In this document: piece by piece, positions 1 through 64,000 of the stretch
How positions within the stretch are numbered: the first letter of the stretch is position 1
Layout of the letters: each line of letters opens with the position of its first letter
Assembly (NCBI RefSeq): GCF_900088125.1
Contig: NZ_FLQT01000003.1
Coordinates: 805,071-869,070, forward strand
DNA: 64,000 nucleotides
From: Peptoniphilus pacaensis
GTDB taxonomy: Bacteria; Bacillota; Clostridia; Tissierellales; Peptoniphilaceae
Reading direction: 5' to 3'
Translations under genes and position numbers: made by a program
Notes under the pieces: model-generated
The model's database searches: none
Told to the model about the DNA's origin: nothing
The model's input: the letters and a program-made list of their open reading frames with translations, nothing else

Positions 1-815
1 GTGACCATGTCCCCCATGGCGAAGACATTGGGCGCCGCCTTTAAATGGGAATCCACGTAGACGTAATTGGATTCGGTGACGTCAAAGCCTTTGTACTCCA
101 CTTCCACGCCGGTAAATCCCGTAGAGAGGATCAGATAGTCGTAGGCGTAGGCTTCGTCCCCCGCCTGCACTTTCTCCCGATCCACCCCGCGGACCGTGGT
201 GGATTCGTAAAGGTCGATGCCCTTGTCCTTCAAGAGGCGGCGCAGCCTTTCCCTGGAGGCGGTATTCATGTTTTTCGCCACTTCCCCGGAGGTGAGCAAA
301 AGAACTTCCCGGAAATCGTAAGCGGCTTTCAGCGCCAGGGTCAGCTCCACGCCGGAAGCCCCGCCGCCGACGATGACCAGCCGCTTTTCTTTCAGCCCGC
401 TCGCCTTATTCAGCTGCTTTTTAAATGCTACGGTGCGGGCGATGGGCTTGACGTAGCTCGCTTCCCTCCGCTCCAGGAGAAAAGGTTCCTGAGAGCGCAC
501 GCCCAGATTCATGGAAAGGATGTCGTAGGTGATTTCCCCGGAATCGGTGATCACCGCGTTTTTTTCTCTGTCTATGGTGCGAATATCGGTCTCGATGTAA
601 TTGACCCCCGCCGCCTCGGCCAGGGCCCTCACATCGAAGGCCATTTCTTCTTCACAATAGATGCCTTCCACATAGCCTGCCAGCATGCCGGAGTAATACT
701 GCTTGGGGTAATCGGTGATTAATGTAACTTCCACGCCGCAAAGGGGCTTTTTCGCAAATTTCTTTAAGAGGAGGATGTGGCCGTGGCCGCCTCCCGCCAA
801 TACCAGATGTTTCAT
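1..815 (-). CDS. FAD/NAD(P)-dependent oxidoreductase, NDH-2-like, C-terminus cut by window edge
   Basis: A long open frame runs from an ATG at 815 (preceded by GGGAG) to the left edge with no stop, so the C-terminus is missing. The first residues, MKHLVLAGGGHGHI, form a Rossmann dinucleotide-binding glycine motif; YSGMLAGYVEG at about residues 40-51 and a second glycine motif, VIVGGGASGVEL, near residue 140 follow, and FAMGDM near the visible end is the usual FAD-binding GD motif. This fits pyridine nucleotide-disulfide oxidoreductases of COG1252. The GGGHGH...YSGMLAGYV pattern recalls the subgroup that is fused or linked to SelD in other bacteria; no selD is in the window. The electron acceptor is unknown. 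Other long frames on the opposite strand here are shadows. Confidence 0.8.
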   Translation of the reverse strand, partial: MKHLVLAGGGHGHILLLKKFAKKPLCGVEVTLITDYPKQYYSGMLAGYVEGIYCEEEMAFDVRALAEAAGVNYIETDIRTIDREKNAVITDSGEITYDILSMNLGVRSQEPFLLERREASYVKPIARTVAFKKQLNKASGLKEKRLVIVGGGASGVELTLALKAAYDFREVLLLTSGEVAKNMNTASRERLRRLLKDKGIDLYESTTVRGVDREKVQAGDEAYAYDYLILSTGFTGVEVEYKGFDVTESNYVYVDSHLKAAPNVFAMGDMV

Positions 816-859
816 TCCCGCTCCCTTCTTTCATAGAAAAATCGCCGAATGCTTCTGTC

Positions 860-2020
860 TTATTTCGTCTTTCCCTTTCGAATCACCAGGGCGAGGACGA
901 CGCTCGCGGCGGTAATGGCCATGTTTAACAGCACCACCCGCTCGGGCCCCTCTGTGCCCGATGCGGCGGTAATGGCTCCCGCCGCGGCGAGGACCACGTA
1001 ATTGGCCAGAGACGATGCCATCATGACCACGGAGGTGATCTTCCCCTTGTGCTCTTCGTAGAGGCCGTTGGCTTCCGCCACCACCAGCTGCAGAACGCCG
1101 CCGGCACCGCCGTAGCCGATGAAGAAGCCGCCGATTAAAGGCGAGACCGGGCTCTTCACGAAGTAGGTATAGGCCAGGGCACAGAGGCACAGGGCCGGAT
1201 AGAGGACGAGGACGTCTTCCGTGTCGATTTTCTTCAGCACGACGAAAGCCGTAGCCAGGACGGCGACGATGGTCCCCGCCGCGTAAACCGACTGTATCAT
1301 GGAAGGATCTTTCATGCCGTAGAGGCTGCCCAGCTCCTGATTGCAGTTGAGCCACAGGGTAAAGGTGGCGGTGGCGGTAAAGCCCATGAGCACCACGGGC
1401 ACGATGCCCCGCCGTAGGCCCATGGGGCGCTCGTCCTTCGCCGCCCTTTCCCCTTCATCAGGAAAGGCCGCCGTGAAGATCAAGAGGCCGTCCACGGCGA
1501 TAAGCGCGCCGAAGAGGATAAAGACGGCGGTGTAGCTTAAAGATTTTGCGGCAAAGAAGCCGATGACAAAGGGCAGCACAAATTGACCCAAAGACATGGC
1601 GAATTTCGTAAACATATTGGCCCGCGGGCCCCTTTCCTTAAAGAGCTCCATGACCGTAGGGGTGACGCAGGTATCCAAAAAGGAATTGGCCATGCCACCG
1701 ATGATCGCCGCGGCATAGGCGGCCTTTGCCGAAGGCGCATAGGCGATTCCGAAAAAGTACAGGGCGTAGAGAAAGACGCCCCAAAGGCCCGAGGTCTTTC
1801 GCCCCCGCCGGTCCGACACATAGCCGGAAATGGGCAGGGCCACCAAACGGCCCAGGCCCAAAGCGGCGATGACCTGGATCACCGCGGAAATATCCGCCGC
1901 ACCCCAAGCGGTCTGTAGGGCGGATTTGTATTGCGAGAGAATGGATACGCCGATGCCGTGAATAAAATAGGTGAAGTACAGGGGCAGGGCGGTGCGATAA
2001 ATTGACGGTTTGTTTTTCAT
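860..2020 (-). CDS. MFS transporter
   Basis: About 386 residues with roughly twelve hydrophobic segments. The loop after the second segment reads GYVSDRRGRKTSG, the classic major facilitator motif between helices 2 and 3. The substrate cannot be read from the sequence. I prefer the ATG at 2020 because GAGGTGA lies just upstream; a GTG at 2026 is in frame but would overlap that ribosome site. The gene is monocistronic, with its own promoter and a structured leader that ends in an intrinsic terminator directly before the ribosome site, so expression is probably controlled by attenuation. The preceding minus-strand operon (2254-3947) is separated from it by that promoter. Confidence 0.88.
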   Translation of the reverse strand: MKNKPSIYRTALPLYFTYFIHGIGVSILSQYKSALQTAWGAADISAVIQVIAALGLGRLVALPISGYVSDRRGRKTSGLWGVFLYALYFFGIAYAPSAKAAYAAAIIGGMANSFLDTCVTPTVMELFKERGPRANMFTKFAMSLGQFVLPFVIGFFAAKSLSYTAVFILFGALIAVDGLLIFTAAFPDEGERAAKDERPMGLRRGIVPVVLMGFTATATFTLWLNCNQELGSLYGMKDPSMIQSVYAAGTIVAVLATAFVVLKKIDTEDVLVLYPALCLCALAYTYFVKSPVSPLIGGFFIGYGGAGGVLQLVVAEANGLYEEHKGKITSVVMMASSLANYVVLAAAGAITAASGTEGPERVVLLNMAITAASVVLALVIRKGKTK

Positions 2021-2040
2021 AATCACCTCGAATTTTCCAC

Positions 2041-2189
2041 AAAAAAAGTGACCCGCGGGTCACTTTTCCCGGCTTGACGCCGACTCGATGGTATGCCATT
2101 CCGATTTTTGGTAAGCAACAGTAAGTAAGAAACAACTCTAAGTATTTAAACTTATAGCTAGGAGTAAGTCGGCATATTCGTCCATCGAT
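2041..2189 (-). promoter_or_regulatory. Structured 5' leader with intrinsic terminator before the MFS gene (attenuator or riboswitch candidate)
   Basis: From the predicted start near 2189 the RNA opens with TCGATGG (2188-2182), which pairs exactly with CCATCGA (2091-2085). Just inside, ATGCC (2175-2171) pairs with GGCAT (2097-2093). The enclosed part has another hairpin, TAAGT...ACTTA. After the closed domain comes a small CGGC/GCCG hairpin, and then a perfect 24-bp palindrome (2067-2044) followed by seven U residues, about 20 nt before the start codon. CGGG at 2071-2068 could pair with CCCG at 2059-2056 in a competing fold. I matched it to no known riboswitch consensus (no T-box GGTGG motif, no S-box, purine, TPP, FMN or lysine core). 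Ligand unknown. Confidence 0.6.
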
Positions 2190-2195
2190 AAAGGT

Positions 2196-2224
2196 ATTAT
2201 CACATGAATCCGCTATGCCGTCAA
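2196..2224 (-). promoter_or_regulatory. Sigma-A promoter of the MFS transporter
   Basis: TTGACG at 2224-2219, a 17-nt spacer, and GATAAT at 2201-2196 preceded by TGT, an extended -10. It places the start near 2189, at the first base pairs of the leader stem. Confidence 0.75.
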
Positions 2225-2253
2225 GGGTTCTTTATCTATTCTTACCGAATTTC

Positions 2254-2670
2254 TTATATGCCCATCATGTCCCTGAGGGCGTCGTAAATGCCTTGGGTCA
2301 TGGCCCGAAATTCCACCGGGGTTTGTTTTTCGTTGACGGAGATCATTTCTCCGTTCAGGAAATTCATGGTGACGGAGAGCATGCCTTCTTCAATTTCCAC
2401 GTAAAAGCCAAGCCGCTTGTCTTCGATGACGGCTTCAAAGCCGTAGCTGTCCCCGTCTAAAATACGAATGCACTCGTCGTAAATGGCGGTGAGCTCTTCG
2501 AATTTAAAGAAGCTGTCTTCCGCTTCAAAGGGCGCGCCCTCGTGCATCCCTTCGATTTTCGTAATCAAGTAGTCGGTGCTGAAACCCGTGCCCACGCCCC
2601 AGCCCGGCGGGTACTCGAATTCCAAAATTTCCACATTGATTTCCGTATTTCCCTGTTTTAAATGAAGCAT
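2254..2670 (-). CDS. Uncharacterised 138-residue protein
   Basis: A soluble, acidic protein with no signal peptide or membrane segment; I do not recognise a family. It starts three bases after the stop of the nitroreductase gene and is the last gene of a three-gene run (3947 to 2254). The composition, many aromatic and acidic residues (EYPPGWGVGTGF, RLGFYVEIEEG), suggests a compact beta-rich fold, but that is only an impression. Gene order suggests co-expression with the nitroreductase; function unknown. Confidence 0.75.
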   Translation of the reverse strand: MLHLKQGNTEINVEILEFEYPPGWGVGTGFSTDYLITKIEGMHEGAPFEAEDSFFKFEELTAIYDECIRILDGDSYGFEAVIEDKRLGFYVEIEEGMLSVTMNFLNGEMISVNEKQTPVEFRAMTQGIYDALRDMMGI

Positions 2671-2673
2671 GGC

Positions 2674-3435
2674 CTATCTCCCGTTCACTAAATGAAAGCC
2701 CTGCTCTTCGGCGATTTCGGCGAGAGCGGCGCGATTTTTTGAGGCGCCCTGTAAGCGAGCCACCACTTGCTTCGAAAAGGAATCCACCCGCCGGTTCGCA
2801 TCCCTTAAATCATAATAGGTCTGCATTTCTTCGTCGTAATCGGCGATGGCCTCCATGTAATTGTCTTGAACCACGTAGCTGTCGGTAAAGCACTTCAGCT
2901 CCATGGGCATGCGAGGCTTGAGCTGCGGCACCTGATCGGGACGGCCGAAGCCCAGTCCGAAGACGGGGAAGGTGAGCTTGGGCAGATCCAAGAGCTCGAT
3001 GACGGCGCGGGCGTCGTTTAAAAGGCTTCCCAGATACACGGCGCCCAGGCCCGCCGCCTCGATGGCGTTGGTGACGTTTTGCCCCGCCAGAACCGCGTCG
3101 GTAAAGCCTTGGAAGAAGCGGTCGCTGTCCGCCTCGGCAGCCAGTTCGAAGCCTTGTTCCCGGGCGATGCGGCTGTTGCGGTAGACGTCCACGATAAAGA
3201 CCCACAGCTCCGGCGCCCGGGCGATGTAATCCTGACCGCCGATTTCCGCCAGAGCTTTTCTCTTTTTCTCATCGACGATGCGGATGATGGAAAAGGACTG
3301 CATCCCCGTGGATGTGGCCGTGTGATTGGCCACTTCTTTCAGCGTCTCCACCAGTTCCGGATCCACGGGCTCCTGTTTAAACTCCCGAATGGTCACGTGG
3401 TTTAATTGCTTTTCGAACAGCTTTTTATCCGCCAT
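2674..3435 (-). CDS. NADPH-dependent FMN nitroreductase family oxidoreductase
   Basis: About 253 residues. The N-terminal HVTIREFKQEPVD and the segment TSTGMQSFSIIRIVD match the flavin-binding N-terminus of NfsA/Frp-type nitroreductases, and GLGFGRPDQVPQLKPRMP matches the conserved GxPxxxxxxKPRLP region of that subgroup. Members reduce flavins, quinones or nitro compounds with NAD(P)H. The start is the ATG at 3435, behind AAAGGAGGAAG; a longer frame upstream overlaps the previous gene and lacks a site. This ATG overlaps the stop of the upstream gene by one base (TAATG), so the two are translationally coupled. Confidence 0.9.
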   Translation of the reverse strand: MADKKLFEKQLNHVTIREFKQEPVDPELVETLKEVANHTATSTGMQSFSIIRIVDEKKRKALAEIGGQDYIARAPELWVFIVDVYRNSRIAREQGFELAAEADSDRFFQGFTDAVLAGQNVTNAIEAAGLGAVYLGSLLNDARAVIELLDLPKLTFPVFGLGFGRPDQVPQLKPRMPMELKCFTDSYVVQDNYMEAIADYDEEMQTYYDLRDANRRVDSFSKQVVARLQGASKNRAALAEIAEEQGFHLVNGR

Positions 3436-3947
3436 TACTTCCTCCTTTGTTTTTCCTTCAGCCGGCGAATCCACATTTCGCCGATTTCCGCCGTGGATTC
3501 CATGGTCTTAATCTGCATGCGCAGAAGGCCCTTTAGGGATTCCGCCAGATAGGCGTCCTCTTCGTCGGATGTGGTTTTAAACAGCCCTCCCCGATCCTTG
3601 CCGTAAAGTTCGATGACCATTTCCCCGGGGCCGCCGCCCTCTCCGTGTTCCACTTCCACGGCAAAGGGCGACTCGGCCATGGGCATCAGGGCCGAGCTCT
3701 GACGCATAGCGGGTAGATTGATCTGTGAGGGATCGAAAAATTCCTCGTCGCCGAAGATCCGCTCGCTTAAATAGACGCCTTCGTCGGTGATTCCGTCGAC
3801 GGAATAGAGGCGCTCTTTCTCTCCCACGAGCCACAATCCGTCTCCCGCTTTCAGGCGAGAGCGATAGGCCTCTTCCACGGCTAAAAAGCCATCCTCGTCG
3901 GGGAGCTGATCCGTATACAAGTAATAGGCGCGATTTCCCTGTGCCAT
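3435..3947 (-). CDS. Uncharacterised 170-residue protein
   Basis: No family recognised. The start at 3947 (MAQGN...) follows GGGAGAAG; an in-frame ATG four codons earlier has no site. The protein has a mixed alpha/beta character with an acidic, glycine-rich middle and a basic, helical C-terminus ending KEKQRRK. It is the first gene of a run with a nitroreductase and a 138-residue protein. An intrinsic terminator ends only about 18 bp upstream, leaving no room for a normal promoter between, so expression must come by read-through or from inside the 60-codon gene. Confidence 0.75.
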   Translation of the reverse strand: MAQGNRAYYLYTDQLPDEDGFLAVEEAYRSRLKAGDGLWLVGEKERLYSVDGITDEGVYLSERIFGDEEFFDPSQINLPAMRQSSALMPMAESPFAVEVEHGEGGGPGEMVIELYGKDRGGLFKTTSDEEDAYLAESLKGLLRMQIKTMESTAEIGEMWIRRLKEKQRRK

Positions 3948-3964
3948 AGCTTCTCCCATCTCTT

Positions 3965-3999
3965 TAAAAAGAAAAGGTACCGACTGTGCCGGTACCTTT
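3965..3999 (-). terminator. Intrinsic terminator after the 60-codon gene
   Basis: AAAGGTACCG pairs with CGGTACCTTT around a short loop, followed by TTCTTTTT on the minus strand. It lies directly before the ribosome site of the next gene at 3947, so it may act as an attenuator. Confidence 0.75.
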
Positions 4000-4011
4000 C
4001 GCCTTCAACGC

Positions 4012-4194
4012 TTATTTTGCGTTTTCGTTCATCCATTTCATGGATTCTTTAACGGCTTCGTCTGTAGGGATTTCGACGCCGGTTTCCGGATCCTTGCCGG
4101 CTACTTTGCCGTAAATGTCGGATGCGGGAGCGTGTTCATCGTTTTGGTTTTCTTGTTCTCTTCTTGCTTTTGCTTCTTGTTCTTTTTTAGACAT
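4012..4194 (-). CDS. Small charged protein of 60 residues
   Basis: A strong site, AGGAGGAAATA, precedes the ATG at 4194. The product begins with a lysine/glutamate-rich stretch (KKEQEAKARREQENQ) and ends with a predicted short helix, ESMKWMNENAK. It is likely soluble and partly disordered; no family assigned. It follows rlmH by nine bases and is probably the last gene of the tpx-rlmH transcript, which ends at the terminator at 3965-3999. Confidence 0.75.
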   Translation of the reverse strand: MSKKEQEAKARREQENQNDEHAPASDIYGKVAGKDPETGVEIPTDEAVKESMKWMNENAK

Positions 4195-4203
4195 TATTTC
4201 CTC

Positions 4204-4683
4204 CTATTTGTGGTACACATGGCCGGCGTGAATTCGCGCAGCCCGATATATCTGTTCCATTAAGACGACGCGCATGAGGGTGTGGGGCAGGGTCATTTCG
4301 GAAAAAGACAGGAGCCAATCGGCCCGCGCCTTCACGGCGGGCGACAGTCCCATGCTGCTTCCGATGACAAAGACCACATCCCCGTCGGTCGTTTCAATGA
4401 AATCATACAATTTTTTTGAAAAAGCCGGTGAATCCACCTGCTTTCCCTCTATCGCCAGGACGATGACTTTGTCCCGGGGCTTTATCTTTGCGAGTAGGCG
4501 CTCGCCCTCCCGTTGCAGAACCCCTTCCGCCTCTTTGGCCGACAAGCTTTCCGGAGCGCGCTCGTCCTTCAGCTCCACGATTTTCGCAGGCGTGTAAGGT
4601 CGAAGACGCTTCACATACTCGGAAACCAAGGACTCCAAGGCGCGGTCCTTTAACTTTCCCAGGGCCAGTACCTGAATACTCAT
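4204..4683 (-). CDS. rlmH: 23S rRNA (pseudouridine-1915 N3)-methyltransferase RlmH
   Basis: 159 residues, the usual RlmH length, a SPOUT-class enzyme that methylates pseudouridine 1915 in helix 69 of 23S rRNA. The trefoil-knot features are visible: VFVIGSSMGLS (SAM loop), LLSFSEMTLPHTLMRVVLMEQIYRA, and the conserved C-terminal HxGHVYHK. The start codon sits two bases after the stop of tpx (TAAGGATG), so translation is probably coupled. In many Firmicutes rlmH lies near the origin, which agrees with this window. Confidence 0.97.
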   Translation of the reverse strand: MSIQVLALGKLKDRALESLVSEYVKRLRPYTPAKIVELKDERAPESLSAKEAEGVLQREGERLLAKIKPRDKVIVLAIEGKQVDSPAFSKKLYDFIETTDGDVVFVIGSSMGLSPAVKARADWLLSFSEMTLPHTLMRVVLMEQIYRAARIHAGHVYHK

Positions 4684-4685
4684 CC

Positions 4686-5195
4686 TTAGATCAGTGCCTT
4701 AACCGCTTCCAAAGCCTTGTCGTAATCGGGATGATTGGTGACTTCTTGTACGTATTCAACGTATTTCACCTTGTCATCTTCGCCGACGACGACGATGCCG
4801 CGGGTCAAGAGGCGCAGGCCTTCGATTAAGAAGCCGTATTTCATACCGAAATCGCAGATTTGGTAGTCGCTGACCAATTTGGCGCGATCGATGCCTTCGG
4901 CGGCGCCGAAGCGTTCTTGTGCGAAGGGCAGGTCGTTGGAAATGGTGATGACGTGAACGTTATCGCCTAAATCCGTGGCCATTTGGTTAAAATTGCCGGT
5001 TTGAATGGCGCAGACGCCGGTGTCGACGGAAGGAACGACGGAATAAATACGTACGGTGCCGTTCAATTCCTTGGATTCGAAGGGGCTTAAATCGTTGTTA
5101 ACCGCAACGAAATCCGGGGCTTTGTCGCCGACTTTAATTTCTTCACCTAAAATGTTGATGGCGTCTCCGCCGAATGTAATATTTTCTCTGGACAT
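4686..5195 (-). CDS. tpx: Thiol peroxidase Tpx, atypical 2-Cys peroxiredoxin
   Basis: 169 residues with the peroxiredoxin core; reduces hydroperoxides with electrons from thioredoxin. The peroxidatic cysteine is Cys62 in PSVDTGVCAIQT. In the E. coli enzyme the resolving cysteine is in the segment DLPFAQxRFC; here that segment reads DLPFAQERFG, so it is absent. The only other cysteine is Cys114 (YQICDF), so either this residue or an outside thiol must resolve the sulfenic acid. The start at 5195 follows TAGGAGGTAC. First gene of the tpx-rlmH-small protein transcript. Confidence 0.95.
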   Translation of the reverse strand: MSRENITFGGDAINILGEEIKVGDKAPDFVAVNNDLSPFESKELNGTVRIYSVVPSVDTGVCAIQTGNFNQMATDLGDNVHVITISNDLPFAQERFGAAEGIDRAKLVSDYQICDFGMKYGFLIEGLRLLTRGIVVVGEDDKVKYVEYVQEVTNHPDYDKALEAVKALI

Positions 5196-5223
5196 AATGT
5201 ACCTCCTAAACTCATTGGCTCAT

Positions 5224-5252
5224 ACAATACATGTATATCCTAATTTGGACAA
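5224..5252 (-). promoter_or_regulatory. Candidate tpx promoter
   Basis: TTGTCC (5252-5247), 17-nt spacer, TATTGT (5229-5224), about 30 bp before the tpx start. Matches to consensus are moderate. Confidence 0.45.
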
Positions 5253-5341
5253 AACAAACACAGAATCGCCAAGCTTTTTTATTTTTTCGTCGCGCCAAAG
5301 CCCCGCCGATGCGTTATGATAGATATAGAACAGGAGGCATT

Positions 5342-6511
5342 ATGACTTTCAATTCTTCCGCCCTGGTTTTAGACGGGCGTTCCCATACATCATTAGCCAT
5401 TATTCGCAATTTAGGTCGCCACGGCATTTCGGTGCGCACCGTGGACACCTCTCCCTCGGACTACGGCATCAGCCGCTACACAAATGACGCCGTCCTTCTG
5501 GAGAAGGAATCGGACGAGGCCCTTTTAGAGAGCCTCATCGCCATTTCCCGAGAGGGCGAGCCGCCGGTGCTCTTTCCCGCATCCCCCGCCTACGCCGCCT
5601 TTGTGGCGCAGCACTTTTCTCTCTTGAAAAACTATTTCCGCTTTCCCGCCGAGAGCCCGGAGGGGATTTTTTGGCGCGGATCAACGGATATGTTTGACGA
5701 TTTCATGCCGACCACCGTGGATTTAGACGGGGAGACGCTTCAGGCCACAGAGCTTAAAATCGCCACCACCATCGGCTTTCCCTGCCTGATCCGGCGGCGG
5801 GTGAAAGACGTGGGGGATCTATCCGTCCCCGCGGAATTTATTTCGAGCCCCGGCGCCCTGTCTCGGGTCCTCGAAAAAATTTTCGATCCCGGAAACTATT
5901 TCGCCGAACGCTTCATTCCCGGCGAGGCATCGGACAATTCCTCCGCCGTGCTCTACTACGGCGCGGGCGGCGAGCTGGCGGGCTTCGTTACCGCCGAGGT
6001 GCTGCGCCAGTGCCCGGAAAATGTGGGGGAAGCCACCTACATGAAGCAGAAGTGGATCCCCGAACTCATCGGTCTGGTCCATCCCCGGCTGAAAGAGGCG
6101 GGCTTTCGCGGCCTAATCCGAGTGCGCTTTAAGCGGGACGAGTTCAGCCGCAAGGTCTATATAACCGGCGCCGACACCGCCTTTCCCCCGGAGACGGAGC
6201 TCTACAGCCACCTGGGCTTCGAGCTGCCCTATCTCTATTATCTCGACGCCACGGGAGAAGAGCTGCCCCATATTTTCTTTCAGTCGGATACGAACTGCCA
6301 CTTTAAAGATGGCTTCAACGATCTGCGCGCCATCAGCAACTATTTGAAAACCGGCCACATGGGCCTGATGAAAATCATCAGCGACTACAAATTCAGAAAA
6401 GTTCCCGCCACATGGGCTTGGGACGACATGGGCCCGGGACTGAATAAATTAGGCGCGGAAAGCCTCAGTAAAGCCAAGGGCATGAGGGATATGTTGCCCC
6501 TAAAAAAATAA
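5342..6511 (+). CDS. ATP-grasp protein, COG3919-like; possible amino-acid ligase
   Basis: 389 residues from the ATG behind AGGAGGCATT. The N-terminus (ALVLDGRSHTSLAIIRNLGRHGISV) is the nucleotide-like pre-ATP-grasp fold found in the COG3919 group. The middle holds ATP-grasp elements: FPCLIRRR, a candidate lysine/arginine strand, and NYFAERFIPGE (phosphate and adenine side), with RGLIRVRFKRDE toward the metal site. Family members include the D-aspartate ligase that builds the peptidoglycan cross-bridge in enterococci, and cocci related to this organism have D-amino-acid bridges, so such a role is possible but only inferred. Divergent from tpx; ends at a bidirectional terminator. Confidence 0.75.
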   Translation: MTFNSSALVLDGRSHTSLAIIRNLGRHGISVRTVDTSPSDYGISRYTNDAVLLEKESDEALLESLIAISREGEPPVLFPASPAYAAFVAQHFSLLKNYFRFPAESPEGIFWRGSTDMFDDFMPTTVDLDGETLQATELKIATTIGFPCLIRRRVKDVGDLSVPAEFISSPGALSRVLEKIFDPGNYFAERFIPGEASDNSSAVLYYGAGGELAGFVTAEVLRQCPENVGEATYMKQKWIPELIGLVHPRLKEAGFRGLIRVRFKRDEFSRKVYITGADTAFPPETELYSHLGFELPYLYYLDATGEELPHIFFQSDTNCHFKDGFNDLRAISNYLKTGHMGLMKIISDYKFRKVPATWAWDDMGPGLNKLGAESLSKAKGMRDMLPLKK

Positions 6512-6522
6512 ATAAGGACATG

Positions 6523-6564
6523 AAAAAACGACCCCTTGCCATTTCAGCAAAGGGTCGTTTTTAT
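6523..6564. terminator. Bidirectional intrinsic terminator between the ATP-grasp gene and tRNA-Ser
   Basis: AAAACGACCC...GGGTCGTTTT with A residues on one side and T residues on the other, suited to ending both the plus-strand gene and the minus-strand tRNA transcript. Confidence 0.8.
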
Positions 6565-6565
6565 T

Positions 6566-6654
6566 TGGCGGAGCGGGTGGGATTCGAACCCACGTGCCCG
6601 TGAAGGCAAACTGATTTCGAGTCAGCCCCGTTATGACCACTTCGATACCGCTCC
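6566..6654 (-). tRNA. tRNA-Ser (anticodon CGA)
   Basis: 89 nt with an encoded CCA. Acceptor arms GGAGCGG and CCGCTCC pair; the anticodon arm is CTGA-CTCGAAA-TCAG, giving anticodon CGA, which reads UCG. The long variable arm between anticodon and T arms is the class II mark of a serine tRNA, and the T loop GGTTCGAATCCC is canonical. Confidence 0.95.
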
Positions 6655-6677
6655 AAGCCTATTGAGTTAACGAATCT

Positions 6678-6683
6678 ATTATA
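6678..6683 (-). promoter_or_regulatory. -10 element of the tRNA-Ser promoter
   Basis: A perfect TATAAT lies about 24 bp before the tRNA 5' end. The -35 region (TTTTAA at 17 nt) is weak. Confidence 0.5.
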
Positions 6684-6729
6684 CAGGATTTTCTCCCGTT
6701 TTAAAAGTCGTTTTTCGCCAGGCTCGATT

Positions 6730-7875
6730 TTACAGTTTAATAAAGTCCAGGGGATTTTTCGCCACGCCGCCGACACGCACTTCGAAATGCAGGTGGGGGC
6801 CGGTGGAGCGACCGGTGGAGCCGATCTTGCCGATGGACTGTCCCTGTGCCACCACGTCGCCGACCTTGACATTATAGGCACTCAAGTGGGCGTAGCGGGT
6901 GGAGGTGCCGTTTTGGTGGTCGATGATGATGAGATTGCCGTAGCTTCCCGCCATGCCGACGCGGGTAACGACGCCGCCGTCTGCCGCGACGACATCGGTG
7001 CCCGTGCGATTGGCCAGGTCGATGCCGTAGTGGAAGCGGCCCCAGCGGGGACCGAAGGGGGAAGAGAGGCGGCCGACCGTGGGCTTAATAAAGCTGCCCG
7101 TGGCCACGCCTTCTTTCGTGCCTACGACGACGATTTGATCCACTGCCTCTTGAACCAGGCGGCTGCTTTGTGTGACCGAAGAAGTGATCTTGCCGTTTTT
7201 CGATTGAATCGCCGTGGTGGTTTCCACGACGCCGGCCTTTCCGGCACGTTCGACTTTTTTTACGCTCTTCACTTGACCTGCGTCTTCTCTCACGACGGTT
7301 TTAAAGGGGACGGCTGCTTGAGCCTTGACTTCCTGATCCAAGGTGACGGTAATCATGGGCGCCGCCTTTAAGACATTGATCTTCGAGCCCTTGTGCAAGG
7401 GGTCTTCCCAGTTGGCGTTTAAGGCCTTGATTTCGTCCACGGTCATGTTGAATTTCTTCGCCACGGACTCCAAGGATTCCGTTTTATCCGCCACGTAGAC
7501 GACCTCTTCCTTGCCGCCGGTCATCAGAAGCTTAAAGCCCTCGTCCACGGTGAGGATCTCTTCCCCTTTGGCGGCTTCGGCTTTTATAGCCGGCTCGATT
7601 TCCATGCGGCGGACGGTGGCGCCTTGAGCCTTAAAGTAGTTTTCGATTTTCTTCATAAGGGCGTCGTAATCGGCGGCGCTCTTTAAATTAAAAACCGCCT
7701 CATCCCCTATGTATACGGTCATCACATCCGCCGCTTTTTCATTTTCCACAGCCACGGCCGCTGCCTTGGCTTCCGCGGGGGCATTTCCTTGAGCAAAGGC
7801 CGGACTGTAAATCAGGCCCGCCGCCATCATCGCCGCCAGGGCGCTTACTTTTATTGTTCTGTTCATTTTCTTCAT
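6730..7875 (-). CDS. Secreted M23 peptidase with LysM and G5 domains
   Basis: 381 residues. A signal peptide (KKMNRTIKVSALAAMMAAG...AFA) covers the first 28 or so. A LysM-like repeat (SLESVAKKFNMTVDEIKALN) lies near 130-150, a G5-type domain (PFKTVVRED...VGTKEG) near 190-260, and the peptidase domain follows. The zinc-site motifs HYGIDLA, the HLSAYN loop, and GPHLHFEVR near the C-terminus are intact, so it should be an active endopeptidase or amidase acting on peptidoglycan cross-links outside the cell. No strong ribosome site is seen before either ATG (codons 1 and 4). A single-gene unit, with a TATAAT about 85 bp upstream. Confidence 0.92.
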   Translation of the reverse strand: MKKMNRTIKVSALAAMMAAGLIYSPAFAQGNAPAEAKAAAVAVENEKAADVMTVYIGDEAVFNLKSAADYDALMKKIENYFKAQGATVRRMEIEPAIKAEAAKGEEILTVDEGFKLLMTGGKEEVVYVADKTESLESVAKKFNMTVDEIKALNANWEDPLHKGSKINVLKAAPMITVTLDQEVKAQAAVPFKTVVREDAGQVKSVKKVERAGKAGVVETTTAIQSKNGKITSSVTQSSRLVQEAVDQIVVVGTKEGVATGSFIKPTVGRLSSPFGPRWGRFHYGIDLANRTGTDVVAADGGVVTRVGMAGSYGNLIIIDHQNGTSTRYAHLSAYNVKVGDVVAQGQSIGKIGSTGRSTGPHLHFEVRVGGVAKNPLDFIKL

Positions 7876-7958
7876 CTCTGTCTCGCTTTCTAATCTGATC
7901 TATATGAAACCTCTCGGGCTTCGTTACTAATTTGTAACTCTTTTAGAGCACGAGGCAT

Positions 7959-7964
7959 ATTATA
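7959..7964 (-). promoter_or_regulatory. -10 element for the M23 peptidase gene
   Basis: Perfect TATAAT on the minus strand; no good -35 at 17 nt (ATAGAC). Downstream in the leader is GTTAC-6-GTAAC (7923-7938), a short inverted repeat of unknown role. Confidence 0.45.
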
Positions 7965-8040
7965 ACAGAGAACGCCCCTTGGTCTATGGCGTTCATGCTA
8001 CAAAAAGATGACAGTTCCATGACAAAAGTCATGGGCATGT

Positions 8041-8069
8041 AAAAAAGCGAAGGCTCCACCTTCGCTTTT
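8041..8069 (-). terminator. Intrinsic terminator after the ribonucleotide reductase gene
   Basis: AAAAGCGAAGG pairs with CCTTCGCTTTT around TGGAG, followed by T residues on the minus strand. Confidence 0.85.
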
Positions 8070-8094
8070 CCTATTTGTAAAATTCTATTTTCTA

Positions 8095-10221
8095 TTAAAT
8101 GGCGCAGGGGCTGTAACCGCAGTCCTGGCATTCGGCGCAGCCGCCCGAGTGGTTCATGGTGCCGCCGCACATGGGGCAGGTGTCGGGATTTTCCGTCATT
8201 TGCTTGGCGATCTCCCGATTTAATTCGTCCTGTAATTCTTTGATGCGATTGCCGGAATCTTTCTTGTCCTTGGTAATCAGGATGCCGCTTCTGGCGCAGC
8301 CGTCGCGGTAAATGGTGATGCCCTTCAGTCCCCGCTCCCAGGCGTAGACGTAAAGGTCTTCCACATCTTCCACGCTGAATTCATTGGGCACGTTCACCGT
8401 GGAGGAGATGGAAGCGTCGATAAATTGCTGCCAGGTGGACTGGACATTGATCCGGTCGCGGTAATTTAAATTGGATGTGGTGATGACGTAATCGGGCAGC
8501 TCTTCTTCCGTGGAAATGCCCTGAGCTTCCATAAGCTTGCGAATGATCTCCGTATACACCGTGTAGTAGGTGTCCTCGGCGTGGAGGGATTCGGATTTTC
8601 TCACGTAACTGATTTGGAAGATGGGTTCCACGCCGTTGCTGCAGCCGATTAAGGTGGAGATGGATCCCGTAGGCGCGATGGTCAAAAGCTGAGAGTTTCT
8701 CAGGCCGTACTCTTCGATAAGTGCCAGCACGTCTTCGTCGGCATTGGAGCGAATAAATTCACTGGCCAGCACCTTGTCTTTTCTGTAGCGGGGGAAGGGG
8801 CCGTCTTCTTTCGCCAGAAGGGCGGATTGACGCAGAGCTTCGTTGACGAGGACCCGACCGATTTGATTGATGAGGTTTAGGGATTCCGAGGAGCCGTACT
8901 TCACGCCCATTTTAATGAACATATCGGCGACGCCCATAATGCCCAGACCGATTTGGCGCAGGTCCCGAGACAGTTCCTGTTGCTGCTTCAAGGGGTGCAG
9001 GTTCATATTTTCGTCCAGCACCTCGTTTAAATAGATGACGCCTTCCCGCACCAGTCGGCCGAAGGATTCGAATTCGAAGCGGGCAAATTTGCTGAAGGGG
9101 TATTTTACAAACTCCCCGAGATTAATACTGGAAAGATTGCAGGAGCCGAAGGCGGGCAGGGGCTCTTCCGCACAGGGATTCACCCCGGCGTATTCGAAGG
9201 TGTCGTCTTCGCTCATAATGTGCCAGGAATTGATCCGGTCTTTAAAGAGGATGCCCGGCTCAGCCATGTCCCAATTGTTCAGGGCCAAATTGTGCATCAT
9301 CTCCCGGGCGCTGACTTCTCTTCTGATTTTTTCCCCGGTGGCTTCCACGTCGAATTTTAAGGTAAAGGGCTCGTCCTCTTTGTAGGCTTCGAAGAAATCG
9401 TCGCCGCAGTTGACGGAAATATTGGCGCTGGTGACCTTGTCCAGATCTTTCTTTACATTAATGAAGTCGATAATGTCCGGGTGGGAGGCGTCCATATTGA
9501 GCATGAGGGCGCCGCGGCGGCCCCGCATGCCGATGAGGCCCGTAGTAAGGGAGTAGAGGTCCATAAAGCTCACGGCCCCCGTGGTGGAGGAGGCGGCGTT
9601 GTTGACCTTGGCTCCCTTGGGACGCAGTTTGTTTAAGGTGAGGCCCACGCCGCCGCCGTAGCTGTAGGTGCGCGCCATCCACTTGGCCGTGTCGTAAATG
9701 GATTCGATATTGTCTTCCACTTGAGGCATGACGTAGCAGTTGGACAGGGTGATCTTTTTTCCGTAGGCGTCCAGGCCGCGGCCGGCTAAGATCCGACCGG
9801 CAGGCATAAATTCTTTATTGGCGATGGCCTTTTTAATGGCGGAGTTGCCGCCGGAGACCCGCTCCAGGAAGCCTTCGAAGTTTTCCGAATCGAAGCGGTA
9901 TTTCTTCTCGTAAATGTCGCGCTGCAGATCCGTCATATCCCAGCCGTGTTCCCGCAAGCGGGTGCGCTCTTCGCGGTAGAGAATGTATTTTTTTGCTGCC
10001 GCCGGATCCTTCGTCATCAAGGAAATTTCCACGGCGTCTTGAATGGCTTCGATGTCGATGGCGTCGTTGCCGTCGAATTTTTCCGTTACCTCTCGAGCGA
10101 CGGCACGGGCCGCTTCTTCGTCCACGCCCTTTTCCGTTTCCGCCATGGCTTTTTGTACGGCGACGACGATTTTTTCTCCGTCGAAATCCACCACATTCCC
10201 ATTACGCTTGCGAACCTTCAT
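8095..10221 (-). CDS. nrdJ: Class II (adenosylcobalamin-dependent) ribonucleoside reductase
   Basis: 708 residues. An N-terminal ATP-cone (MKVRKRNGNVVDFD, to about 95) is followed by the ten-stranded barrel. The active-site loop NPCAEEPLPAFGSCNLSSINL carries the asparagine, cysteine and glutamate of the radical chemistry, with LLTIAPTGSIS further on. The C-terminus has paired CxxC motifs, CPMCGG and CAECQDCGYSPC, which supply the external dithiol typical of class II enzymes. It makes deoxynucleotides with or without oxygen and needs B12. A strong AAAGGAGG site precedes the ATG. Single-gene unit with its own promoter and two palindromes upstream. Confidence 0.93.
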   Translation of the reverse strand: MKVRKRNGNVVDFDGEKIVVAVQKAMAETEKGVDEEAARAVAREVTEKFDGNDAIDIEAIQDAVEISLMTKDPAAAKKYILYREERTRLREHGWDMTDLQRDIYEKKYRFDSENFEGFLERVSGGNSAIKKAIANKEFMPAGRILAGRGLDAYGKKITLSNCYVMPQVEDNIESIYDTAKWMARTYSYGGGVGLTLNKLRPKGAKVNNAASSTTGAVSFMDLYSLTTGLIGMRGRRGALMLNMDASHPDIIDFINVKKDLDKVTSANISVNCGDDFFEAYKEDEPFTLKFDVEATGEKIRREVSAREMMHNLALNNWDMAEPGILFKDRINSWHIMSEDDTFEYAGVNPCAEEPLPAFGSCNLSSINLGEFVKYPFSKFARFEFESFGRLVREGVIYLNEVLDENMNLHPLKQQQELSRDLRQIGLGIMGVADMFIKMGVKYGSSESLNLINQIGRVLVNEALRQSALLAKEDGPFPRYRKDKVLASEFIRSNADEDVLALIEEYGLRNSQLLTIAPTGSISTLIGCSNGVEPIFQISYVRKSESLHAEDTYYTVYTEIIRKLMEAQGISTEEELPDYVITTSNLNYRDRINVQSTWQQFIDASISSTVNVPNEFSVEDVEDLYVYAWERGLKGITIYRDGCARSGILITKDKKDSGNRIKELQDELNREIAKQMTENPDTCPMCGGTMNHSGGCAECQDCGYSPCAI

Positions 10222-10241
10222 CTTTTCCTCCTTTTATTTAT

Positions 10242-10265
10242 CCACATGTTATCAACATGTAGTGG
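10242..10265. promoter_or_regulatory. Inverted repeat before nrdJ (possible operator)
   Basis: CATGTT-ATC-AACATG with outer CCA/TGG pairs, located between the promoter and the nrdJ ribosome site. NrdR is the usual regulator of such genes, but I cannot match its consensus well. Confidence 0.4.
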
Positions 10266-10289
10266 TTAAGTTTCTTCTTACCTCTAAAT

Positions 10290-10333
10290 GTAGTATACGG
10301 TATTATACTACGCTATGGCCGGGTATTTTTCAA
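10290..10333 (-). promoter_or_regulatory. nrdJ promoter overlapping a palindrome
   Basis: TTGAAA at 10333-10328, 17-nt spacer, TAGTAT at 10310-10305; a TATAAT overlaps it at 10307-10302. The -10 lies inside the perfect inverted repeat GTAGTATA-6-TATACTAC (10290-10311), a position where a bound repressor would block transcription. Confidence 0.55.
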
Positions 10334-10348
10334 GGCGATTTTTCCAAA

Positions 10349-10371
10349 TAAAAAAGACGCCGAAGCGTCTC
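10349..10371 (-). terminator. Intrinsic terminator after the glucosaminidase gene
   Basis: AGACGC-TTCG-GCGTCT followed by six T residues on the minus strand; the hairpin begins inside the stop codon. Confidence 0.85.
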
Positions 10372-10909
10372 AGTTTTCGTCGTAGGCTTTTAAATTGTAT
10401 GCCTCCATGGTCCGAATCAAAATGTCGCCGTAGCGGGGATTGGTGCTGTAGCCCGCCGGGTGAAGGGCCCGGGCGTAGGCCTCGGCACTTTCCGCCCTTC
10501 GCACGGCTTCGTAGCGGGGCGCCTTGGCGATGAGCTTGCCGTAATCGTAAAAGCTCTCCCGGGCGGAGCCGTAGGTGCGAAAGCCGTCCTTGACCATTTT
10601 CTCCTCCTCCCCCTCCATTTCCATGGTGGGAAGGACGACGCCCTTGCCCTTAATGCCGAAGTAATTATTGTAATGCTTCGACAGCTCGCTTTCGCCGAAA
10701 TTCGATTCCACCGCCGCCTGGGCCAGGATCACCGAGGGATAGAGATCGTACTTCTTCCCCACCTCCTGCGCCAAGGGAGCGAACTCCGCGAAAAAATCTT
10801 CCCGGTTCAAAATTGATGCCCGGTCGGGCTCGTAGCGGGGTCTGAGCAAAAACAGAAGGGCCGCCACAAAGGCCATGGCCAGAAGGAGGGCCCGCTTTCT
10901 CTTCTTCAC
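10370..10909 (-). CDS. Membrane-anchored beta-N-acetylglucosaminidase (glucosaminidase domain)
   Basis: 179 residues. A basic start and one hydrophobic helix (residues 6-22) serve as anchor or signal. The rest is one glucosaminidase domain of the family PF01832: YPSVILAQAAVESNFGESEL holds the presumed catalytic glutamate, then HYNNYFGIKGKG, the diagnostic NxFGIKG. It would cleave glycan strands of peptidoglycan. Start is GTG at 10909; the site GAGGTGG lies in the end of the upstream antiporter gene, whose stop is three bases away, so the two are coupled. Confidence 0.88.
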   Translation of the reverse strand: MKKRKRALLLAMAFVAALLFLLRPRYEPDRASILNREDFFAEFAPLAQEVGKKYDLYPSVILAQAAVESNFGESELSKHYNNYFGIKGKGVVLPTMEMEGEEEKMVKDGFRTYGSARESFYDYGKLIAKAPRYEAVRRAESAEAYARALHPAGYSTNPRYGDILIRTMEAYNLKAYDEN

Positions 10910-10912
10910 GAT

Positions 10913-12337
10913 TTATTCCACCTCGGTTACCGTGTCGGGATCGTCCTTAATATAGAAGACATTTTTCCCCAAGGCCGTCATAATGATGACCACAAAGGGC
11001 ATGAGGTAGTTAAAGACGGCGAAGGGCATGTAGGCCAGGGGCGAGACGTGGAGCACGCCTTTCATATAGACGCCGCAGGTATTCCACGGAACGAGACAGC
11101 TGGTCACCGTCCCCGATGCCTCCAAGGTGGAGGAAAGGAGCTTCGGGTGCAGACCACGCCGGCGGTATTCCGGCGCAAACATGCGGCCCGGCACCACGAG
11201 AGAGATGTATTGTTCCGGCATGGTCATATTGGACAGAAGGCAGGTCAAGAGGGTGGCGCTGACGAGGCCGGTGACGGAGCGAATCCCCTGTACCAAGGTC
11301 TTGACGATGACTTCCATCTGGCCCGTCTCCTCGGCGATGCCGCCGAACATCATGGCGATTAAAGTCAGTGACACGGACTGCATCATATTCATCAGCCCGC
11401 CGGCGGTTAAGAGCTTGTCCAAACTTTCAATGCCCGTTTCGGATACGTAGCCGTTCATGCCGCTTCCTAAGATTTCGTTGATGCCCACGGTGGGCTGAAT
11501 AATCGGGCCAATCAAGGTGGCCACGACGATGCCCAGCACGATGCCGGGCAAGGCCGGCAACTTAAAAGCGATGGTAACGATGACCACAATGGGCGGAAGG
11601 AGCAAGAGGGGGCTGATGACGAAGGTGCTCTTCAAGCCCTCTTGCAGGGCCACGATCCCCGAAGTGTCCGCCGCACCGGAAGCGCCTATGTAGCGGCCGG
11701 TTAAGAAGGCGAAGACGGCCAGGGTGATGATGTAGGTTACCATGGTGGGTTTGACCATGGCCTTCACGTGGGTAAAGACGTCGGTGCCGCTCATGGCGGG
11801 GGCGAGATTCGTCGTGTCCGACAGAGGGCTCATCTTGTCCCCGAAATAGGCGCCGGACAAAATGGCGCCGGCGGTGACGGGAGCCGGTATGTTCAATCCT
11901 TGGGCGATGCCCATAAGGGCGATCCCCATGGTGGCCGCCGTTCCCCAGCTGCTCCCCGTGGCAAGGGAGGTGATGGAGCAGATCAAACAGGCTGCGACGA
12001 GAAAAATCGAGGGCTTTAAAATGCCCAGGCCGTAGTAAATCATGGAAGGCACCACGCCCGTGGCAATCCAAATCCCGACCAGAATCCCGATGGTGATTAA
12101 AATCATCACGGAAGGCAGGGCCTGGGAGATGCCGCGGACCATGGCCTTTTCGATGTCTTCCCAGCGGTAGCCGATAAACAGAGCCATTAAGGCCGCAAAG
12201 ATCACGCCGATAAACATGGGGATGTGCGGCTCGATCTTAAATTTTAAAATACTTACGCACATAATCACGACGAGACCGAGAAAGACCGTCAGGGCCTCCC
12301 ACAGCTTCGCCTTCCTGGGCGCATAATTATCATTCAT
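10913..12337 (-). CDS. NhaC-family Na+/H+ antiporter
   Basis: About 474 residues with some twelve hydrophobic segments. The motifs TGSSWGTAATMGIALMGIA and GAYFGDKMSPLSDTTNLA are hallmarks of NhaC-type antiporters, which expel sodium in exchange for protons. Other members exchange malate/lactate or amino acids, so the exact substrate is not certain. Start is the ATG at 12337, nine bases after GGAGGA; the six extra codons upstream are TTG-initiated and overlap that site. Followed by a coupled glucosaminidase gene. Confidence 0.9.
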   Translation of the reverse strand: MNDNYAPRKAKLWEALTVFLGLVVIMCVSILKFKIEPHIPMFIGVIFAALMALFIGYRWEDIEKAMVRGISQALPSVMILITIGILVGIWIATGVVPSMIYYGLGILKPSIFLVAACLICSITSLATGSSWGTAATMGIALMGIAQGLNIPAPVTAGAILSGAYFGDKMSPLSDTTNLAPAMSGTDVFTHVKAMVKPTMVTYIITLAVFAFLTGRYIGASGAADTSGIVALQEGLKSTFVISPLLLLPPIVVIVTIAFKLPALPGIVLGIVVATLIGPIIQPTVGINEILGSGMNGYVSETGIESLDKLLTAGGLMNMMQSVSLTLIAMMFGGIAEETGQMEVIVKTLVQGIRSVTGLVSATLLTCLLSNMTMPEQYISLVVPGRMFAPEYRRRGLHPKLLSSTLEASGTVTSCLVPWNTCGVYMKGVLHVSPLAYMPFAVFNYLMPFVVIIMTALGKNVFYIKDDPDTVTEVE

Positions 12338-12392
12338 GAAGGGTCCTCCTCCCAAAACTTTACTACATTAGCAAGTAGGAATAGTTGAGGTC

Positions 12393-12398
12393 ATTATA
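12393..12398 (-). promoter_or_regulatory. -10 element of the nhaC-like operon
   Basis: TATAAT on the minus strand about 55 bp before the start codon, in an AT-rich stretch; the -35 is not convincing. The rest of the 280-bp gap holds the terminator of the next gene and nothing else I can name. Confidence 0.4.
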
Positions 12399-12546
12399 AT
12401 ATAAAATGCCCTTCGGCGCCACAGAAATGAGCCGCCGTGCGCGCAACTTTCCTAAAATACAAGAAATAGAAATCAACGACTTATCCATAAAGGGGATCGC
12501 CGCGGATAAAAGCGACGCACGCCCCTCGCCTGCGTCGTCGCCAATA

Positions 12547-12590
12547 AAAGACCCCCGGGGACCGGATCCAAACCAATCCTCGGGGGCCAA
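12547..12590 (-). terminator. Intrinsic terminator after the NSS transporter gene
   Basis: CCCCCGAGGA pairs with TCCCCGGGGG across a loop of about 16 nt, then TCTTTT on the minus strand. Confidence 0.75.
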
Positions 12591-12617
12591 ATGATTTTTC
12601 TTACATTCCTACAATTC

Positions 12618-13979
12618 TTATTTCATGAACAAGCCTAAGATACCGCTGGAGTTCAGCCAGATACACAGGATGGCGAAGGGAGCGATGTATTTTACCATGA
12701 CGGAGACGAAGCCCTTGCTCTTGAAGGGGAATTCTCCGTTGTTGGTGACGGCTTTTTCAAAGTTGTCCATACCCCAAACGTGGCCGATAACGATACACAT
12801 GAAGAAACCGGCAGCGGGCATGAGGATGGATTCGGCGATGTAGCTGACTTCGTCGAAGAAGTTCATTGCCATGGGCGGGAAGGTAATTCCGCTCCAAATA
12901 CCCATAGACAAAGCTTCGGGGATGGCGATTAAGAAAGCGACGATACATACGAGCCAGGTAGCCTTTTTTCTGTCCATATCGTAGGAGTCGATGAGCCAGG
13001 AAGTCGGGTTTTCAATTAAGGAAACCGAAGAGGTAATGGCTGCAAAGAGAACCAGGATAAAGAAGATAACAGCCCACAGGGAGCCTAAAGGCATGGAGTC
13101 GAATACGGCGGGCAGCGTGATAAAGATAAGGCCGGGACCTGCGGAAGGTTCGAAGCCGAATGCGAAGACTGCGGGCAGAATGGCAAAGCCGGCGAGCAGT
13201 GCTGCACAAGTATCCAACAAGGGCACGACGATGGAGTCTTTTTCAATGTGACTGGAATCCGGCAAATAAGAGCCGTAGGTGATCATGGCACCCATCCCAA
13301 GACTCAAAGAGAAGAAACATTGCCCCAGAGCTGCGGTGACCGTACTGAGTGTTAATTTAGAGAAGTCGGGTTTTAAGTAGAATTCCAAGCCTGCTCCGGC
13401 TCCCGGAAGGGTGATCGAGCGAATGGCGATGACGATTAACAAGACGAACAGGGTAGGCATAAGCACTTTCGAAGCCCGTTCAATCCCGGAGGAGACGCCT
13501 GCTTGAATAATGATGGCATTGATGATAACAAAGAGTAGGGTGAAGAAAATGGGAGCTCCACCGCTGGAAACGTAAGAGGTGAAGAAGTTTTCAGAATCGC
13601 CGGCGATTCCGGGAAGATGACCCATAACGGATTCCACGATGTACTTCAGAACCCAGCCGCCGATGATATTGTAATAAGTAACGATCATAAAGGGAACCAA
13701 GATCCCAAGGACGCCTACAAATTTCCATTTCGACGCGATCTTCTTATATGCGCCGATAGGATTGAGTTTCGTGTACTTGCCGATGGCCATTTCGCCCAAC
13801 ATGCAAGTAAAGCCGATTGTTGCAATGATAATCAAGTAGATGACGACGAACACGCCCCCACCGTTTTGACCCGTCAAGTAGGGGAATTTCCATAAATTCC
13901 CTAAACCAATGGATGAGCCTGCAGCAGCGAGGATAAAACCAATTTTGCTAAAAGAGCCACGATCTTTTTGATTTTCCAT
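12618..13979 (-). CDS. Neurotransmitter:sodium symporter (SNF/NSS) family transporter
   Basis: 453 residues, twelve predicted helices. Helix 1 carries GSSIGLGNLWKFPYLTGQNGGG, the family signature with the unwound sodium- and substrate-binding segment. Bacterial members such as LeuT, TnaT and MhsT import hydrophobic amino acids with sodium; substrate not assignable here. Site AAAGGATGA before the ATG at 13979. Monocistronic, between two terminators. With BrnQ and NhaC next door it makes a block of sodium-linked amino acid transport. Confidence 0.94.
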   Translation of the reverse strand: MENQKDRGSFSKIGFILAAAGSSIGLGNLWKFPYLTGQNGGGVFVVIYLIIIATIGFTCMLGEMAIGKYTKLNPIGAYKKIASKWKFVGVLGILVPFMIVTYYNIIGGWVLKYIVESVMGHLPGIAGDSENFFTSYVSSGGAPIFFTLLFVIINAIIIQAGVSSGIERASKVLMPTLFVLLIVIAIRSITLPGAGAGLEFYLKPDFSKLTLSTVTAALGQCFFSLSLGMGAMITYGSYLPDSSHIEKDSIVVPLLDTCAALLAGFAILPAVFAFGFEPSAGPGLIFITLPAVFDSMPLGSLWAVIFFILVLFAAITSSVSLIENPTSWLIDSYDMDRKKATWLVCIVAFLIAIPEALSMGIWSGITFPPMAMNFFDEVSYIAESILMPAAGFFMCIVIGHVWGMDNFEKAVTNNGEFPFKSKGFVSVMVKYIAPFAILCIWLNSSGILGLFMK

Positions 13980-14016
13980 AAAATCATCCTTTCACAACAT
14001 ATTGCAACAACATCTG

Positions 14017-14041
14017 TGGAGCGAGCTCCATAAACGTTATA
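14017..14041 (-). promoter_or_regulatory. Candidate NSS-transporter promoter -10 and operator-like repeat
   Basis: TATAAC at 14041-14036 could be the -10. Six bases downstream is the perfect repeat TGGAGC-2-GCTCCA (14030-14017), covering the expected start site. The rest of this 280-bp gap is AT-rich with no other feature. Confidence 0.3.
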
Positions 14042-14212
14042 TTGTATTCTTATTTTACCAATAGAATTTCTGAAAATCAATCCATTTTAGTGAAAATTTA
14101 TTTATTAACATGTATATTTTTGCAAAAAGATATCACTTCTTTCCCTCGCCGCCTAAAATACAGCATTGCGGAGCTAAAAATAGGCCGGCGTTCGAAAAAT
14201 TTTGTTGTCCAA

Positions 14213-14238
14213 TAAAAAATGCGCACCGAAGTGCGCAA
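14213..14238 (-). terminator. Intrinsic terminator after brnQ
   Basis: TTGCGCAC-TTCG-GTGCGCA followed by six T residues on the minus strand. Confidence 0.88.
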
Positions 14239-14259
14239 TTTGCTATCTTAAATTTTATT

Positions 14260-15588
14260 TTAGAAAGCGGGCTTAATGTCGTGGTCATCACGGGTTTTGC
14301 CCATGCCCATGACGCCGCAAATGGTACCGACGAAGGCCCCGACGATGCCGGGAACGAGCCAGCTGAATCCGAATTCCGCCAAAGGCATGTTGTCGATAAT
14401 GTTCGCCGCTCCTTCGAAGGATCCGGTGGCATTGTAGATCGTGGTGAATGCCGCGGCGATAATGGTGCCGACGGCCATGCCGATAATGGTGCCGTCGTAT
14501 TTAATTTGACGGTCGAAGATCATAATGAAGGACATGGCGATAATGGCGGGATAGACGATGTCGAGAACCGGGCCTGCCAGGCCGATGATGCCGTCGACGC
14601 CCACCAAGGAGAAGGTGAAGCTGACGAGGACCGATACGACGACGACGTATTCGTAACGCCACTTTTCGTTGGAGACGGAGTTAAAGAAGTTGCCCGCAGC
14701 GGAGGTTAGGCCTACCGCCGTGGTCAAGCAAGCCAGACTTACGGCCACGGCCAGAGCCACTTGGCCCCATCTGCCCAAGAGCATGCCGACGCTTCCTACG
14801 AGAATTTCCACACGGGTAGCGTCTTTGGCGAAGTGGGTGCCGCCTTGTGCGCCGACATAGGTCAGGCCGCCGTAGATGACGAAGAGAAGGACCATGGCCA
14901 AGACGCAGACCTTGATGATCATCATCTGCTTTTCTTTCTTCGATGCGCTGCCGTAGCCCTTTCGTATCAAGTCGCCGGTAACGATGGACGTACATAACAG
15001 GGCCACCATGGCGTCCATGGTTTGATAACCTTCCTTAATCCCCTGGGTAAAGAAGTCCGCGTTTTCCGTGGGAAGCACGGGCCCGATGGGATGGATCGTA
15101 GCCTTGACGATGATAATACCTAGGAAGACGAGCAGAAACGGCGTAATGTATTGGCCGATAATGTCGATAACGCCGGTTTCCTTAATGGCCAGGGCCAGGG
15201 TCACGGCAAAGAAGATGCCCGAGGTCAGCCAGATCGGCGCGCCGGGGAAGAAGGGAAGGATCCCGACTTCGTGAGTCGTGGCCGCCGTACGGGGAATGGC
15301 GAAGACCGGGCCGACGCTGATCATGCCTGCAGCGGCGAGGATGACGGCGAAGGGATAATTGACCCGACGTCCCAAGTCCACGGCCTTGCCGCCGGCAAAA
15401 ATCGTGACCACCAGGGTGATGATGGGAATGACCGGGTCGGCCAAAAGAAAGCCTGCCATAACCGATGTCCACGAATCCCCTGCGTGGAAGCCCAAAAAGG
15501 GCGGAAAAATTAAGTTGCCCGCGCCGAAAAAGATAGCGAACAGCGCGAAGCCTATGACGATAACGTCTTTAGATTTACTGCTTTTCAT
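14260..15588 (-). CDS. brnQ: Branched-chain amino acid:cation symporter BrnQ
   Basis: 442 residues, about twelve helices. The N-terminal GFALFAIFFGAGNLIFPPFLG is the signature of the LIVCS family, which imports leucine, isoleucine and valine with Na+ or H+. A single-gene unit with a clear TATAAT upstream and a 23-bp palindrome about 90 bp from the start site. In Firmicutes brnQ is often a CodY target, so control by amino acid supply is likely but not shown. Confidence 0.95.
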   Translation of the reverse strand: MKSSKSKDVIVIGFALFAIFFGAGNLIFPPFLGFHAGDSWTSVMAGFLLADPVIPIITLVVTIFAGGKAVDLGRRVNYPFAVILAAAGMISVGPVFAIPRTAATTHEVGILPFFPGAPIWLTSGIFFAVTLALAIKETGVIDIIGQYITPFLLVFLGIIIVKATIHPIGPVLPTENADFFTQGIKEGYQTMDAMVALLCTSIVTGDLIRKGYGSASKKEKQMMIIKVCVLAMVLLFVIYGGLTYVGAQGGTHFAKDATRVEILVGSVGMLLGRWGQVALAVAVSLACLTTAVGLTSAAGNFFNSVSNEKWRYEYVVVVSVLVSFTFSLVGVDGIIGLAGPVLDIVYPAIIAMSFIMIFDRQIKYDGTIIGMAVGTIIAAAFTTIYNATGSFEGAANIIDNMPLAEFGFSWLVPGIVGAFVGTICGVMGMGKTRDDHDIKPAF

Positions 15589-15620
15589 TTACACACTCCT
15601 CAAATTTCAATACGAGATTC

Positions 15621-15626
15621 ATTATA
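15621..15626 (-). promoter_or_regulatory. -10 element of brnQ
   Basis: TATAAT on the minus strand, 33 bp before the start codon; the -35 is poor, which would suit an activated or tightly regulated promoter. Confidence 0.5.
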
Positions 15627-15691
15627 CAGAATATTGAACCCAAACTCTACGAAAGCAGTCATTTTGAATGGTTTATCGGTAAAAGCCTCTG

Positions 15692-15714
15692 ATTTCCAAA
15701 ATGATTTTGGAAAT
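15692..15714. promoter_or_regulatory. 23-bp perfect palindrome upstream of brnQ
   Basis: ATTTCCAAAAT-G-ATTTTGGAAAT. It has no U-tract on either side, so it is not a terminator of the MaoC-like gene; an operator is more likely. An AATTTTC-type CodY-like half site lies nearby at about 15724-15738. Confidence 0.45.
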
Positions 15715-15789
15715 ACTCCGTGGAATTTGAAAATTTTTAGGAGCTAATTTTACATTAAACGATCGTTATATTGTATATGTCTCCTTGCG

Positions 15790-16245
15790 CTACACGGCCT
15801 TCGCCCTTTCCACGTCCCGGGATGCGGCCAGGAAGGACACGTCCCATTCCATTTTGGCTTCGCCCTTTTCGTCCTGCACGTTCACGTGCATGTGGACGAC
15901 GACGTAATCGCCGCCCTTTCTCACGTCCACGCGATCTACGACGATGGTGGTGTAGAGCGGCATACGGGCATAGACGGGCTTTAACCAGCGCAAATTGTCC
16001 ATGCCCATGCCGGCGACGAGGCCGCCTTCATCTAATTTCGTGTGCACCCACTTGCCCCAGCAGACGTCTAAGGTGTGAAGACCCGAGGCGATTATGCCGC
16101 CGAAGCGACTCGCCTCCGCAGCCCTCCGGTCCACGTGAATGGGCCTGGGGTCGTAGGTGCGGGCGAAGTCTATGATTTCCTCTGACCTTAAAGAAACGGG
16201 AGGCATTTGAAAGGTGATGCCTTCTGAATAATCTTCTAAATACAT
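15790..16245 (-). CDS. MaoC-like hotdog-fold dehydratase
   Basis: 151 residues. DPRPIHVD near residue 31 and FGGIIASGLHT near 48 are the catalytic Asp/His hydratase-2 motif and the following helix of MaoC-like enzymes, which add or remove water at enoyl thioesters. The true substrate is unknown. It starts 14 bp after mnmA and ends the desulfurase-mnmA-maoC run. No terminator is evident behind it. Confidence 0.82.
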   Translation of the reverse strand: MYLEDYSEGITFQMPPVSLRSEEIIDFARTYDPRPIHVDRRAAEASRFGGIIASGLHTLDVCWGKWVHTKLDEGGLVAGMGMDNLRWLKPVYARMPLYTTIVVDRVDVRKGGDYVVVHMHVNVQDEKGEAKMEWDVSFLAASRDVERAKAV

Positions 16246-16259
16246 ACTGCCTCTCTTTC

Positions 16260-17333
16260 TCAGCGGGCATCGACGATGGTGCCGCCGCCCACGACTTTCT
16301 CGCCGTCGTAGCAGACCACGGCCTGGCCCTTGGCGATGGCGCCGTGGGGCTCGTCGAAGATCAGGGTGATCTTCCCGTCTTTTCTGTCGATCAATGTGGC
16401 CGCCGTCTCCTTGCCGTGGTAGCGGGTGCGGGCGGTGACTTTTAATTCGTCGGTTTCCGGAACGCTGAGCCAGTGAAAGTCCACGGCATCCAGCTCTTTC
16501 TTCTTCAGGCTCTCCTTATTTCCCACGACGACGCGGTTTTTCTCCATATCCTTGTCCAAAACATAGACCGGGTGGCCCGCCGCCACGCCCAGTCCCTTGC
16601 GCTGGCCGATGGTATAGCCCACGGCGCCGTCGTGGCGACCGAGGACGCGGCCTTCTTCATCGACGATATCGCCTTTTTCATAGGTCTTCTCTTCCCGGCG
16701 CTCCAAAAAGGCCTTGTAGTCGCCGTCGGGGACGAAGCAGATGTCCTGAGAGTCGTGCTTCTTTGCATTGACCAGGCCCGCCTCTTCGGCGATTTGTCGT
16801 ACCTCGCTCTTTTCCAAATCCCCTAAGGGAAAGAGGGTGTGGGCCAGCTGGTCCTGGCTCAAGCTGTAGAGGACGTAGGATTGGTCCTTCTTTTCGTCGG
16901 GTCCCTTTAAAAGGGCGTAGCGCTTTAATTTTTCGTCGTATTCGATGCGGGCGTAGTGACCCGTGGCGATGTAGTCGCAGTCCAGCTCCCGCGCCCGCTT
17001 GTAAAGGTCTTCGAATTTTAAGTAGCGATTGCAGTCGATGCAGGGATTGGGCGTCCAGCCCTTTTCGTAATAGGCGACGAATTTGTCGATGACCTCGTCT
17101 TCGAAGCGGGCGGAAAAATCGTAGACGAAGTAATCCATGCCCAACTTCGCCGAAACCATGCGGGCATCGTCGATATCGTCTAAGGAGCAACAGGTGTGCC
17201 CGGTGTGGGCCACAGTGTCGTTTTCGTACAATTTCATGGTGACGCCGATGCATTCGTGCCCGGCTTTTTTTAATAAATAGGCGGCGACGGAGGAATCCAC
17301 GCCGCCGGACATGGCGACAAGTATGCGACTCAC
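16260..17333 (-). CDS. mnmA: tRNA-uridine 2-sulfurtransferase MnmA
   Basis: 357 residues. The PP-loop AMSGGVDSSVAAYLL at the N-terminus binds ATP; TPNPCIDCNRYLKF holds the first catalytic cysteine and DSQDICFVPDG the second. It adds sulfur to C2 of wobble U34 in Lys, Glu and Gln tRNAs. It overlaps the upstream cysteine desulfurase gene by four bases (ATGA), so the sulfur donor is made with it. Together with mnmE and mnmG across the origin it completes the wobble-uridine pathway. Confidence 0.97.
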   Translation of the reverse strand: MSRILVAMSGGVDSSVAAYLLKKAGHECIGVTMKLYENDTVAHTGHTCCSLDDIDDARMVSAKLGMDYFVYDFSARFEDEVIDKFVAYYEKGWTPNPCIDCNRYLKFEDLYKRARELDCDYIATGHYARIEYDEKLKRYALLKGPDEKKDQSYVLYSLSQDQLAHTLFPLGDLEKSEVRQIAEEAGLVNAKKHDSQDICFVPDGDYKAFLERREEKTYEKGDIVDEEGRVLGRHDGAVGYTIGQRKGLGVAAGHPVYVLDKDMEKNRVVVGNKESLKKKELDAVDFHWLSVPETDELKVTARTRYHGKETAATLIDRKDGKITLIFDEPHGAIAKGQAVVCYDGEKVVGGGTIVDAR

Positions 17334-18439
17334 GATCTCTTCCCTTCTAATATTTCTCTCAGTGCCTTTAAAAAGGCGTCCACTTCGTCTGCGGTGTTTT
17401 CCCTGCCCAGGGACAGGCGCATGGGCGCCCGATTTTTCTGATCCACGCCCATGGCGCGAAGGACGTGGCTCTCCGTGGCGGCGCCGGCCTGACAGGCGCT
17501 GCCTCCGGATAGGGCGAAGCCTCTGCGGTCCAATTGATATAAAAGGACGTCCCGCTCCATGCCGTCCACCATGGCGTGGACAATGCGGCCGTCGGCGGCC
17601 GGAACGGTAAGCGCCACCCCTTGAATTTCTTCCAGGCCTTCCCGCAAGTAGCGGGACAGCTCGTCCATGTGGGCGGCGTCTTCTTCCCTGTGGGCCTCCG
17701 CCTCTTTTAATGCCTCGGCCATGGCGCAGATGGCGGAGACATTTTCCGTGCCGCTGCGTATGCCCCGCTCCTGTCCGCCGCCGTAGGTGACGGGCTCGAG
17801 CTCGTTTCGCGTCAGCAATATTCCCACGCCCTTGGGCCCGTAAAATTTGTGGCCGCTCATGGCCACGGTATGGGCAAAGGCGTAGCTGTCCTTCGGCCGA
17901 TGGCCCGCCGCCTGCACGGCGTCCACGTGGAAGTGCACGTCCCCATCGAGGCCCTCAGAGATTTCTTTTAAGGGCTGAACAGTGCCCACTTCGTTGTTCA
18001 CCGCCATGACGCTGACCAAAAAAGTGTCTTCCCGCACGGCGGAGAGGACGGCTTCCGCGTCCACCACGCCGTTTTTATTCGGAGCGATGTAAGTCACTTC
18101 CACGCCCTTTTCTTCCAAAGCTTCGGCACATTTCAACACGGCTTCGTGTTCCATGGCCGTGGTGATCATGTGGCCCGGGCTCTTTTTTCGGTTTTTGTAG
18201 GCGCTCATGATGGCGATGTTATCGGCTTCCGTTCCCGATCCCGTAAAGATCACGTTTTTCATGGACAGGCCGAAGAGCTGCGCCACATCCAATCGGGCGC
18301 CTTCCAAGGCATTTTTCGCTTCCCGCCCCAAGCGGTGAGGGCTGGAGGGATTGCCGTAGCCCGCCTTTAAGAGGGCGATCATGGTGTCGATGGCTCTTTC
18401 GCTCATGGGGCAAGTGGCCGCGTGGTCGAAGTAAATCAT
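17330..18439 (-). CDS. Cysteine desulfurase (IscS/NifS type), dedicated to MnmA
   Basis: 369 residues. IYFDHAATCPM at the start, the PLP-lysine motif SGHKFYGPKG, and the flexible loop GGSACQAGA with the catalytic cysteine mark a group I desulfurase. No scaffold gene is attached; the coupling to mnmA suggests a role in tRNA thiolation, as known for the Bacillus YrvO-MnmA pair. A second desulfurase, SufS, is at 59766. The ribosome site AAAGGAGA follows directly after a terminator-like hairpin. Confidence 0.94.
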   Translation of the reverse strand: MIYFDHAATCPMSERAIDTMIALLKAGYGNPSSPHRLGREAKNALEGARLDVAQLFGLSMKNVIFTGSGTEADNIAIMSAYKNRKKSPGHMITTAMEHEAVLKCAEALEEKGVEVTYIAPNKNGVVDAEAVLSAVREDTFLVSVMAVNNEVGTVQPLKEISEGLDGDVHFHVDAVQAAGHRPKDSYAFAHTVAMSGHKFYGPKGVGILLTRNELEPVTYGGGQERGIRSGTENVSAICAMAEALKEAEAHREEDAAHMDELSRYLREGLEEIQGVALTVPAADGRIVHAMVDGMERDVLLYQLDRRGFALSGGSACQAGAATESHVLRAMGVDQKNRAPMRLSLGRENTADEVDAFLKALREILEGKRS

Positions 18440-18451
18440 GGATCTCCTTTC

Positions 18452-18477
18452 ACAAAAACAGCTCCCCGAAAGGAGCC
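18452..18477 (-). terminator. Terminator-like hairpin just before the cysteine desulfurase gene
   Basis: CGGCTCC-TTTCGG-GGAGCTG then TTTTTG on the minus strand, a few bases after the AlkD-like stop and about 12 bp before the desulfurase start. Could end the upstream transcript or attenuate the next gene. Confidence 0.65.
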
Positions 18478-18479
18478 GT

Positions 18480-19130
18480 CTATTTTTTTCCTACTGCCGC
18501 CGCCCGATTTTTCAATTCATCGGGAACGCGGAAAGATTCTTTTATTTTCCTCACGGTTTTTCGAGTAACCGACGGCGTCAGAGCTTCGGATTCCAACAGG
18601 GTAAAGACGGCCTCGGCATCGTGTAAGAGGGCTTCGGCAAAAAACCACGCCATGGCCATGTCCACGTAGTAGGGACCGCTTTCCACGGCGGCGACGGCGC
18701 CGATGAGCCCCGGCGGATCCTCCGCCAGGTGGCGAAGGGCGAGGACGATCCCCAGCCTAGTTACGAAGGGGCGGGAATCCTTCATGAGCCTCTCGTAGTA
18801 ATCCCTATAATCGCCCCGATAAAATTCCGGCGGGTCGATGGCATCCACCACGGCCCAATTGTCCAAATAGGGTAAAAAATCATCTAGGGCTTCCATAACA
18901 TCCTCGCAGACCCCTCGATTGATCAAGAGGCCGTGAAGGATGTTTTCCTCGTAGCTCTCGTGGGGCAGCTCGCGGAGAAAAGACCCGTCCAAGTCCTTGG
19001 CGATCTTTCTCAGAGCGGGCATAGGTACACCTATGATTGTATCCGAGGGTACCGTGGGAATCAATCGCTCCGAAAAAGCCTTGTGCCGCTCGGTGGCCGC
19101 CTCCCTCAGGGCTTCGTTTAAGTTCGTCAT
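18480..19130 (-). CDS. DNA alkylation repair protein (AlkD-like HEAT-repeat glycosylase)
   Basis: 216 residues, nearly all helical. Motifs such as IIGVPMPALRKIAKDL, LDNWAVVDAID and the C-terminal TRKTVRKIKESFRV fit COG4912/PF08713, whose AlkC/AlkD members remove bulky or charged N-alkyl bases without base flipping. Its start overlaps the stop of the upstream zinc-ribbon gene by four bases. Activity on DNA is inferred from the family only. Confidence 0.82.
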   Translation of the reverse strand: MTNLNEALREAATERHKAFSERLIPTVPSDTIIGVPMPALRKIAKDLDGSFLRELPHESYEENILHGLLINRGVCEDVMEALDDFLPYLDNWAVVDAIDPPEFYRGDYRDYYERLMKDSRPFVTRLGIVLALRHLAEDPPGLIGAVAAVESGPYYVDMAMAWFFAEALLHDAEAVFTLLESEALTPSVTRKTVRKIKESFRVPDELKNRAAAVGKK

Positions 19131-19849
19131 TTCACCACTTTATAGATGATAAAGAGCAGAAGCAGAAGGACGATCACCGCAAAGACCGGACTGATGCGGC
19201 CTTTCTTGGGCTCGGGCTTTCTTTCCGGCTTCTTTTGAGGCGCTTTAACAGGTGTTTTTTCCGCCGGCGCTTCCTTCTTTTCGGGAGCCTTCGCTTTTTC
19301 CTTCGGCGCTTCCGGTTTCGTCTCGGGTTTTTTCTTTTCCGGGGCTTCTTTATTCGGCGCCGGTTTCGAATTGTGGCTTTGGTGTTCTAAGCGCTTTTTC
19401 TCTGCGTTTTCACTCGTATCTTTTTCCGGCTTCTTTTCCGCCTTTTTCTTCCGCTTTTGGGCCTGTTTCTTGCGCTTGTCCACGGGTTTTTCTTTTTTGT
19501 AGGCGTCCGCGGCCTCGATTTTTTCCTCGGGCTCTGCCGGTTTTGCCGCAGGCGCTTGAGGTTTGTCCTCGGCCACTTCCTCTACAGGCTTTTCTTCGGC
19601 AATTTCCTCTACAGGTTTCGCTTCAGGCTTTTCTTCGGCGATTTCCTCTACGGGCTTCCCTTCCGGTTTCTCCTCGGCCACTTCCTCAGCGGGCTTCCCT
19701 TCCGCCTTGGGTGCTTCCGGCGCGGGCTCCCCTTTTGCCGCCGCCTCGTCTTCCGGCTTGTAGCCCAGGGGATAGACCATGGGCGTTTCGCAGGACGCAC
19801 AAAACTTCACACCGGGCTCATTTTCATAACCGCAATAACGACATTTCAT
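19127..19849 (-). CDS. Tail-anchored zinc-ribbon protein with low-complexity repeats
   Basis: 240 residues. N-terminal zinc ribbon: CRYCG and, 12 residues on, CASC. Residues from about 30 to 215 are a disordered Lys/Glu/Pro/Ala-rich stretch that includes about four imperfect copies of a 13-residue unit (KPVEEIAEEKPEA-like). The last 20 residues are a single hydrophobic helix followed by KVVK, a tail anchor, so the charged part should lie in the cytoplasm. Function unknown. Coupled by a four-base overlap to the AlkD-like gene. The repeat copy number may vary between strains. Confidence 0.82.
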   Translation of the reverse strand: MKCRYCGYENEPGVKFCASCETPMVYPLGYKPEDEAAAKGEPAPEAPKAEGKPAEEVAEEKPEGKPVEEIAEEKPEAKPVEEIAEEKPVEEVAEDKPQAPAAKPAEPEEKIEAADAYKKEKPVDKRKKQAQKRKKKAEKKPEKDTSENAEKKRLEHQSHNSKPAPNKEAPEKKKPETKPEAPKEKAKAPEKKEAPAEKTPVKAPQKKPERKPEPKKGRISPVFAVIVLLLLLFIIYKVVK

Positions 19850-19942
19850 TTCATTCCCTCCTTAAGCTAATCCTTTAAGTTTATCTATACCCGAAGGATG
19901 GCTATTTATTTCACAGATAAAGGGCTTTTCTGAAATTTTCTT

Positions 19943-20836
19943 TTAATCTTTCGTCGACGCCCTTCGAATTTTCGGCATGGGCAGTTGGGCGATAAGGATG
20001 GCGACGAAGAGAAGGACGCAGCCGAAGGCCTCGCGGGCCGTCAGGGCTTCGCTTAAGAGGATGATGCCCCCTAAGAGGGAAAAGACCGCCTCCATGCTGA
20101 GGATCAGGCTCGCCGTGGTGGGCTCCGTGTAGCGCTGGCCCATGATCTGCAAGGTAAAGCCCACGCCGCTTGAGAGAATCCCCAAGTATAATATGGCGGG
20201 AAGAGCCTTGGTGTATTCGCCGAAGAGGGAGGCCCCGGTAGACACAACGAGAATCAGGGACAGCACCGCCGCCGTGAAGAATTGAATACAGCTCATGGCC
20301 ACGCCGTCGACATAGGGCGCGAAGCGGTCGATGACGAGAATATGTGCGCTGAAGGCCACGGCGGAAAGCAGAACCAGAAAATCGCCCCTGCCCATGGAAA
20401 AGCCCGCGCCTTTTTTCATGCTGATAAAGTACAGTCCCACGGCGGCGATAAGGACGGCGAACCAGGTTTTTTTCGAAATGGGATGGCCTAAGAGAATGCC
20501 GCCGATGGGCACGATGATAATATAAAGGGCCGTAATAAAACCGCCCTTGCCGGCGGTGGTGTATTGAAGGCCGTATTGTTGCAGGGCCATGGCGACGCTT
20601 AAACAGATGCCGCATAAAATGCCGCCCTTGATGGTGGCCTTCAGATCCGTGCCCACGTCCCGCAGCTTCGGAACGAAGAGCAGCACGAATAAGAGGAACA
20701 GCGCCGCCGCCAAAGAGCGGTGCACGTTCAGGGCGAAAGGATGGATGTAATCCATGCCGGCGATCTGTGCCACTATGCCCATACCCCAAATTATCGTCGT
20801 TAAGAGCAAAAGCATAATCGCTTGACTACGCTTCAT
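19943..20836 (-). CDS. EamA/DMT-family transporter
   Basis: 297 residues, ten hydrophobic helices in two EamA halves (LLLLTTIIWGMGIVAQ at the start; SAVAFSAHILVIDRF opening the second half). Such carriers export small metabolites or amino acids; substrate unknown. Overlaps the end of the hotdog thioesterase gene by 11 bases, last gene of the dinB-thioesterase-DMT run. Confidence 0.9.
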   Translation of the reverse strand: MKRSQAIMLLLLTTIIWGMGIVAQIAGMDYIHPFALNVHRSLAAALFLLFVLLFVPKLRDVGTDLKATIKGGILCGICLSVAMALQQYGLQYTTAGKGGFITALYIIIVPIGGILLGHPISKKTWFAVLIAAVGLYFISMKKGAGFSMGRGDFLVLLSAVAFSAHILVIDRFAPYVDGVAMSCIQFFTAAVLSLILVVSTGASLFGEYTKALPAILYLGILSSGVGFTLQIMGQRYTEPTTASLILSMEAVFSLLGGIILLSEALTAREAFGCVLLFVAILIAQLPMPKIRRASTKD

Positions 20837-21242
20837 TTTCCCCTCCTTTGTTTAATCGAACGCCGGTGGCGTGCATGTTGAAAATAACCTGATAGCAGAG
20901 GACGCCCTTTTGAAAAAAACGCACCTCCACATTGTCGTTGACCTTGCCCCGCTTGTTAAAGGCGGCCTCGGCCCGAACCTCCCCCTCGTAAAGGGGCGCG
21001 TGATAGAAGCAGGCGGCGGACTTAGTCACCACCACCCCTTCCCGATCGCACAAGATGGCGCTGATCACATCGGCCATGCCGAAGTGGATCATGCCCTGGC
21101 AGGTGCCGGCGGAGTTTAAGGCGCCGGGCCACACCTTCCACGTGGCGGTGAGCGTCTCGCCCTCCTGCTCTTTTATACTCAGTTCGGAATCCGCCATGAG
21201 GCGATGATCCAAACCCTCTTCCAAATAATGAAATTCTGCCAT
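20826..21242 (-). CDS. Hotdog-fold thioesterase-like protein (PaaI group), copy 2
   Basis: 138 residues. GTCQGMIHFGMADVISAILCD matches the central helix of the PaaI-type hotdog fold, though the usual HGG is replaced by QGM, so the catalytic arrangement may differ. Related in layout to the gene just upstream. Nine bases separate them. Substrate unknown; an acyl-CoA thioester would be usual. Confidence 0.8.
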   Translation of the reverse strand: MAEFHYLEEGLDHRLMADSELSIKEQEGETLTATWKVWPGALNSAGTCQGMIHFGMADVISAILCDREGVVVTKSAACFYHAPLYEGEVRAEAAFNKRGKVNDNVEVRFFQKGVLCYQVIFNMHATGVRLNKGGENEA

Positions 21243-21251
21243 AAATCCTCC

Positions 21252-21635
21252 CTACATCTGCGCCATGTCGAAAAGGCCCTTGGCGCAAAGGACGCCCTCT
21301 TGGTATATCTCCACCTCCATAACCGAGGTATAGCTGCCCACTTTCTGAAAGTTCGCGCGAAGGTACGCATCCCCCAGTCGCAGGGAGTGGTAGTAATAAA
21401 AATTCACGCTCTTGGTGAGCAAGTGATTGTTCCGAAGGCCCAGGGCCGCGCAAACCACATCGGCCACGGAAAAAATCGCCCCGCCGTGGGCGATGTCCGC
21501 CGGATTCAGCGAGTTTTCGTCCACATGCCAGCGGGCGTAGACGGTCTCGTCCGTATGCTCCAAAATCGTCAGGTCGAACTGGCTCGAAAAGCGCTGAGTA
21601 ATTTCTCGCACTCGCTCCTGTCTCCACTCTTCCAT
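21252..21635 (-). CDS. Hotdog-fold thioesterase (PaaI group), copy 1
   Basis: 127 residues from the ATG at 21635 behind TAGGAGGAAG; a longer frame reaches back into dinB without a site. NPADIAHGGAIFSVADVVCAALG holds the HGG motif and the acidic residue typical of PaaI thioesterases. It sits nine bases after dinB. With the next gene it forms a tandem pair of diverged hotdog proteins. Confidence 0.87.
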   Translation of the reverse strand: MEEWRQERVREITQRFSSQFDLTILEHTDETVYARWHVDENSLNPADIAHGGAIFSVADVVCAALGLRNNHLLTKSVNFYYYHSLRLGDAYLRANFQKVGSYTSVMEVEIYQEGVLCAKGLFDMAQM

Positions 21636-21643
21636 ACTTCCTC

Positions 21644-22675
21644 CTATATAAAACGCAGCTGCCTGCTGTAATTTTCCTCTAATGACGACACGCTCAGGCC
21701 CAAGAGCCGCAGCTTTTCGCCGCCGTACAGGGCCAGGAACAAAGCCCATGCCTCTCGAAACAACAGCGCCTCCCCTTCCAGGGGCAGGCCGAAGGTCTTG
21801 GATTTCGTGTGGGTATGGAAATCCGAGGTCTTGATCTTCACGGTGAGGGTGTAGCCCACGATGCCTTTTTTCTCCATGAGAAAGGCCGTTTCCTCGGCGG
21901 AGCGCTTCAGCTGCTCTTTGAAAAAATTCCTGTCCCGCGTCTCCGCGAAGGTCTCTTCCGTACCGATGGATTTTCGCTTCCTGCCGGGCTCCACGGGCCG
22001 CAGGTCTTCGCCCCGCACCCGGTCGTAAAGCTCCAGGCCCGGTTTTCCGAAGGCCTCCTCGAGAAAATCCCGATCCAAAGCCTTCAGATCTGCCCCGTTG
22101 TGAATTCCCAGCTCTTTTAATCGCATCTCCGTCTTCTCGCCGATGCCGTGAATCTTCGAAAGGGGAAGGGCATCAATGACCTCCGCCGCCCGTTTCCGGT
22201 CGATGATGGTAAAGCCAGCGGGCTTGTCCATATCCGAGGCGATTTTTGCGAGAAATTTATTGTAGCTCAGGCCGCAGCTCATGGAAAGACCGAAGCGGCG
22301 CTTCACTTCCCTCTGCATGGTTTTGGCCAGGGCCCGGGGATTGTCCGCCCCCGTCAAATCCAAATAGGCCTCGTCGATGGACACCTGCTCCATGGGAAAG
22401 CCGTAGCCGTGCAAATAGCCGAAGACCTTTCGGCTCGCCTGCCCGTAGACGCCCTTTCTCGTAGGCACCACGATGAGATTCGGGCACAGGCTCCTTGCCA
22501 TAAACATGGGCATGGCGGAATGCACCCCGTACTTCCGCGCCTCGTAGCTAGCCGTGGTGACGATCCCCGAAGGATTCTTTCCGCCTACGGCTAGGGGCTT
22601 GTTTTTCAGGGCGGGATTCAATAAAATCTCAACAGAGGCAAAAAACGCGTCCATATCCACATGTAATATGTCCAA
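21644..22675 (-). CDS. dinB: DNA polymerase IV (Y family)
   Basis: About 343 residues. ILHVDMDAFFASVE and SIDEAYLDLTG supply the metal-binding acidic residues of Y-family polymerases; IHGIGEKTEMRLKELGI is the helix-hairpin-helix and the little-finger domain follows. It performs error-prone lesion bypass. I favour the TTG at 22675, four bases after GGTGGTGA; two GTG codons at 22687/22684 are alternatives. No C-terminal clamp-binding peptide is obvious. Heads an operon with two thioesterases and a DMT carrier. Confidence 0.95.
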   Translation of the reverse strand: MDILHVDMDAFFASVEILLNPALKNKPLAVGGKNPSGIVTTASYEARKYGVHSAMPMFMARSLCPNLIVVPTRKGVYGQASRKVFGYLHGYGFPMEQVSIDEAYLDLTGADNPRALAKTMQREVKRRFGLSMSCGLSYNKFLAKIASDMDKPAGFTIIDRKRAAEVIDALPLSKIHGIGEKTEMRLKELGIHNGADLKALDRDFLEEAFGKPGLELYDRVRGEDLRPVEPGRKRKSIGTEETFAETRDRNFFKEQLKRSAEETAFLMEKKGIVGYTLTVKIKTSDFHTHTKSKTFGLPLEGEALLFREAWALFLALYGGEKLRLLGLSVSSLEENYSRQLRFI

Positions 22676-22742
22676 ATGAATCACCACCCTAATATATCAA
22701 AAAACCACCGTCGGCGTAAATCGCCTATGGAAAGGAGACAAT

Positions 22743-23390
22743 ATGAAACAAAAAATCGCCCTCTTTGATTTCGATCGCACCGTTATATCCACGGACTCTA
22801 TCCTTATATTATACGACGTGACGGCGAGAAAAATCCCGGGCTTTCGCACGAAACTTTATAAATCCCTGCTCTTGGGGAGCATCTTTAAATCGCCCAAGGG
22901 CGTAAAGAAAAACGTCAAGGACAGTTTTCTCTCCATGCTCCGCTACTATACGGAAGACGAAATCAAGGCTTTCGTCTACGACGACGTCATGGCCCGCACT
23001 TTTAAAGAGGCGGTGGATGAAATTTACGCCTTGAAGGCCGCGGGCTACTACCTGCTTCTGGTTTCCGCCTCCGTGGAGGATTATCTGAAATACGTGGGGG
23101 ACGTGCTCCCCTTCGACCACATTATCGGCACGAAAACCGACGCCGAGTACCGCATGACGGGAGACAACAACAAGCACGAGAAAAAGGTGGACAATATCCT
23201 CGCCCATTTGACGGAAAAGGGCATGGAGATCGACTACGAAAACAGCGTCGCCTACAGCGATTCCCTTTCCGCCGACCGTCCCATGATGGAGCTGGTCAAG
23301 ACCCGCTATTTGATCAACAACAAGACCGATGCCGAGGGCTATCTCCATCTCGACTGGCACGAAATCACACACGCCTTCCTCGACGATTAA
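22743..23390 (+). CDS. HAD-IB family phosphatase
   Basis: 215 residues. IALFDFDRTVISTDS is HAD motif I with the nucleophile Asp and acid/base Asp; LLLVSASVEDYL is motif II, and VAYSDSLSADRPMM carries motif IV. The cap and spacing resemble SerB-like subfamily IB enzymes and their lysophospholipid or phosphoserine phosphatases; substrate unknown. Site AAAGGAGACAAT before the ATG. Divergent from dinB with a 67-bp gap, followed by a DUF3783 gene. Confidence 0.88.
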   Translation: MKQKIALFDFDRTVISTDSILILYDVTARKIPGFRTKLYKSLLLGSIFKSPKGVKKNVKDSFLSMLRYYTEDEIKAFVYDDVMARTFKEAVDEIYALKAAGYYLLLVSASVEDYLKYVGDVLPFDHIIGTKTDAEYRMTGDNNKHEKKVDNILAHLTEKGMEIDYENSVAYSDSLSADRPMMELVKTRYLINNKTDAEGYLHLDWHEITHAFLDD

Positions 23391-23410
23391 ATGTGTCATG
23401 CCTCGGGTAT
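23385..23410 (+). promoter_or_regulatory. Candidate sigma-B-type promoter for the DUF3783 gene
   Basis: GATTAA, 14-nt spacer, GGGTAT. The Bacillus sigma-B consensus is GTTTAA-N12-14-GGGTAT, so only one base differs. The window encodes a sigma-B-like factor at 32122-32913. Confidence 0.4.
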
Positions 23411-23485
23411 CTATCTTTCGAAAAGTCGCAACGCGCGACGAATAACGACGGATTCCGCGACGGCAAATTCGGAAAGGATGAGGGC

Positions 23486-24016
23486 ATGAGTTTGATTATT
23501 TATTACAATATAAAGAACGAGGAGCGCGAGGCCCGTTTAATCGAGGCCGCAAAGGCACAGGACATCGCCTTGCGTGAAGTGGCACGGGACGAAGTGGGCG
23601 AATACGTGGGCTACTTGGCGGGCCTGGAAGGCTACGAAAAGCTCGGCGGCGCGGAGGATGCGCCGGAAGAAGAGCTTTTGGTCTTTGTCGATCTCCATTC
23701 CCACGATCTGCAAAATATCCTTATGGCCCTTCGGGACATGGGGGAAGTGTTTCCCCACAAGGCGGCATTGACGGACACCAACAAAGACTGGACCTTCGCC
23801 CGGCTCATTAAACACATTCGCAGAGAAAATGCCATCGTGCAGGCATGGTCGAAAATGCTCGCCGTGGCCAAGGAATGTATGGAAAAGCAAAAGACCGATC
23901 CCACCGACGCCCGCGCCGAAGCATTGGCTTTTGCAAAAGACCTGCGCCTGAAAGGCGAGGCCATGGAAGAGGCCGATGTGAAAGAGGCCATACACCGCCT
24001 GGAAGAAAGCTTATAA
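23486..24016 (+). CDS. DUF3783 domain protein
   Basis: About 176 residues from the ATG at 23486 (site GGATGAGGG); 31 codons upstream in frame lack a site and are rejected. The middle, VFPHKAALTDTNKDWTFARLIKHI, is typical of DUF3783, a small domain with no known function found in clostridia. The N-terminal part may be a distant thioredoxin- or response-regulator-like fold, judged only from its alternating pattern. Ends at a bidirectional terminator. Confidence 0.75.
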   Translation: MSLIIYYNIKNEEREARLIEAAKAQDIALREVARDEVGEYVGYLAGLEGYEKLGGAEDAPEEELLVFVDLHSHDLQNILMALRDMGEVFPHKAALTDTNKDWTFARLIKHIRRENAIVQAWSKMLAVAKECMEKQKTDPTDARAEALAFAKDLRLKGEAMEEADVKEAIHRLEESL

Positions 24017-24022
24017 AAGAAA

Positions 24023-24053
24023 AACGAGTCCCGAATCGGGGCTCGTCTTTTTA
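24023..24053. terminator. Bidirectional intrinsic terminator
   Basis: ACGAGTCCCGA pairs with TCGGGGCTCGT, flanked by AAAAA and TCTTTTT, serving the DUF3783 gene (plus) and the radical SAM gene (minus). Confidence 0.85.
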
Positions 24054-24101
24054 TGCTCGTTTTTAAGGATTCGACAGCGAATACTTATCCGCAACGGTGC
24101 C

Positions 24102-25025
24102 TTATTCCGCCAATGCGCCGCCGCAGCTGCTTCCGGCTCCTGCCGTGCAGCCGTAGCAGTATTCTTTCCACACCATGGGGCGGGACAGATCGTCGGCTTC
24201 GATTACCTCGTCGATGGTCTTATAGGTGGCGGCGGGGATTCTTTCCGCTTGATGGAAGTCGCAGTCGTAGATGCGGCCCTTGGGATCCACGGAAATTTGG
24301 AAGCGGCACATGAGGTTTTCCACGGTGTCGGGATTGAAATTATCTTCCAAGAGCTTCATGTACTCCTCTTCAATGCCTTCGTCCCGCAATTTGTCGCCGA
24401 AATAGCCCATGGGCATATTGGTAATGGTGAAGAGCTCGGAAAATTCCACGCCCTCTTCTTCCAAATACTTGCGGTAGTCGGCTTGAAGGCCGTCTTGAGG
24501 TCCCGGCAAATAAGCGCCCAGGGGATTATTGACCAGGGACAGGTCTTTTTTGCTGCCGTAGCCCATGGCGTTGAGCTTTTGCAAATTGGGAATCACGTGC
24601 TTAAAGGTGCCTTCGCCCCGTTGGGAGTCCACATTGTCTTCCGTGTAGCAGGGAAGGGACACGACCACGTGGATGTTCTTTTCATCCAAGAGCTCCATAA
24701 GCTCGGGATTTTTGTCCATAGCCACGGCATTGGTCCGAAGGATGATGTCGTCGGTATACTCACTCACTTCGCGGATAAAGGGAATGAGAAGGGGATGGGT
24801 GGTCGGTTCGCCGCCGGTAATGTCCACCGTATGAAAGCGATGCTTCTTCAATGCCTCCACGCATTTGTCCATGGTCTCCTTAGACATTTCGTCGTGATCG
24901 GAGTTTTTCATTATGTGACAGTGGGCGCAGCGCAAATTACATTTCCCCGTAATGTTTAATTGCAGGACGCCCACGGGGCCGGTGGTGCGAAATTCCTCCG
25001 GTACGCGGTCGATAAATGCCATCAT
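24102..25025 (-). CDS. ArsS-like radical SAM protein with Cys-rich C-terminus
   Basis: 307 residues. CNLRCAHCH (CxxxCxxC) binds the radical SAM cluster and DITGGEPTTHP is the GGE SAM motif. The middle has NPLGAYLPGPQ and TITNMPMGYFGD, and the end CRFQISVDPKGRIYDCDFHQ...CYGCTAGAGSSCGG, together the mark of the ArsS/rSAM_SeCys family (DUF3641 C-terminus). Relatives act in arsenosugar formation, and some are selenoproteins; here all visible positions are ordinary cysteines. No ars gene is adjacent, so the substrate is open. Site AAGGAAG before two successive ATG codons. Confidence 0.88.
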   Translation of the reverse strand: MMAFIDRVPEEFRTTGPVGVLQLNITGKCNLRCAHCHIMKNSDHDEMSKETMDKCVEALKKHRFHTVDITGGEPTTHPLLIPFIREVSEYTDDIILRTNAVAMDKNPELMELLDEKNIHVVVSLPCYTEDNVDSQRGEGTFKHVIPNLQKLNAMGYGSKKDLSLVNNPLGAYLPGPQDGLQADYRKYLEEEGVEFSELFTITNMPMGYFGDKLRDEGIEEEYMKLLEDNFNPDTVENLMCRFQISVDPKGRIYDCDFHQAERIPAATYKTIDEVIEADDLSRPMVWKEYCYGCTAGAGSSCGGALAE

Positions 25026-25111
25026 GATCTTCCTTTCTGAATCTTTCTATATTCTCCTAACTATCATAGCATAGGATCGTCTCTATATGAAAAATCCAGT
25101 ATTTTGTTTTT

Positions 25112-26248
25112 CTATGGCCGTTCCTCTTTTTTCGAAAGGATGAAGTCGAAAATCGTCCCCATAGGCTCGTTGTCTCGAATGTCGATTTTTCCCTCCAGGC
25201 GACGGGCGACTTCTTTTACCAATGCTAGGCCCACGCCGTAGCCGTCGTGATTTCTCGACGGATCGGCCCGGTAAAAGAGGTCGAAGGCCTTTGTCTTGTC
25301 CTCATCATTCATTCCCATGCCCGTGTCGGCGACGGAGATGGTGACCTTCTCCTTGTCTTCCCTAAAGGAAATCGTGACTTTTCCCCCGGGCACGTTATAT
25401 TTTATGGCGTTGTCCAGAAGATTGTACATGGCCCGCTCCAAAAGGGCGTCGTCGGTTTGAAGGATCACATCCTCCCCTTCCACGGCGAGGGCCACGTTTT
25501 TTTCCGCGGCCTTTTCTTCCAGATCCAGCACCAGCTCCCACGCCACGTCCTTCACGTTCACGGGACGAAGCATCGGGGCGGCGTCGCGGCCTAAAAATAA
25601 AATCTCTTCCACCAAATCGGAGAGGCGGCGGATGTTTTTTTCCATGCTTTCCACAAAGGCGGCGAGCTCCGGATCCATACCGTTTCTTTTTTTCTTAAAC
25701 ACGTCCACCCTGGTGCGCAACACGGCGAGGGGCGTGCGCAGCTCGTGGGCCACGTTCACGGAAAAGAGCCGCTCTTTTTCGTAATTGTCGTAAATTTTAT
25801 CCAAGGTCTTTTGAAAGGCTTCCGACAGGGCGACGATTTCGTAGGCCCCCTCCTTTAAAACCAGGCTGTCTTTTTGCGCCATGGCGTCCATGTCCGTGGC
25901 CGCCACTTTTTTCGTAAGGGCCTCCAGGGGGCTGAGAGTGCGGCGAATGAGCAGGATAAAGATCCCGCCGCCTAAGAGCCCGGTGGCGAGAAAGACCCCC
26001 AGGGCGTAGAGCTTAAAATCCGCCAAATGGCGAATCTCGTCTTCGTCGATAAAGACCATGACCGATTCGTCTGTGGCGGATTTTCCCTTCATGCGACTTT
26101 CCACTTGGGCCGTGAGATTGGTGGCGATGTCCGCCTGCCGCCGAGTAATGAGAAAATTGGAGAGGATCAGCATGATCATAAAGACGGCGAGGCTCGCCGC
26201 CGTCAGTTTAAAGATAATGGAACGATCGGTTCTTTTATTCCCTGTCAA
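25112..26248 (-). CDS. Two-component sensor histidine kinase
   Basis: 378 residues: helix 1 (about 11-31), a short outside loop of some 45 residues, helix 2 (about 80-101), a HAMP-like linker, the dimerisation motif NVAHELRTPLAVL with the phosphorylated His, then the ATPase N box NLLDNAIKYNV, G1 DTGMGM and G2 GYGVGLALVKEV. The short sensor loop suggests it reads a membrane or small envelope signal. It overlaps the regulator gene by 14 bases and appears to start at TTG (26248) without a clear site; no better start exists before helix 1. Confidence 0.94.
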   Translation of the reverse strand: MTGNKRTDRSIIFKLTAASLAVFMIMLILSNFLITRRQADIATNLTAQVESRMKGKSATDESVMVFIDEDEIRHLADFKLYALGVFLATGLLGGGIFILLIRRTLSPLEALTKKVAATDMDAMAQKDSLVLKEGAYEIVALSEAFQKTLDKIYDNYEKERLFSVNVAHELRTPLAVLRTRVDVFKKKRNGMDPELAAFVESMEKNIRRLSDLVEEILFLGRDAAPMLRPVNVKDVAWELVLDLEEKAAEKNVALAVEGEDVILQTDDALLERAMYNLLDNAIKYNVPGGKVTISFREDKEKVTISVADTGMGMNDEDKTKAFDLFYRADPSRNHDGYGVGLALVKEVARRLEGKIDIRDNEPMGTIFDFILSKKEERP

Positions 26249-26906
26249 TCATATAACCCCTTCCGATTTCGTTTCGAATGATGTTTTCCCCGGCGGCTTC
26301 TTTGATCTTCCGCCGAAGAGCGGACATGTGCACCCGCACGGCGTTGGACACGTCGCTGACATTCATGTCCCACACGTGTTCCATGAGCTCTTCCGCGGGA
26401 ACGTAGCGGCCCTGATTTAAAATCAGGTACTCGAAAATGCCCCGCTCCTTCGCCGTAAGCTTAATCACCTCGCCGCCGGCGGTAAGGCTTTTCGTCGCCG
26501 TGTCGAAGGACAGATTCCTGTAGTGAATGATCTTGTCTTCCACCACCTGTTTTCTGCGGAGCAGGGAGCGAATCCGCGCTTCCAATTCGTCGAAGTGGAA
26601 GGGTTTGATTAAGTAGTCGTTGGCGCCCAAATCCAGCCCCTTGACCCGATCCGCCACTTGGGTGCGGGCGGTCAGCATAATCACATTAACCTTTTTGTCT
26701 TCTTCGCGAATTTCTTCCAGCAAGGTGAAGCCGTCGATTTTCGGAAGATTAATGTCCAGGACGATGAGATCGTAGGTCTCGCTCCAAAAGAGATCTTCCG
26801 CCTCCGCCCCGTCCGATGCCGTATCCACGGCGTATCCCGAGAGGCGCAGTCCTTCGGCGATACTTTCCAACAGTTCCTTTTCGTCTTCCACGATTAAAAG
26901 TCGCAT
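26235..26906 (-). CDS. OmpR/PhoB-family response regulator
   Basis: 223 residues. Receiver domain with the acidic pair (IVEDEKE), phospho-Asp in LIVLDINLPKIDG, and K in YLIKPFHFDEL; then a winged-helix DNA-binding domain (LTAKERGIFEYLILNQGRYV, VRVHMSALRRKI). Such regulators bind 11-bp-phased direct repeats. The nearby lipoprotein promoter at 29167-29202 has such a pair, so that cluster is a candidate target. Site AAAGGAGGGAA before the ATG at 26906; a TATAAT lies just upstream. Confidence 0.96.
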   Translation of the reverse strand: MRLLIVEDEKELLESIAEGLRLSGYAVDTASDGAEAEDLFWSETYDLIVLDINLPKIDGFTLLEEIREEDKKVNVIMLTARTQVADRVKGLDLGANDYLIKPFHFDELEARIRSLLRRKQVVEDKIIHYRNLSFDTATKSLTAGGEVIKLTAKERGIFEYLILNQGRYVPAEELMEHVWDMNVSDVSNAVRVHMSALRRKIKEAAGENIIRNEIGRGYMIDRE

Positions 26907-26926
26907 GCTTCCCTCCTTTTTTTCTC

Positions 26927-26932
26927 ATTATA
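26927..26932 (-). promoter_or_regulatory. Extended -10 of the two-component operon
   Basis: TGCTATAAT on the minus strand, 21 bp before the regulator start, right behind the terminator of the redox cluster. No good -35. Confidence 0.55.
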
Positions 26933-26933
26933 G

Positions 26934-26969
26934 CAAAAACGCAAACAGGCCGCGCCTCCTTGCGTTTTC
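26934..26969 (-). terminator. Intrinsic terminator after the NapH-like gene
   Basis: AAAACGCAA pairs with TTTGCGTTTT around a GC-rich loop, ending in TTTTTGC on the minus strand. Confidence 0.7.
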
Positions 26970-26976
26970 GAATCTT

Positions 26977-27870
26977 TTAGTTTTCAGGCAGTTCTTTCAT
27001 TTCTTTCTTTCCCATGGCACAGATGCCTTTCGAAATGGCGCCGGTAGGGCATGCCTTTTCGCATTGGCCGCAGCGAATGCACTCGGCGGCGTTTTCGTTT
27101 TCCACGGGATCCACATTCATCTTGCAGGCTCTTTTGCAGGCGCCGCAGTGAACGCAGGCTTCTTTGTCCAGTCGGTATTTAAAAACGGATATGGGATTGA
27201 AGAGGGAGTAGATGGCCCCCAAGGGGCAGATGTATTTGCAGAAGGGACGATAGATCATCAGGCTTAAAAGAATCGTGACGGCGAGAATGGCGCCTTTCCA
27301 CGCGTACAAAAAGCCGATGGCCCCTCGCATGCTTTCGTTTTTCCAAACCAGGGGGATGCCGCCTTCCAGCATGCCCACGGGACAGATGAGTTTGCAGAAA
27401 TAGGGGGATCCCTGACCCAAGACGTCCACGAGAAAAAGGGGAAGGATTAGGACGAAGATCAGCAGGATGGCGTATTTTACTTTTCTCAAATACTTGTCGG
27501 CTTTAAAGGTCTCAATCTTTTTCGGAAAGGGGATTTTATGAAGAAGGTCCTGCACCAAGCCGAAGGGGCAGAGCCATCCGCAGACGAAACGGCCCATCAG
27601 GGCGCCGATGAAGAAGAGAAAACCCACCACGTAAAAAGCGAATTTGTAATCCATATTTCCTATGACGGCCTGCAATGCCCCGATGGGGCAGGCCCCCTTG
27701 GCGCCGGGACAGGAGTAGCAATTCATTCCCGGCACGCAGAGGTTTTTCATCTTGCCCTGATAGATCTTCCCCGTCTTAAAGCCTTCCATATAGGAATTGG
27801 TGGCGAGAAACCACAGGCCTTGAAACAGATGGCGCTTCGTTTCTTTCATAGACTTCTTTTCACTAGCCAA
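26977..27870 (-). CDS. NapH-like membrane polyferredoxin (4Fe-4S)
   Basis: About 297 residues with four or more hydrophobic helices. Membrane-side cysteine motifs are CVPGMNCYSCPGAKGACPIGA, CGWLCPFG and CKLICPVG/CKYICPLG; the C-terminus holds two 4Fe-4S ferredoxin motifs, CVHCGACKRAC and CIRCGQCEKACPTGA. This is the NapH/MauN/RnfB-like architecture that moves electrons through or out of the membrane. TTG at 27870 overlaps the small CxxC gene by eight bases and has GGAG upstream; ATG at 27849 is an alternative. Last gene of the lipoprotein-CxxC-NapH transcript. Confidence 0.88.
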   Translation of the reverse strand: MASEKKSMKETKRHLFQGLWFLATNSYMEGFKTGKIYQGKMKNLCVPGMNCYSCPGAKGACPIGALQAVIGNMDYKFAFYVVGFLFFIGALMGRFVCGWLCPFGLVQDLLHKIPFPKKIETFKADKYLRKVKYAILLIFVLILPLFLVDVLGQGSPYFCKLICPVGMLEGGIPLVWKNESMRGAIGFLYAWKGAILAVTILLSLMIYRPFCKYICPLGAIYSLFNPISVFKYRLDKEACVHCGACKRACKMNVDPVENENAAECIRCGQCEKACPTGAISKGICAMGKKEMKELPEN

Positions 27871-28012
27871 TGCCGATACACTCCATGCAAATTCTCACGG
27901 CCTTTTCAAAGACCACTTGCATCTCTCCCCGGTGAATGCCGAAGGCCATCATGGCCACAGAGGCGAGGAGGATGGCGGGTCCTAAATAGGCACGATACGC
28001 TTTTTTTCTCAT
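27863..28012 (-). CDS. Small CD1871A-type CxxC membrane protein (49 residues)
   Basis: The sequence reads MRKKAYRAYLGPAILLASV and, after one transmembrane helix, ends RICMECIGIG. The basic start, single helix, HRGE turn and C-terminal C-x2-C-IGIG are what I recall of the CD1871A family of small CxxC proteins seen in Clostridia. The start lies one base after the stop of the lipoprotein gene (TAAGATG), and the end overlaps the polyferredoxin start. The C-terminal cysteine pair could be a redox relay or metal site between the thioredoxin-like lipoprotein and the polyferredoxin; that is inference. Confidence 0.82.
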   Translation of the reverse strand: MRKKAYRAYLGPAILLASVAMMAFGIHRGEMQVVFEKAVRICMECIGIG

Positions 28013-28013
28013 C

Positions 28014-29138
28014 TTACTTCACGTTCTTCAGTTCTTTTTCCACCACGGCCTTCCATTCTTCCAGGCTCTTGGCACCGGTGTAGGTTTCGCCGACGATATT
28101 GCCCTTGCTGTCCACGAAGAAGGTTTCCGGCAGGGCTTGAATGCCTTGCAGGCGGCCGTTCATTAATTTGTCGTCGGGTTTTAAGAAGGGGTAGGTGGTC
28201 TTTAATTTGCTTTGAATGGCTTTGGCCTTGTCCAGGGCGTCGGGAATGTCTTTTCCGTCTTCGTGGGTGTCCATGACCACGCCGACGATGCCGACGCCCT
28301 TGTCTTTCATTTCTTCATTTAACTTTTCCAGATCGGGAATTTCCTGAATGCACGCCGTGCACCAGGTAGCGAAGACATTGACCATGGTCAATTTGTTTTT
28401 CGCGAAATCCGCATCGGTAAAGGCCTTGCCGTCGATGTCTTGGGTTTCAAAGGGAGCGACGGACTTGGCGTCGGAGGTCTGCTCCATTTCTTTTTCCTGG
28501 AAGACGTAGCCGTTTTCAGCCATGGGGGTACGTTCCATGGTTTCCAGCTTGACTTCTTTTAATGCGTCTTGAATCGATTGATCCACATCCCCTGCCGTAG
28601 ACAGGTAGTAATTATACTTGCCATCTTGGCTTTCGCCGAGCTTGGTGTGGGTGTCGCATTTCGTCACTTTACTAATGGCAGCTTCGTCCATGGATTTTTC
28701 GTAAATCCCCAGAGTGCCCGCCCGCTTAATGGCTTCCAGCCACTTCGGGTATTCGTCGCCCATTTTGGGAATTTCCTTGTTCTTGTCTTCTTCCGTCAAG
28801 GCGGAGAAGGTGAGCATGGCGTACTTGATTTCGTTCTTGTCGCCTAAGGATTGATCATCAAGCATGATCACGTCTTTTTTGGTCATCATATCTTGTAAGG
28901 TTTTGGGTAGAGTGACTTTTGCACCCATATAGGGAAATTCATAAGTATCCTTTACCCACCACGCGTAATCGGCGGGCTTGATCATTTCGTTGCTCATGCC
29001 GGCTTTGGAAGCCTCCACGCTTTCCACTTCTTCCGGATGATCTTCACGACGGTTGTCTTTCTTCTCACAGGCCATCAGTCCGATACTCAGACTTGCAATT
29101 AAACCGGCGGCTATTATCTTTTTCATCTTCTTGTTCAT
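28014..29138 (-). CDS. TlpA-like thioredoxin lipoprotein, copy A
   Basis: 374 residues. Lipobox SLSIGLMAC gives lipidation at Cys24. Residues 30-225 form an N-terminal domain I cannot assign, with one cysteine (Cys161). The C-terminal domain is TlpA/AhpC-type: NVFATWCTACIQEIPDL with the CxxC pair Cys260/Cys263, and PETFFVDSKGN. It should act outside the membrane as a thiol-disulfide or electron-transfer protein. About 95 percent identical (19 differences) to copy B; the first 124 residues are the same. Directly followed by the CxxC and polyferredoxin genes, so this is the copy inside the operon. Confidence 0.93.
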   Translation of the reverse strand: MNKKMKKIIAAGLIASLSIGLMACEKKDNRREDHPEEVESVEASKAGMSNEMIKPADYAWWVKDTYEFPYMGAKVTLPKTLQDMMTKKDVIMLDDQSLGDKNEIKYAMLTFSALTEEDKNKEIPKMGDEYPKWLEAIKRAGTLGIYEKSMDEAAISKVTKCDTHTKLGESQDGKYNYYLSTAGDVDQSIQDALKEVKLETMERTPMAENGYVFQEKEMEQTSDAKSVAPFETQDIDGKAFTDADFAKNKLTMVNVFATWCTACIQEIPDLEKLNEEMKDKGVGIVGVVMDTHEDGKDIPDALDKAKAIQSKLKTTYPFLKPDDKLMNGRLQGIQALPETFFVDSKGNIVGETYTGAKSLEEWKAVVEKELKNVK

Positions 29139-29166
29139 GTAAACACTCCTTTTTTATGTTAAAGCC

Positions 29167-29202
29167 ATTGTACAGGACGGGCCGTTAAGACGGTGTTAAG
29201 AC
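29167..29202 (-). promoter_or_regulatory. Promoter of lipoprotein copy A with two GTCTTAAC repeats
   Basis: TACAAT (29172-29167) is the likely -10, without a normal -35. GTCTTAAC occurs at 29202-29195 and 29191-29184, exactly 11 bp apart, ending 11 bp upstream of the -10. This suits a class II activator of the OmpR family. Confidence 0.5.
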
Positions 29203-29203
29203 A

Positions 29204-29239
29204 GAAAAAAATTCTAAGGGAGAGCCCTTAGAATTTTTC
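29204..29239 (-). terminator. Intrinsic terminator between the lipoprotein copies
   Basis: AAAATTCTAAGGG-CTCT-CCCTTAGAATTTT followed by T residues on the minus strand; the duplicate of the one at 30478-30504. Confidence 0.88.
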
Positions 29240-29297
29240 CTCGCTTATTTTCTTCGCCCCATAAGGCGACCTTAAAGCCCTCAATGGCTTCTTCAAA
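29238..29297 (-). pseudogene. 3' remnant of the 67-codon gene
   Basis: Starts immediately after the stop of lipoprotein copy B and reads FEEAIEGFKVALWGEENKR, against FEKAIEGFKAALRGEENKR in the intact gene at 30510. It has no start codon or site and its stop is lost. It marks the left break point of the tandem duplication. Confidence 0.85.
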
Positions 29298-30422
29298 TTA
29301 CTTTACATTCTTCAGTTCTTTTTCCACCACGGCCTTCCATTCTTCCAAGCTCTTAGCGCCTAAGTAGAATTCGCCGACAACATTACCTTTGCTGTCGACA
29401 AAGAAGGTTTCCGGAAAGCCTTGAATGCCTTGCAAGCGGCCGTTCATTAATTTGTCGTCGGGTTTTAAGAAGGGGTAGGTGGTCTTTAATTTGCTTTGAA
29501 TGGCCTTAGCCTTATCCAGGGCATCGGGAATGTCCTTTCCGTCTTCGTGGGTATCCACGACCACGCCGACGACGCCGACGCCCTTGTCTTTCATTTCCTT
29601 ATTTAATTTTTCCAAATCGGGAATTTCTTGAATGCATGCCGTGCACCAAGTAGCAAAGACATTGACCATGGTCAGTTTGTTTTTGGCGAGATCGGCCTCA
29701 GTAAAGGCCTTGCCGTCGATGTCTTGGGTCTTAAAGGGGGCAATTGATTTTACATCGGACGTTTGCTTCATTTCTTTTTCTTGGAAGACATAGTCGTTTT
29801 CAGCCATGGGGGTGCGTTCCATGGTTTCCAGCTTGACTTCCTTTAATGCGTCTTGAATCGATTGATCCACATCCCCTGCCGTGGACAGGTAGTAATTGTA
29901 CTTGCCGTCTTGGCTTTCACCAATCTTGGTGTGGGTGTCGCATTTCGTCACTTTACTAATGGCGTCCTCGTCCATGGATTTTTCGTAAATACCCAAGGTA
30001 CCCGCCCGCTTAATGGCTTCCATCCACTTCGGGTATTCGTCGCCCATTTCGGGAATTTCCTTGTTCTTATCTTCTTCCGTCAAAGCGGAGAAGGTGAGCA
30101 TGGCGTATTTAATTTCGTTTTTGTCACCTAAGGATTGATCATCAAGCATGATCACGTCTTTTTTGGTCATCATATCTTGTAAGGTTTTGGGTAGAGTGAC
30201 TTTTGCACCCATATAGGGAAATTCATAAGTATCCTTTACCCACCACGCGTAATCGGCGGGCTTGATCATTTCGTTGCTCATGCCGGCTTTGGAAGCCTCC
30301 ACGCTTTCCACTTCTTCCGGATGATCTTCACGACGGTTGTCTTTCTTCTCACAGGCCATCAGTCCGATACTCAGACTTGCAATTAAACCGGCGGCTATTA
30401 TCTTTTTCATCTTCTTGTTCAT
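29298..30422 (-). CDS. TlpA-like thioredoxin lipoprotein, copy B
   Basis: 374 residues with the same plan as copy A: lipobox Cys24, unassigned N-terminal domain, and TlpA domain with WCTAC. Differences from copy A lie only after residue 124 and cluster in the thioredoxin domain, including GFPETFF for ALPETFF (next to the cis-Pro) and EFYLGAKS for ETYTGAKS, which could change partner choice. A terminator follows it, so it is probably transcribed alone from its own promoter, which has a single GTCTTAAC. Site GGAGGGTGAT before the ATG. Confidence 0.92.
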   Translation of the reverse strand: MNKKMKKIIAAGLIASLSIGLMACEKKDNRREDHPEEVESVEASKAGMSNEMIKPADYAWWVKDTYEFPYMGAKVTLPKTLQDMMTKKDVIMLDDQSLGDKNEIKYAMLTFSALTEEDKNKEIPEMGDEYPKWMEAIKRAGTLGIYEKSMDEDAISKVTKCDTHTKIGESQDGKYNYYLSTAGDVDQSIQDALKEVKLETMERTPMAENDYVFQEKEMKQTSDVKSIAPFKTQDIDGKAFTEADLAKNKLTMVNVFATWCTACIQEIPDLEKLNKEMKDKGVGVVGVVVDTHEDGKDIPDALDKAKAIQSKLKTTYPFLKPDDKLMNGRLQGIQGFPETFFVDSKGNVVGEFYLGAKSLEEWKAVVEKELKNVK

Positions 30423-30449
30423 ATCACCCTCCTTTTTGATGTTAAAGCC

Positions 30450-30474
30450 ATTGTACAGGAAGGGCCGTTAAGAC
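30450..30474 (-). promoter_or_regulatory. Promoter of lipoprotein copy B
   Basis: TACAAT (30455-30450) as -10; one GTCTTAAC at 30474-30467, in the same place relative to the -10 as the nearer repeat of copy A. The second repeat is missing. Confidence 0.5.
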
Positions 30475-30477
30475 ATA

Positions 30478-30504
30478 AAAAAATTTTAAGGGAGAGCCCT
30501 TAGA
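30478..30504 (-). terminator. Intrinsic terminator after the MarR operon
   Basis: TTCTAAGGG-CTCT-CCCTTAAAA then seven T residues on the minus strand. Confidence 0.85.
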
Positions 30505-30509
30505 ATTTC

Positions 30510-30713
30510 TCATCGCTTATTTTCTTCGCCCCGTAAGGCGGCCTTAAAGCCCTCAATGGCTTTTTCAAACTGCTTTTGTTTTTCTTCCATGGCGGCCACA
30601 TCGGCTTCACCTTTAAAATCCATGGCTTCCATCAGATCGTGGACATAGGCCTTTTCGGTGCGGAGCATATCTTTTTCCAGCCGCCGATAATGGCGCAACG
30701 ATTTCAGGTCCAT
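30510..30713 (-). CDS. Small helical protein (67 residues)
   Basis: A charged, almost fully helical product (LKSLRHYRRLEKDMLRTEKAYVHD at the start), probably a two-helix hairpin or coiled coil. No family recognised. The start codon follows the MarR stop by three bases, so it is co-translated with the regulator. Its 3' end was copied into the tandem duplication next to it. A partner or modulator of the MarR protein is possible but unsupported. Confidence 0.65.
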   Translation of the reverse strand: MDLKSLRHYRRLEKDMLRTEKAYVHDLMEAMDFKGEADVAAMEEKQKQFEKAIEGFKAALRGEENKR

Positions 30714-30716
30714 GGA

Positions 30717-31208
30717 CTAGAACTTGGTATGGTCGCGTCTGTAGGCTTCGTCGATTTCTTCCGTTACCGCTTCCACGATGCCGTCGTCTAATACTTCCAG
30801 CACTTCTTTAAAGACCTGCATTTTTTCTTCGGACACTTTGTTTTCCAAGCATTTTTGAACGTCTTCAACGAAATCGTAATTCACTTGGTAGTACTTCTTA
30901 AATTTATCCGTCACGAATAAGTGAATTTGGCGGCGGTCTTTTTGACTGCGGACTTTTTCCACATGGCCCTTTTCCACCAAATTGTTTACCTTATAGGCGG
31001 CATTGGGTTGGCTGACGCGAATAAAATTGGCCAGTTCGTTAATGGTAGGGCCTTGCAAGGCGTAAATGGCTTCGGCACAGAATTTTTCCATCACCGTCAA
31101 GGAATCGGGCTGGCGATTATTCCGATAGAGATTCTTGTAGAAATTTAATTTGTATTTCAAATAAATCGAATTCATCACATCTTGCATCGAACGTTCCTTA
31201 TTGTCCAT
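30717..31208 (-). CDS. MarR-family transcriptional regulator
   Basis: 163 residues. The winged-helix core reads GPTINELANFIRVSQPNAAYKVNNLVEKGHVEKVRSQKDRRQIHLFVTD, with the recognition helix and the DxR wing of MarR proteins. It has one cysteine near residue 44 and another (QKCLENK) in the C-terminal dimer helices. It heads a two-gene operon with the 67-residue protein, directly upstream of the lipoprotein promoters, and is a candidate regulator of them. Site GAGGTATCC before the ATG. Confidence 0.92.
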   Translation of the reverse strand: MDNKERSMQDVMNSIYLKYKLNFYKNLYRNNRQPDSLTVMEKFCAEAIYALQGPTINELANFIRVSQPNAAYKVNNLVEKGHVEKVRSQKDRRQIHLFVTDKFKKYYQVNYDFVEDVQKCLENKVSEEKMQVFKEVLEVLDDGIVEAVTEEIDEAYRRDHTKF

Positions 31209-31278
31209 CCGGATACCTCGCTTCTATTTTCATTCAAAAAATTTATTTCATCTAAATATTCTCGTGCCCTGCCAAAAC

Positions 31279-31318
31279 TTATTTAATCGAAAAGAACAAT
31301 ACCAAAAGGCATTGTTCT
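31279..31318 (-). terminator. Intrinsic terminator after tRNA-Arg
   Basis: AGAACAATGCC-TTTT-GGTATTGTTCT then TTTC on the minus strand. Between this and the MarR start, a TTGGCA at about 31269-31264 may be the MarR -35, with no clear -10. Confidence 0.78.
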
Positions 31319-31349
31319 TCTCTGAAGACGAATCTGCCTCCTTAAGTTA

Positions 31350-31426
31350 TGGCGGAGCTGAGAGGAATCGAACCCCCGGCACGTGCCTTAGGAGGGCACT
31401 GCTCTATCCAACTGAGCTACAGCTCC
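31350..31426 (-). tRNA. tRNA-Arg (anticodon CCT)
   Basis: 77 nt including an encoded CCA. Acceptor GGAGCTG pairs with CAGCTCC; D arm GCTCAGTTGGATAGAGC; anticodon arm GTGCC-CTCCTAA-GGCAC with anticodon CCT, reading AGG; T arm GGGGGTTCGATTCCTCTC. Confidence 0.95.
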
Positions 31427-31435
31427 ATTAAGAAC

Positions 31436-31464
31436 AGTATACGCATCTATTTATCTATTTGCAA
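31436..31464 (-). promoter_or_regulatory. Promoter of tRNA-Arg
   Basis: TTGCAA (31464-31459), 17-nt spacer, TATACT (31441-31436), ten bases before the tRNA 5' end. Confidence 0.75.
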
Positions 31465-31492
31465 TTACTATTGTTTCACGGGAGAAAATATT

Positions 31493-32125
31493 TTACATTC
31501 CCTTGAATTTGTCTTCCAGGGCGATTAACGCGATTTCCTCGCCGTCCATTTCTTCCACTTGGTAAATGTAGCGCTCGTCCTCGACCACGGAACCGACTTC
31601 GACGATTATTTCCTGTTCGTCGAACATTTTTCGAACGTAAGCGCCCAGAATATCTTCGCGACTTTCAATGTCCCGGACCAAGTGTTCGTTCACACTTTCC
31701 ATTCTCGTGTTGGCATCGAAAATGGCGACGCCGGCATTGGCGAGGATTTTATGAATGGTAAAGTATTTGCGCACGATAAACAAGACGGCAATGGCCAGGA
31801 CGCCGATAAACAAATCCCGAGTGTTGTCGCCGTAAATCAGCATCTTTCTGGCCACCACCATGATCATAATGTAGATGACCTGATATTCTTCGTGATTGAT
31901 CAGCATGGCCACAAATTCCAAACCGATGACCATTAAAAGCACGTGGGCCAAAAAGGATTGGAAGAGTTTGTAGCTGTGGGCTTGGCCGCTGTTAAAAATC
32001 TCCATCATATACTTAAACAGATCGGGAATGGAAATAATAATTCCGACGAAGATAATGATGGCCATGGCAAATTCAAAGACATAGAGAAACTGCCGAAGCG
32101 TTTGAATGTATTTTTTCCGTTTCAT
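31493..32125 (-). CDS. PsiE-like integral membrane protein
   Basis: 210 residues with four hydrophobic helices in the first 120 and a cytoplasmic C-terminal half. The stretch MIMVVARKMLIYGDNTRDLFIGVLAIAVLFIVRKYF resembles PsiE, a phosphate-starvation-inducible family without a known activity. The tail (EDILGAYVRKMFDEQEIIVEVGSVV) looks like a small regulatory domain, perhaps TrkA-C-like. Overlaps the sigma factor gene by four bases, so it belongs to the stress operon; it could be an input or an effector. Confidence 0.7.
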   Translation of the reverse strand: MKRKKYIQTLRQFLYVFEFAMAIIIFVGIIISIPDLFKYMMEIFNSGQAHSYKLFQSFLAHVLLMVIGLEFVAMLINHEEYQVIYIMIMVVARKMLIYGDNTRDLFIGVLAIAVLFIVRKYFTIHKILANAGVAIFDANTRMESVNEHLVRDIESREDILGAYVRKMFDEQEIIVEVGSVVEDERYIYQVEEMDGEEIALIALEDKFKGM

Positions 32126-32913
32126 CCCAACTCTCCTGACTTTTCTATTTCCTTACGCATCTTTTCCAAGAGCTTTTTTTCGATTCGACTCACGGTCATT
32201 TGCGAAATGCCCAGCTTTTCGGCGATGGAAACCTGGGTTTTTCGGTATTGGTACCGGTCGATGAGGATGGTTTTTTCCACATCGTTAAACTTTTCCATGG
32301 CCCGCTGAATAAAATCGTTCATTTCCACTTTTTGGAAATATTCTTCTTCCACGCCGATTTTATCGCCTCGAGAGAGATCCCGATCTTCGCTGCCCGTGTC
32401 GAAGTTCATGTCCAAACTTTCCGGCGAATAGACCTTCGACGCCTCCATGACTTCCAACACTTCCGCCGTGGTAATGTCCAGGTATTCGGCGATATCGGTA
32501 ATGGTGGGGGTCTTTTGATTTTTCTGTGCCAGGGTCAGCTTGGCATCGTTGATTTTTTTCGACAGCTCCTGCACCCTGCGAGGCACGCGAATGGTCCATC
32601 CCTTGTCGCGGAAGTATTTTTTTATTTCCCCGATAATGGTGGGCGTAGCAAAGGAAGAAAATTCAAAACCCTTAGATGGATCGTAGCGCTCCACGGCAAA
32701 GATCAGACCCATGGATGCGACCTGAAAAATATCGTCATAGTCGATGCCTTTGCCCGTGTATTTTTTCGCCAAAATCTCCGCGATGTAAAGATGTTCCTCG
32801 ATTAATATGTCTCGAAGCACCTTGTCGCCGGTTTCCGCATATTCGGCAAATAATTCTTTGCGCTTTGCTTTCGAAAGGGGCCGGTCCATGCTGTAATAGG
32901 CTTCTTTGTCCAT
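32122..32913 (-). CDS. RNA polymerase sigma factor of the sigma-B/F/G group
   Basis: About 263 residues from the ATG at 32913; an upstream extension overlaps rsbW. Region 2 reads IDYDDIFQVASMGLIFAVERYDPSKGFEFSSFATPTIIGEIKKYFRDKGW (regions 2.1-2.4, including the promoter-melting aromatic residues), region 3 is RVPRRVQELSKKI onward, and region 4 ends VSIAEKLGISQMTVSRIEKKLLEKM. The rsbV-rsbW-sigma gene order fits partner-switching control of general stress or sporulation genes; no spo gene is nearby, so stress is more likely. Confidence 0.93.
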   Translation of the reverse strand: MDKEAYYSMDRPLSKAKRKELFAEYAETGDKVLRDILIEEHLYIAEILAKKYTGKGIDYDDIFQVASMGLIFAVERYDPSKGFEFSSFATPTIIGEIKKYFRDKGWTIRVPRRVQELSKKINDAKLTLAQKNQKTPTITDIAEYLDITTAEVLEVMEASKVYSPESLDMNFDTGSEDRDLSRGDKIGVEEEYFQKVEMNDFIQRAMEKFNDVEKTILIDRYQYRKTQVSIAEKLGISQMTVSRIEKKLLEKMRKEIEKSGELG

Positions 32914-32914
32914 A

Positions 32915-33271
32915 CTACGCTCCGAAGGTTTTATAGACGACCAAATGCCCGTCGTCATAGGAAAATTCGTCGGCCAAGGACTCGATGATCATGGCGGTAA
33001 TGGCCAAATGCTCGTCGGATGCCACTTTTTCCTCGGTAATGCCGGAAACTTTAAAGCGAATGGCTCCTTCTTCCGGTTCCATGACGATATCGATGGTGTC
33101 ACTCATGCCGATGGCAAAGGAAAGATTGCAGCTTTCCGTCAGAAGCAGACGAAGATCACCCAAGGTGTCCAGATCCACGTCCTCTTCCATGCAAATGCCC
33201 GAAACATTTAATCGGGCCAGGGAAAGGTAGCGGGGCTTGGCCGGGATGGTCAAATAAACTCTCTCACCCAT
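32915..33271 (-). CDS. RsbW-like anti-sigma factor, short and degenerate
   Basis: 118 residues, shorter than the usual 140-160. The N-box region LRLLLTESCNLSF keeps the Glu and Asn that hold ATP-Mg, but the DxGxG box of GHKL kinases is not visible where expected (IRFKVSGITEEKV), and the C-terminal part is brief. It sits between rsbV- and sigma-like genes, with a one-base overlap before and a one-base gap after, so an anti-sigma role is well supported by position. Kinase activity on RsbV is doubtful. Confidence 0.82.
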   Translation of the reverse strand: MGERVYLTIPAKPRYLSLARLNVSGICMEEDVDLDTLGDLRLLLTESCNLSFAIGMSDTIDIVMEPEEGAIRFKVSGITEEKVASDEHLAITAMIIESLADEFSYDDGHLVVYKTFGA

Positions 33272-33585
33272 TAGGCCTCTCCTTCGATTTGAAACAATTG
33301 ATCCAGTTTCGTAATGGTAAAGAGCTTTTTCACATTGGGATCCAAATGTTCCATGCGCACCTCATGTCCCTCTTCCTTCATGTGATTGAGGAGGAAGATA
33401 AAGCCGCCGAGTCCCGTGGAATCCACGTAATTTAAATCCTTGCAGTCGATGAGTATATCTTTTTTATGGGCGTCGTAGGCGCTAATGGCTTCTTCTTTAA
33501 ACTGCGCCGTATAGTACATATCCATTTCGCCGCAGGGAATCAGACGCAGTTGATCGCCTTCGTCTTTTATATTCAGTGTAAACAT
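33271..33585 (-). CDS. RsbV-like anti-sigma factor antagonist (STAS domain)
   Basis: 104 residues, a single STAS domain. ILIDCKDLNYVDSTGLGGFIFL carries the DST motif whose serine is phosphorylated by the cognate RsbW kinase. In the unphosphorylated state it would bind RsbW and free the sigma factor. First gene of the operon, with a good AAAGGAGGGCGGA site. Confidence 0.93.
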   Translation of the reverse strand: MFTLNIKDEGDQLRLIPCGEMDMYYTAQFKEEAISAYDAHKKDILIDCKDLNYVDSTGLGGFIFLLNHMKEEGHEVRMEHLDPNVKKLFTITKLDQLFQIEGEA

Positions 33586-33605
33586 TCCGCCCTCCTTTGT
33601 CCTTT

Positions 33606-33634
33606 AGTATATATGCTCCCCCGAGGGAGAGCAA
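33606..33634 (-). promoter_or_regulatory. Promoter of the rsbV-rsbW-sigma operon
   Basis: TTGCTC (33634-33629), 17-nt spacer, TATACT (33611-33606), just behind gyrA. No terminator separates gyrA from the operon, so read-through is also likely. Confidence 0.55.
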
Positions 33635-33638
33635 CCGA

Positions 33639-36065
33639 TTATTCTTCTCCCACGTACTCGGCCACGGCGACGATGTGGCTGTCCTTAATATTCATCAGTT
33701 TCACACCGGATGTGGCCCGTCCCAGGATGGAAATGGATTCCGCTTTCAGGCGAATGATGACGCCGTCTTCGGAAATCATCATGAGCTGATCCGAATCGTT
33801 TAATACTTTGGCGGAGACCAATTGGCCGGTCTTTTCCTTGATACGATAGGTGATCAGGCCCTTGCCGCCGCGGTTTTGCACATTATATTCTTCCAGGGCC
33901 GTGCGTTTGCCGTAGCCGTATTCGCTAATGACGGCCAGGGTCTTGCCTTCCTCGGCCTTGACGAAGCTCACCACTTCGTCGTCATCATCTAAGCGAATGC
34001 CGATGACGCCCATGGCGGTGCGGCCTTGTTCCCGCAGGTCCTTGCCTTTAAAGCGCAGAGACATGCCTTTTTTCGTGACGAAAATTAAATCTTCGTCGTC
34101 GCCGCATTGAATGCCGCCGATAACCGTATCGCCGTCTCTTAATCCCATGGCGATTAAGCCGTTTTTGCGAATGTTTTTGTATTCGCCCATTTTCGTCTTT
34201 TTAATATAGCCGCGACGGGTGACGAGGAATAAATTGTCGTCGTCAGACACGTCGGCAATGGGAATAATGGTTTGAATCCGCTCCCCTTCTTCCAATTGAA
34301 GGAGGTTCACGATGGCCGTGCCCTTGGCATTTCTGCCGGCGGCGGGAATTTCGTAGGCCTGTTTCTTATAGACTTGACCGCAGTCGGTGAAGAATAAAAT
34401 CGTGTCCAAGGTGGATGTAATAAAGAGGCTGGTGACGAAGTCGTCGGCCTTTTTATTTAAGGCGCTGATCCCTTGGCCCCCGCGATTTTGCGGTTTGTAG
34501 GTGCCTTCCGGCATGCGCTTAATGTAGCCGGAATTGGTCAGGGTCACTACCACTTCCTCGTCGTCGATTAAATCTTCGTCTTCCATATCGCCGTCGGATT
34601 TCGTAATCACCGTGCGGCGCAGGTCGCCGTATTTTTCCTTGATTTCCAAAAGTTCGTCTTGAATGGTCTTGTCCAATACCTTGGGATCGGAAAGAATCAA
34701 CTCCAATTGCTCGATCAAAGCCAAAAGCTCCCGATATTCTTCTTCCAATTTTTCCACTTGCAAGCCGCTTAAGCGCTTGATGCGCATGTCCAAAATGGCC
34801 TGGCCTTGGACGTCGGTGAGGCCGAAGCGCTCGGTAAATTTAACCTTGATTTCTTCGTCGGTGCGATAGCTTTTGACGATTTCGATGATTTCGTCGATAT
34901 TGGCGATGGCAAGCTTCAAGCCTTCGATAATGTGAACCCGCGCCTTGGCCTTGTTTAAGTCGAAGGTGGTGCGGCGAGTGACCACGTCACGTTGATGCTT
35001 CACATAGTAGTGAATAAGCTCGAGGAGGGTCAATTCCCTGGGTACGCCGTCCACCAGGGCGAGGTTGATGATGCCGAAGGTGATTTGCAGCTGGGTTTCC
35101 TTATACAGGCGGTTTAAAACCACGTGGGGATTGGCATCCCGCTTCAGTTCCACCACCATGCGCACGCCGCGGCGATTGGATTCGTCGCGAATGTCGGAAA
35201 TACCGTCGAGCTTTTTGTCTTTGACCAGCTCCGCGATTTTTTCGATGACACGCGCCTTGTTGACCTGGTAGGGAAATTCCGTCACCACGATTTGGTGCTT
35301 GCTCTTTAAGGGCTCGATTTCCGCCCGCGCCCGTACACGCACCTTGCCGCGGCCGGTTTGATAGGCTTCTTTAATCCCTTCACGCCCCATAATAAAGGCG
35401 CCGGTGGGAAAATCCGGCCCCTTAATGTGGGTCATCATCTCTTCCAATGAAATGTTTTCGTCGTCCATATAGGCGATGACCCCGTCGATAACCTCATTCA
35501 TATTGTGAGGGGCCATATTGGTGGCCATCCCGACGGCGATGCCGGCGGAGCCGTTGACCAAAAGATTGGGGAAGCGGGAAGGAAGCACGGAAGGCTCCAG
35601 CAATTCTTCGTCGAAATTAGGAACGAAGTCCACGGTTTCCTTGTTTATATCTCTCAACATTTCCATGGCGAGCTTCGACATGCGGACTTCCGTATAACGC
35701 ATGGCCGCCGGGCTGTCCCCGTCCATGGAACCGAAGTTCCCCTGGCCGTCGGCTAAGGGGTAGCGAATGTTAAAGTCCTGTGCCAGTCGCACTACGGCGT
35801 CGTAAATCGACAAATCGCCGTGGGGGTGATACTTACCCATAACATCCCCGACGAGGCGGGCACTTTTTCTATGAGGCTTATCCGGCGTGAGGCCCTGTTG
35901 TTGCATGCCGTAGAGAATACGGCGATGCACGGGTTTTAAGCCGTCGCGCACGTCGGGTAGTGCCCGGGCGACGATGACGCTCATGGAATATTCCAAATAA
36001 GCCTTTTTCATGGCCTTTTCTAAGACGACGTCTTGAATGCCGCTTTCATTTGCAAATTTTGCCAC
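33639..36065 (-). CDS. gyrA: DNA gyrase subunit A
   Basis: 808 residues from a GTG at 36065 behind AGGAGGATACA. The winged-helix active site is seen in the N-terminal part: [26 protein letters not shown], with [17 protein letters not shown] before AAMRYTEVR (active-site Tyr). The quinolone-relevant positions read GD-L-S-IYD, with the usual serine/alanine position occupied by Leu in HGDLSIYD. The C-terminal beta-pinwheel follows, with [10 protein letters not shown] as the GyrA box. It breaks and rejoins DNA to add negative supercoils. Confidence 0.98.
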
Positions 36066-36074
36066 TGTATCCTC

Positions 36075-37994
36075 CTAGGCGTCGATGTTTTCGACGTAAA
36101 TTGCGTTTTCTTCGATAAATTCTCGTCTCGGTCCCACTTCCTGGCCCATGAGCATGGAAAAGACTTCGTCGGCCACTTGGGCGTCGTCCACTTCCACTTT
36201 TAAAAGCACACGGTGCTCGGGATTCATGGTGGTTTCCCACAATTCTTCGGCATTCATTTCACCGAGACCTTTGTAGCGGCTGACCTTTAAATTCTTGTCA
36301 CGACCCAATCGGTTCAGGGCGCCTTGAAGTTCGTCGTCGCTATAGCAGTATTCCAGTACCTTCGTGCCCCGCTTAATGCCGTAAAGGGGCGGCTTCGCCA
36401 CAAAGACGTGTCCCGCTTCGATAAGCTCCGGCAAATGGCGGAACAAAAAGGTTAAAAGCAGGGTTTGAATGTGGGCGCCGTCCACGTCCGCATCGGTCAT
36501 GATGATGATTTTTCCGTAGCGCAGCTTTTCGATGTCGAATTCCTTGTCGATCCCCGTGCCGAAGGCGGTGATCATGGCGCGAATTTCGTTGGAATTTAAA
36601 ATCTTATCCATCCGCGCTTTTTCCACATTCATGATCTTGCCGCGAAGGGGCAAAATCGCTTGATAGCTGCTGTCCCGTCCGCCCTTGGCGCTGCCGCCGG
36701 CGGAGTCCCCTTCCACCAGGAAGATCTCGGTTTTTTCGTTGTCGTTTAATTGGCAGTCCACCAGTTTGCCGGGAAGGGGCGTGTTATCTAAAATGGAGCG
36801 CTTTCGCGTTAAATCCCGGGCTTTTCTCGCCGCTTCTCTGGCGCGGCGGGCGGAAAGGGCCTTGGTTAAAATGATCTTTCCGATCTTGGGATTTTCTTCC
36901 AAAAAGGCGTTTAAGTAGTTGTTCAACACCCTTTCCACAATGGCCTTCGTTTCGGAATTGCCCAGCTTGGCCTTGGTTTGGCCTTCGAATTGAGGATCGG
37001 GAATCTTCACGCTGATGACGGCGCTGATGCCTTCCCGCACATCGTCGCCGGAAAGATTTTCTTCCTTTTCCTTAATGTAATTGTACTTTCTGCCGTACTC
37101 GTTAATGCTCTTAGTCAGGGCGCTTCTGAAGCCGGATAGGTGACTGCCCCCTTCTTCCGTATTGATGTTGTTTGCGAAAGACAAGACCGTCTCACGATAG
37201 CTGTCCGTGTATTGAATCGAAATCTCTACATTGGTGTCTGAATCCGTTTCGTCCACGTAGAGGATTTTATCGTGAATGGGCTTTTTGTTCCGATTAATGT
37301 ATTCCACATAACTTTGAATGCCGCCGACGTAGTGGTAAATTTCCTTAAACTTGTCGTCGTCCCGATGGTCGATAAATTCGATATAGGCGCCTTTGTTTAA
37401 AAAGGCCATTTCGCGGAAGCGACGGGCCAAAACTTCCCGGCTGAATTCCACGGTTTCCTTGAAAATTTCTTCGTCGGGCCAAAAGGTAATGGTGGTACCC
37501 GTTTCTTTGATCCCTTCGCCGACGACGGTCAGTTCCGTTTGGGCTTTGCCTCTGGAAAAAACCTGTTCGTATTCTTTGCCATCCCGGCGCACATTGGCGA
37601 CGAGCTTCTTAGACAGGGCGTTGACCACGGATACGCCGACGCCGTGAAGGCCGCCGGAAACTTTGTAGGCGTTGCTGTCGAATTTTCCCCCGGCGTGGAG
37701 AATGGTAAGGACGGTTTCCACCGTGGATTTTTTCGTTTGAGGGTGAATGTCCACGGGAATGCCGCTGCCGTTGTCCCGCACGGAAACGGAGCCGTCTTCG
37801 TTCAGTTCCACAATGACCTGATCGCAGCGGCCGGCTAAAATTTCGTCGATGGAATTGTCCACCACTTCGTATACCAAGTGGTGCAGGCCTTTGGGGCCCG
37901 TGGAGCCGATATACATCCCCGGCCGTTTTCTGACCGGCTCAAGTCCCGTTAAGACCTGTATATTACCGGCATTGTACTCATTTTCCCTTACCAT
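36075..37994 (-). CDS. gyrB: DNA gyrase subunit B
   Basis: 639 residues. ATPase motifs EVVDNSIDE, RDNGSGIPVDIH and GLHGVGVSVVNALS; TOPRIM motifs LVEGDSAGGSAKGGRD and IIMTDADVDGAHI bind magnesium for cleavage. Start is the ATG at 37994 behind AAGGAGGA, overlapping the recF stop by seven bases; gyrA follows after nine. Part of the dnaA-dnaN-recF-gyrB-gyrA string. Confidence 0.98.
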   Translation of the reverse strand: MVRENEYNAGNIQVLTGLEPVRKRPGMYIGSTGPKGLHHLVYEVVDNSIDEILAGRCDQVIVELNEDGSVSVRDNGSGIPVDIHPQTKKSTVETVLTILHAGGKFDSNAYKVSGGLHGVGVSVVNALSKKLVANVRRDGKEYEQVFSRGKAQTELTVVGEGIKETGTTITFWPDEEIFKETVEFSREVLARRFREMAFLNKGAYIEFIDHRDDDKFKEIYHYVGGIQSYVEYINRNKKPIHDKILYVDETDSDTNVEISIQYTDSYRETVLSFANNINTEEGGSHLSGFRSALTKSINEYGRKYNYIKEKEENLSGDDVREGISAVISVKIPDPQFEGQTKAKLGNSETKAIVERVLNNYLNAFLEENPKIGKIILTKALSARRAREAARKARDLTRKRSILDNTPLPGKLVDCQLNDNEKTEIFLVEGDSAGGSAKGGRDSSYQAILPLRGKIMNVEKARMDKILNSNEIRAMITAFGTGIDKEFDIEKLRYGKIIIMTDADVDGAHIQTLLLTFLFRHLPELIEAGHVFVAKPPLYGIKRGTKVLEYCYSDDELQGALNRLGRDKNLKVSRYKGLGEMNAEELWETTMNPEHRVLLKVEVDDAQVADEVFSMLMGQEVGPRREFIEENAIYVENIDA

Positions 37995-39088
37995 AAATCC
38001 TCCTTGCGCAAGGCTTCTGCGCTTCTTTTTTTATCTATTAAGTCAATGGCTTCCGATCGGCCTTCCAATACGCCCATGGGTTCCGCCGCCGTAATAAAAC
38101 ACTGGCCGCGAATCATTTCGATCAGCATGCGCCGCCTTTTATCGTCCAGTTCCGATAAGACATCGTCCAACAAAACCACGGGAGAAGAACCGATGTGTTC
38201 CGCCACCCGATCGATTTCCATGCACTTCATAGCCAGGACGATGCTTCGTATTTGCCCGGTGGAGGCGAATTTCTTCGCTTCCTCTCCGTTTAATAAAAAG
38301 GACAAGTCGTCTAAATGGGGCCCGATGCCCGTGCGTCCCCGCTCTCTGTCTTCCCGCCTTCGGTGCTTTAAGCTCTCGTAAAAAGCCCGGTCCAAATTTT
38401 CGTCCAATGCCACGGGAAAGGAGGCTTTGTAGCGAATTTCCAATCGCTCCTTTTCCCCGGCGATGGCTTCGTAATAGTCGGAGACGGAAGCGGCCATGCG
38501 CTTTAAAAACTTCAATCGCTCTTTTAATATAATCGCCGCGTAAGAGGCCAGGCTTCGGTCGTAAACATCCAATAAATTCGTGTCCCTGAATTTTCTCAAG
38601 GTCACATTTCGCTGATAAAGTATGTGGTAATAGCCGCTGTAGGCTTCCTCGTATTGAGGATTGATCATGCGGAGCATATCGTCGATAAAGCCGCGACGCT
38701 GGGAAGGCGATCCCTGAACCATTTGTAAATGCTTGGGCTCGAAAAGAACCACGCCCATACCCCGACCGTAGGCCGAGGTGTTTTTCACCGGATTGTGATC
38801 TCGCATAAAGCGCCGCTTGTCTTCTTTTACGATGATTTCCATATCGTGGGAAAAATCATCCAAGACGGCAGTAGCCGAAACAAAAGCGCTCTCTTCGCCG
38901 AAAGTGATCACTTCCTTTAAAGAAGCGGTCTTGAAGCTTCTTCCCGTCAAAGATAGGTAGATGGCTTCTAAAAAATTCGTCTTACCCGTGCCGTTGGGGC
39001 CGACGATATGATACATTTTCGGCTCTAAATCCATAAAAAGGCGCCGGTGATTGCGAAAAGAGACTATGTTTAATTGTTTGACAAACAC
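37988..39088 (-). CDS. recF: DNA repair and replication protein RecF
   Basis: 366 residues. Walker A IVGPNGTGKTNFLEAIYLSLTGRS, signature TGQIRSIVLAMKCME and Walker B VVLLDDVLSELDDKRR are all present. It loads RecA at single-strand gaps with RecO and RecR. Overlaps gyrB by seven bases. Confidence 0.97.
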   Translation of the reverse strand: MFVKQLNIVSFRNHRRLFMDLEPKMYHIVGPNGTGKTNFLEAIYLSLTGRSFKTASLKEVITFGEESAFVSATAVLDDFSHDMEIIVKEDKRRFMRDHNPVKNTSAYGRGMGVVLFEPKHLQMVQGSPSQRRGFIDDMLRMINPQYEEAYSGYYHILYQRNVTLRKFRDTNLLDVYDRSLASYAAIILKERLKFLKRMAASVSDYYEAIAGEKERLEIRYKASFPVALDENLDRAFYESLKHRRREDRERGRTGIGPHLDDLSFLLNGEEAKKFASTGQIRSIVLAMKCMEIDRVAEHIGSSPVVLLDDVLSELDDKRRRMLIEMIRGQCFITAAEPMGVLEGRSEAIDLIDKKRSAEALRKEDLW

Positions 39089-39152
39089 GTCGCCCTCCCG
39101 CTTTTAACCACCCTTAGTATAGTACAAATGTTCTCTTCCTACAAAGGACGAA

Positions 39153-39356
39153 TCATTCCCTTTCGATGCTGTCTTTCTCGCCCATAAATTCGACGACATC
39201 GCCGGGGTAAAGTTTTCTCCCCCGGCGCAGCTCCATTTCGCCGTTAACATAGACCAAGCCGTCTGAAACCACGGCCTTGGCCATACCGCCGGAATCCACC
39301 CACTGCACGTATTTTAAAAAGCTGTCCAGTTTAATAAAATCGGTACTTATTTTCAT
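39153..39356 (-). CDS. S4-domain RNA-binding protein (YaaA/RlbA type)
   Basis: 67 residues, a single S4 domain: IKLDSFLKYVQWVDSGGMAKAVV and VYVNGEMELRRGRKLYPGDVVEF. In Firmicutes this gene is regularly found between dnaN and recF; Bacillus YaaA has a role in ribosome assembly. Its start overlaps the dnaN stop by four bases. Confidence 0.92.
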   Translation of the reverse strand: MKISTDFIKLDSFLKYVQWVDSGGMAKAVVSDGLVYVNGEMELRRGRKLYPGDVVEFMGEKDSIERE

Positions 39357-40450
39357 AGATTGGCCAACCGTACAGGTAATACTAAGTAGAGCATGTCATT
39401 TCCGTTTAAAGGCGTAATAATACAGGGGTTTACCGCGTCGGTAAAGCCCATGGTAATTTCTTCCGTATCCATGACCCGTATGCCTTCCAGCAAATAGCGG
39501 GCGTTAAAGGCGATGATTAGATCGGCGCCGGTCTTTTGCGCCCGAATGGTCTCGTGAACTTTCCCCACTTCGGAATTGGAGAGGATTTCGATTTGATCGT
39601 CTTTAATTTCCAAGCGCACCAAGCCGTTGCGTTCCTTGCCGGTCATTAAGCTGGCCCGCTCCAAAGCGTCGATTAATTGCTTTCTGTCAGCCACGACACT
39701 TACCTCGTGTTCCTTGCGAATCAAGCTGTTGTAGCGGAAAAATTCGCCGTTTAAAAGTTTCGTAAAGAATTTCGTCTCGTCGAATTGAATTAATACGTGA
39801 TTGTTTCCGATCTCCAAGGTCAATGTCTTGGACTCGTCGATAAGTTTCGAAATCTCCGACACGCTTCTCGCCGGTAAGATTAAATCCCGCTCCATGGATT
39901 GTTCCCCTTCGATGCGACTCAGGGCCATGCGATAGCCGTCCAAGGCGACGAAGGTAATGTCTTCTTTTTTAACATCCAAGAGGACGCCGGTAAGGACCAT
40001 GCGCATATCGTCGTTGGACGTGGCGAATTGGGTTTCCTTAAAAGCCTTTAAAAGGGATTCTCCGGTGACGACGATTTTTTCCGCGCCGCCCAGTTCCGGA
40101 AGTTGGGGATACTCTTCGGGATTTTGTCCCATGATTTCAAATTCCGATTGTTCGCATACTAAGGAAAGTTTTTGTCCTTCGCTTTCCATATGGACCATGG
40201 CATTGGGCAATTTGCGCACGATGTCTCCGAACAGAGAGGCATTTAAAACGATGCTTCCCGGTTCCTGAACGAAGCAGGCGTGGCGGGATTCCATGGAAAT
40301 TTCCGTGTCTGTGGCTCGCAGAATTAATTGGCCATCCGTCGCTTCCATGTAAATGCCTTCCAGTATTTGCATATTCGTCTTAGACGAAATAGCACGGGAG
40401 ACGGTGGATACAATGGTAGACAGAACGGATTTTTCGATTTGAAATTTCAA
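39353..40450 (-). CDS. dnaN: DNA polymerase III beta sliding clamp
   Basis: 365 residues, the three-domain clamp. N-terminal MKFQIEKSVLSTIVSTVSRAIS and the C-terminal CIITPLNGNDMLYLVLPVR, where peptide ligands bind, are typical. The 154-bp gap to dnaA holds three DnaA-box-like sequences. Confidence 0.98.
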   Translation of the reverse strand: MKFQIEKSVLSTIVSTVSRAISSKTNMQILEGIYMEATDGQLILRATDTEISMESRHACFVQEPGSIVLNASLFGDIVRKLPNAMVHMESEGQKLSLVCEQSEFEIMGQNPEEYPQLPELGGAEKIVVTGESLLKAFKETQFATSNDDMRMVLTGVLLDVKKEDITFVALDGYRMALSRIEGEQSMERDLILPARSVSEISKLIDESKTLTLEIGNNHVLIQFDETKFFTKLLNGEFFRYNSLIRKEHEVSVVADRKQLIDALERASLMTGKERNGLVRLEIKDDQIEILSNSEVGKVHETIRAQKTGADLIIAFNARYLLEGIRVMDTEEITMGFTDAVNPCIITPLNGNDMLYLVLPVRLANL

Positions 40451-40508
40451 ATTGTCTCCTCCTCTATATAAGATTAGTACTTCGTATTCGTAGTAGGGCC
40501 TGTGAATT

Positions 40509-40599
40509 TGTGGATAGCCCCCTTTTCATGGAGGGCAGTGGAAATCATCATGTGGATAGTCTATGGATATCTCCGTGGATGGTTTTCCTTTTATCCACA
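40509..40599. other. Second DnaA-box cluster between dnaA and dnaN
   Basis: TTATCCACA, a perfect box, at 40591-40599, and two near-perfect TGTGGATAG boxes in the other orientation at 40509-40517 and 40551-40559. With the main cluster past dnaA this resembles the bipartite origin of Bacillus; it may also tune dnaN expression. Confidence 0.7.
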
Positions 40600-40604
40600 A
40601 TCCT

Positions 40605-41939
40605 TTAATTGCCTTTGATTTGTTCCTTTAAGGATTCGATGGTGACAAAGAGTTGGCTGTCTTTTTCCATATCGCCTTTGATTTTATCGCAGGCGTGAAT
40701 CACCGTGGAGTGATCCCGACCGCCGAATTCCTGGCCGATTTTCGGCAGGGACATATCGGTTAATTCCCGAGTCAGATACATGGCGATTTGACGGGGATAA
40801 GCCAAGGGTCTGGACCGCTTTTTACTGTCCATTTCTTCCAAGGTAATATGGTATTTGTCGCAGACCACGCTCTTTATATGGTCGACGGTAATTTTTACGG
40901 GTTTGTTGTTTTCGTAAATATCCTTTAATACCGTGGCCGCCGTTTCTTCGGTAATAATGCCGGTGGTCAGTTTGGAATAGGCCGTCACACGGGACAGGGC
41001 GCCTTCCAATTCACGAATATTGCTCTTCACGTGGGTGGCGATGTAATTAATCACCTCGTCGGGCACGACGAAGCCGTCGCTTTTCGCCTTATTTCTCAAT
41101 ATGGCGATGCGGGTTTCCAGATCCGGCGCCTGAATATCTACAACCAATCCCCAGGCAAAGCGGGAGATAAGGCGCTGCTCCAATTTTTTAATATCCTTCG
41201 GCGGCTTGTCGCTGGTCAGGACGATCTGTTTATCCTGAGCATGAAGTTCGTTAAAGGTATGGAAGAATTCGTCCATGGTGGATTCTTTATCGGCGATAAA
41301 TTGAATATCGTCGATGAGAAGCAGGTCCTGGGACCGGTACTTCCTGCGAAATTCTTCGTTTTTATTGGTTTGAATGGATGCGATAAATTCGTTGGTGAAT
41401 TGCTCGCTGGTCACATAGAGTATTCGCTTGTTTGGATCGCTGCGGTGCATAAAATGGCCGATGGCATGCATTAAGTGGGTCTTTCCCAAACCGACGCCGC
41501 CGTAGATAAACAACGGATTGGCGTGGGCTTCCTTGGGATTTTCCGCCACGGCCAAAGAGGCCGCGTGGGCAAATTGATTGGACTGGCCCACCACAAAGGA
41601 ATCGAAGGTGTATTTCGGATTCAGATGGTAGAGGGCTTCTGCCGTATTTTCAGAGGCCTTATAAGGGGTCTCACCGTCGGATGTAAGGACGAATTCGATA
41701 TCCAAATCCCGGCCGCCGGCTTCTTTGACGACGCGTCGAATCAGGTTTTTGTAATTATTGTTGTTCCTTTTTAAATGGTTCAGGACGAATTCTCTCGAGA
41801 CGCCTAAAATAAGGGCGTCGCCTTGGATGGCAATGGGTTGAATCGGACGAAACCACGTATTGATTTGCGACTCGTAAAGATTTTCTTCGAGAAGCAGCTG
41901 AAAGGCGTCGTCCCATAGTGTTTTAACATCGGTTGACAT
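40605..41939 (-). CDS. dnaA: Chromosomal replication initiator DnaA
   Basis: 444 residues. Domain I at the N-terminus, AAA+ domain with Walker A YGGVGLGKTHLMHAIG and Walker B LLIDDIQFI, and the domain IV signature FGGRDHSTVIHACDKI that reads DnaA boxes. Binds the origin boxes next door and melts the DNA. Site AAGGAGCGAGT before the ATG. Confidence 0.98.
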   Translation of the reverse strand: MSTDVKTLWDDAFQLLLEENLYESQINTWFRPIQPIAIQGDALILGVSREFVLNHLKRNNNNYKNLIRRVVKEAGGRDLDIEFVLTSDGETPYKASENTAEALYHLNPKYTFDSFVVGQSNQFAHAASLAVAENPKEAHANPLFIYGGVGLGKTHLMHAIGHFMHRSDPNKRILYVTSEQFTNEFIASIQTNKNEEFRRKYRSQDLLLIDDIQFIADKESTMDEFFHTFNELHAQDKQIVLTSDKPPKDIKKLEQRLISRFAWGLVVDIQAPDLETRIAILRNKAKSDGFVVPDEVINYIATHVKSNIRELEGALSRVTAYSKLTTGIITEETAATVLKDIYENNKPVKITVDHIKSVVCDKYHITLEEMDSKKRSRPLAYPRQIAMYLTRELTDMSLPKIGQEFGGRDHSTVIHACDKIKGDMEKDSQLFVTIESLKEQIKGN

Positions 41940-42316
41940 ACTCGCTCCTTGATTTATGTATTAACATATAAACATGTGGAAAGAATCCTTATGGATGAAA
42001 AAATCCACAGCATTGTGGATGATGGGGATAAGCAATTTACAAACAATGAATGAAAATTCAACTGTTTATAAACAGGGGATGTTTTTTCGTATTTTGAGAG
42101 ATGTAGGATAAAAATGTAAAACTTATCAACAAGTTATGCACAGACTGTGTATAAACAAGGGCTGTTCACAGGCTTTCTTTTTATTCACACACTTGAGGTA
42201 ATTATACACAAATATAAAAAAGTTATCAACATATCTGACAGGGGTGGAAGAGCCTTTCGTTTCCCGGTTTCAAGGCCGAATTTCGTCTATTTTATGGACT
42301 TTCTCGCGAAAAGTAA
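41940..42316. other. Chromosomal replication origin oriC
   Basis: The largest gene-free stretch of the window, between dnaA and rpmH. Six DnaA boxes: TTATCAACA 42123-42131, TTATGCACA 42134-42142, TGTGTATAA (reverse) 42146-42154, TTATTCACA 42181-42189, TTATACACA 42202-42210, TTATCAACA 42223-42231. Four match TTATNCACA exactly. Upstream, about 41950-42120, the DNA is AT-rich with ATCCACAGCATTGTGGAT (an inverted repeat at 42002-42019), a plausible unwinding part. Gene orientation flips here. Confidence 0.88.
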
Positions 42317-42345
42317 TTGACTTAAATCATGTCAGTCTCTATAAT
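42317..42345 (+). promoter_or_regulatory. Promoter of the rpmH-rnpA operon
   Basis: TTGACT, 17-nt spacer, TATAAT; among the best consensus promoters in the window. Expected start near 42352, leader about 60 nt. Confidence 0.88.
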
Positions 42346-42412
42346 ATATAGAGTGTATTTAAAAGAATAGGTCCTTTGGGCATTTTTTTATCCCGATGGA
42401 GGAGGTGTAACC

Positions 42413-42547
42413 ATGAAAAGAACGTACCAACCGAAACGCAAACAAAGAAAAAGAGAACACGGTTTTCGTGCGCGCATGAGAACCCGCGGCGGTCGCAAGG
42501 TTTTACGCGCCCGTAGAGCCAAAGGTAGAAAAAGACTTTCCGCATAA
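42413..42547 (+). CDS. rpmH: 50S ribosomal protein L34
   Basis: 44 residues, [18 protein letters not shown] and on to [11 protein letters not shown], the standard L34 sequence. Strong site GGAGGAGGTGTAA. First gene of the conserved rpmH-rnpA-yidD-yidC-jag cluster beside the origin; three bases separate its stop from the rnpA start. Confidence 0.98.
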
Positions 42548-42550
42548 TCC

Positions 42551-42901
42551 ATGGAAAAAAAGTACTTTCTAACGAAAGACGGCGATTTTAAAAAAGTATA
42601 TAGAAAGAGAAAAACGTTCGGGAACAGAAATTTTACTCTTTACGTTAAAAGAAACGGCCTGGCCCATTCCAGGATGGGTTTTTCCATCAACAAGAAGGTG
42701 GGAAAGGCCGTTGTTCGTAATAAAATAAAAAGACGATTAAGGGCGTTGTACACAGATTACTATCCCCGCTTGACGCCGGGATACGATTACGTCGTCGTCG
42801 TCAAAAACAATGTGGCGGATTTGGATTTTAAAACCATGAAATCGGCCTTCCACCATCTGTTCCGCGTATCGAAGTTTTTAAAAGGAGACAAGAAGTCATG
42901 A
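42551..42901 (+). CDS. rnpA: Ribonuclease P protein component
   Basis: 116 residues. FSINKKVGKAVVRNKIKRRLRAL is the RNR motif that contacts the RNA subunit; RMGF and YDYVVVVKNN fit the fold. It helps cut the 5' leader from pre-tRNA. Overlaps yidD by four bases. Confidence 0.97.
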   Translation: MEKKYFLTKDGDFKKVYRKRKTFGNRNFTLYVKRNGLAHSRMGFSINKKVGKAVVRNKIKRRLRALYTDYYPRLTPGYDYVVVVKNNVADLDFKTMKSAFHHLFRVSKFLKGDKKS

Positions 42902-43113
42902 GGACTTTTGCTTTGGGACTGATTCGCTTTTACCAAAAAGTGATTTCTCCTTATTTCTTACCCGGTGCCCACTGTCGGTTTAATCCCACTTGCAGTGAAT
43001 ACGGCTACCAGGCTTTTTCAAAATACCCTTTCTTTAAAGCGCTTTATTTAACGGTAAGGCGCATTTTACGCTGCCACCCTTTTCACGAGGGCGGCTATGA
43101 TCCACTTCCATAG
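42898..43113 (+). CDS. yidD: Membrane protein insertion efficiency factor YidD
   Basis: 71 residues with the family core YQKVISPYFLPGAHCRFNPTCSEYGYQAF and CHPFHEGGYDPLP. Works with YidC in inserting membrane proteins. ATG overlaps the rnpA stop (ATGA). Confidence 0.96.
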   Translation: MRTFALGLIRFYQKVISPYFLPGAHCRFNPTCSEYGYQAFSKYPFFKALYLTVRRILRCHPFHEGGYDPLP

Positions 43114-43130
43114 ATTAGGAGGAAGTTCAG

Positions 43131-43850
43131 TTGATTAACGCATTAGCGAGTTTTTTCGGCACGATTCTGCACGGAATTTATAATTTCGTCGCGAGTATCG
43201 GTTCCGAGCCCGGTGCAATTTCCTACTATGCCATTGCCATCATTATTACCACCCTGCTTTTCCGTTTGGCGCTTCTGCCTTTGAATTTATTTCAAACGAA
43301 AAACCAGTTGAAGATGGCAAAATTGCAGCCGGAAATGAAAAAAATCCAAAAAAAATACGAAAAAGACCCGCAGCTCTTGGCGCAAAAGCAATCTCAGCTC
43401 TATAAGGAAGCTCAATTTAATCCTTTAAGCGGCTGTTTGCCCATGCTCATTCAATTTCCCGTTCTCTTGGCATTCTATCGGATCTTTATGTTCCCGACAA
43501 AGTTTGCCTTTACGAATCCGGATTTTTACGCGTCCATACAAAAGAATTTCTTTTTTATTCAAAATCTCGATCATCCCGATCCGACAAAAATAGCCTTGCC
43601 GGTGATCGCAGCATTTTTTACCTGGCTGTCTACTTACATCGTGCAAAAGAGCAACAAAGCGCCGTCGACAGAGTCTTCTGAGCAAATGATGCGCACCATG
43701 TCGATGATGATGCCGGTTATGATTTTTATGTTTGCGAGACGGATGGCGGCGGGTTTGGTCTTGTACTGGATCGTCGGTAGTATTTACACGATTTTCCAAC
43801 AATTTGTGAGCAACAAAATCATCGAAAAAGAAAAAGAAGCGGAGGCTTAG
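43131..43850 (+). CDS. yidC: Membrane protein insertase YidC/OxaI
   Basis: 239 residues, starting at a TTG nine bases after AGGAGGAAG. Five hydrophobic segments; the conserved arginine of the hydrophilic groove is in LLFRLALLPLNLF, and NPLSGCLPMLIQFPVLLAFYRI is the family core. Unlike many Firmicute homologues it has no lipoprotein signal peptide. Inserts proteins into the membrane alone or with Sec. Confidence 0.95.
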   Translation: MINALASFFGTILHGIYNFVASIGSEPGAISYYAIAIIITTLLFRLALLPLNLFQTKNQLKMAKLQPEMKKIQKKYEKDPQLLAQKQSQLYKEAQFNPLSGCLPMLIQFPVLLAFYRIFMFPTKFAFTNPDFYASIQKNFFFIQNLDHPDPTKIALPVIAAFFTWLSTYIVQKSNKAPSTESSEQMMRTMSMMMPVMIFMFARRMAAGLVLYWIVGSIYTIFQQFVSNKIIEKEKEAEA

Positions 43851-43851
43851 C

Positions 43852-44694
43852 ATGAATTTCTCCATCCAATCGGCAAAAACGGTTGACGAGGCCGTAGAAA
43901 AGGCCCTTCTCGAGTTAAAAGCGACGCGGGACGAGGTCGACATCGAAGTTATTGAAGAGCCCTCCGGCGGTTTTTTAGGGCTGATTGGGGGCAAGGATGC
44001 TATTGTCAAAGTGAGAAGAAAAATGGACCACAAGGACATTGTGGATTCCATTTTAAAAGATGAAGAAATCGAATCCGTGCGCTCGGTTTTAGATGAAAAG
44101 GCGAAGGAAGAAGCCGCCGCCGAATCGGAAGAAGAGGCGGAGGTCCCGGAAGCCGATGAAGTCGAGGAAGAAAACGAACAGGCGGAGGATGCGACACAAG
44201 AGCCGGCTTTCGAGTATTTAAACGACGAGGAGCTGGAGGATTTAATTCGCGAGTACATCGACCGCATTATGAGCGCCATCAAACTCGGCTATACCCTGTC
44301 CGTGGATTTCAATGAAAATGAAATCTTTGTTTCCATCGACGGCAAGCGAGAAGAAACGGGCATTATTATCGGCAAGCACGGATCCACGTTAAACGGTATC
44401 CAAATCGTCTTATCCGCCATGGTCAATCAACGAAGCGAGGAATTCCGCCGCGTTATCGTGGATTGCAGCGGTTACAGAAAACGGCGCGAACAAGTGTTGA
44501 AACGCATCGCCGGTAAGACGGCCAATAAGGTTTTAAAGACAAATAAATCCATTAAATTGGAGCCGATGAATGCACAGGAAAGGCGCATTATTCACGCCTG
44601 CCTGGCCAATGTCGACGGTATTCGAACGCGAAGCGAGGGCAAGGAGCCCCATAGGCGCGTCGTCATTCATAAGGATACATCCCAGCCTTCATAG
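43852..44694 (+). CDS. jag: RNA-binding protein Jag/KhpB
   Basis: 280 residues: Jag_N domain (MNFSIQSAKTVDEAVEKALLEL...GGFLGLIGGKDAIV), an acidic linker of about 70 residues rich in Glu and Ala, a KH domain with IIIGKHGSTLNGIQI, and an R3H domain near the end (MNAQERRIIHACLANV...GKEPHRRVVIH). It binds RNA and acts in cell-wall elongation in other Firmicutes. One base after yidC. Confidence 0.95.
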   Translation: MNFSIQSAKTVDEAVEKALLELKATRDEVDIEVIEEPSGGFLGLIGGKDAIVKVRRKMDHKDIVDSILKDEEIESVRSVLDEKAKEEAAAESEEEAEVPEADEVEEENEQAEDATQEPAFEYLNDEELEDLIREYIDRIMSAIKLGYTLSVDFNENEIFVSIDGKREETGIIIGKHGSTLNGIQIVLSAMVNQRSEEFRRVIVDCSGYRKRREQVLKRIAGKTANKVLKTNKSIKLEPMNAQERRIIHACLANVDGIRTRSEGKEPHRRVVIHKDTSQPS

Positions 44695-44713
44695 TCTCTA
44701 TGAAGGCTTTTTT
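44684..44713 (+). terminator. Intrinsic terminator at the end of jag
   Basis: GCCTTCATAG-TCT-CTATGAAGGC followed by six T residues; the hairpin includes the jag stop codon and ends about 17 bp before the mnmE start. Confidence 0.88.
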
Positions 44714-44730
44714 ATAGGAAAGGTGACACT

Positions 44731-46089
44731 ATGACTATTGCGGCTATCTCTACGGCGAAATCCGCCGCGGGCATCGGCATCGTGCGCTTAAGCGGCGAGG
44801 ACGCTATTTCCTTAGCCGACGGTTTTTTTAAGAGCAAACAGGATTTGACGGATCCGGCCAATGATCGCAAGCTTCTTTATGGCCACATCGTCTCCGAAGG
44901 GGAAGTGGTGGATGAGGTTCTGGCCGTGGCCTTTCGCGCCCCTTTTAGCTATACCGGCGAGGACATGGTGGAGATTCAGGCCCACGGCAGTCGCGTCGGC
45001 CTGGAGCGGATTTTAAACTGCTTTATTTCAGCCGGGGCGGAGCCGGCAAAACGGGGAGAATTTACGAAAATCGCCTTTTTAAACGGCAAGCTGGATTTAA
45101 CGGAGGCCGAGGCCATTATCGACATGATCGAGGCGGAAAGCGTGTCGGCCCAAAAGCAGAGCGCTCGCCAGCTCACCGGCCACTTGTACCGCAAAATCGA
45201 AGGCTTCCGCACTCGCATCAAGGATACCTTGGCCCATTTGGTGGCGGATATCGATTTTTCCACGGAGGAAGTGGAGCCCGTGGATATCAGCGCCTTGATC
45301 ACCACCTGTGAAGGCATTTTAAGGGAAATGAAGGAGCTGGAAGGAACTTTTTCCCGAGGAAAAATGGTTCAAGAGGGTATTGCGACGGCCATTGTGGGCA
45401 AGCCCAATGTGGGCAAGAGCTCCTTTTTAAATAAGATGCTTAGAGAAGATAAGGCCATCGTCACGGATATTCCCGGCACCACCCGGGACGTGTTAGAGGC
45501 CTCTTACTCCCTCGACGGCATTCACCTTAGAATTCAGGATACGGCGGGGATACGAAAAACCGACGATACCATCGAGCAAATCGGCATCGAGCGCGCCATG
45601 GCCAGCATGGAGGAGGCGGATCTGGTCATCGCCCTTTTCGATGCCTCCCGTCCCTTAGAGGATATGGATTTTGAAATTATGGAGCGGATCAAGGACAAGC
45701 GGGTGATCTGCCTCTTAAACAAGCAGGATCTGGGCGCGGTTTTGGATAAAAAAACTATGGAGGCCCACTTCCCCGGTGCCGTGGTGGAAACCAGCTTTAT
45801 TCGGGACGAGGGTCTCGCCGCCGTGGAAGACTTGATTCAGTCCTGGTTTTTGTCGGGCACCATCGAGGAAGACGAGACTCAAATTTATTCCCTGCGTCAC
45901 AAGATTCTCCTTTCGGAGGCGGTGGAATCTCTGGCCAAGGCGGTGGACGATATCGGCGCCGGCATCGGTTTGGATCTCGCCGAGGTGTATATCGAAGATG
46001 CCTTTTTGAAATTAGGGGAGATTACCGGGCAAACCGCCGGCGAAGAGGTCTTGGACCATGTCTTTTCTAAATTTTGTATCGGAAAATAA
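44731..46089 (+). CDS. mnmE: tRNA-modifying GTPase MnmE
   Basis: 452 residues. N-terminal folate-binding domain (TIAAISTAKSAAGIGIVRLSGEDA), GTPase core with G1 GKPNVGKSS, G3 DTAG, G4 NKQD, and the C-terminal catalytic CxGK motif (CIGK). With MnmG it builds cmnm5 on wobble U34. Starts about 17 bp after the jag terminator, so it may depend on read-through or a promoter inside jag. Confidence 0.98.
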   Translation: MTIAAISTAKSAAGIGIVRLSGEDAISLADGFFKSKQDLTDPANDRKLLYGHIVSEGEVVDEVLAVAFRAPFSYTGEDMVEIQAHGSRVGLERILNCFISAGAEPAKRGEFTKIAFLNGKLDLTEAEAIIDMIEAESVSAQKQSARQLTGHLYRKIEGFRTRIKDTLAHLVADIDFSTEEVEPVDISALITTCEGILREMKELEGTFSRGKMVQEGIATAIVGKPNVGKSSFLNKMLREDKAIVTDIPGTTRDVLEASYSLDGIHLRIQDTAGIRKTDDTIEQIGIERAMASMEEADLVIALFDASRPLEDMDFEIMERIKDKRVICLLNKQDLGAVLDKKTMEAHFPGAVVETSFIRDEGLAAVEDLIQSWFLSGTIEEDETQIYSLRHKILLSEAVESLAKAVDDIGAGIGLDLAEVYIEDAFLKLGEITGQTAGEEVLDHVFSKFCIGK

Positions 46090-46098
46090 GGAGCGAAG

Positions 46099-48006
46099 AT
46101 GAATTTTTTAGCGAAAAATGTCGATATCGTCGTCGTCGGTGCCGGCCATGCCGGATGTGAAGCGGCGCTGGCGGCGGCGCGCATGGGCCACAGTGTAGCG
46201 ATTCTTACCATTAATTTAAATGCCATTGCCGCCATGAACTGCAATCCCAATGTGGGCGGCACGGGCAAGGGCCACTTGGTGCGGGAAATCGACGCTTTAG
46301 GCGGTGAGATCGGCCGAAATATCGACAAGACCTTTATTCAATGCCGCATGCTCAATCGCTCCAAGGGGCCGGCGGTCCACTCCCTGCGAGCTCAGGCGGA
46401 CAAGTGGGACTACCACGCAGCCATGAAGGAGACCCTGGAAAATACAAGGAATCTTTATCTAATTCAAGAGGAAGCCGTGGCTTTCAATATGGAGGACGGG
46501 GACGTTTGCGGCGTTATCGGAAAGAGCGGCGCCATTTACCGGGCGAAGAAGACCATTTTGGCTACGGGCACCTATTTGCGCGGCCGCATTTTCATGGGCG
46601 AGGTGAATTACGCTTCGGGCCCCGACGGCATGCAGCCAGCCAACGAGCTTACTTCCGCCATCGAAGGCCTGGGCCTTAAGACCATGCGCATGAAGACCGG
46701 GACGCCGGCCCGGGTGCACCGGGACTCCATCGATTTTACCGGTATGGACGTGCAAAAGGGCGACGAAACCATCGTGCCCTTCTCCTTTTCGAATTTCGAC
46801 GTGGATTACTCCGACAAAGAGCAAATCGACTGTTACTTAACCTATACGACGCCGGAATGTCACGAGATCATTCGCGAAAATATTCATCGCTCCGCCATGG
46901 CCATGGGGGATATCGAGGGCGTCGGGCCCCGCTACTGCCCCTCCATCGAAGACAAGGTGACCCGCTTTGCCGATCGGGACAAACACCAGGTCTTTCTCGA
47001 GCCGGAAGGCTTGCATACCAAGGAAATCTACGTACAGGGCGTGTCCTCTTCCCTGCCCGTGGAGGTGCAAATGGCCCTATACAAAAAAATCGAGGGCCTT
47101 GAGACCTGTGAGTTTATGCGCCCCGCCTACGCCATCGAATACGACGCCATCGACGCCACGAAATTACGGCTGAGTTTACAGGTGACGGAGACGCCGAATC
47201 TCTATATGGCAGGGCAAATCAACGGATCCAGCGGCTACGAAGAGGCGGCGGCTCAGGGCCTTATGGCGGGAATCAACGCGGCCCTTGCCATCGAAGGCAA
47301 AGAGCCTCTTATCTTAGGACGCGATCAGGCTTATATCGGCGTTTTAATTGACGATTTAGTCACCAAGGGGACCCGGGAGCCCTACCGCATGATGACGGCG
47401 CGGGCCGAGTACCGACTTACACTGCGTCAGGACAATGCGGATCTGCGGCTTACGGAAATCGGACGGACCGTGGGCCTCGTTGGAGACGAGCAATACGAGA
47501 GGTTCGTCGAGCGCAGGGACGCCATCGAAAAGGAACGGGCGCGCCTGGCATCCATTCAGATCAATCCGACGAAGGAAAATTCCGACATATTAAACGCCAT
47601 GGATTCGGCCGTTTTGAAAAACGCCACGCCCTTATTAAATCTCATGCAGCGTCCGGAGCTCACCTACGACCGTTTGGCCGTCTTCGATCCCGACAGGCCG
47701 TCCCTTCCCCGCCACGTCATCGACGAGGTGGAAACGGATATTCGCTACAAGGGCTATATCGAAAAGCAAGCGGCGCAAATTCAGAAATTCCGGAAGATGG
47801 AGAACAAGCTTCTCTCTAAGGAATTGGATTACGAAGCGATCGGCGGCTTGAGAAACGAAGCCAAGGAAAAGCTGTCGAAAATTCAGCCGGAATCCGTGGG
47901 ACAGGCGAGCCGCATCAGCGGCGTGAGTCCGGCGGATATTAATGTCCTGTTGATTTATTTAGAGCAAAAACACAGGGAGGAATCAAATGAATTGGCAGAC
48001 GCGTGA
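46099..48006 (+). CDS. mnmG: tRNA uridine-5-carboxymethylaminomethyl modification enzyme MnmG
   Basis: 635 residues. FAD-binding VVGAGHAGCEAALAAARMG at the N-terminus, NPNVGGTGKGHLVREIDALGG, and the C-terminal tRNA/MnmE-binding helices ending ISGVSPADINVLLIYLE. Partner of MnmE. Overlaps rsmG by 20 bases. Confidence 0.98.
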   Translation: MNFLAKNVDIVVVGAGHAGCEAALAAARMGHSVAILTINLNAIAAMNCNPNVGGTGKGHLVREIDALGGEIGRNIDKTFIQCRMLNRSKGPAVHSLRAQADKWDYHAAMKETLENTRNLYLIQEEAVAFNMEDGDVCGVIGKSGAIYRAKKTILATGTYLRGRIFMGEVNYASGPDGMQPANELTSAIEGLGLKTMRMKTGTPARVHRDSIDFTGMDVQKGDETIVPFSFSNFDVDYSDKEQIDCYLTYTTPECHEIIRENIHRSAMAMGDIEGVGPRYCPSIEDKVTRFADRDKHQVFLEPEGLHTKEIYVQGVSSSLPVEVQMALYKKIEGLETCEFMRPAYAIEYDAIDATKLRLSLQVTETPNLYMAGQINGSSGYEEAAAQGLMAGINAALAIEGKEPLILGRDQAYIGVLIDDLVTKGTREPYRMMTARAEYRLTLRQDNADLRLTEIGRTVGLVGDEQYERFVERRDAIEKERARLASIQINPTKENSDILNAMDSAVLKNATPLLNLMQRPELTYDRLAVFDPDRPSLPRHVIDEVETDIRYKGYIEKQAAQIQKFRKMENKLLSKELDYEAIGGLRNEAKEKLSKIQPESVGQASRISGVSPADINVLLIYLEQKHREESNELADA

Positions 48007-48688
48007 GGATTATTTAAAGCAGTTTCCCGTGGAGATTCCCTATAAGGCCTTCGACCGCTACGGGGAGATTCTCCTGGAATGGAACGAACGCATGAACCTG
48101 ACCCGCATTACCGACGAAGACGATATGATGGACAAGCACTTCATCGACTCTCTGACGCCAACCCTTCTCGATGCCTACGAGGGCACGGGCAAAATTTTAG
48201 ATCTGGGTACCGGCGCAGGCTTTCCCGGCATGGTGCTCGCCATGGTATCGCCTCAGAGGGAGGTTCATTTAATGGACAGCCTAAAGAAGCGCATCACTTT
48301 TCTGGACCATGTAGTAGATGAACTGGGGCTTTCCAATGTAAGGACCTTTCACGGCCGTGCCGAAGAGGCGGGACGGGACGCTAAATTCCGGGAGCAATAC
48401 GGACTGGTTATCTCTCGCGCCGTGGCGCGCTTGCCGATTTTGGCGGAATACTGTCTGCCTTTCGTCTACCTGGGCGGTCACTTCGTCGCCATGAAAGGCG
48501 CCGAGGGCGTCGACGAAACAGAGGAAGCGAAGCGCGCCATCGATATTTTAGGCGGTAAGCTGGAAGAGATCGTGGACCTCAAGCTTCCCGGCGGCGACGA
48601 ACGCCACTTGGTAGTCGTAAAAAAAGTAAAGGCCACGCCTGCGAAATACCCTCGCGGCGGCGGTAAACCGAGAAAGGATCCTCTGTAA
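47987..48688 (+). CDS. rsmG: 16S rRNA (guanine-527 N7)-methyltransferase RsmG
   Basis: 233 residues. LDLGTGAGFPGMVLAMV is the SAM-binding motif, ERMNLTRI and the ISRAVARLPILAEYCLP helix match GidB/RsmG. Coupled to mnmG by overlap, the usual order next to parA-parB. Confidence 0.97.
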   Translation: MNWQTREDYLKQFPVEIPYKAFDRYGEILLEWNERMNLTRITDEDDMMDKHFIDSLTPTLLDAYEGTGKILDLGTGAGFPGMVLAMVSPQREVHLMDSLKKRITFLDHVVDELGLSNVRTFHGRAEEAGRDAKFREQYGLVISRAVARLPILAEYCLPFVYLGGHFVAMKGAEGVDETEEAKRAIDILGGKLEEIVDLKLPGGDERHLVVVKKVKATPAKYPRGGGKPRKDPL

Positions 48689-48690
48689 TC

Positions 48691-49119
48691 ATGATTTTCT
48701 ATGTACCGGCTTTCATCTATCTCCTTTACGATCTCTATAAGCGGCGGAGCAAGACGACTCTTTTTCTTATTGTCCTCTGCGTTCTCAGCGCCGTGGCCTA
48801 CATGGGCGTCCCGTCTTTGTTTATCGAACCCATTCCGGCGATCTTCCCTACCCTGGCCTTAATCTGCGTGCTCTATCTTATCTTTTTGTCTTGGCGGGAA
48901 TACAAAGTAGCCAAGATCAACTATTTAAAAGAGCGCCGCATGCTTCGTGAAAATGCCGCACCCTTAAGAAAAATCGACGAGGATCACGAGCGTATCGTCA
49001 TTAAGGATCGAAAGACCTCGGAGCAAAAGGTCATCTACTTGAAGCGGGATGGGAAAAATGTTCCACGTGGAACAAATGAAGAAAACAAATCGGAAAGCGA
49101 AACAGAAAATAAAAATTGA
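48691..49119 (+). CDS. Membrane protein with two to three helices, 142 residues
   Basis: Hydrophobic helices at about 2-12, 20-37 and 48-67, then a charged cytoplasmic tail ending KSESETENKN. No family recognised. Position between rsmG and parA and the parS sequence inside its last codons (VPRGT) suggest that part of the tail is shaped by the DNA site rather than by protein function. Starts two bases after rsmG. Confidence 0.72.
   Translation: MIFYVPAFIYLLYDLYKRRSKTTLFLIVLCVLSAVAYMGVPSLFIEPIPAIFPTLALICVLYLIFLSWREYKVAKINYLKERRMLRENAAPLRKIDEDHERIVIKDRKTSEQKVIYLKRDGKNVPRGTNEENKSESETENKN
49059..49074. other. parS centromere-like site 1
   Basis: TGTTCCACGTGGAACA, a perfect 16-bp palindrome of the chromosomal parS type recognised by ParB/Spo0J, inside the 3' end of the membrane protein gene, about 140 bp before parA. 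Confidence 0.9.
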
Positions 49120-49155
49120 GCGGAAATGTTCCACATGGAACACTCCGCTCTTTTT
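49118..49155 (+). terminator. Intrinsic terminator enclosing a second parS-like palindrome
   Basis: GAGCGGA (49118-49124) pairs with TCCGCTC (49144-49150), followed by five T residues. The interior is TGTTCCACATGGAACA (49127-49142), a parS site with one changed base, which itself forms the inner stem. Confidence 0.82.
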
Positions 49156-49200
49156 ATTTGTCTTCCGGTTTGATACTATAGTTAGGAAGGGAGTGGCGCT

Positions 49201-49950
49201 ATGATGAGAAAAATTGCCGTATTCAATCAAAAAGGCGGCGTCGGCAAAACGACGACAGTAATAAATCTGGCCGACGCCTTGGCTAACAAGGGCCATCGCG
49301 TATTAATTTTAGATATGGATCCCCAAGGGAATGCCACCAGCGGAATGAATGTCGATAAAGACAGAGACCCTATGATTTACGATTTTCTACTGGGCGAGGA
49401 GGGCGATTGCATCGTGCCGATTAAAGAAAATCTGGATATCATTCCATCCGGCGCCACCTTGGCGGGGATCGAAATCGAATTCGCCCGCCGCGACGGGTGG
49501 CAGACGGTTTTAAAAGAGGATATGGCTCAATTGGAAGGCTATGATTACATTATTATGGACTGCCCGCCGTCTTTGGGGGTTCTCTCCATTTTGGCATTGA
49601 CTGCGGCTGACGGCATTCTCATCCCCGTGCAGTGCGAATACTACGCCCTGGAAGGTCTTTCTCAGCTTATGGAATCCATTCAGTTGGTGCGGGGAGGCTT
49701 TAATCCGGACCTTGAAATCGAAGGCGTCCTCCTCACTATGTACGACGGCCGCACGAATTTAAGCATGCAGGTCGTGGAAGAGGTAAAAAATTATTTTAAG
49801 AACGCCGTGTTCTCCACGGTGATCCCGAGGAATGTGCGTTTAGCGGAAGCGCCGTCCTATGGCATGAGCATTATAGATTACGATAAAAACAGCCGCGGCG
49901 CCAAGGCTTATGCCGCTTTGGCCGATGAAGTGGAAAAGAGGAGGTCCTAA
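49201..49950 (+). CDS. parA: Chromosome partitioning ATPase ParA/Soj
   Basis: 249 residues. Deviant Walker A NQKGGVGKTTTVINLADAL, then LDMDPQGNATSG and MDCPPSLGVLS. ATP-driven DNA-bound dimers guide ParB-parS segregation, and Soj also controls DnaA. Start could be either of two successive ATGs behind GGAAGGGAG. Overlaps parB by one base. Confidence 0.97.
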   Translation: MMRKIAVFNQKGGVGKTTTVINLADALANKGHRVLILDMDPQGNATSGMNVDKDRDPMIYDFLLGEEGDCIVPIKENLDIIPSGATLAGIEIEFARRDGWQTVLKEDMAQLEGYDYIIMDCPPSLGVLSILALTAADGILIPVQCEYYALEGLSQLMESIQLVRGGFNPDLEIEGVLLTMYDGRTNLSMQVVEEVKNYFKNAVFSTVIPRNVRLAEAPSYGMSIIDYDKNSRGAKAYAALADEVEKRRS

Positions 49951-50786
49951 TGGAAAAGAAACGCGGTTTAGGTCGCGGGCTGGATAATTTTTTCGGCGCG
50001 CAACAGGAAGAAAATAAAGAAGCCGAGACCCTGGCTGTGGAAGCCATTGAAACCAATCCCCATCAGCCGCGGAAATATTTTTCCGAGGAAAGCATCGATG
50101 AGCTGGCGGAAAGCATTCAGGCCGTGGGCGTCCTGCAGCCTCTTCTGATAAAAAAAGAAGGCGACACGAATCTTTTAATCGCCGGTGAACGGCGCCTTCG
50201 GGCGGCGAAAAAGGCCGGCCTGAAAGAGGTACCGGTACGCTTTATCGACGTGGACGAGGAAGAAGGCGACAGGATCTCCCTTATCGAAAACGTGCAGCGG
50301 GAAGACTTAAATCCCATGGAAGAGGCCGAGGCTTACGAGACTTTGCGGAAGAAATATAAGTACACCCAGGAGAAGATCGCCGGCCTCGTGGGGAAATCCC
50401 GTCCCTATATTGCCAACAGCCTGCGTCTTTTAAAGCTGGAGCCCGTGGTCAAGGAAATGCTCCGCCGGGAAGAGTTGTCCATCAGTCAGGGCAAGCTCCT
50501 CCTTTCCGTGAAGGACGGCAACGAGCAGATCAAGCAGGCGAAGCGCATGGTGGAGGAAGGCCAAACCATCGCCGAAAGTACGCAAAATACGAAAAAGACC
50601 ACGAAGAAGCGCAAGGACCATCAAGGCTACTACTCCTATTTGGAAAACGCCTTAATGGACGTACTGGGCACGAAGACGGAAATCGTGGGCAATCACGAAA
50701 AGGGAAAAATCGTCATCGACTATTATTCCGAAGATGATTTAATGCGCCTTAGCGATTTGATTTTGGGGGAAGACATCGATGGTTAG
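49950..50786 (+). CDS. parB: Chromosome partitioning protein ParB/Spo0J
   Basis: 278 residues. N-terminal RGLGRGLDNFFG, the CTP-binding motifs and AGERRLRAAKKAGL (GERRxRA), ENVQREDLNPMEEAEAY, and a helix-turn-helix in TQEKIAGLVGKSRPYIANSLRL. Binds the parS sites at 49059 and 49127. Overlaps the PhzF-like gene by eight bases. Confidence 0.97.
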   Translation: MEKKRGLGRGLDNFFGAQQEENKEAETLAVEAIETNPHQPRKYFSEESIDELAESIQAVGVLQPLLIKKEGDTNLLIAGERRLRAAKKAGLKEVPVRFIDVDEEEGDRISLIENVQREDLNPMEEAEAYETLRKKYKYTQEKIAGLVGKSRPYIANSLRLLKLEPVVKEMLRREELSISQGKLLLSVKDGNEQIKQAKRMVEEGQTIAESTQNTKKTTKKRKDHQGYYSYLENALMDVLGTKTEIVGNHEKGKIVIDYYSEDDLMRLSDLILGEDIDG

Positions 50787-51657
50787 AGAATACAAATACT
50801 TCGTCGCCGACGCCTACACCGACCTTTCCTTTGTGGGAAATCCCTCCGGCATCGTCCTGACCGAGGGAAAAATGAGCGACGAGGAAATGCTAAAGGCGGC
50901 GCGGGAGCTGAAGCACTCGGAGACCACCTGTGTCCGCCGCCTGGACAAGGACATTTACCACGTGCGCTACTTTTCTCCCGTAAAGGAAGTATCCCTATCC
51001 GGCCACGCGGCCCTGGGAACCTTTTGGGCCTTGGCGGAGCGGGGATACATCGACGGTCGGGAAGAGACCCGTCGCATTCGCCAATACACCAAGGCCGGCG
51101 CCCTCTATGTGGACTTTCACTTTGCCGACGAGAAGATTCGCTTCGTGGACGTGGAACTGCCGAAAATGGAAACCGCCCTCGAAGTGGAGGACGTTGCCTC
51201 CGTCGCCGCAGCCTTTAAATTAAAGGAAGAGAGCATCGTCGGCGAACAAGGTCTGAAGCCAGCGGTCATCAATGCGGGGATCAAGACCATGGTCATCCCC
51301 CTTACGAACCGCGATGCCCTTAAGGCTATGGAACCCAAGCGCCGGCGCATGGGAGAGCTCACGGAGAAATACGGCGCCCAGTGTTTCCATCTCTTTTACT
51401 ACGACGGGGCCTCCGCCGTGCTTCAGCGCAACTTTTCCCCCGCCGTGGGTATTTGGGAAGAATCGGGTACCGGTACGGGCAGCGGCGCCATGTACTTCTA
51501 TTTAAAGGTGAAAGGCCTGCTCAGGGAAGAAAAAATTACCTGCCACCAAGGCGAGGAGATGGGACGCCCGTCGGAGATCGTCATTAAGGAGAAAGAGGGA
51601 TCGATATACGCCGGCGGCATAGCCTGCGTCGTTATGGAAGGGATTATGCGCCTATGA
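50779..51657 (+). CDS. PhzF-family isomerase-like protein
   Basis: 292 residues. FVADAYTDLSFVGNPSGIVL near the start, LSGHAALGTFWAL in the middle and WEESGTGTGSGAMYFYL toward the end are the PhzF signatures. The catalytic Glu of PhzF (in the GNPxxV/E segment) lies at about residue 42-47 (KHSETTCVRR). Relatives include phenazine isomerase and diaminopimelate epimerase-like folds; actual substrate unknown, and no phenazine genes are present. Confidence 0.88.
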   Translation: MVREYKYFVADAYTDLSFVGNPSGIVLTEGKMSDEEMLKAARELKHSETTCVRRLDKDIYHVRYFSPVKEVSLSGHAALGTFWALAERGYIDGREETRRIRQYTKAGALYVDFHFADEKIRFVDVELPKMETALEVEDVASVAAAFKLKEESIVGEQGLKPAVINAGIKTMVIPLTNRDALKAMEPKRRRMGELTEKYGAQCFHLFYYDGASAVLQRNFSPAVGIWEESGTGTGSGAMYFYLKVKGLLREEKITCHQGEEMGRPSEIVIKEKEGSIYAGGIACVVMEGIMRL

Positions 51658-52241
51658 AACTCGTGGACATGAGTCTAAACGACTACATTATAAAAGCACA
51701 GGACAAGAGCTCCGTTCCCGGCGGCGGTTCCGTGGCCGCCCTTTGCGGCGCCCTCGCCGCCTCTCTCGCCTCCATGGTCTTGAACCTTTCCGGCGCCGAG
51801 GAACAGGCGAAGGAATACGACATTTATTCCAAGCAGCTGAGGGCAAATATCGACGATGACAGCACCTCCTTCGACGGCGTGCTGAAAGCCTTTCGCATGC
51901 CGAAGACCACGGAAGAGGAGAAAAAAGCCCGCCGCCTCGCCATCGAAGAAGGCTATAAAGAGGCCATCGACGTGCCCATACTCACCATGCAGTGTTCCTA
52001 TTTAATTATCCATACGCTGATAAAGCACGAGGCCTATATGGGCGACGAGGCCCTGAGCGATCTGTATTTGGCGGCGGATTTGGCCCTCACGGCCTTTAAC
52101 GGCGCCAAGGACACGGCCGTGATCAATATTAAGGCATTAAAAGACGACGCTACTCGCGCCGTTTACGAGGATAAACTTGAAGATATAATAGAAAGAATGG
52201 CGGATGAATACGACCGCCTGCAGGCGACCTATCGGGCATGA
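51654..52241 (+). CDS. Cyclodeaminase/cyclohydrolase family protein (FTCD C-terminal-like)
   Basis: 195 residues, all helical. VPGGGSVAALCGALAASLASMVLNLS is the PGGGS motif of formiminotetrahydrofolate cyclodeaminase and the FchA group, which process one-carbon units on tetrahydrofolate. Overlaps the gene on each side by four bases. No other histidine-degradation gene is in the window, so a general folate role is an inference. Confidence 0.88.
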   Translation: MKLVDMSLNDYIIKAQDKSSVPGGGSVAALCGALAASLASMVLNLSGAEEQAKEYDIYSKQLRANIDDDSTSFDGVLKAFRMPKTTEEEKKARRLAIEEGYKEAIDVPILTMQCSYLIIHTLIKHEAYMGDEALSDLYLAADLALTAFNGAKDTAVINIKALKDDATRAVYEDKLEDIIERMADEYDRLQATYRA

Positions 52242-53092
52242 AGACGCTGTTTATCCTGAATCCCCGACTGAAAGAGGCGAAAAAGCGGGAAGTCGCCGAG
52301 GCCGCCGCTCGTTACTGGAAGGGCGACTACGACTTTGTCCGAGGCAATATTTGGGACTACGACGCCGATGCACTGGCCGACTACGATCACTTCGTCGCCG
52401 TGGGCGGTGACGGCACCATCTTCGCTGCAGTGAACACCATGATGAAGACTTCGGCGCGGAAGCTCACCATCGTCCCGGCGGGAAGCGGCAACGACTTTGC
52501 CCGCTGCCTTGGCCTTGGGAGGGATGTCATCAATATATTGAAAGAAGCTCAGTCCGCCGAGCCCCGCCCTATGGACCTGGGAAAGTGGAACGAGCACTAC
52601 TTTTTAAACATCGCCTCCGTGGGCTTCGATGCCGACGTGAACGCCAATAATAACGACGGGCTGAAGCGCTTCGGCCCTTTCAGTTATACCTTAAGCGTCA
52701 TTAAAACCCTCTTTACCTACAGGCCGAGGATCATAGAAAAAGAAGGCCTCGCCCTCCGGGAATGGACCCTCTTTACCATTGGAAACGGTGGCTATTACGG
52801 CGGGGGTTTTCCCATTTTTCCCAAGGCCAGCCCCTTTTCCGGGAAGCTCCTCTTTCTGGGAGCGGGAAAGAGCCGGCTGAAGCACATTGTGCCCTTTTTG
52901 ATCTGCCTCTTTATGGGAAAAGACCGGCTTTGGAAGAAAGATATGGTGCGGGCGTCCCTTTGCTCCATGGACTTTACCTTAATCGACGAGGCCAATGTGA
53001 ATCTGGACGGGGAAAATTTTCGGGAAAAAGGTCCCGTCCACGTGGAAATCCTACCGAAAGAAATCCTCTATGTAGGGCCGGTGAATAAGTAA
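52238..53092 (+). CDS. Diacylglycerol kinase family lipid kinase
   Basis: 284 residues. VAVGGDGTIFAAVNTMM is the GGDGT nucleotide motif, IVPAGSGNDFARCLGL the second; VGFDADV and the late EKGPVHVEIL follow the DgkB/YegS plan. It would phosphorylate diacylglycerol or a related lipid. Last gene of the run that begins at parA. Confidence 0.92.
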   Translation: MKTLFILNPRLKEAKKREVAEAAARYWKGDYDFVRGNIWDYDADALADYDHFVAVGGDGTIFAAVNTMMKTSARKLTIVPAGSGNDFARCLGLGRDVINILKEAQSAEPRPMDLGKWNEHYFLNIASVGFDADVNANNNDGLKRFGPFSYTLSVIKTLFTYRPRIIEKEGLALREWTLFTIGNGGYYGGGFPIFPKASPFSGKLLFLGAGKSRLKHIVPFLICLFMGKDRLWKKDMVRASLCSMDFTLIDEANVNLDGENFREKGPVHVEILPKEILYVGPVNK

Positions 53093-53124
53093 GGCCGTCT
53101 TCTGAAGGCGGACGGAGTTTTTTT
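53093..53124 (+). terminator. Intrinsic terminator after the lipid kinase gene
   Basis: CCGTC-TTCTGAAGGCG-GACGG followed by seven T residues. Confidence 0.68.
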
Positions 53125-53137
53125 AAAATCATCATAA

Positions 53138-53174
53138 AAAAACAGCCCTATTTCATCGAACAGGGCTGTTCTCT
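53138..53174 (-). terminator. Intrinsic terminator after the nuclease gene
   Basis: AACAGCCCT pairs with AGGGCTGTT, followed by T residues on the minus strand; may serve the plus strand too. Confidence 0.85.
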
Positions 53175-53852
53175 TTAGCGGCTGAAGCTGCGCTGATAGC
53201 CGGCGCACTCCGCCTCCATGGCGTTTTCAAAATACACGGCGTTTTGCGGTGACACTCTGTCATAGGACTTGTCCGTAGGCAAATGGTAGATCTTGCTCTT
53301 TTTGTTGCCCTTGGCCGGGCCTTCCTTTCCCTCCACGGCCCAAATGCCCCGCACGTGATCCATGGCGACGATCTCGCCCTCATGGAGCAGGGCCTGGTAC
53401 TTGGTATTGGGCTCGTAGGCTCGCTCCCGGGCATAGCCCGAGGCTACCAGCTGGTAGTTAAAGAGGATTTCCTCCTTGGGCTTGTCGCTGATACGGGGGT
53501 CTTCCGTCCAAATATAGGCCAGGGTGCGGCCGTAGCGGTCCTCCTTTTCCTCGTCGAATTCCAAAAAGACGGCCTTTCCCGTCAAGGCCTTTTTCGAAAA
53601 ATCCGAGGCTTCCTTGCCCCAAGGCTCCACCCGGCCCCGAGGCTTTACGGTCTCCGGCGTGTCCACGCCGATGAGGCGCACCCGGGTGTCGGCGCCGTCG
53701 TCGATGATTAAAGTGTCGCCGTCTACCACCCGCTTCACCTTGACGCCGGCGGTGTCTTTCGGCGAATCCAGGCCCTCTTTGGCGGTAAAGGTCGCCGCCA
53801 GGGCCAGCACGATCAGTAAAAATGTTCGCAAATGTTTGTTTAAATGTTTCAT
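53175..53852 (-). CDS. Secreted or membrane-anchored thermonuclease (SNase-like)
   Basis: 225 residues. A hydrophobic helix (TFLLIVLALAATFTA) near the N-terminus is a signal or anchor. VKRVVDGDTLII, RVRLIGVDTPET and DRYGRTLAYIW are the staphylococcal-nuclease core, including the calcium-binding Asp and catalytic Arg/Glu residues. Likely degrades DNA or RNA outside the cell. I take the ATG at 53852; a longer frame runs into the divergent gene. No ribosome site is present, and an extended -10 sits six bases upstream, so the mRNA may be leaderless. Confidence 0.9.
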   Translation of the reverse strand: MKHLNKHLRTFLLIVLALAATFTAKEGLDSPKDTAGVKVKRVVDGDTLIIDDGADTRVRLIGVDTPETVKPRGRVEPWGKEASDFSKKALTGKAVFLEFDEEKEDRYGRTLAYIWTEDPRISDKPKEEILFNYQLVASGYARERAYEPNTKYQALLHEGEIVAMDHVRGIWAVEGKEGPAKGNKKSKIYHLPTDKSYDRVSPQNAVYFENAMEAECAGYQRSFSR

Positions 53853-53858
53853 ACCATC

Positions 53859-53867
53859 AGTATAACA
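53859..53867 (-). promoter_or_regulatory. Extended -10 for a leaderless nuclease mRNA
   Basis: TGTTATACT with only six bases (GATGGT) between it and the ATG, so the expected start site falls on the start codon. -35 weak. Confidence 0.4.
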
Positions 53868-53882
53868 GAAAGAAGGAGAGCC

Positions 53883-54236
53883 ATGGCCATTCAAATTTTC
53901 GGCACGAAAAAATCCAACGACACGAAAAAAGCCCAGCGCTTTTTTAAAGAGCGGGGCATTAAATTTCAATTTATTGATTTAAATGAAGTGGAAATGTCGT
54001 GGGGCGAATTCGATTCCATTACCGCCTCTATCGGCGGGCTGGACGCCTGGATCGACGAAAATTCCAAAGATGCCGACGGCCTCGCCTATGTGAAATACGC
54101 CACGGAGGAAAGCAAGGAGGCCTATATTATCGACCATCCGAGTATTATGAAGCTTCCCATCGTCAGGAGCAAGAAGCGGGCGGTGTTGGGCCATGCGCCG
54201 GAAGTATGGAAGAAATGGGCCGATGAAGAAAAGTAA
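53883..54236 (+). CDS. ArsC/Spx-family protein lacking the N-terminal cysteine
   Basis: 117 residues from the ATG at 53883 behind AAGGAGAG. IFGTKKSNDTKKAQRFFKERGIKFQFIDL is the thioredoxin-like start of ArsC/Spx proteins, but the position normally held by the active cysteine (KKCxDTxKA) is serine. IMKLPIVRSKKRAVLG is the conserved LxRPIV-like segment. It has no cysteine at all, so arsenate reductase chemistry is unlikely; an Spx-like regulatory or binding role is possible. Its start is 30 bp from that of the divergent nuclease gene. Confidence 0.85.
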   Translation: MAIQIFGTKKSNDTKKAQRFFKERGIKFQFIDLNEVEMSWGEFDSITASIGGLDAWIDENSKDADGLAYVKYATEESKEAYIIDHPSIMKLPIVRSKKRAVLGHAPEVWKKWADEEK

Positions 54237-54237
54237 T

Positions 54238-54263
54238 TGAGGTGCCGTGGCGCCTCTTTTTTT
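54238..54263 (+). terminator. Intrinsic terminator after the ArsC-like gene
   Basis: GAGGTGCC-GT-GGCGCCTC followed by seven T residues. Confidence 0.85.
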
Positions 54264-54277
54264 ATCGGGAAAATTCA

Positions 54278-54943
54278 TCAGGTGCGAATGGCGGGATCCA
54301 TGTGGAGGATAAGAAATGACACGGCGAGAAATGCCGCCGAAAGCCAAATGGTCTTCAGCTCCAACAGAGGGAAGAACAGCCCGCCGATAAAGGCGCCGAG
54401 AAAAAAGATACATACGATAAATAAGACGGTGCGGCTCGCCTCTCTGTGGGCGGCGCCCTTCGTGTGGTGGTAGCCCGCCAGATTGTGCATGATCGTGCGC
54501 ACATTGCCCACGCACATGGTGGTGGCGGCGTTGATGTCCGCGAATTTTCTGAAGGTGTTTACCTGCATGCCGCAGGAGAAGGCCATCATACTGTTGGCGA
54601 TGCTGTCCAGCTCTTTCGAAAGAAAGCCCACGATGACGAGAATCAGAATTTCCACGGCCAGGATGCGCTGCTTAAAGTGCAGGCCCATGTGCCGTTTTTC
54701 GGCAAAGGCCACCCGGCCCGAGACATAGACACCCAGCGCAAAGGATGCGATTTGAATAAAGTAGCGGAGCATGGCGGGGAAATTTCCCTCGGCCAAGTTA
54801 AAGGCCATGAGCACTACATTTCCCGTCAGGGCGTTGACGAAGACCTTGCCGCGGAGGGCGTAGGAGTAGCCGTCCTGCAGGCCCCCTGCCAAAGTGAGAA
54901 AGGTGGCGAAGAGCAGAGATTCGGACCAAGTTTTATTTTTCAT
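54278..54943 (-). CDS. YoaK family (DUF1275) membrane protein
   Basis: 221 residues with six hydrophobic helices. LTLAGGLQDGYSYALRGKVFVNALTGNVV and the FSCGMQVNTFRK / TTMCVGNVRT segments are typical of DUF1275. Function unknown; transport is suspected in the family. Overlaps the NUDIX gene by 11 bases, last of the mutY-NUDIX-yoaK run. Confidence 0.88.
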   Translation of the reverse strand: MKNKTWSESLLFATFLTLAGGLQDGYSYALRGKVFVNALTGNVVLMAFNLAEGNFPAMLRYFIQIASFALGVYVSGRVAFAEKRHMGLHFKQRILAVEILILVIVGFLSKELDSIANSMMAFSCGMQVNTFRKFADINAATTMCVGNVRTIMHNLAGYHHTKGAAHREASRTVLFIVCIFFLGAFIGGLFFPLLELKTIWLSAAFLAVSFLILHMDPAIRT

Positions 54944-55475
54944 AGAGCGCCCTCATTCGTTCGATCAAATCCTTGTAAATAGGAAGCATATGGGCCTCGG
55001 AGACGAAGGTGTCCAGCGCATTAACCGGAACCCACTTGCGATTTTCATTGGCCTCAAACAAGGTGTCGTCCTCGTGGCCTAAAAAGCCGTAGCAGAAATT
55101 AATGTGGAAGTGGCTGTCCACGGCCTCACCCTTGCGCTGGTGGGCCTTTACGGGCATTAGCTCCATAGCCAGGGGCTCTTCGCTCAGCGGCTTGACATAG
55201 CGTATGCTCGTCTCCTCGTAAAGCTCCCGCAGGGCGGAATAAAAGAGCGCTTCTCCTTCCTCAACATGCCCCCCGGGCCAGGAGAAGGACTTGTAAATGG
55301 GGTGGTAGATCATTAAAAGCTTATCCGTCTCAAAATCCATGACCATAGAGGATGTGGTGTAGTGATAAGGCGCGCTTCGGTCCGCGGCGATAAGGGTGGG
55401 GTTCAGCTGCAACAAATGCTCCCTGTCCTCCGCCTCTTCTTTATTTTTCGGTTCGTAGGATTCAATCCATTCCAT
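54933..55475 (-). CDS. NUDIX hydrolase
   Basis: 180 residues. The NUDIX box is GGHVEEGEALFYSALRELYEETS, preceded by FSWPGGH. It hydrolyses a nucleoside diphosphate derivative; substrate unknown. Overlaps the mutY stop by 14 bases, and such a pairing suggests nucleotide-pool cleaning (MutT-like), though the N-terminal extension (EWIESYEPKNKEEAEDREHLL) is unlike MutT. Confidence 0.9.
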   Translation of the reverse strand: MEWIESYEPKNKEEAEDREHLLQLNPTLIAADRSAPYHYTTSSMVMDFETDKLLMIYHPIYKSFSWPGGHVEEGEALFYSALRELYEETSIRYVKPLSEEPLAMELMPVKAHQRKGEAVDSHFHINFCYGFLGHEDDTLFEANENRKWVPVNALDTFVSEAHMLPIYKDLIERMRALYEK

Positions 55476-56490
55476 AAATTACCTCCAGTGCCGGCGAAAA
55501 AGCCGACGGTACGGCGTAAAGGCTCTTCAGCTCCTCTGCCGTGGCCCAGGTGCGCCCGTCTTCTGCGGCAAATAGGGCGTCGACCTTTGCGTAATAGACC
55601 CACACATTCCAAATCCTGTGGCTGAAGACGTGGCGATAGGCGGCCACCTTCTCGGCGGAGGGGGCGGCGAAATTTTCCTCTGCCAAAATCTTCAGCACGT
55701 CTTCCTCTTTAATATGGCCCGTCACCATGGGAAAGCCCCACATAGAAGCCAAGAGCCCGCTCGACCGCTTCTCGATTAAATAGCGGCCGCCGAGATCCAA
55801 AAGAAGCAGAGTCAGATCCTCTTCCCTCTGCTTTTTCTTTGGCGTGCGCTTCGGATAGTCTTCGGCGCAATTTGCCTCAAAGGCCGCGCAATGGCCCCGA
55901 AGAGGGCAGTCGCCGCAGGCGGGAGCTGTGGGCGTGCAGATCTTATTGCCCAGATCCATCATGGCCTGATTGAAATCCCCGGGCCGCTCGGCGGAGATAT
56001 CCTTATTGGCCAGCTCGAAAATCCGCCGCTTCCCCGCCGCCGTCTCGATCTTCTCCTCAATCTTATAGAGGCGGCTGTAAATGCGCAGGAGATTGCCGTC
56101 CACCGCCGCCACCGGTTCCTTATAGGCGATGGATGCAATGGCCGCCGCCGTGTAATCCCCGATGCCGGGAAGAGCCTTTAAGCCCTCGAAATCCACGGGC
56201 ATGCCCTCACGTGCCACGATTTCCGCCGCCTGTTTTAAATGCTTCGCCCGGCGATAATAGCCCAGGCCCTGCCAATGCTTTAAAAGGGCCTCCTCCGATG
56301 CCCGTGCCAGGGCCTCCGCCGTGGGAAAGCTCGCCATAAAGCGCTCGTAATAGGGAATCACCGTGGCCGCCTGAGTTTGCTGAAGCATAATTTCAGACAC
56401 CCAAATGGCATAAGGGCCCCTTGTCTTTCGCCAAGGCAGTCCCCGATCCTCGGGGGCGTACCAATTTAAAATTTTCTTCGAAATACACAT
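55462..56490 (-). CDS. mutY: A/G-specific adenine DNA glycosylase MutY
   Basis: 342 residues. LPWRKTRGPYAIWVSEIMLQQTQ at the start, catalytic helix-hairpin-helix LKALPGIGDYTAAAIAS with the following Asp (AVDGNLLRI), a 4Fe-4S loop C-x6-C-x2-C-x5-C (CTPTAPACGDCPLRGHC), and a C-terminal NUDIX-like domain for 8-oxoG recognition. Removes adenine opposite 8-oxoguanine. No ribosome site; an extended -10 is six bases before the ATG. Confidence 0.96.
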   Translation of the reverse strand: MCISKKILNWYAPEDRGLPWRKTRGPYAIWVSEIMLQQTQAATVIPYYERFMASFPTAEALARASEEALLKHWQGLGYYRRAKHLKQAAEIVAREGMPVDFEGLKALPGIGDYTAAAIASIAYKEPVAAVDGNLLRIYSRLYKIEEKIETAAGKRRIFELANKDISAERPGDFNQAMMDLGNKICTPTAPACGDCPLRGHCAAFEANCAEDYPKRTPKKKQREEDLTLLLLDLGGRYLIEKRSSGLLASMWGFPMVTGHIKEEDVLKILAEENFAAPSAEKVAAYRHVFSHRIWNVWVYYAKVDALFAAEDGRTWATAEELKSLYAVPSAFSPALEVIYGMD

Positions 56491-56496
56491 GAACCC

Positions 56497-56505
56497 ATTA
56501 TAACA
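56497..56505 (-). promoter_or_regulatory. Extended -10 for a leaderless mutY mRNA
   Basis: TGTTATAAT, then GGGTTC, then the ATG at 56490. Same spacing as at the nuclease gene. -35 weak. Confidence 0.5.
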
Positions 56506-56525
56506 AAAAGGGAAAAAGGTGTATA

Positions 56526-56554
56526 TTGACGGGCTTTTGGAACCGTGTTATAGT
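56526..56554 (+). promoter_or_regulatory. Promoter of the suf operon
   Basis: TTGACG, 17-nt spacer, TATAGT; start near 56561, leader about 45 nt. No IscR- or SufR-type operator recognised. Confidence 0.82.
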
Positions 56555-56605
56555 GAGGAGAGATATCATACGGAATCAATAGGATATAGGAGGAAGTTGT
56601 AACCG

Positions 56606-57352
56606 ATGAATGAATTATTGAGAGTGGAAGGCGTGCGCGCCTCCGCAGGCGAAAAAGAAATTTTAAAAGGCATGAACCTGAAGGTCAACAAGGGCGAAGT
56701 CCACGTCATCATGGGCCCCAACGGCAGCGGGAAGTCCACCTTGGCCAATGTGATTATGGCGAATCCCGCCTACACCATGACCGAAGGCAAGATCTTCTTC
56801 GAAGGAGAAGACGTCACCGAGGAATCCACGGACAAGCGTGCCCGTCGCGGATTGTATTTAAGTTTCCAAACCCCCTACGAAATTCCGGGGATCAGCGTGG
56901 AAAACTTCATTCGCCAATCCCTTTTGGCTCGCGGCGAAAAGACCTCCATCGTGAAATTTAAAAAGGCTCTGGCAAAGGAAATGGAACTTCTGGACATGAA
57001 GTCGGAATACGCCGGCCGTTATTTAAACGTGGGCTTTTCCGGCGGGGAACGCAAAAAGACGGAAATCCTTCAACTCTTAATGCTGAATCCCAAGCTCGCC
57101 ATTTTAGACGAAACGGACTCCGGTCTCGACGTGGATGCCGTCGCCACCGTAAGCCGCGGCTTAAAGGAATATCTGGACGGCGAAAAATCCGCCATTATTA
57201 TTACGCACCACCGGGAAATTTTGAAAGAAATTCAACCGGATTTCGTACACGTCATTAACGACGGCCGCATCGTCACCGAAGGCGGAGACGAAATCATCGA
57301 TCGCATCGAAGAAGAAGGCTTCGGCTGGATTAAGGATGAGAAAAATGCGTAA
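56606..57352 (+). CDS. sufC: Fe-S assembly ATPase SufC
   Basis: 248 residues. Walker A MGPNGSGKSTLANVIM, signature FSGGERKKTEILQ, Walker B LAILDETDSGLD, and the switch His in IITHHREIL. ABC-type ATPase of the SufBC2D scaffold. AGGAGGAAG site; overlaps sufB by 17 bases. Confidence 0.97.
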   Translation: MNELLRVEGVRASAGEKEILKGMNLKVNKGEVHVIMGPNGSGKSTLANVIMANPAYTMTEGKIFFEGEDVTEESTDKRARRGLYLSFQTPYEIPGISVENFIRQSLLARGEKTSIVKFKKALAKEMELLDMKSEYAGRYLNVGFSGGERKKTEILQLLMLNPKLAILDETDSGLDVDAVATVSRGLKEYLDGEKSAIIITHHREILKEIQPDFVHVINDGRIVTEGGDEIIDRIEEEGFGWIKDEKNA

Positions 57353-58760
57353 GACGAGAAAAAAGACTCAAATTCAAGACATGGACCGGGGGATTTACGA
57401 CGAAAAAAATCCCTTCACCTATCGAAAAAAGACGGAGCAAGGCTTAAACGAATCCATCGTGCGTCAAATTTCTGCGGAAAAAAACGAACCGGAATGGATG
57501 CTGGAAAAACGTCTGGAAGCTTTAAAGATTTTTAACGAAAAAGAAAACCCCTCCTGGGGACCGGATCTGTCGGAAGTGGACATGGACAAGCTCATCACCT
57601 ATATTCGCCCCGACGCGGATTTGGCCGCCGACTGGGACGACGTTCCCGAAGAAATCAGAAGCACCTTCGACAAGCTGGGCATTCCCGAGGCGGAAAAAGA
57701 AGCCATGCTCTCCGGCGTCGGCGCTCAATACGACTCGGAAGTGGTCTACCACAGTATTCAACAACACCTCTTGGATCAAGGGGTTATCTATACCGACTTT
57801 GAAACGGGTCTTCACGAATACGAAGACATCGTGAAGGAATACTTCGGCAAGTGCATCAATCCCAATCTGCACAAATACGCCGCCCTGCACTACGCCGTAT
57901 GGAGCGGCGGCAGCTTCGTTTACGTGCCCGAAGGCGTGGACGTGGACGTGCCCCTGCAGTCCTACTTCCGCCTAAACGCGCCGGGAGCCGGACAATTCGA
58001 GCACACCCTGATCATTATCGAAAAAGGCGCCAAGTGCCACTTTATCGAAGGCTGCTCCGCGCCGAAATACAACGCACTGAACCTGCACGCCGGGGCCGTG
58101 GAACTTTTCGTCAAAGACGACGCCACCCTGCGTTACTCCACCATCGAAAACTGGTCGAGAAATATGTATAACTTAAACACCAAGCGGGCCATCGTAGGCA
58201 AAAACGGCAAGATCCAATGGGTCTCCGGCTCCTTCGGCTCCAAGGTGAGCATGCTCTATCCCATGAGCGTCCTGGCAGGCGACGGCGCCCAAAACGAATA
58301 CACCGGCATCAGCTTTGCCGGGGCCGGTCAAAACATCGACACCGGCGCACAGGTCATTCACGCGGCTAACGACACCAAGAGCTCCATTCAATCGAAATCC
58401 ATTTCAAAAGGCGGCGGCATCGGCGTCTATCGCGGACTGGTGAAAGTTACGGACGACGCCAAGCACACGAAATCCACCGTCTCCTGTGAATCCCTTATGC
58501 TCGATGACTTGAGTCGTCAAGACACGATTCCCGCCATCGACATTCACAACCGCGACGTGGACTTCGGTCACGAGGCAAAAATCGGCCGCATTTCCGACGA
58601 GGTCATCTTCTATCTCATGACCCGAGGCATTCCCGAGGAAGAGGCGCGGGCCACGGTGGTCCGGGGCTTTGCCGATCCCATTGCCAAGGAACTGCCCCTG
58701 GAATACGCCGTCGAGATGAACAATCTCATCTCCTTGGAATTAGAAGGGAGCATTGGCTAA
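57336..58760 (+). CDS. sufB: Fe-S scaffold protein SufB
   Basis: 474 residues. Beta-helix core with EGCSAPKYNALNLHAGAVE, the acceptor Cys segment of SufB, and the C-terminal VSCESLMLDDLSRQDTIPAIDIHN...LMTRGIPEEEARATVVRGF. Assembles Fe-S clusters with SufC and SufD. ATG codons 1 and 4 are both possible starts. Confidence 0.97.
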   Translation: MRKMRKTRKKTQIQDMDRGIYDEKNPFTYRKKTEQGLNESIVRQISAEKNEPEWMLEKRLEALKIFNEKENPSWGPDLSEVDMDKLITYIRPDADLAADWDDVPEEIRSTFDKLGIPEAEKEAMLSGVGAQYDSEVVYHSIQQHLLDQGVIYTDFETGLHEYEDIVKEYFGKCINPNLHKYAALHYAVWSGGSFVYVPEGVDVDVPLQSYFRLNAPGAGQFEHTLIIIEKGAKCHFIEGCSAPKYNALNLHAGAVELFVKDDATLRYSTIENWSRNMYNLNTKRAIVGKNGKIQWVSGSFGSKVSMLYPMSVLAGDGAQNEYTGISFAGAGQNIDTGAQVIHAANDTKSSIQSKSISKGGGIGVYRGLVKVTDDAKHTKSTVSCESLMLDDLSRQDTIPAIDIHNRDVDFGHEAKIGRISDEVIFYLMTRGIPEEEARATVVRGFADPIAKELPLEYAVEMNNLISLELEGSIG

Positions 58761-59779
58761 TGAAGGCACATACAGGTAATATACTAGACTATAAAACCTA
58801 CTCATATTTAAATGTAAATGAAGTAGAAGTTGAAGGAAGCGAGATAAAAGGCGACGAGAAAGCTTCTGCCGCCGAAGTCTTTAAAAATTACGATTACGGC
58901 ATCAGCAAAGAAATGGTGGAATATCATGACACGAGCTCCACGATTGCCAAGCATTATAATATTACGTGCGCGAAAGATCTCGGCGTCCACAGACTGGACG
59001 GCGACGAGGACGAAATCGTAACCTTAGATTTCGATGTAGCGGAAAATGCTCGCCTTACCGGTTATTTCGTATCGGAAAAGAAAGACGGTTATCGCTCCGC
59101 CCTCGTGCGCATTCACGTAAAGAAAAAGGCCGTAGCCCGCTTATATTTCGTCAATATGGACGAGAGCGAAGTGGCCAACTACCTCTCCCTCGGCGCCATC
59201 GTCGAAGAAGGAGCGAAGCTCGATTGCTACATCTTCCACATGGGAGACGGCGATGAAACCAGCAATGTGAAATGCTATTTGAAGGGCGAAAACGCCCTCG
59301 GCAATATTCAATCCATCTACCTCGGAAAGGGCGGCCAATCTTACGATTTGGTTTACGACATGATTCACGAAGGAATCGACACCACCTCGAACCTCGTCGT
59401 GGACGGTGCCCTTATGGACAATGCCTATAAGGTATTTAAGAGCCGTATCGACTTTTTGGAAGGCTCCAAGCACAGCCGGGGCAACGAAGAAGAATTTGCC
59501 ATTTTATTGGATTCTACGGCGAGAAGCCTTTCCGTGCCCGCTCTCTTGAGCCACGAAGACGATGTAGAGGGCAATCACGCCGCCAGTGCGGGGAGAATCG
59601 ATCAGGACATGCTCTTTTACTTCCTCACTCGCGGTTTCGACGTAAAAACCGCCGAGCGCATGATCGTCGATGCGAAATTTGCACCGGTGATCGATGCCGT
59701 CGTTTACGAAAACGAGCGCGCAATGATCTACGATCAACTGGAAACCATCTTGAGGAGGCGCGAAAATGTTACAGCCTAG
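58760..59779 (+). CDS. sufD: Fe-S scaffold subunit SufD
   Basis: 339 residues of the SufB/SufD family: HSRGNEEEFAILLDSTARSLSVPALLSHEDDVEGNHAASAGRIDQDMLFYFLTRGFD covers the conserved C-terminal core, including the GNHAA motif. It overlaps sufB by one base and sufS by 14. Partner of SufB in the SufBC2D complex. Confidence 0.95.
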   Translation: MKAHTGNILDYKTYSYLNVNEVEVEGSEIKGDEKASAAEVFKNYDYGISKEMVEYHDTSSTIAKHYNITCAKDLGVHRLDGDEDEIVTLDFDVAENARLTGYFVSEKKDGYRSALVRIHVKKKAVARLYFVNMDESEVANYLSLGAIVEEGAKLDCYIFHMGDGDETSNVKCYLKGENALGNIQSIYLGKGGQSYDLVYDMIHEGIDTTSNLVVDGALMDNAYKVFKSRIDFLEGSKHSRGNEEEFAILLDSTARSLSVPALLSHEDDVEGNHAASAGRIDQDMLFYFLTRGFDVKTAERMIVDAKFAPVIDAVVYENERAMIYDQLETILRRRENVTA

Positions 59780-61013
59780 CGAAATTAAGGAGATCCGCAA
59801 GGATTTTCCCTTTTTAGAACTGTCCACCAAGGACAGTCCCCTGGTTTATTTGGACTCGGCGGCGACGACGCAAAAGCCGAGACAAGTGATCGAGGCCATG
59901 AACCGCTACTACAGCTATGAAAACGGCGGGCCCCACCGCGGCGCCCACCGCCTGTCCATGGCGGCCACGGAAGTCTACGAAGGCGCCCGTGAGGCGGTGA
60001 AAGACTTCCTCGGCGCAAACAGCGTGAACGAAATCATCTTTACCAGAAACGCCACGGAAGGCTTAAACCTTCTCGCCTACTGTTGGGGCCTGGAAAACTT
60101 AAAGGCCGGGGACGAAATCGTCCTGTCCATTATGGAACACCACGCCAATTTAGTGACCTGGCAGTACGTGGCGGAAAAAACCGGCGCCAAGCTGGTCTAT
60201 CTCTACATCGACGAAAACAAAGAGATTCCGAAAAAAGAAATCGAAGAAAAGATTACGGCAAAGACCAAGCTTTTGGCCATTACTCAATCTTCTAATGTTC
60301 TCGGCACCATGCCCGATGTAAAGAGCATGATCGCCTATTTGAGAAAAGTCAGTCCTGAAGCCAAGGCCGTGGTGGACGGCGCCCAAGCCGCACCCCACAT
60401 GCCCGTGGATGTGAAAGATCTGGACTGCGATTTCTACGTCTTCAGCGGCCACAAAATGTTTGCCGCCATGGGGGCGGGCGTCCTCTACGGCAAGCTCGAC
60501 AATCTGAACGCCTTGAAGCCCTATATGTATGGCGGCGACATGATCGAATACGTCTACGAAGATCATTCCACCTTCCTCGATGCCCCCGGACGCTTCGAAG
60601 CGGGCACCCAAGACGTGGGCGCCGCATCCAGCCTCCCCGTGGCCATCGACTATTTAAACGCCATCGGACTGGACAAGATCCACGAATACGAAAGCTATCT
60701 CGTGGACTACGCCTACGACGCCATGAGCCAAATGGACGACATCACCATCCTCTCCCGCCCCACCAATCCCAGAGGCGGACTCATTACCTTTAATTTCAAC
60801 GACGTTCACCCCCACGACGTGGCATCCATCTTGGATTCCAAGGGCATTGCCATTCGCAGCGGTCACCACTGCGCCCAACCCCTGCACAGAAGCTTCGGCA
60901 TTCATTTCTCCTGCCGGGCAAGCTTTGCCGTCTACAACACCATTGAAGAAGTGGACTACTTTATTAAGAACCTGGACGAAGTAAGGAGGTTGATGGGCCT
61001 TGGCACTCGATGA
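59766..61013 (+). CDS. sufS: Cysteine desulfurase SufS
   Basis: 415 residues, group II desulfurase. PLVYLDSAATTQKPRQVIEAMNRYY at the start, FSGHKMFAAMGAGVLYGK with the PLP lysine, and IRSGHHCAQPLHRSFG with the catalytic cysteine. Supplies sulfur to SufU. Overlaps sufD and sufU (14 bases each). Confidence 0.97.
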   Translation: MLQPSEIKEIRKDFPFLELSTKDSPLVYLDSAATTQKPRQVIEAMNRYYSYENGGPHRGAHRLSMAATEVYEGAREAVKDFLGANSVNEIIFTRNATEGLNLLAYCWGLENLKAGDEIVLSIMEHHANLVTWQYVAEKTGAKLVYLYIDENKEIPKKEIEEKITAKTKLLAITQSSNVLGTMPDVKSMIAYLRKVSPEAKAVVDGAQAAPHMPVDVKDLDCDFYVFSGHKMFAAMGAGVLYGKLDNLNALKPYMYGGDMIEYVYEDHSTFLDAPGRFEAGTQDVGAASSLPVAIDYLNAIGLDKIHEYESYLVDYAYDAMSQMDDITILSRPTNPRGGLITFNFNDVHPHDVASILDSKGIAIRSGHHCAQPLHRSFGIHFSCRASFAVYNTIEEVDYFIKNLDEVRRLMGLGTR

Positions 61014-61425
61014 TATTTACACCACGCTGATTATGGAAGAGTCCCGCTCGGAACACAACAAAGGGGATTTGGACAATCCGGACTTTAAAGAGCTGGGCCA
61101 CAATCCGAGCTGCGGCGACGAAATCACCCTGCAGATCAAAATGGACGGCGACACGCTGAAGGATTTGTCCTACACCGGCGAAGGCTGCGCCATTTCCCAA
61201 GCCTCCACCTCCATTATGATCGACACGGTGCGGGGCAAGAGCCGGGAAGAAGCCGTGCATCTGGCCGACACCTTTATCGGCATGATTAAAGGCGTCTCCC
61301 TCACGGAAGAGGAAGAAGAAGCATTGGAAGATGCCATGGCATTCGAAGGCGTTTCCAAACTTCCCGCCCGGGTGAAATGCGCCGTGCTTCCCTGGTACAC
61401 CTTGAAAAATATTTTGGAAAAGTAA
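61000..61425 (+). CDS. sufU: SufU zinc-dependent sulfurtransferase
   Basis: 141 residues. Starts at TTG in the end of sufS, behind AGGAGGTTGATGGG. Conserved NPSCGDEI (Cys and Asp ligands), YTGEGCAISQASTSIM, and KLPARVKCAVLPWY, together the Cys3-Asp zinc site of SufU. It moves persulfide sulfur from SufS to the SufBCD scaffold in Firmicutes. Confidence 0.96.
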   Translation: MALDDIYTTLIMEESRSEHNKGDLDNPDFKELGHNPSCGDEITLQIKMDGDTLKDLSYTGEGCAISQASTSIMIDTVRGKSREEAVHLADTFIGMIKGVSLTEEEEEALEDAMAFEGVSKLPARVKCAVLPWYTLKNILEK

Positions 61426-61434
61426 AAGATGAAT

Positions 61435-61461
61435 CGAGCCGCATGCCGCGGCTCTTTTTTT
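61435..61461 (+). terminator. Intrinsic terminator after the suf operon
   Basis: GAGCCGC-ATGCC-GCGGCTC followed by seven T residues. Confidence 0.88.
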
Positions 61462-61531
61462 GTTTAAATATGTAAAAAGAGGAAATATATAAGTAAAATA
61501 AAGAATAAAATATCCTATAAGTGAGATGTAT

Positions 61532-61563
61532 CTGTGGTATAATTTCAATAACATTAACCACAG
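61532..61563 (+). promoter_or_regulatory. Promoter and flanking inverted repeat of the MarR gene
   Basis: CTGTGGT (61532-61538) and ACCACAG (61557-61563) are exact inverted arms 18 bp apart; the -10 TATAAT (61538-61543) starts inside the left arm. Fits an autoregulatory operator or a short leader hairpin. Confidence 0.5.
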
Positions 61564-61604
61564 TAAATCGCCGTCGATATACATACAATGCAAGGGGGGA
61601 AAGA

Positions 61605-62093
61605 ATGGAATCCAGAGAATTTTTATGGGCCTACTGGGGTCTGGTTAAAGAAGCCTGCGAAACGAAAAACGATTTAATGGAATACTTTTCAAAGACCTAC
61701 GAACTGACCCAATTGCAAGTCCTCGTCATGGGTCAAGTGGATTCCCTGGAAGACACGTCCATTCGCTCCATCGCCAGGTCTCTGCGTCGGGATCACGGCA
61801 ATATATCGAAGATCTGCACCCTACTCGAAGAAAAAGGCTTCGTCTATCGACAGCGCTCGGAAACGGACAGCCGCATCGTCAATATCTACCTGACGGAAAT
61901 AGGCAAGGAATACGTGGAAGAATTCCGCGGCGTCGTTTCGCCCTATTTTGAAAAAGTGGGCGAGTACTTAAGCGACGGCGACCTGCGCTTTATTTTAAAA
62001 TCCATGGCCAATGTGGAAAAACTGCTCAACGAATCCGACGATGTGAAAGAAATTCGCGGCAAGACAAAACCCGAACCCTCGCCGAAAGAATAA
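61605..62093 (+). CDS. MarR-family transcriptional regulator
   Basis: 162 residues from the ATG at 61605 behind GGGGGGAAAGA; a longer in-frame stretch upstream crosses the promoter and is rejected. Winged helix: TSIRSIARSLRRDHGNISKICTLLEEKGFVYRQRSETDSRIVNIYLTE. C-terminal dimer helices, then a charged tail. Targets unknown; it is flanked by the suf operon and a muramidase gene. Own promoter and terminator. Confidence 0.9.
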   Translation: MESREFLWAYWGLVKEACETKNDLMEYFSKTYELTQLQVLVMGQVDSLEDTSIRSIARSLRRDHGNISKICTLLEEKGFVYRQRSETDSRIVNIYLTEIGKEYVEEFRGVVSPYFEKVGEYLSDGDLRFILKSMANVEKLLNESDDVKEIRGKTKPEPSPKE

Positions 62094-62101
62094 TCGAATC
62101 A

Positions 62102-62145
62102 AAGCCTCCGCATCTGTCCCGAGGGAAGAGGCGGAGGCTTTTTTT
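62102..62145 (+). terminator. Intrinsic terminator after the MarR gene
   Basis: AAGCCTCCG pairs with CGGAGGCTT across a loop with a small internal hairpin, followed by T residues. Confidence 0.82.
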
Positions 62146-62234
62146 GCGCCTGAATATGTCAAATCCGAGTCATTCATAAGGGACTTGGGAAAATTTTCGC
62201 CCATGAATTATAATAGAGGGAGAAAGGAGAGGAC

Positions 62235-63875
62235 ATGAAGAAATTTTTTAAACTCAGCGTTTTGATACTTATCCTGTGCGGCCTGATGGCACCGGATACG
62301 GCACATGCCGAAACGGCCCGCGCCGTAAGAAGTCCCCAGGCACTCGTCGTCGACGGCCAAATGACGGAGCTGCGCGGCTACAGCATCGGCGGGTACAATT
62401 ACTACCGGCTCAGAGATTTGGCACAGATCTTAAAGGGCAAGGTGGACTTCGATCTGAAAGGCGACGACAAACAGATCGTCGTCGATCGGACCAAGACCTA
62501 CCAAAGCTTCCCCGGCGATCAATCGGGCGCCGCCAAGGAGCGGGCCGTGCTTCATCCCATGCAGCTGAAGGTCTTAGGCGACAGCCCGGCGGACGTCATA
62601 GAAAATGCCTACAACATTCGTGGCTTTAACTACTTCCGCCTGAGAAGCGTCGGCGCCGTGTTAGGCTTCGACGTGAGCTTTGATGAGGGAAAAAACCTGG
62701 CATTGATCACCACAAAGGCCGACAGGAAACCCGCACCGGCGCCTGTGCCTACACCTCAAGCGCCCGCGGGCCGTGTCATTTTAGGCAACGAGCGACTCCT
62801 CACGGAATACAGGGGCTTAATCGACAACAAGCGGGTGGGCCTCATTACCAATCAAACGGGCGTGGACGCCAATGGTGTGCCCGTGGCGGAAAAAATCAAG
62901 GCCTATCCCAATGCGAAGCTGGTGGCTCTCTACAGCCCGGAACACGGACTCGACGGCAAGCAAAAGGCGGGCGCCTATGTGGCAAGCTATTTCGACGCAA
63001 AGATGAACCTTCCCGTCTACAGCCTCTACGGCCCGACGAGAAAGCCCTCCCGCGACATGCTGAAGGGCGTGGACGTCTTGGTCTACGACATGCAGGACAT
63101 CGGCTCGAGAACCTACACCTACATCTCCACCCTGCAAAACGCCATGTTGGCGGCGAAGGAAAATGGCATTCCCATCGTCGTCCTGGACCGGCCCAATCCC
63201 CTGGGCGGTGAAATCGTGGAAGGCTTCTTGCGTGAAACCCGCTTTAAATCCTTCGTGGGCATCGACAAAATCCCCATGGCCCACGGCATGACCGCCGGCG
63301 AGCTGGGACAATTCTTCAATCGAGAAATCGGCGCCGATCTCACCGTGGTCCCCATGAAAAATTGGACCCGGAACATGGTCTGGCAAGACACGGGCCTGCC
63401 CTTCGCTCAAACAAGCCCCAACATCCCAAATTTGGAAAGCGCCTTTTTATACATGGCCACGGGAAGCGGCGAAGGCACCGGCATCGGCCAAAGCGAATAC
63501 TTCCGCTGGGTCGGCGGCAAAAATTTAGATTCCGCCGAATACGCCCGTCGGCTCAACGCAGCGAACCTCCCCGGCGTCACCTTCATTCCCGCGCCGAAAG
63601 GCTCTCGCGGCGGCGTGCGCCTGAAAGTTACGGATTGGCATACATTTAATCCGGCTCGCACCGGAGTCTACACACTGGCCGTGGCCAATCAAATGCGGCC
63701 CATTAACGTTCCTGCCTGCAAAAAACCCTATCACATGTTCTATCTGGTTCAGGGCTCGGAACAAATGGCGAACCTCTTCCGCGCAGGGGCATCGCCTGAG
63801 AGAATCGTGCAGGCCTATGAAAGCGACGTCAACGCCTTTAAGGCCCAACGCACGCAGTATCTGATTTATAAATAA
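62235..63875 (+). CDS. NamZ-type exo-beta-N-acetylmuramidase (DUF1343) with stalk domain
   Basis: 546 residues. Signal peptide in the first 25. Two copper-amine-oxidase-N-like stalk repeats at about 30-95 and 105-160 (RGYSIGGYNYYRLRDLAQIL, then IRGFNYFRLRSVGAVLG). After a Pro/Ala linker the DUF1343 domain starts (RVGLITNQTGVD, YSPEHGLDGKQKAGA, YDMQDIGSRTYTYISTL, DRPNPLGG, GTGIGQSEYFRWVG). NamZ in Bacillus releases MurNAc from peptidoglycan ends, so this is likely a surface recycling enzyme. Site AAAGGAGAGG before the ATG. Confidence 0.92.
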   Translation: MKKFFKLSVLILILCGLMAPDTAHAETARAVRSPQALVVDGQMTELRGYSIGGYNYYRLRDLAQILKGKVDFDLKGDDKQIVVDRTKTYQSFPGDQSGAAKERAVLHPMQLKVLGDSPADVIENAYNIRGFNYFRLRSVGAVLGFDVSFDEGKNLALITTKADRKPAPAPVPTPQAPAGRVILGNERLLTEYRGLIDNKRVGLITNQTGVDANGVPVAEKIKAYPNAKLVALYSPEHGLDGKQKAGAYVASYFDAKMNLPVYSLYGPTRKPSRDMLKGVDVLVYDMQDIGSRTYTYISTLQNAMLAAKENGIPIVVLDRPNPLGGEIVEGFLRETRFKSFVGIDKIPMAHGMTAGELGQFFNREIGADLTVVPMKNWTRNMVWQDTGLPFAQTSPNIPNLESAFLYMATGSGEGTGIGQSEYFRWVGGKNLDSAEYARRLNAANLPGVTFIPAPKGSRGGVRLKVTDWHTFNPARTGVYTLAVANQMRPINVPACKKPYHMFYLVQGSEQMANLFRAGASPERIVQAYESDVNAFKAQRTQYLIYK

Positions 63876-63879
63876 TCGC

Positions 63880-63914
63880 AAAAAAGGACAGACATTTTCC
63901 GTGTCTGTCCTTTT
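63880..63914. terminator. Bidirectional intrinsic terminator
   Basis: AAAAAGGACAGACA-TTTTCCG-TGTCTGTCCTTTT between two convergent genes, usable on both strands. Confidence 0.85.
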
Positions 63915-63926
63915 CATATGCTCGTG

Positions 63927-64000
63927 TTATCGTTGGAAATAGCGGTCCAGGGCTCGCAATATGCCCAGGGCCATGGCCTCTTGGTAGTTCGGGTCGTTGA
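63927..64000 (-). CDS. C-terminal end of a probable N-acetylmuramoyl-L-alanine amidase
   Basis: Only 23 or so residues are in the window: NDPNYQEAMALGILRALDRYFQR before the TAA at 63927. The pattern (NDPxYQ...A..I..GI..YF) is how many amidase_3 proteins end, but so short a stretch cannot prove it. Convergent with the muramidase gene, which would make a cell-wall recycling pair. Confidence 0.45.
   Translation of the reverse strand, partial: NDPNYQEAMALGILRALDRYFQR

Follow-up and report, generated by a model that had tools for sequence, protein, structure and literature searches.

A conserved lipoprotein, CD1871A peptide, and polyferredoxin gene set as a probable outward thiol-reducing relay in oxygen-avoiding bacteria

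Genes and transcription signals at the locus

We analyzed a window of 64,000 nucleotides from contig NZ_FLQT01000003.1 of Peptoniphilus pacaensis. Three genes on its minus strand encode a TlpA/ResA-like lipoprotein (copy B, 28014–29138), a 49-residue CxxC membrane peptide (27863–28012), and a 297-residue membrane polyferredoxin (26977–27870). A single base (28013) separates copy B from the CxxC gene, whose stop overlaps the TTG start codon of the polyferredoxin gene by 8 nt. These open reading frame coordinates bear out the order described in the initial annotation (lipoprotein stop, one base, CxxC gene, overlap, NapH-like gene). A second lipoprotein gene, copy A (29298–30422, minus strand), forms a tandem duplicate with copy B; the two are 1,284 bp apart, with 1044 of 1125 bases identical and 81 different.

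Two terminator-like hairpins on the minus strand delimit this arrangement. One lies between copies A and B (29207–29238; a palindrome and T run, the 65-nt stretch folding at −21.4 kcal/mol) and the other lies 3′ of the polyferredoxin gene (26934–26970; a T run, the 75-nt stretch folding at −21.6 kcal/mol). Both calls rest on individual folding because an automatic terminator scan, with a terminator-like count of 9 below the shuffle mean of 12.6, listed neither. Copy B, the CxxC gene, and the polyferredoxin gene plausibly form one transcript. The earlier proposal of a single transcript stands to that extent but does not extend to copy A, which sits behind the hairpin and T run at 29207–29238. 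Past the second hairpin are genes for an OmpR-type response regulator (26235–26906, minus strand; profile match) and its partner sensor histidine kinase (25112–26248, minus strand; HisKA and HATPase_c). A TATAAT sequence occurs within 26926–26934, between this hairpin and the response regulator gene, which probably belongs to a separate transcript. The response regulator is not a conserved part of the module, as it is found on the same strand just downstream only in loci L065, L104, L105, and L167. We rejected the two-component system and an ArsS-like gene as module parts, since they adjoin the module in few other loci.

Both lipoproteins are 374 residues long and begin with a lipobox-like LMAC sequence (by eye), followed by an N-terminal domain of unknown fold and a C-terminal thioredoxin domain containing a CTAC motif (residues 260–263 in copy B). 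Matches to PF00578 (61.5 bits for copy A and 62.4 bits for copy B; gathering score 26) indicate an AhpC-TSA/redoxin domain, and the presence of a CxxC within it places both proteins in the TlpA/ResA type. Neither copy reaches the cut-offs for ResA (NF002854; copy B 56.7 and copy A 52.4 of 170 bits), TlpA (NF047696; 55.6 and 56.7 of 230), or DsbE (TIGR00385; 51 and 48.5 of 123.15). Cys260 and Cys263 are invariant across 34 aligned sequences. The thioredoxin domain in an AlphaFold2 model of copy B is predicted to resemble ResA most closely (1st9, Z 17.5, rmsd 2.5 over 135 residues), with Etrx and CcmG types next (pneumococcal Etrx1, 4hqs, Z 15.0). DsbF, peroxiredoxins, and glutathione peroxidases are also among the structural matches, and so the fold alone leaves the reaction of the lipoprotein unfixed. 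The matches listed by Foldseek and VIA-align for this model cover the thioredoxin domain. No Pfam family scored over its cut-off in the N-terminal domain. Outside the window, just 10 of 139 loci gave a match to this domain, which is thus an add-on.

The peptide contains one hydrophobic segment (by eye) and ends in CMECIGIG (C42, C45). It scores 75.3 bits against NF040920 (cut-off 32), covering model positions 2–38 of 38, and so belongs to CD1871A, an already named NCBI family whose name carries no function. Of 398 phylum genomes, 60 gave family matches, 45 of them scoring over the cut-off, versus 0 of 14 control genomes, and a scan of a genome collection confirmed at least 553 relatives. The profile score and the family matches show that the 49-residue frame is not a chance occurrence. 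The concern that annotation easily misses it does not hold, as NF040920 covers the gene and it is annotated in Peptoclostridium acidaminophilum. Across loci the C-terminal CxxC-I-G is nearly invariant. In 115 of 141 loci the N-terminal side of the peptide carries more positive charge than the C-terminal side, and in 19 the two sides are equal.

The polyferredoxin matches Fer4_5 and Fer4 (Pfam), and 18 of its Cys residues are conserved among 140 proteins (138 loci, one plasmid locus, and the window copy). A motif scan of these 140 proteins found no CD1871A–polyferredoxin fusions. The protein misses the NapH cut-offs (TIGR02163, 68.9 of 213 bits; NF007013, 57.1 of 234 bits) and has no match to PF02683. 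Its predicted model (pLDDT 86, pTM 0.84) gave no Foldseek match at E 0.001; in the PDB comparison only residues 229–287 were commonly matched, a result that establishes neither a new fold nor a known one for the membrane part. Placement of residues 31–76 at the outer face hinges on the N-terminal helix (residues 14–30), which is weakly hydrophobic (mean hydropathy 0.55), and this loop carries about 4 Lys and Arg residues, against the positive-inside rule if it is outside. Polyferredoxin matches also occur in seven unannotated "phage" records, and a module locus is present on one plasmid record.

Conservation of the trio and TGA codons in the thioredoxin partner

We compared 139 peptide loci, all of them outside the window. 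The gene-neighborhood search recommended in the initial annotation found the trio conserved: 138 of the 139 loci have a polyferredoxin gene on the same strand no more than 3 kb downstream, and 108 have a thioredoxin-like gene near the peptide. The 8-nt start/stop overlap recurs in 78 of 140 polyferredoxin loci, with starts picked by script as those nearest to that site. No thioredoxin gene was found near the peptide in the other 31 loci, some of which are on short contigs, indicating that this partner is not obligate in cis. Among 80 named loci, only one same-strand thioredoxin match lies beyond the usual partner zone (L098). At the genome level (398 surveyed), all 60 CD1871A-positive genomes encode the polyferredoxin. 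Five further genomes contain a polyferredoxin gene, and in three of these a divergent CxxC gene was recognized by eye immediately upstream of it. No CxxC gene was found beside the sole polyferredoxin copy in G380 or beside the second copies that G015 and G134 carry. Peptide and polyferredoxin therefore co-occur almost one for one in these genomes.

In 20 of the 139 loci, the thioredoxin domain of the partner has a single in-frame TGA codon, which falls exactly at the position of the first active-site Cys; 19 of these loci come from genomes under nine family labels. SelB scores over its cut-off in 18 of 19 TGA genomes versus 20 of 41 other genomes, a count that leaves L147 aside. The in-frame TGA at the catalytic Cys position, the homology on both sides of it, and the SelB of the host genomes mark the partner in these relatives as a putative selenoprotein. 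In 13 of the 20 loci, GCTGCAGTTGCAGC starts 23 nt downstream of the first TGA base, and its 5-bp hairpin is present in the minimum-energy fold in 10 of 20. Folding of this region has a mean z of −0.81, compared to −0.01 in 92 controls (one-sided p = 4e-4). Some species thus appear to have a selenium-dependent active site in this surface protein. The position of the TGA and the SelB distribution indicate that the thiol site of the partner is very probably catalytic.

CcdA and DsbD carry out extracytoplasmic thiol reduction in other bacteria. Profile searches of the P. pacaensis genome gave no match to PF02683, PF01578, or PF01323, leaving the lipoproteins without a known CcdA/DsbD donor. Module genomes encode CcdA less often in the pooled survey (16 of 60 versus 254 of 338 others, p = 1e-12; 19 of 63 versus 251 of 335, p = 2e-11, with the three divergent cases counted in). 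Within the 14 families represented by genomes of both types the difference is not significant (14 of 37 versus 24 of 46, CMH p = 0.51), so the pooled anticorrelation may reflect ancestry, and we dropped it as proof of replacement, relying only on the lack of a PF02683 match in P. pacaensis itself. In the P. pacaensis genome, MsrA and MsrB were each matched once. Their open frames showed no signal peptide by eye, which does not support methionine sulfoxide repair as the job of the module in this genome.

A proposed electron relay and competing explanations

The trio, found together in many oxygen-avoiding bacteria, probably carries electrons outward to a disulfide-reducing surface protein. We propose, with a probability of roughly 0.6, that it constitutes a CcdA/DsbD-independent extracytoplasmic thiol-reducing relay running from a cytoplasmic Fe–S donor through the polyferredoxin and the peptide to a thiol reductase. 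A low-potential donor, such as ferredoxin, would reduce the polyferredoxin at its two C-terminal [4Fe-4S] sites (C239–C249 and C264–C274). Electrons would then pass to an inner membrane site (C97/C101 and C211/C215) and cross the membrane to reach an outer site (C45, C51, C54, and C61 with C159/C163). The next acceptor would be the CD1871A peptide, through the CxxC at its outer end, followed by the CxxC (UxxC in some species) of the lipoprotein, which would reduce disulfides or other oxidized thiols outside the membrane. Such a relay may serve thiol repair or a substrate of the N-terminal lipoprotein domain, as the initial annotation suggested. That annotation had read the genes as an envelope redox module with an electron path between cytoplasmic ferredoxin and a thiol protein on the outside. 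At the level of sequence, the linkage of peptide and polyferredoxin (138 of 139 loci, 60 of 60 genomes), the partner in 108 of 139 loci, and the TGA in 20 support that reading. If the relay operates in this way, it would form a direct link between the low-potential electron pool and the thiol chemistry of the cell surface, and would provide the first function for the CD1871A family. We more tentatively suggest, at somewhat less than even odds, that the module is an undescribed, widespread transmembrane Fe–S wire and a membrane counterpart of ferredoxin:thioredoxin reductase. It would convert the one-electron chemistry of ferredoxin to extracellular two-electron chemistry of dithiols or selenenylsulfides, with the 40–50-residue CxxC peptide as exchange subunit, and would replace CcdA/DsbD in many anaerobes.

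The strongest competing explanation, which we consider unlikely, denies CD1871A a part in electron transfer and makes it a subunit that helps to assemble or stabilize the polyferredoxin, or a donor of cluster ligands, whose cysteines are kept reduced by the thioredoxin nearby. The CxxC gene is linked to the polyferredoxin in 138 of 139 loci and to the thioredoxin in 108; this tighter tie to the polyferredoxin would fit such a role, as would the loci in which no thioredoxin gene was found nearby. However, the near-invariant CxxC-I-G is as compatible with an exchange site as with a ligand, and UxxC partners under nine family labels are better explained by a catalytic partner. It is improbable that electrons flow inward instead, with outside thiols oxidized and electrons delivered to a cytoplasmic acceptor in an oxidative-folding system of anaerobes. 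Sequence does not reveal the direction of flow, a genome that gave no DsbA match might require some other oxidant, and DsbF-type proteins are among the structural matches. Yet the best of those matches, ResA followed by the Etrx and CcmG types, are known reductases. Fe–S ferredoxins are also normally more reducing than TlpA-type dithiols, and inward flow would be uphill.

Slightly less probable still is a metal or arsenic stress cluster whose function is defined by the neighboring two-component system and an ArsS-like radical SAM protein, with metal binding by the CxxC proteins. The kinase and response regulator match heavy-metal models best, both under the cut-off, and the radical SAM protein exceeds its own (TIGR04167, 351.5 bits; cut-off 300). 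Against this, response regulators or kinases stand beside the module in few other loci, the radical SAM protein was matched in 1 of 59 other loci, weakly (L039), and a terminator-like hairpin separates the module from the two-component genes here. A ResA/CcsX-like service of the lipoproteins in cytochrome c maturation is hardly credible: ResA is the best structural match, but the genome has no PF01578 cytochrome c assembly match and the NCBIfam ResA score falls far from its cut-off.

Relation to known systems

Like NapH/MauN (TIGR02163, its best NCBIfam match), the polyferredoxin has transmembrane helices with CxxxCP motifs and a C-terminal two-cluster ferredoxin domain. It differs in the additional conserved C45, C51, C54, C61, C159, and C163, which are predicted to lie outside, and in having a thioredoxin as its linked partner. 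We know of no equivalent cysteines in Escherichia coli NapH. Ferredoxin:thioredoxin reductase, a soluble Fe–S one-electron donor to thioredoxin disulfide, would solve the same chemical problem as the proposed relay, and the polyferredoxin has no FTR domain among its Pfam matches.

In the CcdA–Etrx–MsrAB2 surface thioredoxin pathway of Streptococcus pneumoniae (PMC3914529), the ResA/TlpA-fold surface lipoprotein Etrx1 likewise requires an integral membrane electron donor, CcdA. There, CcdA is fed by cytoplasmic thioredoxin, whereas here the polyferredoxin and CxxC peptide are proposed as donor; the P. pacaensis genome also differs in its lack of PF02683 and in MsrA and MsrB proteins that look cytoplasmic by eye.

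The literature search was of open-licence PMC papers. It returned no publication on the peptide–polyferredoxin–lipoprotein set, for which an earlier description elsewhere is possible, and the term CD1871A was absent from the papers searched. PMC10783030 concerns Campylobacter FetE. Reviews list UxxC thioredoxin-fold proteins (TlpA/Prx-like selenoproteins) as families (PMC13188914, PMC9312934); the covered parts of these reviews note no pairing of such proteins with a polyferredoxin or CD1871A, and "polyferredoxin" has 0 occurrences in the main text of PMC13188914. The UxxC partners open the relay idea to selenium labeling and thiol trapping, and the TGA at the partner active site within this module is a new observation.

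Arrangement and conservation of the gene trio

Two near-identical lipoprotein genes, copy A (29298-30422) and copy B (28014-29138), each encoding 374 residues, lie on the minus strand together with genes for a 49-residue CxxC peptide (27863-28012) and a 297-residue polyferredoxin (26977-27870). Copy B is separated from the peptide gene by 1 base, and the peptide gene overlaps the polyferredoxin gene by 8 bases. Terminator-like hairpins at 29207-29238 and 26934-26970 flank these three genes; neither was listed by an automatic terminator scan, in which terminator-like sites did not exceed those in shuffles. The initial annotation had assigned the module to one transcript. Given tight packing between two hairpins that the scan did not list, a transcript of copy B, peptide and polyferredoxin is therefore only likely, and copy A and the downstream two-component system are each likely transcribed apart from it. 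An ArsS-type radical SAM gene (24102-25025; TIGR04167, 351.5 bits against a cut-off of 300) adjoins that two-component system in this SelB-bearing genome.

The peptide belongs to NCBIfam NF040920, the CD1871A family (75.3 bits, cut-off 32), and has a positive N-terminus, a single hydrophobic segment and a C-terminal CxxCIG. Of 141 loci, 115 have a more positive net charge on the N-side than on the C-side and 19 have equal charge on both, which suggests that the CxxC is on the outward face.

NF040920 occurs in 60 of 398 phylum genomes, over cut-off in 45, and in 0 of 14 control genomes. At E 1e-30 or better, a polyferredoxin model hit 65 of these 398 genomes, among them every one of the 60; the model is skewed toward the CD1871A-linked clade because it was built from CD1871A neighbors. 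In three of the 5 further genomes (G036, G078 and G114), a divergent CxxC gene was seen by eye to directly precede the polyferredoxin gene, and none was seen there in G380 or the weak match G255. Neighborhoods were read in two locus sets with possible species overlap, one of 59 loci and one of the best 80 of at least 553 confirmed. Within 3 kb downstream of the peptide gene, the polyferredoxin gene is found in the same orientation in 59/59 and 79/80 loci, respectively (L123 is the exception), and a thioredoxin-like gene is nearby in 47/59 and 61/80. The original finding holds at its core, and the trio is more widespread than could be known from the window.

Response regulators are the next commonest neighbor family (24 loci, either strand). 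Seven of the best 80 loci are titled as non-Bacillota MAGs (Treponema, Spirochaetaceae, Synergistaceae, Chloroflexi, Anaerolineaceae), for which binning errors are possible. Second polyferredoxin copies at L177 and L178 (genomes G015 and G134) had no CxxC gene found nearby. Polyferredoxins are also encoded in MT836032 (53% identity to the query across 87% of its length) and MT836098 (51% across 90%), two human faecal records labelled "Bacteriophage sp." that carry no annotation and may represent host DNA or mobile elements.

Polyferredoxin and lipoprotein features

The polyferredoxin resembles NapH, yet scores far under the NapH cut-offs. In an alignment of 140 sequences, including those of the window and a plasmid locus, each individual ferredoxin-motif cysteine (two motifs) is kept in 136. 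C97 and C101 are each conserved in 139, C211 and C215 each in 137, C159 in 131 and C163 in 139. C51 and C54 are each present in 139, C61 in 140 and C45 in 118. The pattern C-x5/6-C-x2-C-x6-CP is present in 128; among the other 12, 7 have C-x4-C and the rest appear by eye to be truncated or mis-started. In the AlphaFold2 model (pLDDT 86, pTM 0.84), residues 3-24 form an N-terminal helix, followed by helices at 77-92, 125-151 and 179-205. Mean K+R is 7.8 in loop 94-133 versus 1.1 in loop 153-178, which would put C97/C101 on the inner side and C159/C163 on the outer. One helix beyond that outer loop, C211/C215 and the ferredoxin domain would again be inside; residues 31-76 can be assigned a side only if the N-terminal helix spans the membrane.

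The modeled C-terminal domain of the lipoprotein has the ResA fold (Z 17.5, rmsd 2.5, 135 residues), and its N-terminal domain was found in 10 of 139 other loci. The two copies reflect a tandem duplication of the gene and its upstream region (28009-30576, spacing 1,284 bp). Residues 1-124 are the same in both, 19 later positions differ, and base changes set in past codon 75, as though the 5' portion had been homogenised. Upstream of copy B, the repeat retains a vestige of the 3'-terminal part of a 67-residue ORF (30510-30713). Residues 335-336, directly before P337, are AL in copy B and GF in copy A; P337 is invariant in 34 aligned sequences. The loop preceding the cis-proline shapes partner choice in thioredoxin folds, and copies A and B may therefore have come to serve different partners. 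By eye, the MsrA and MsrB of this genome appear cytoplasmic.

Selenocysteine-type partners

Exactly one in-frame TGA, at the first Cys of the thioredoxin-domain CxxC (UxxC), was found in 19/59 loci and in 1/80 of the best-80 set, with homology on both sides of the TGA. Among the 60 module genomes, SelB exceeds the cut-off in 18/19 with UxxC versus 20/41 others; the single UxxC genome without it is G168 (90% complete). The motif GCTGCAGTTGCAGC lies 3' of the TGA in 13 of 20 UxxC loci, and the minimum-energy folds of 10 include its hairpin. Post-TGA folding is somewhat stabler than in the corresponding stretch of 92 Cys homologues (one-sided p 4e-4, uncorrected for base composition between groups). 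The window genome has SelB, yet its lipoprotein partner has Cys. The case for the module gains from these predicted selenoproteins.

LQLQP follows the Sec site in 14 of 20 UxxC partners (L034, L035, L037, L039, L077, L080, L083-L086, L088-L091), 13 of which also carry GCTGCAGTTGCAGC, as if the protein sequence had been bent to suit an RNA element; other UxxC and CxxC relatives tend to P-x-L.

A candidate electron relay

Conservation and the UxxC sites support the trio as a linked, redox-active set. It is a predicted extracytoplasmic thiol reduction system, itself a known kind of system. In one known Gram-positive surface thioredoxin system (PMC3914529), electrons come from CcdA. The window genome has no match to the CcdA/DsbD transmembrane domain PF02683, the cytochrome c assembly family PF01578 or DsbA PF01323. 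PF02683 is present in 16/60 genomes with the module versus 254/338 without it (398 genomes pooled, p 1e-12). Within families holding both kinds, the figures are 14/37 and 24/46 (p 0.51); with no significant difference there, ancestry may therefore explain the pooled anticorrelation.

The simplest reading of the sequences is a relay in which a cytoplasmic iron-sulfur donor would reduce the polyferredoxin, which would pass electrons to the CxxC of the CD1871A peptide and thence to the lipoprotein; we infer both the electron direction and the cluster ligation. Two partner variants were also observed: one ORF (L115:6535-7962) contains two thioredoxin domains, and another (L154:9563-10603) has, by eye, a rhodanese-like stretch ahead of its thioredoxin domain.
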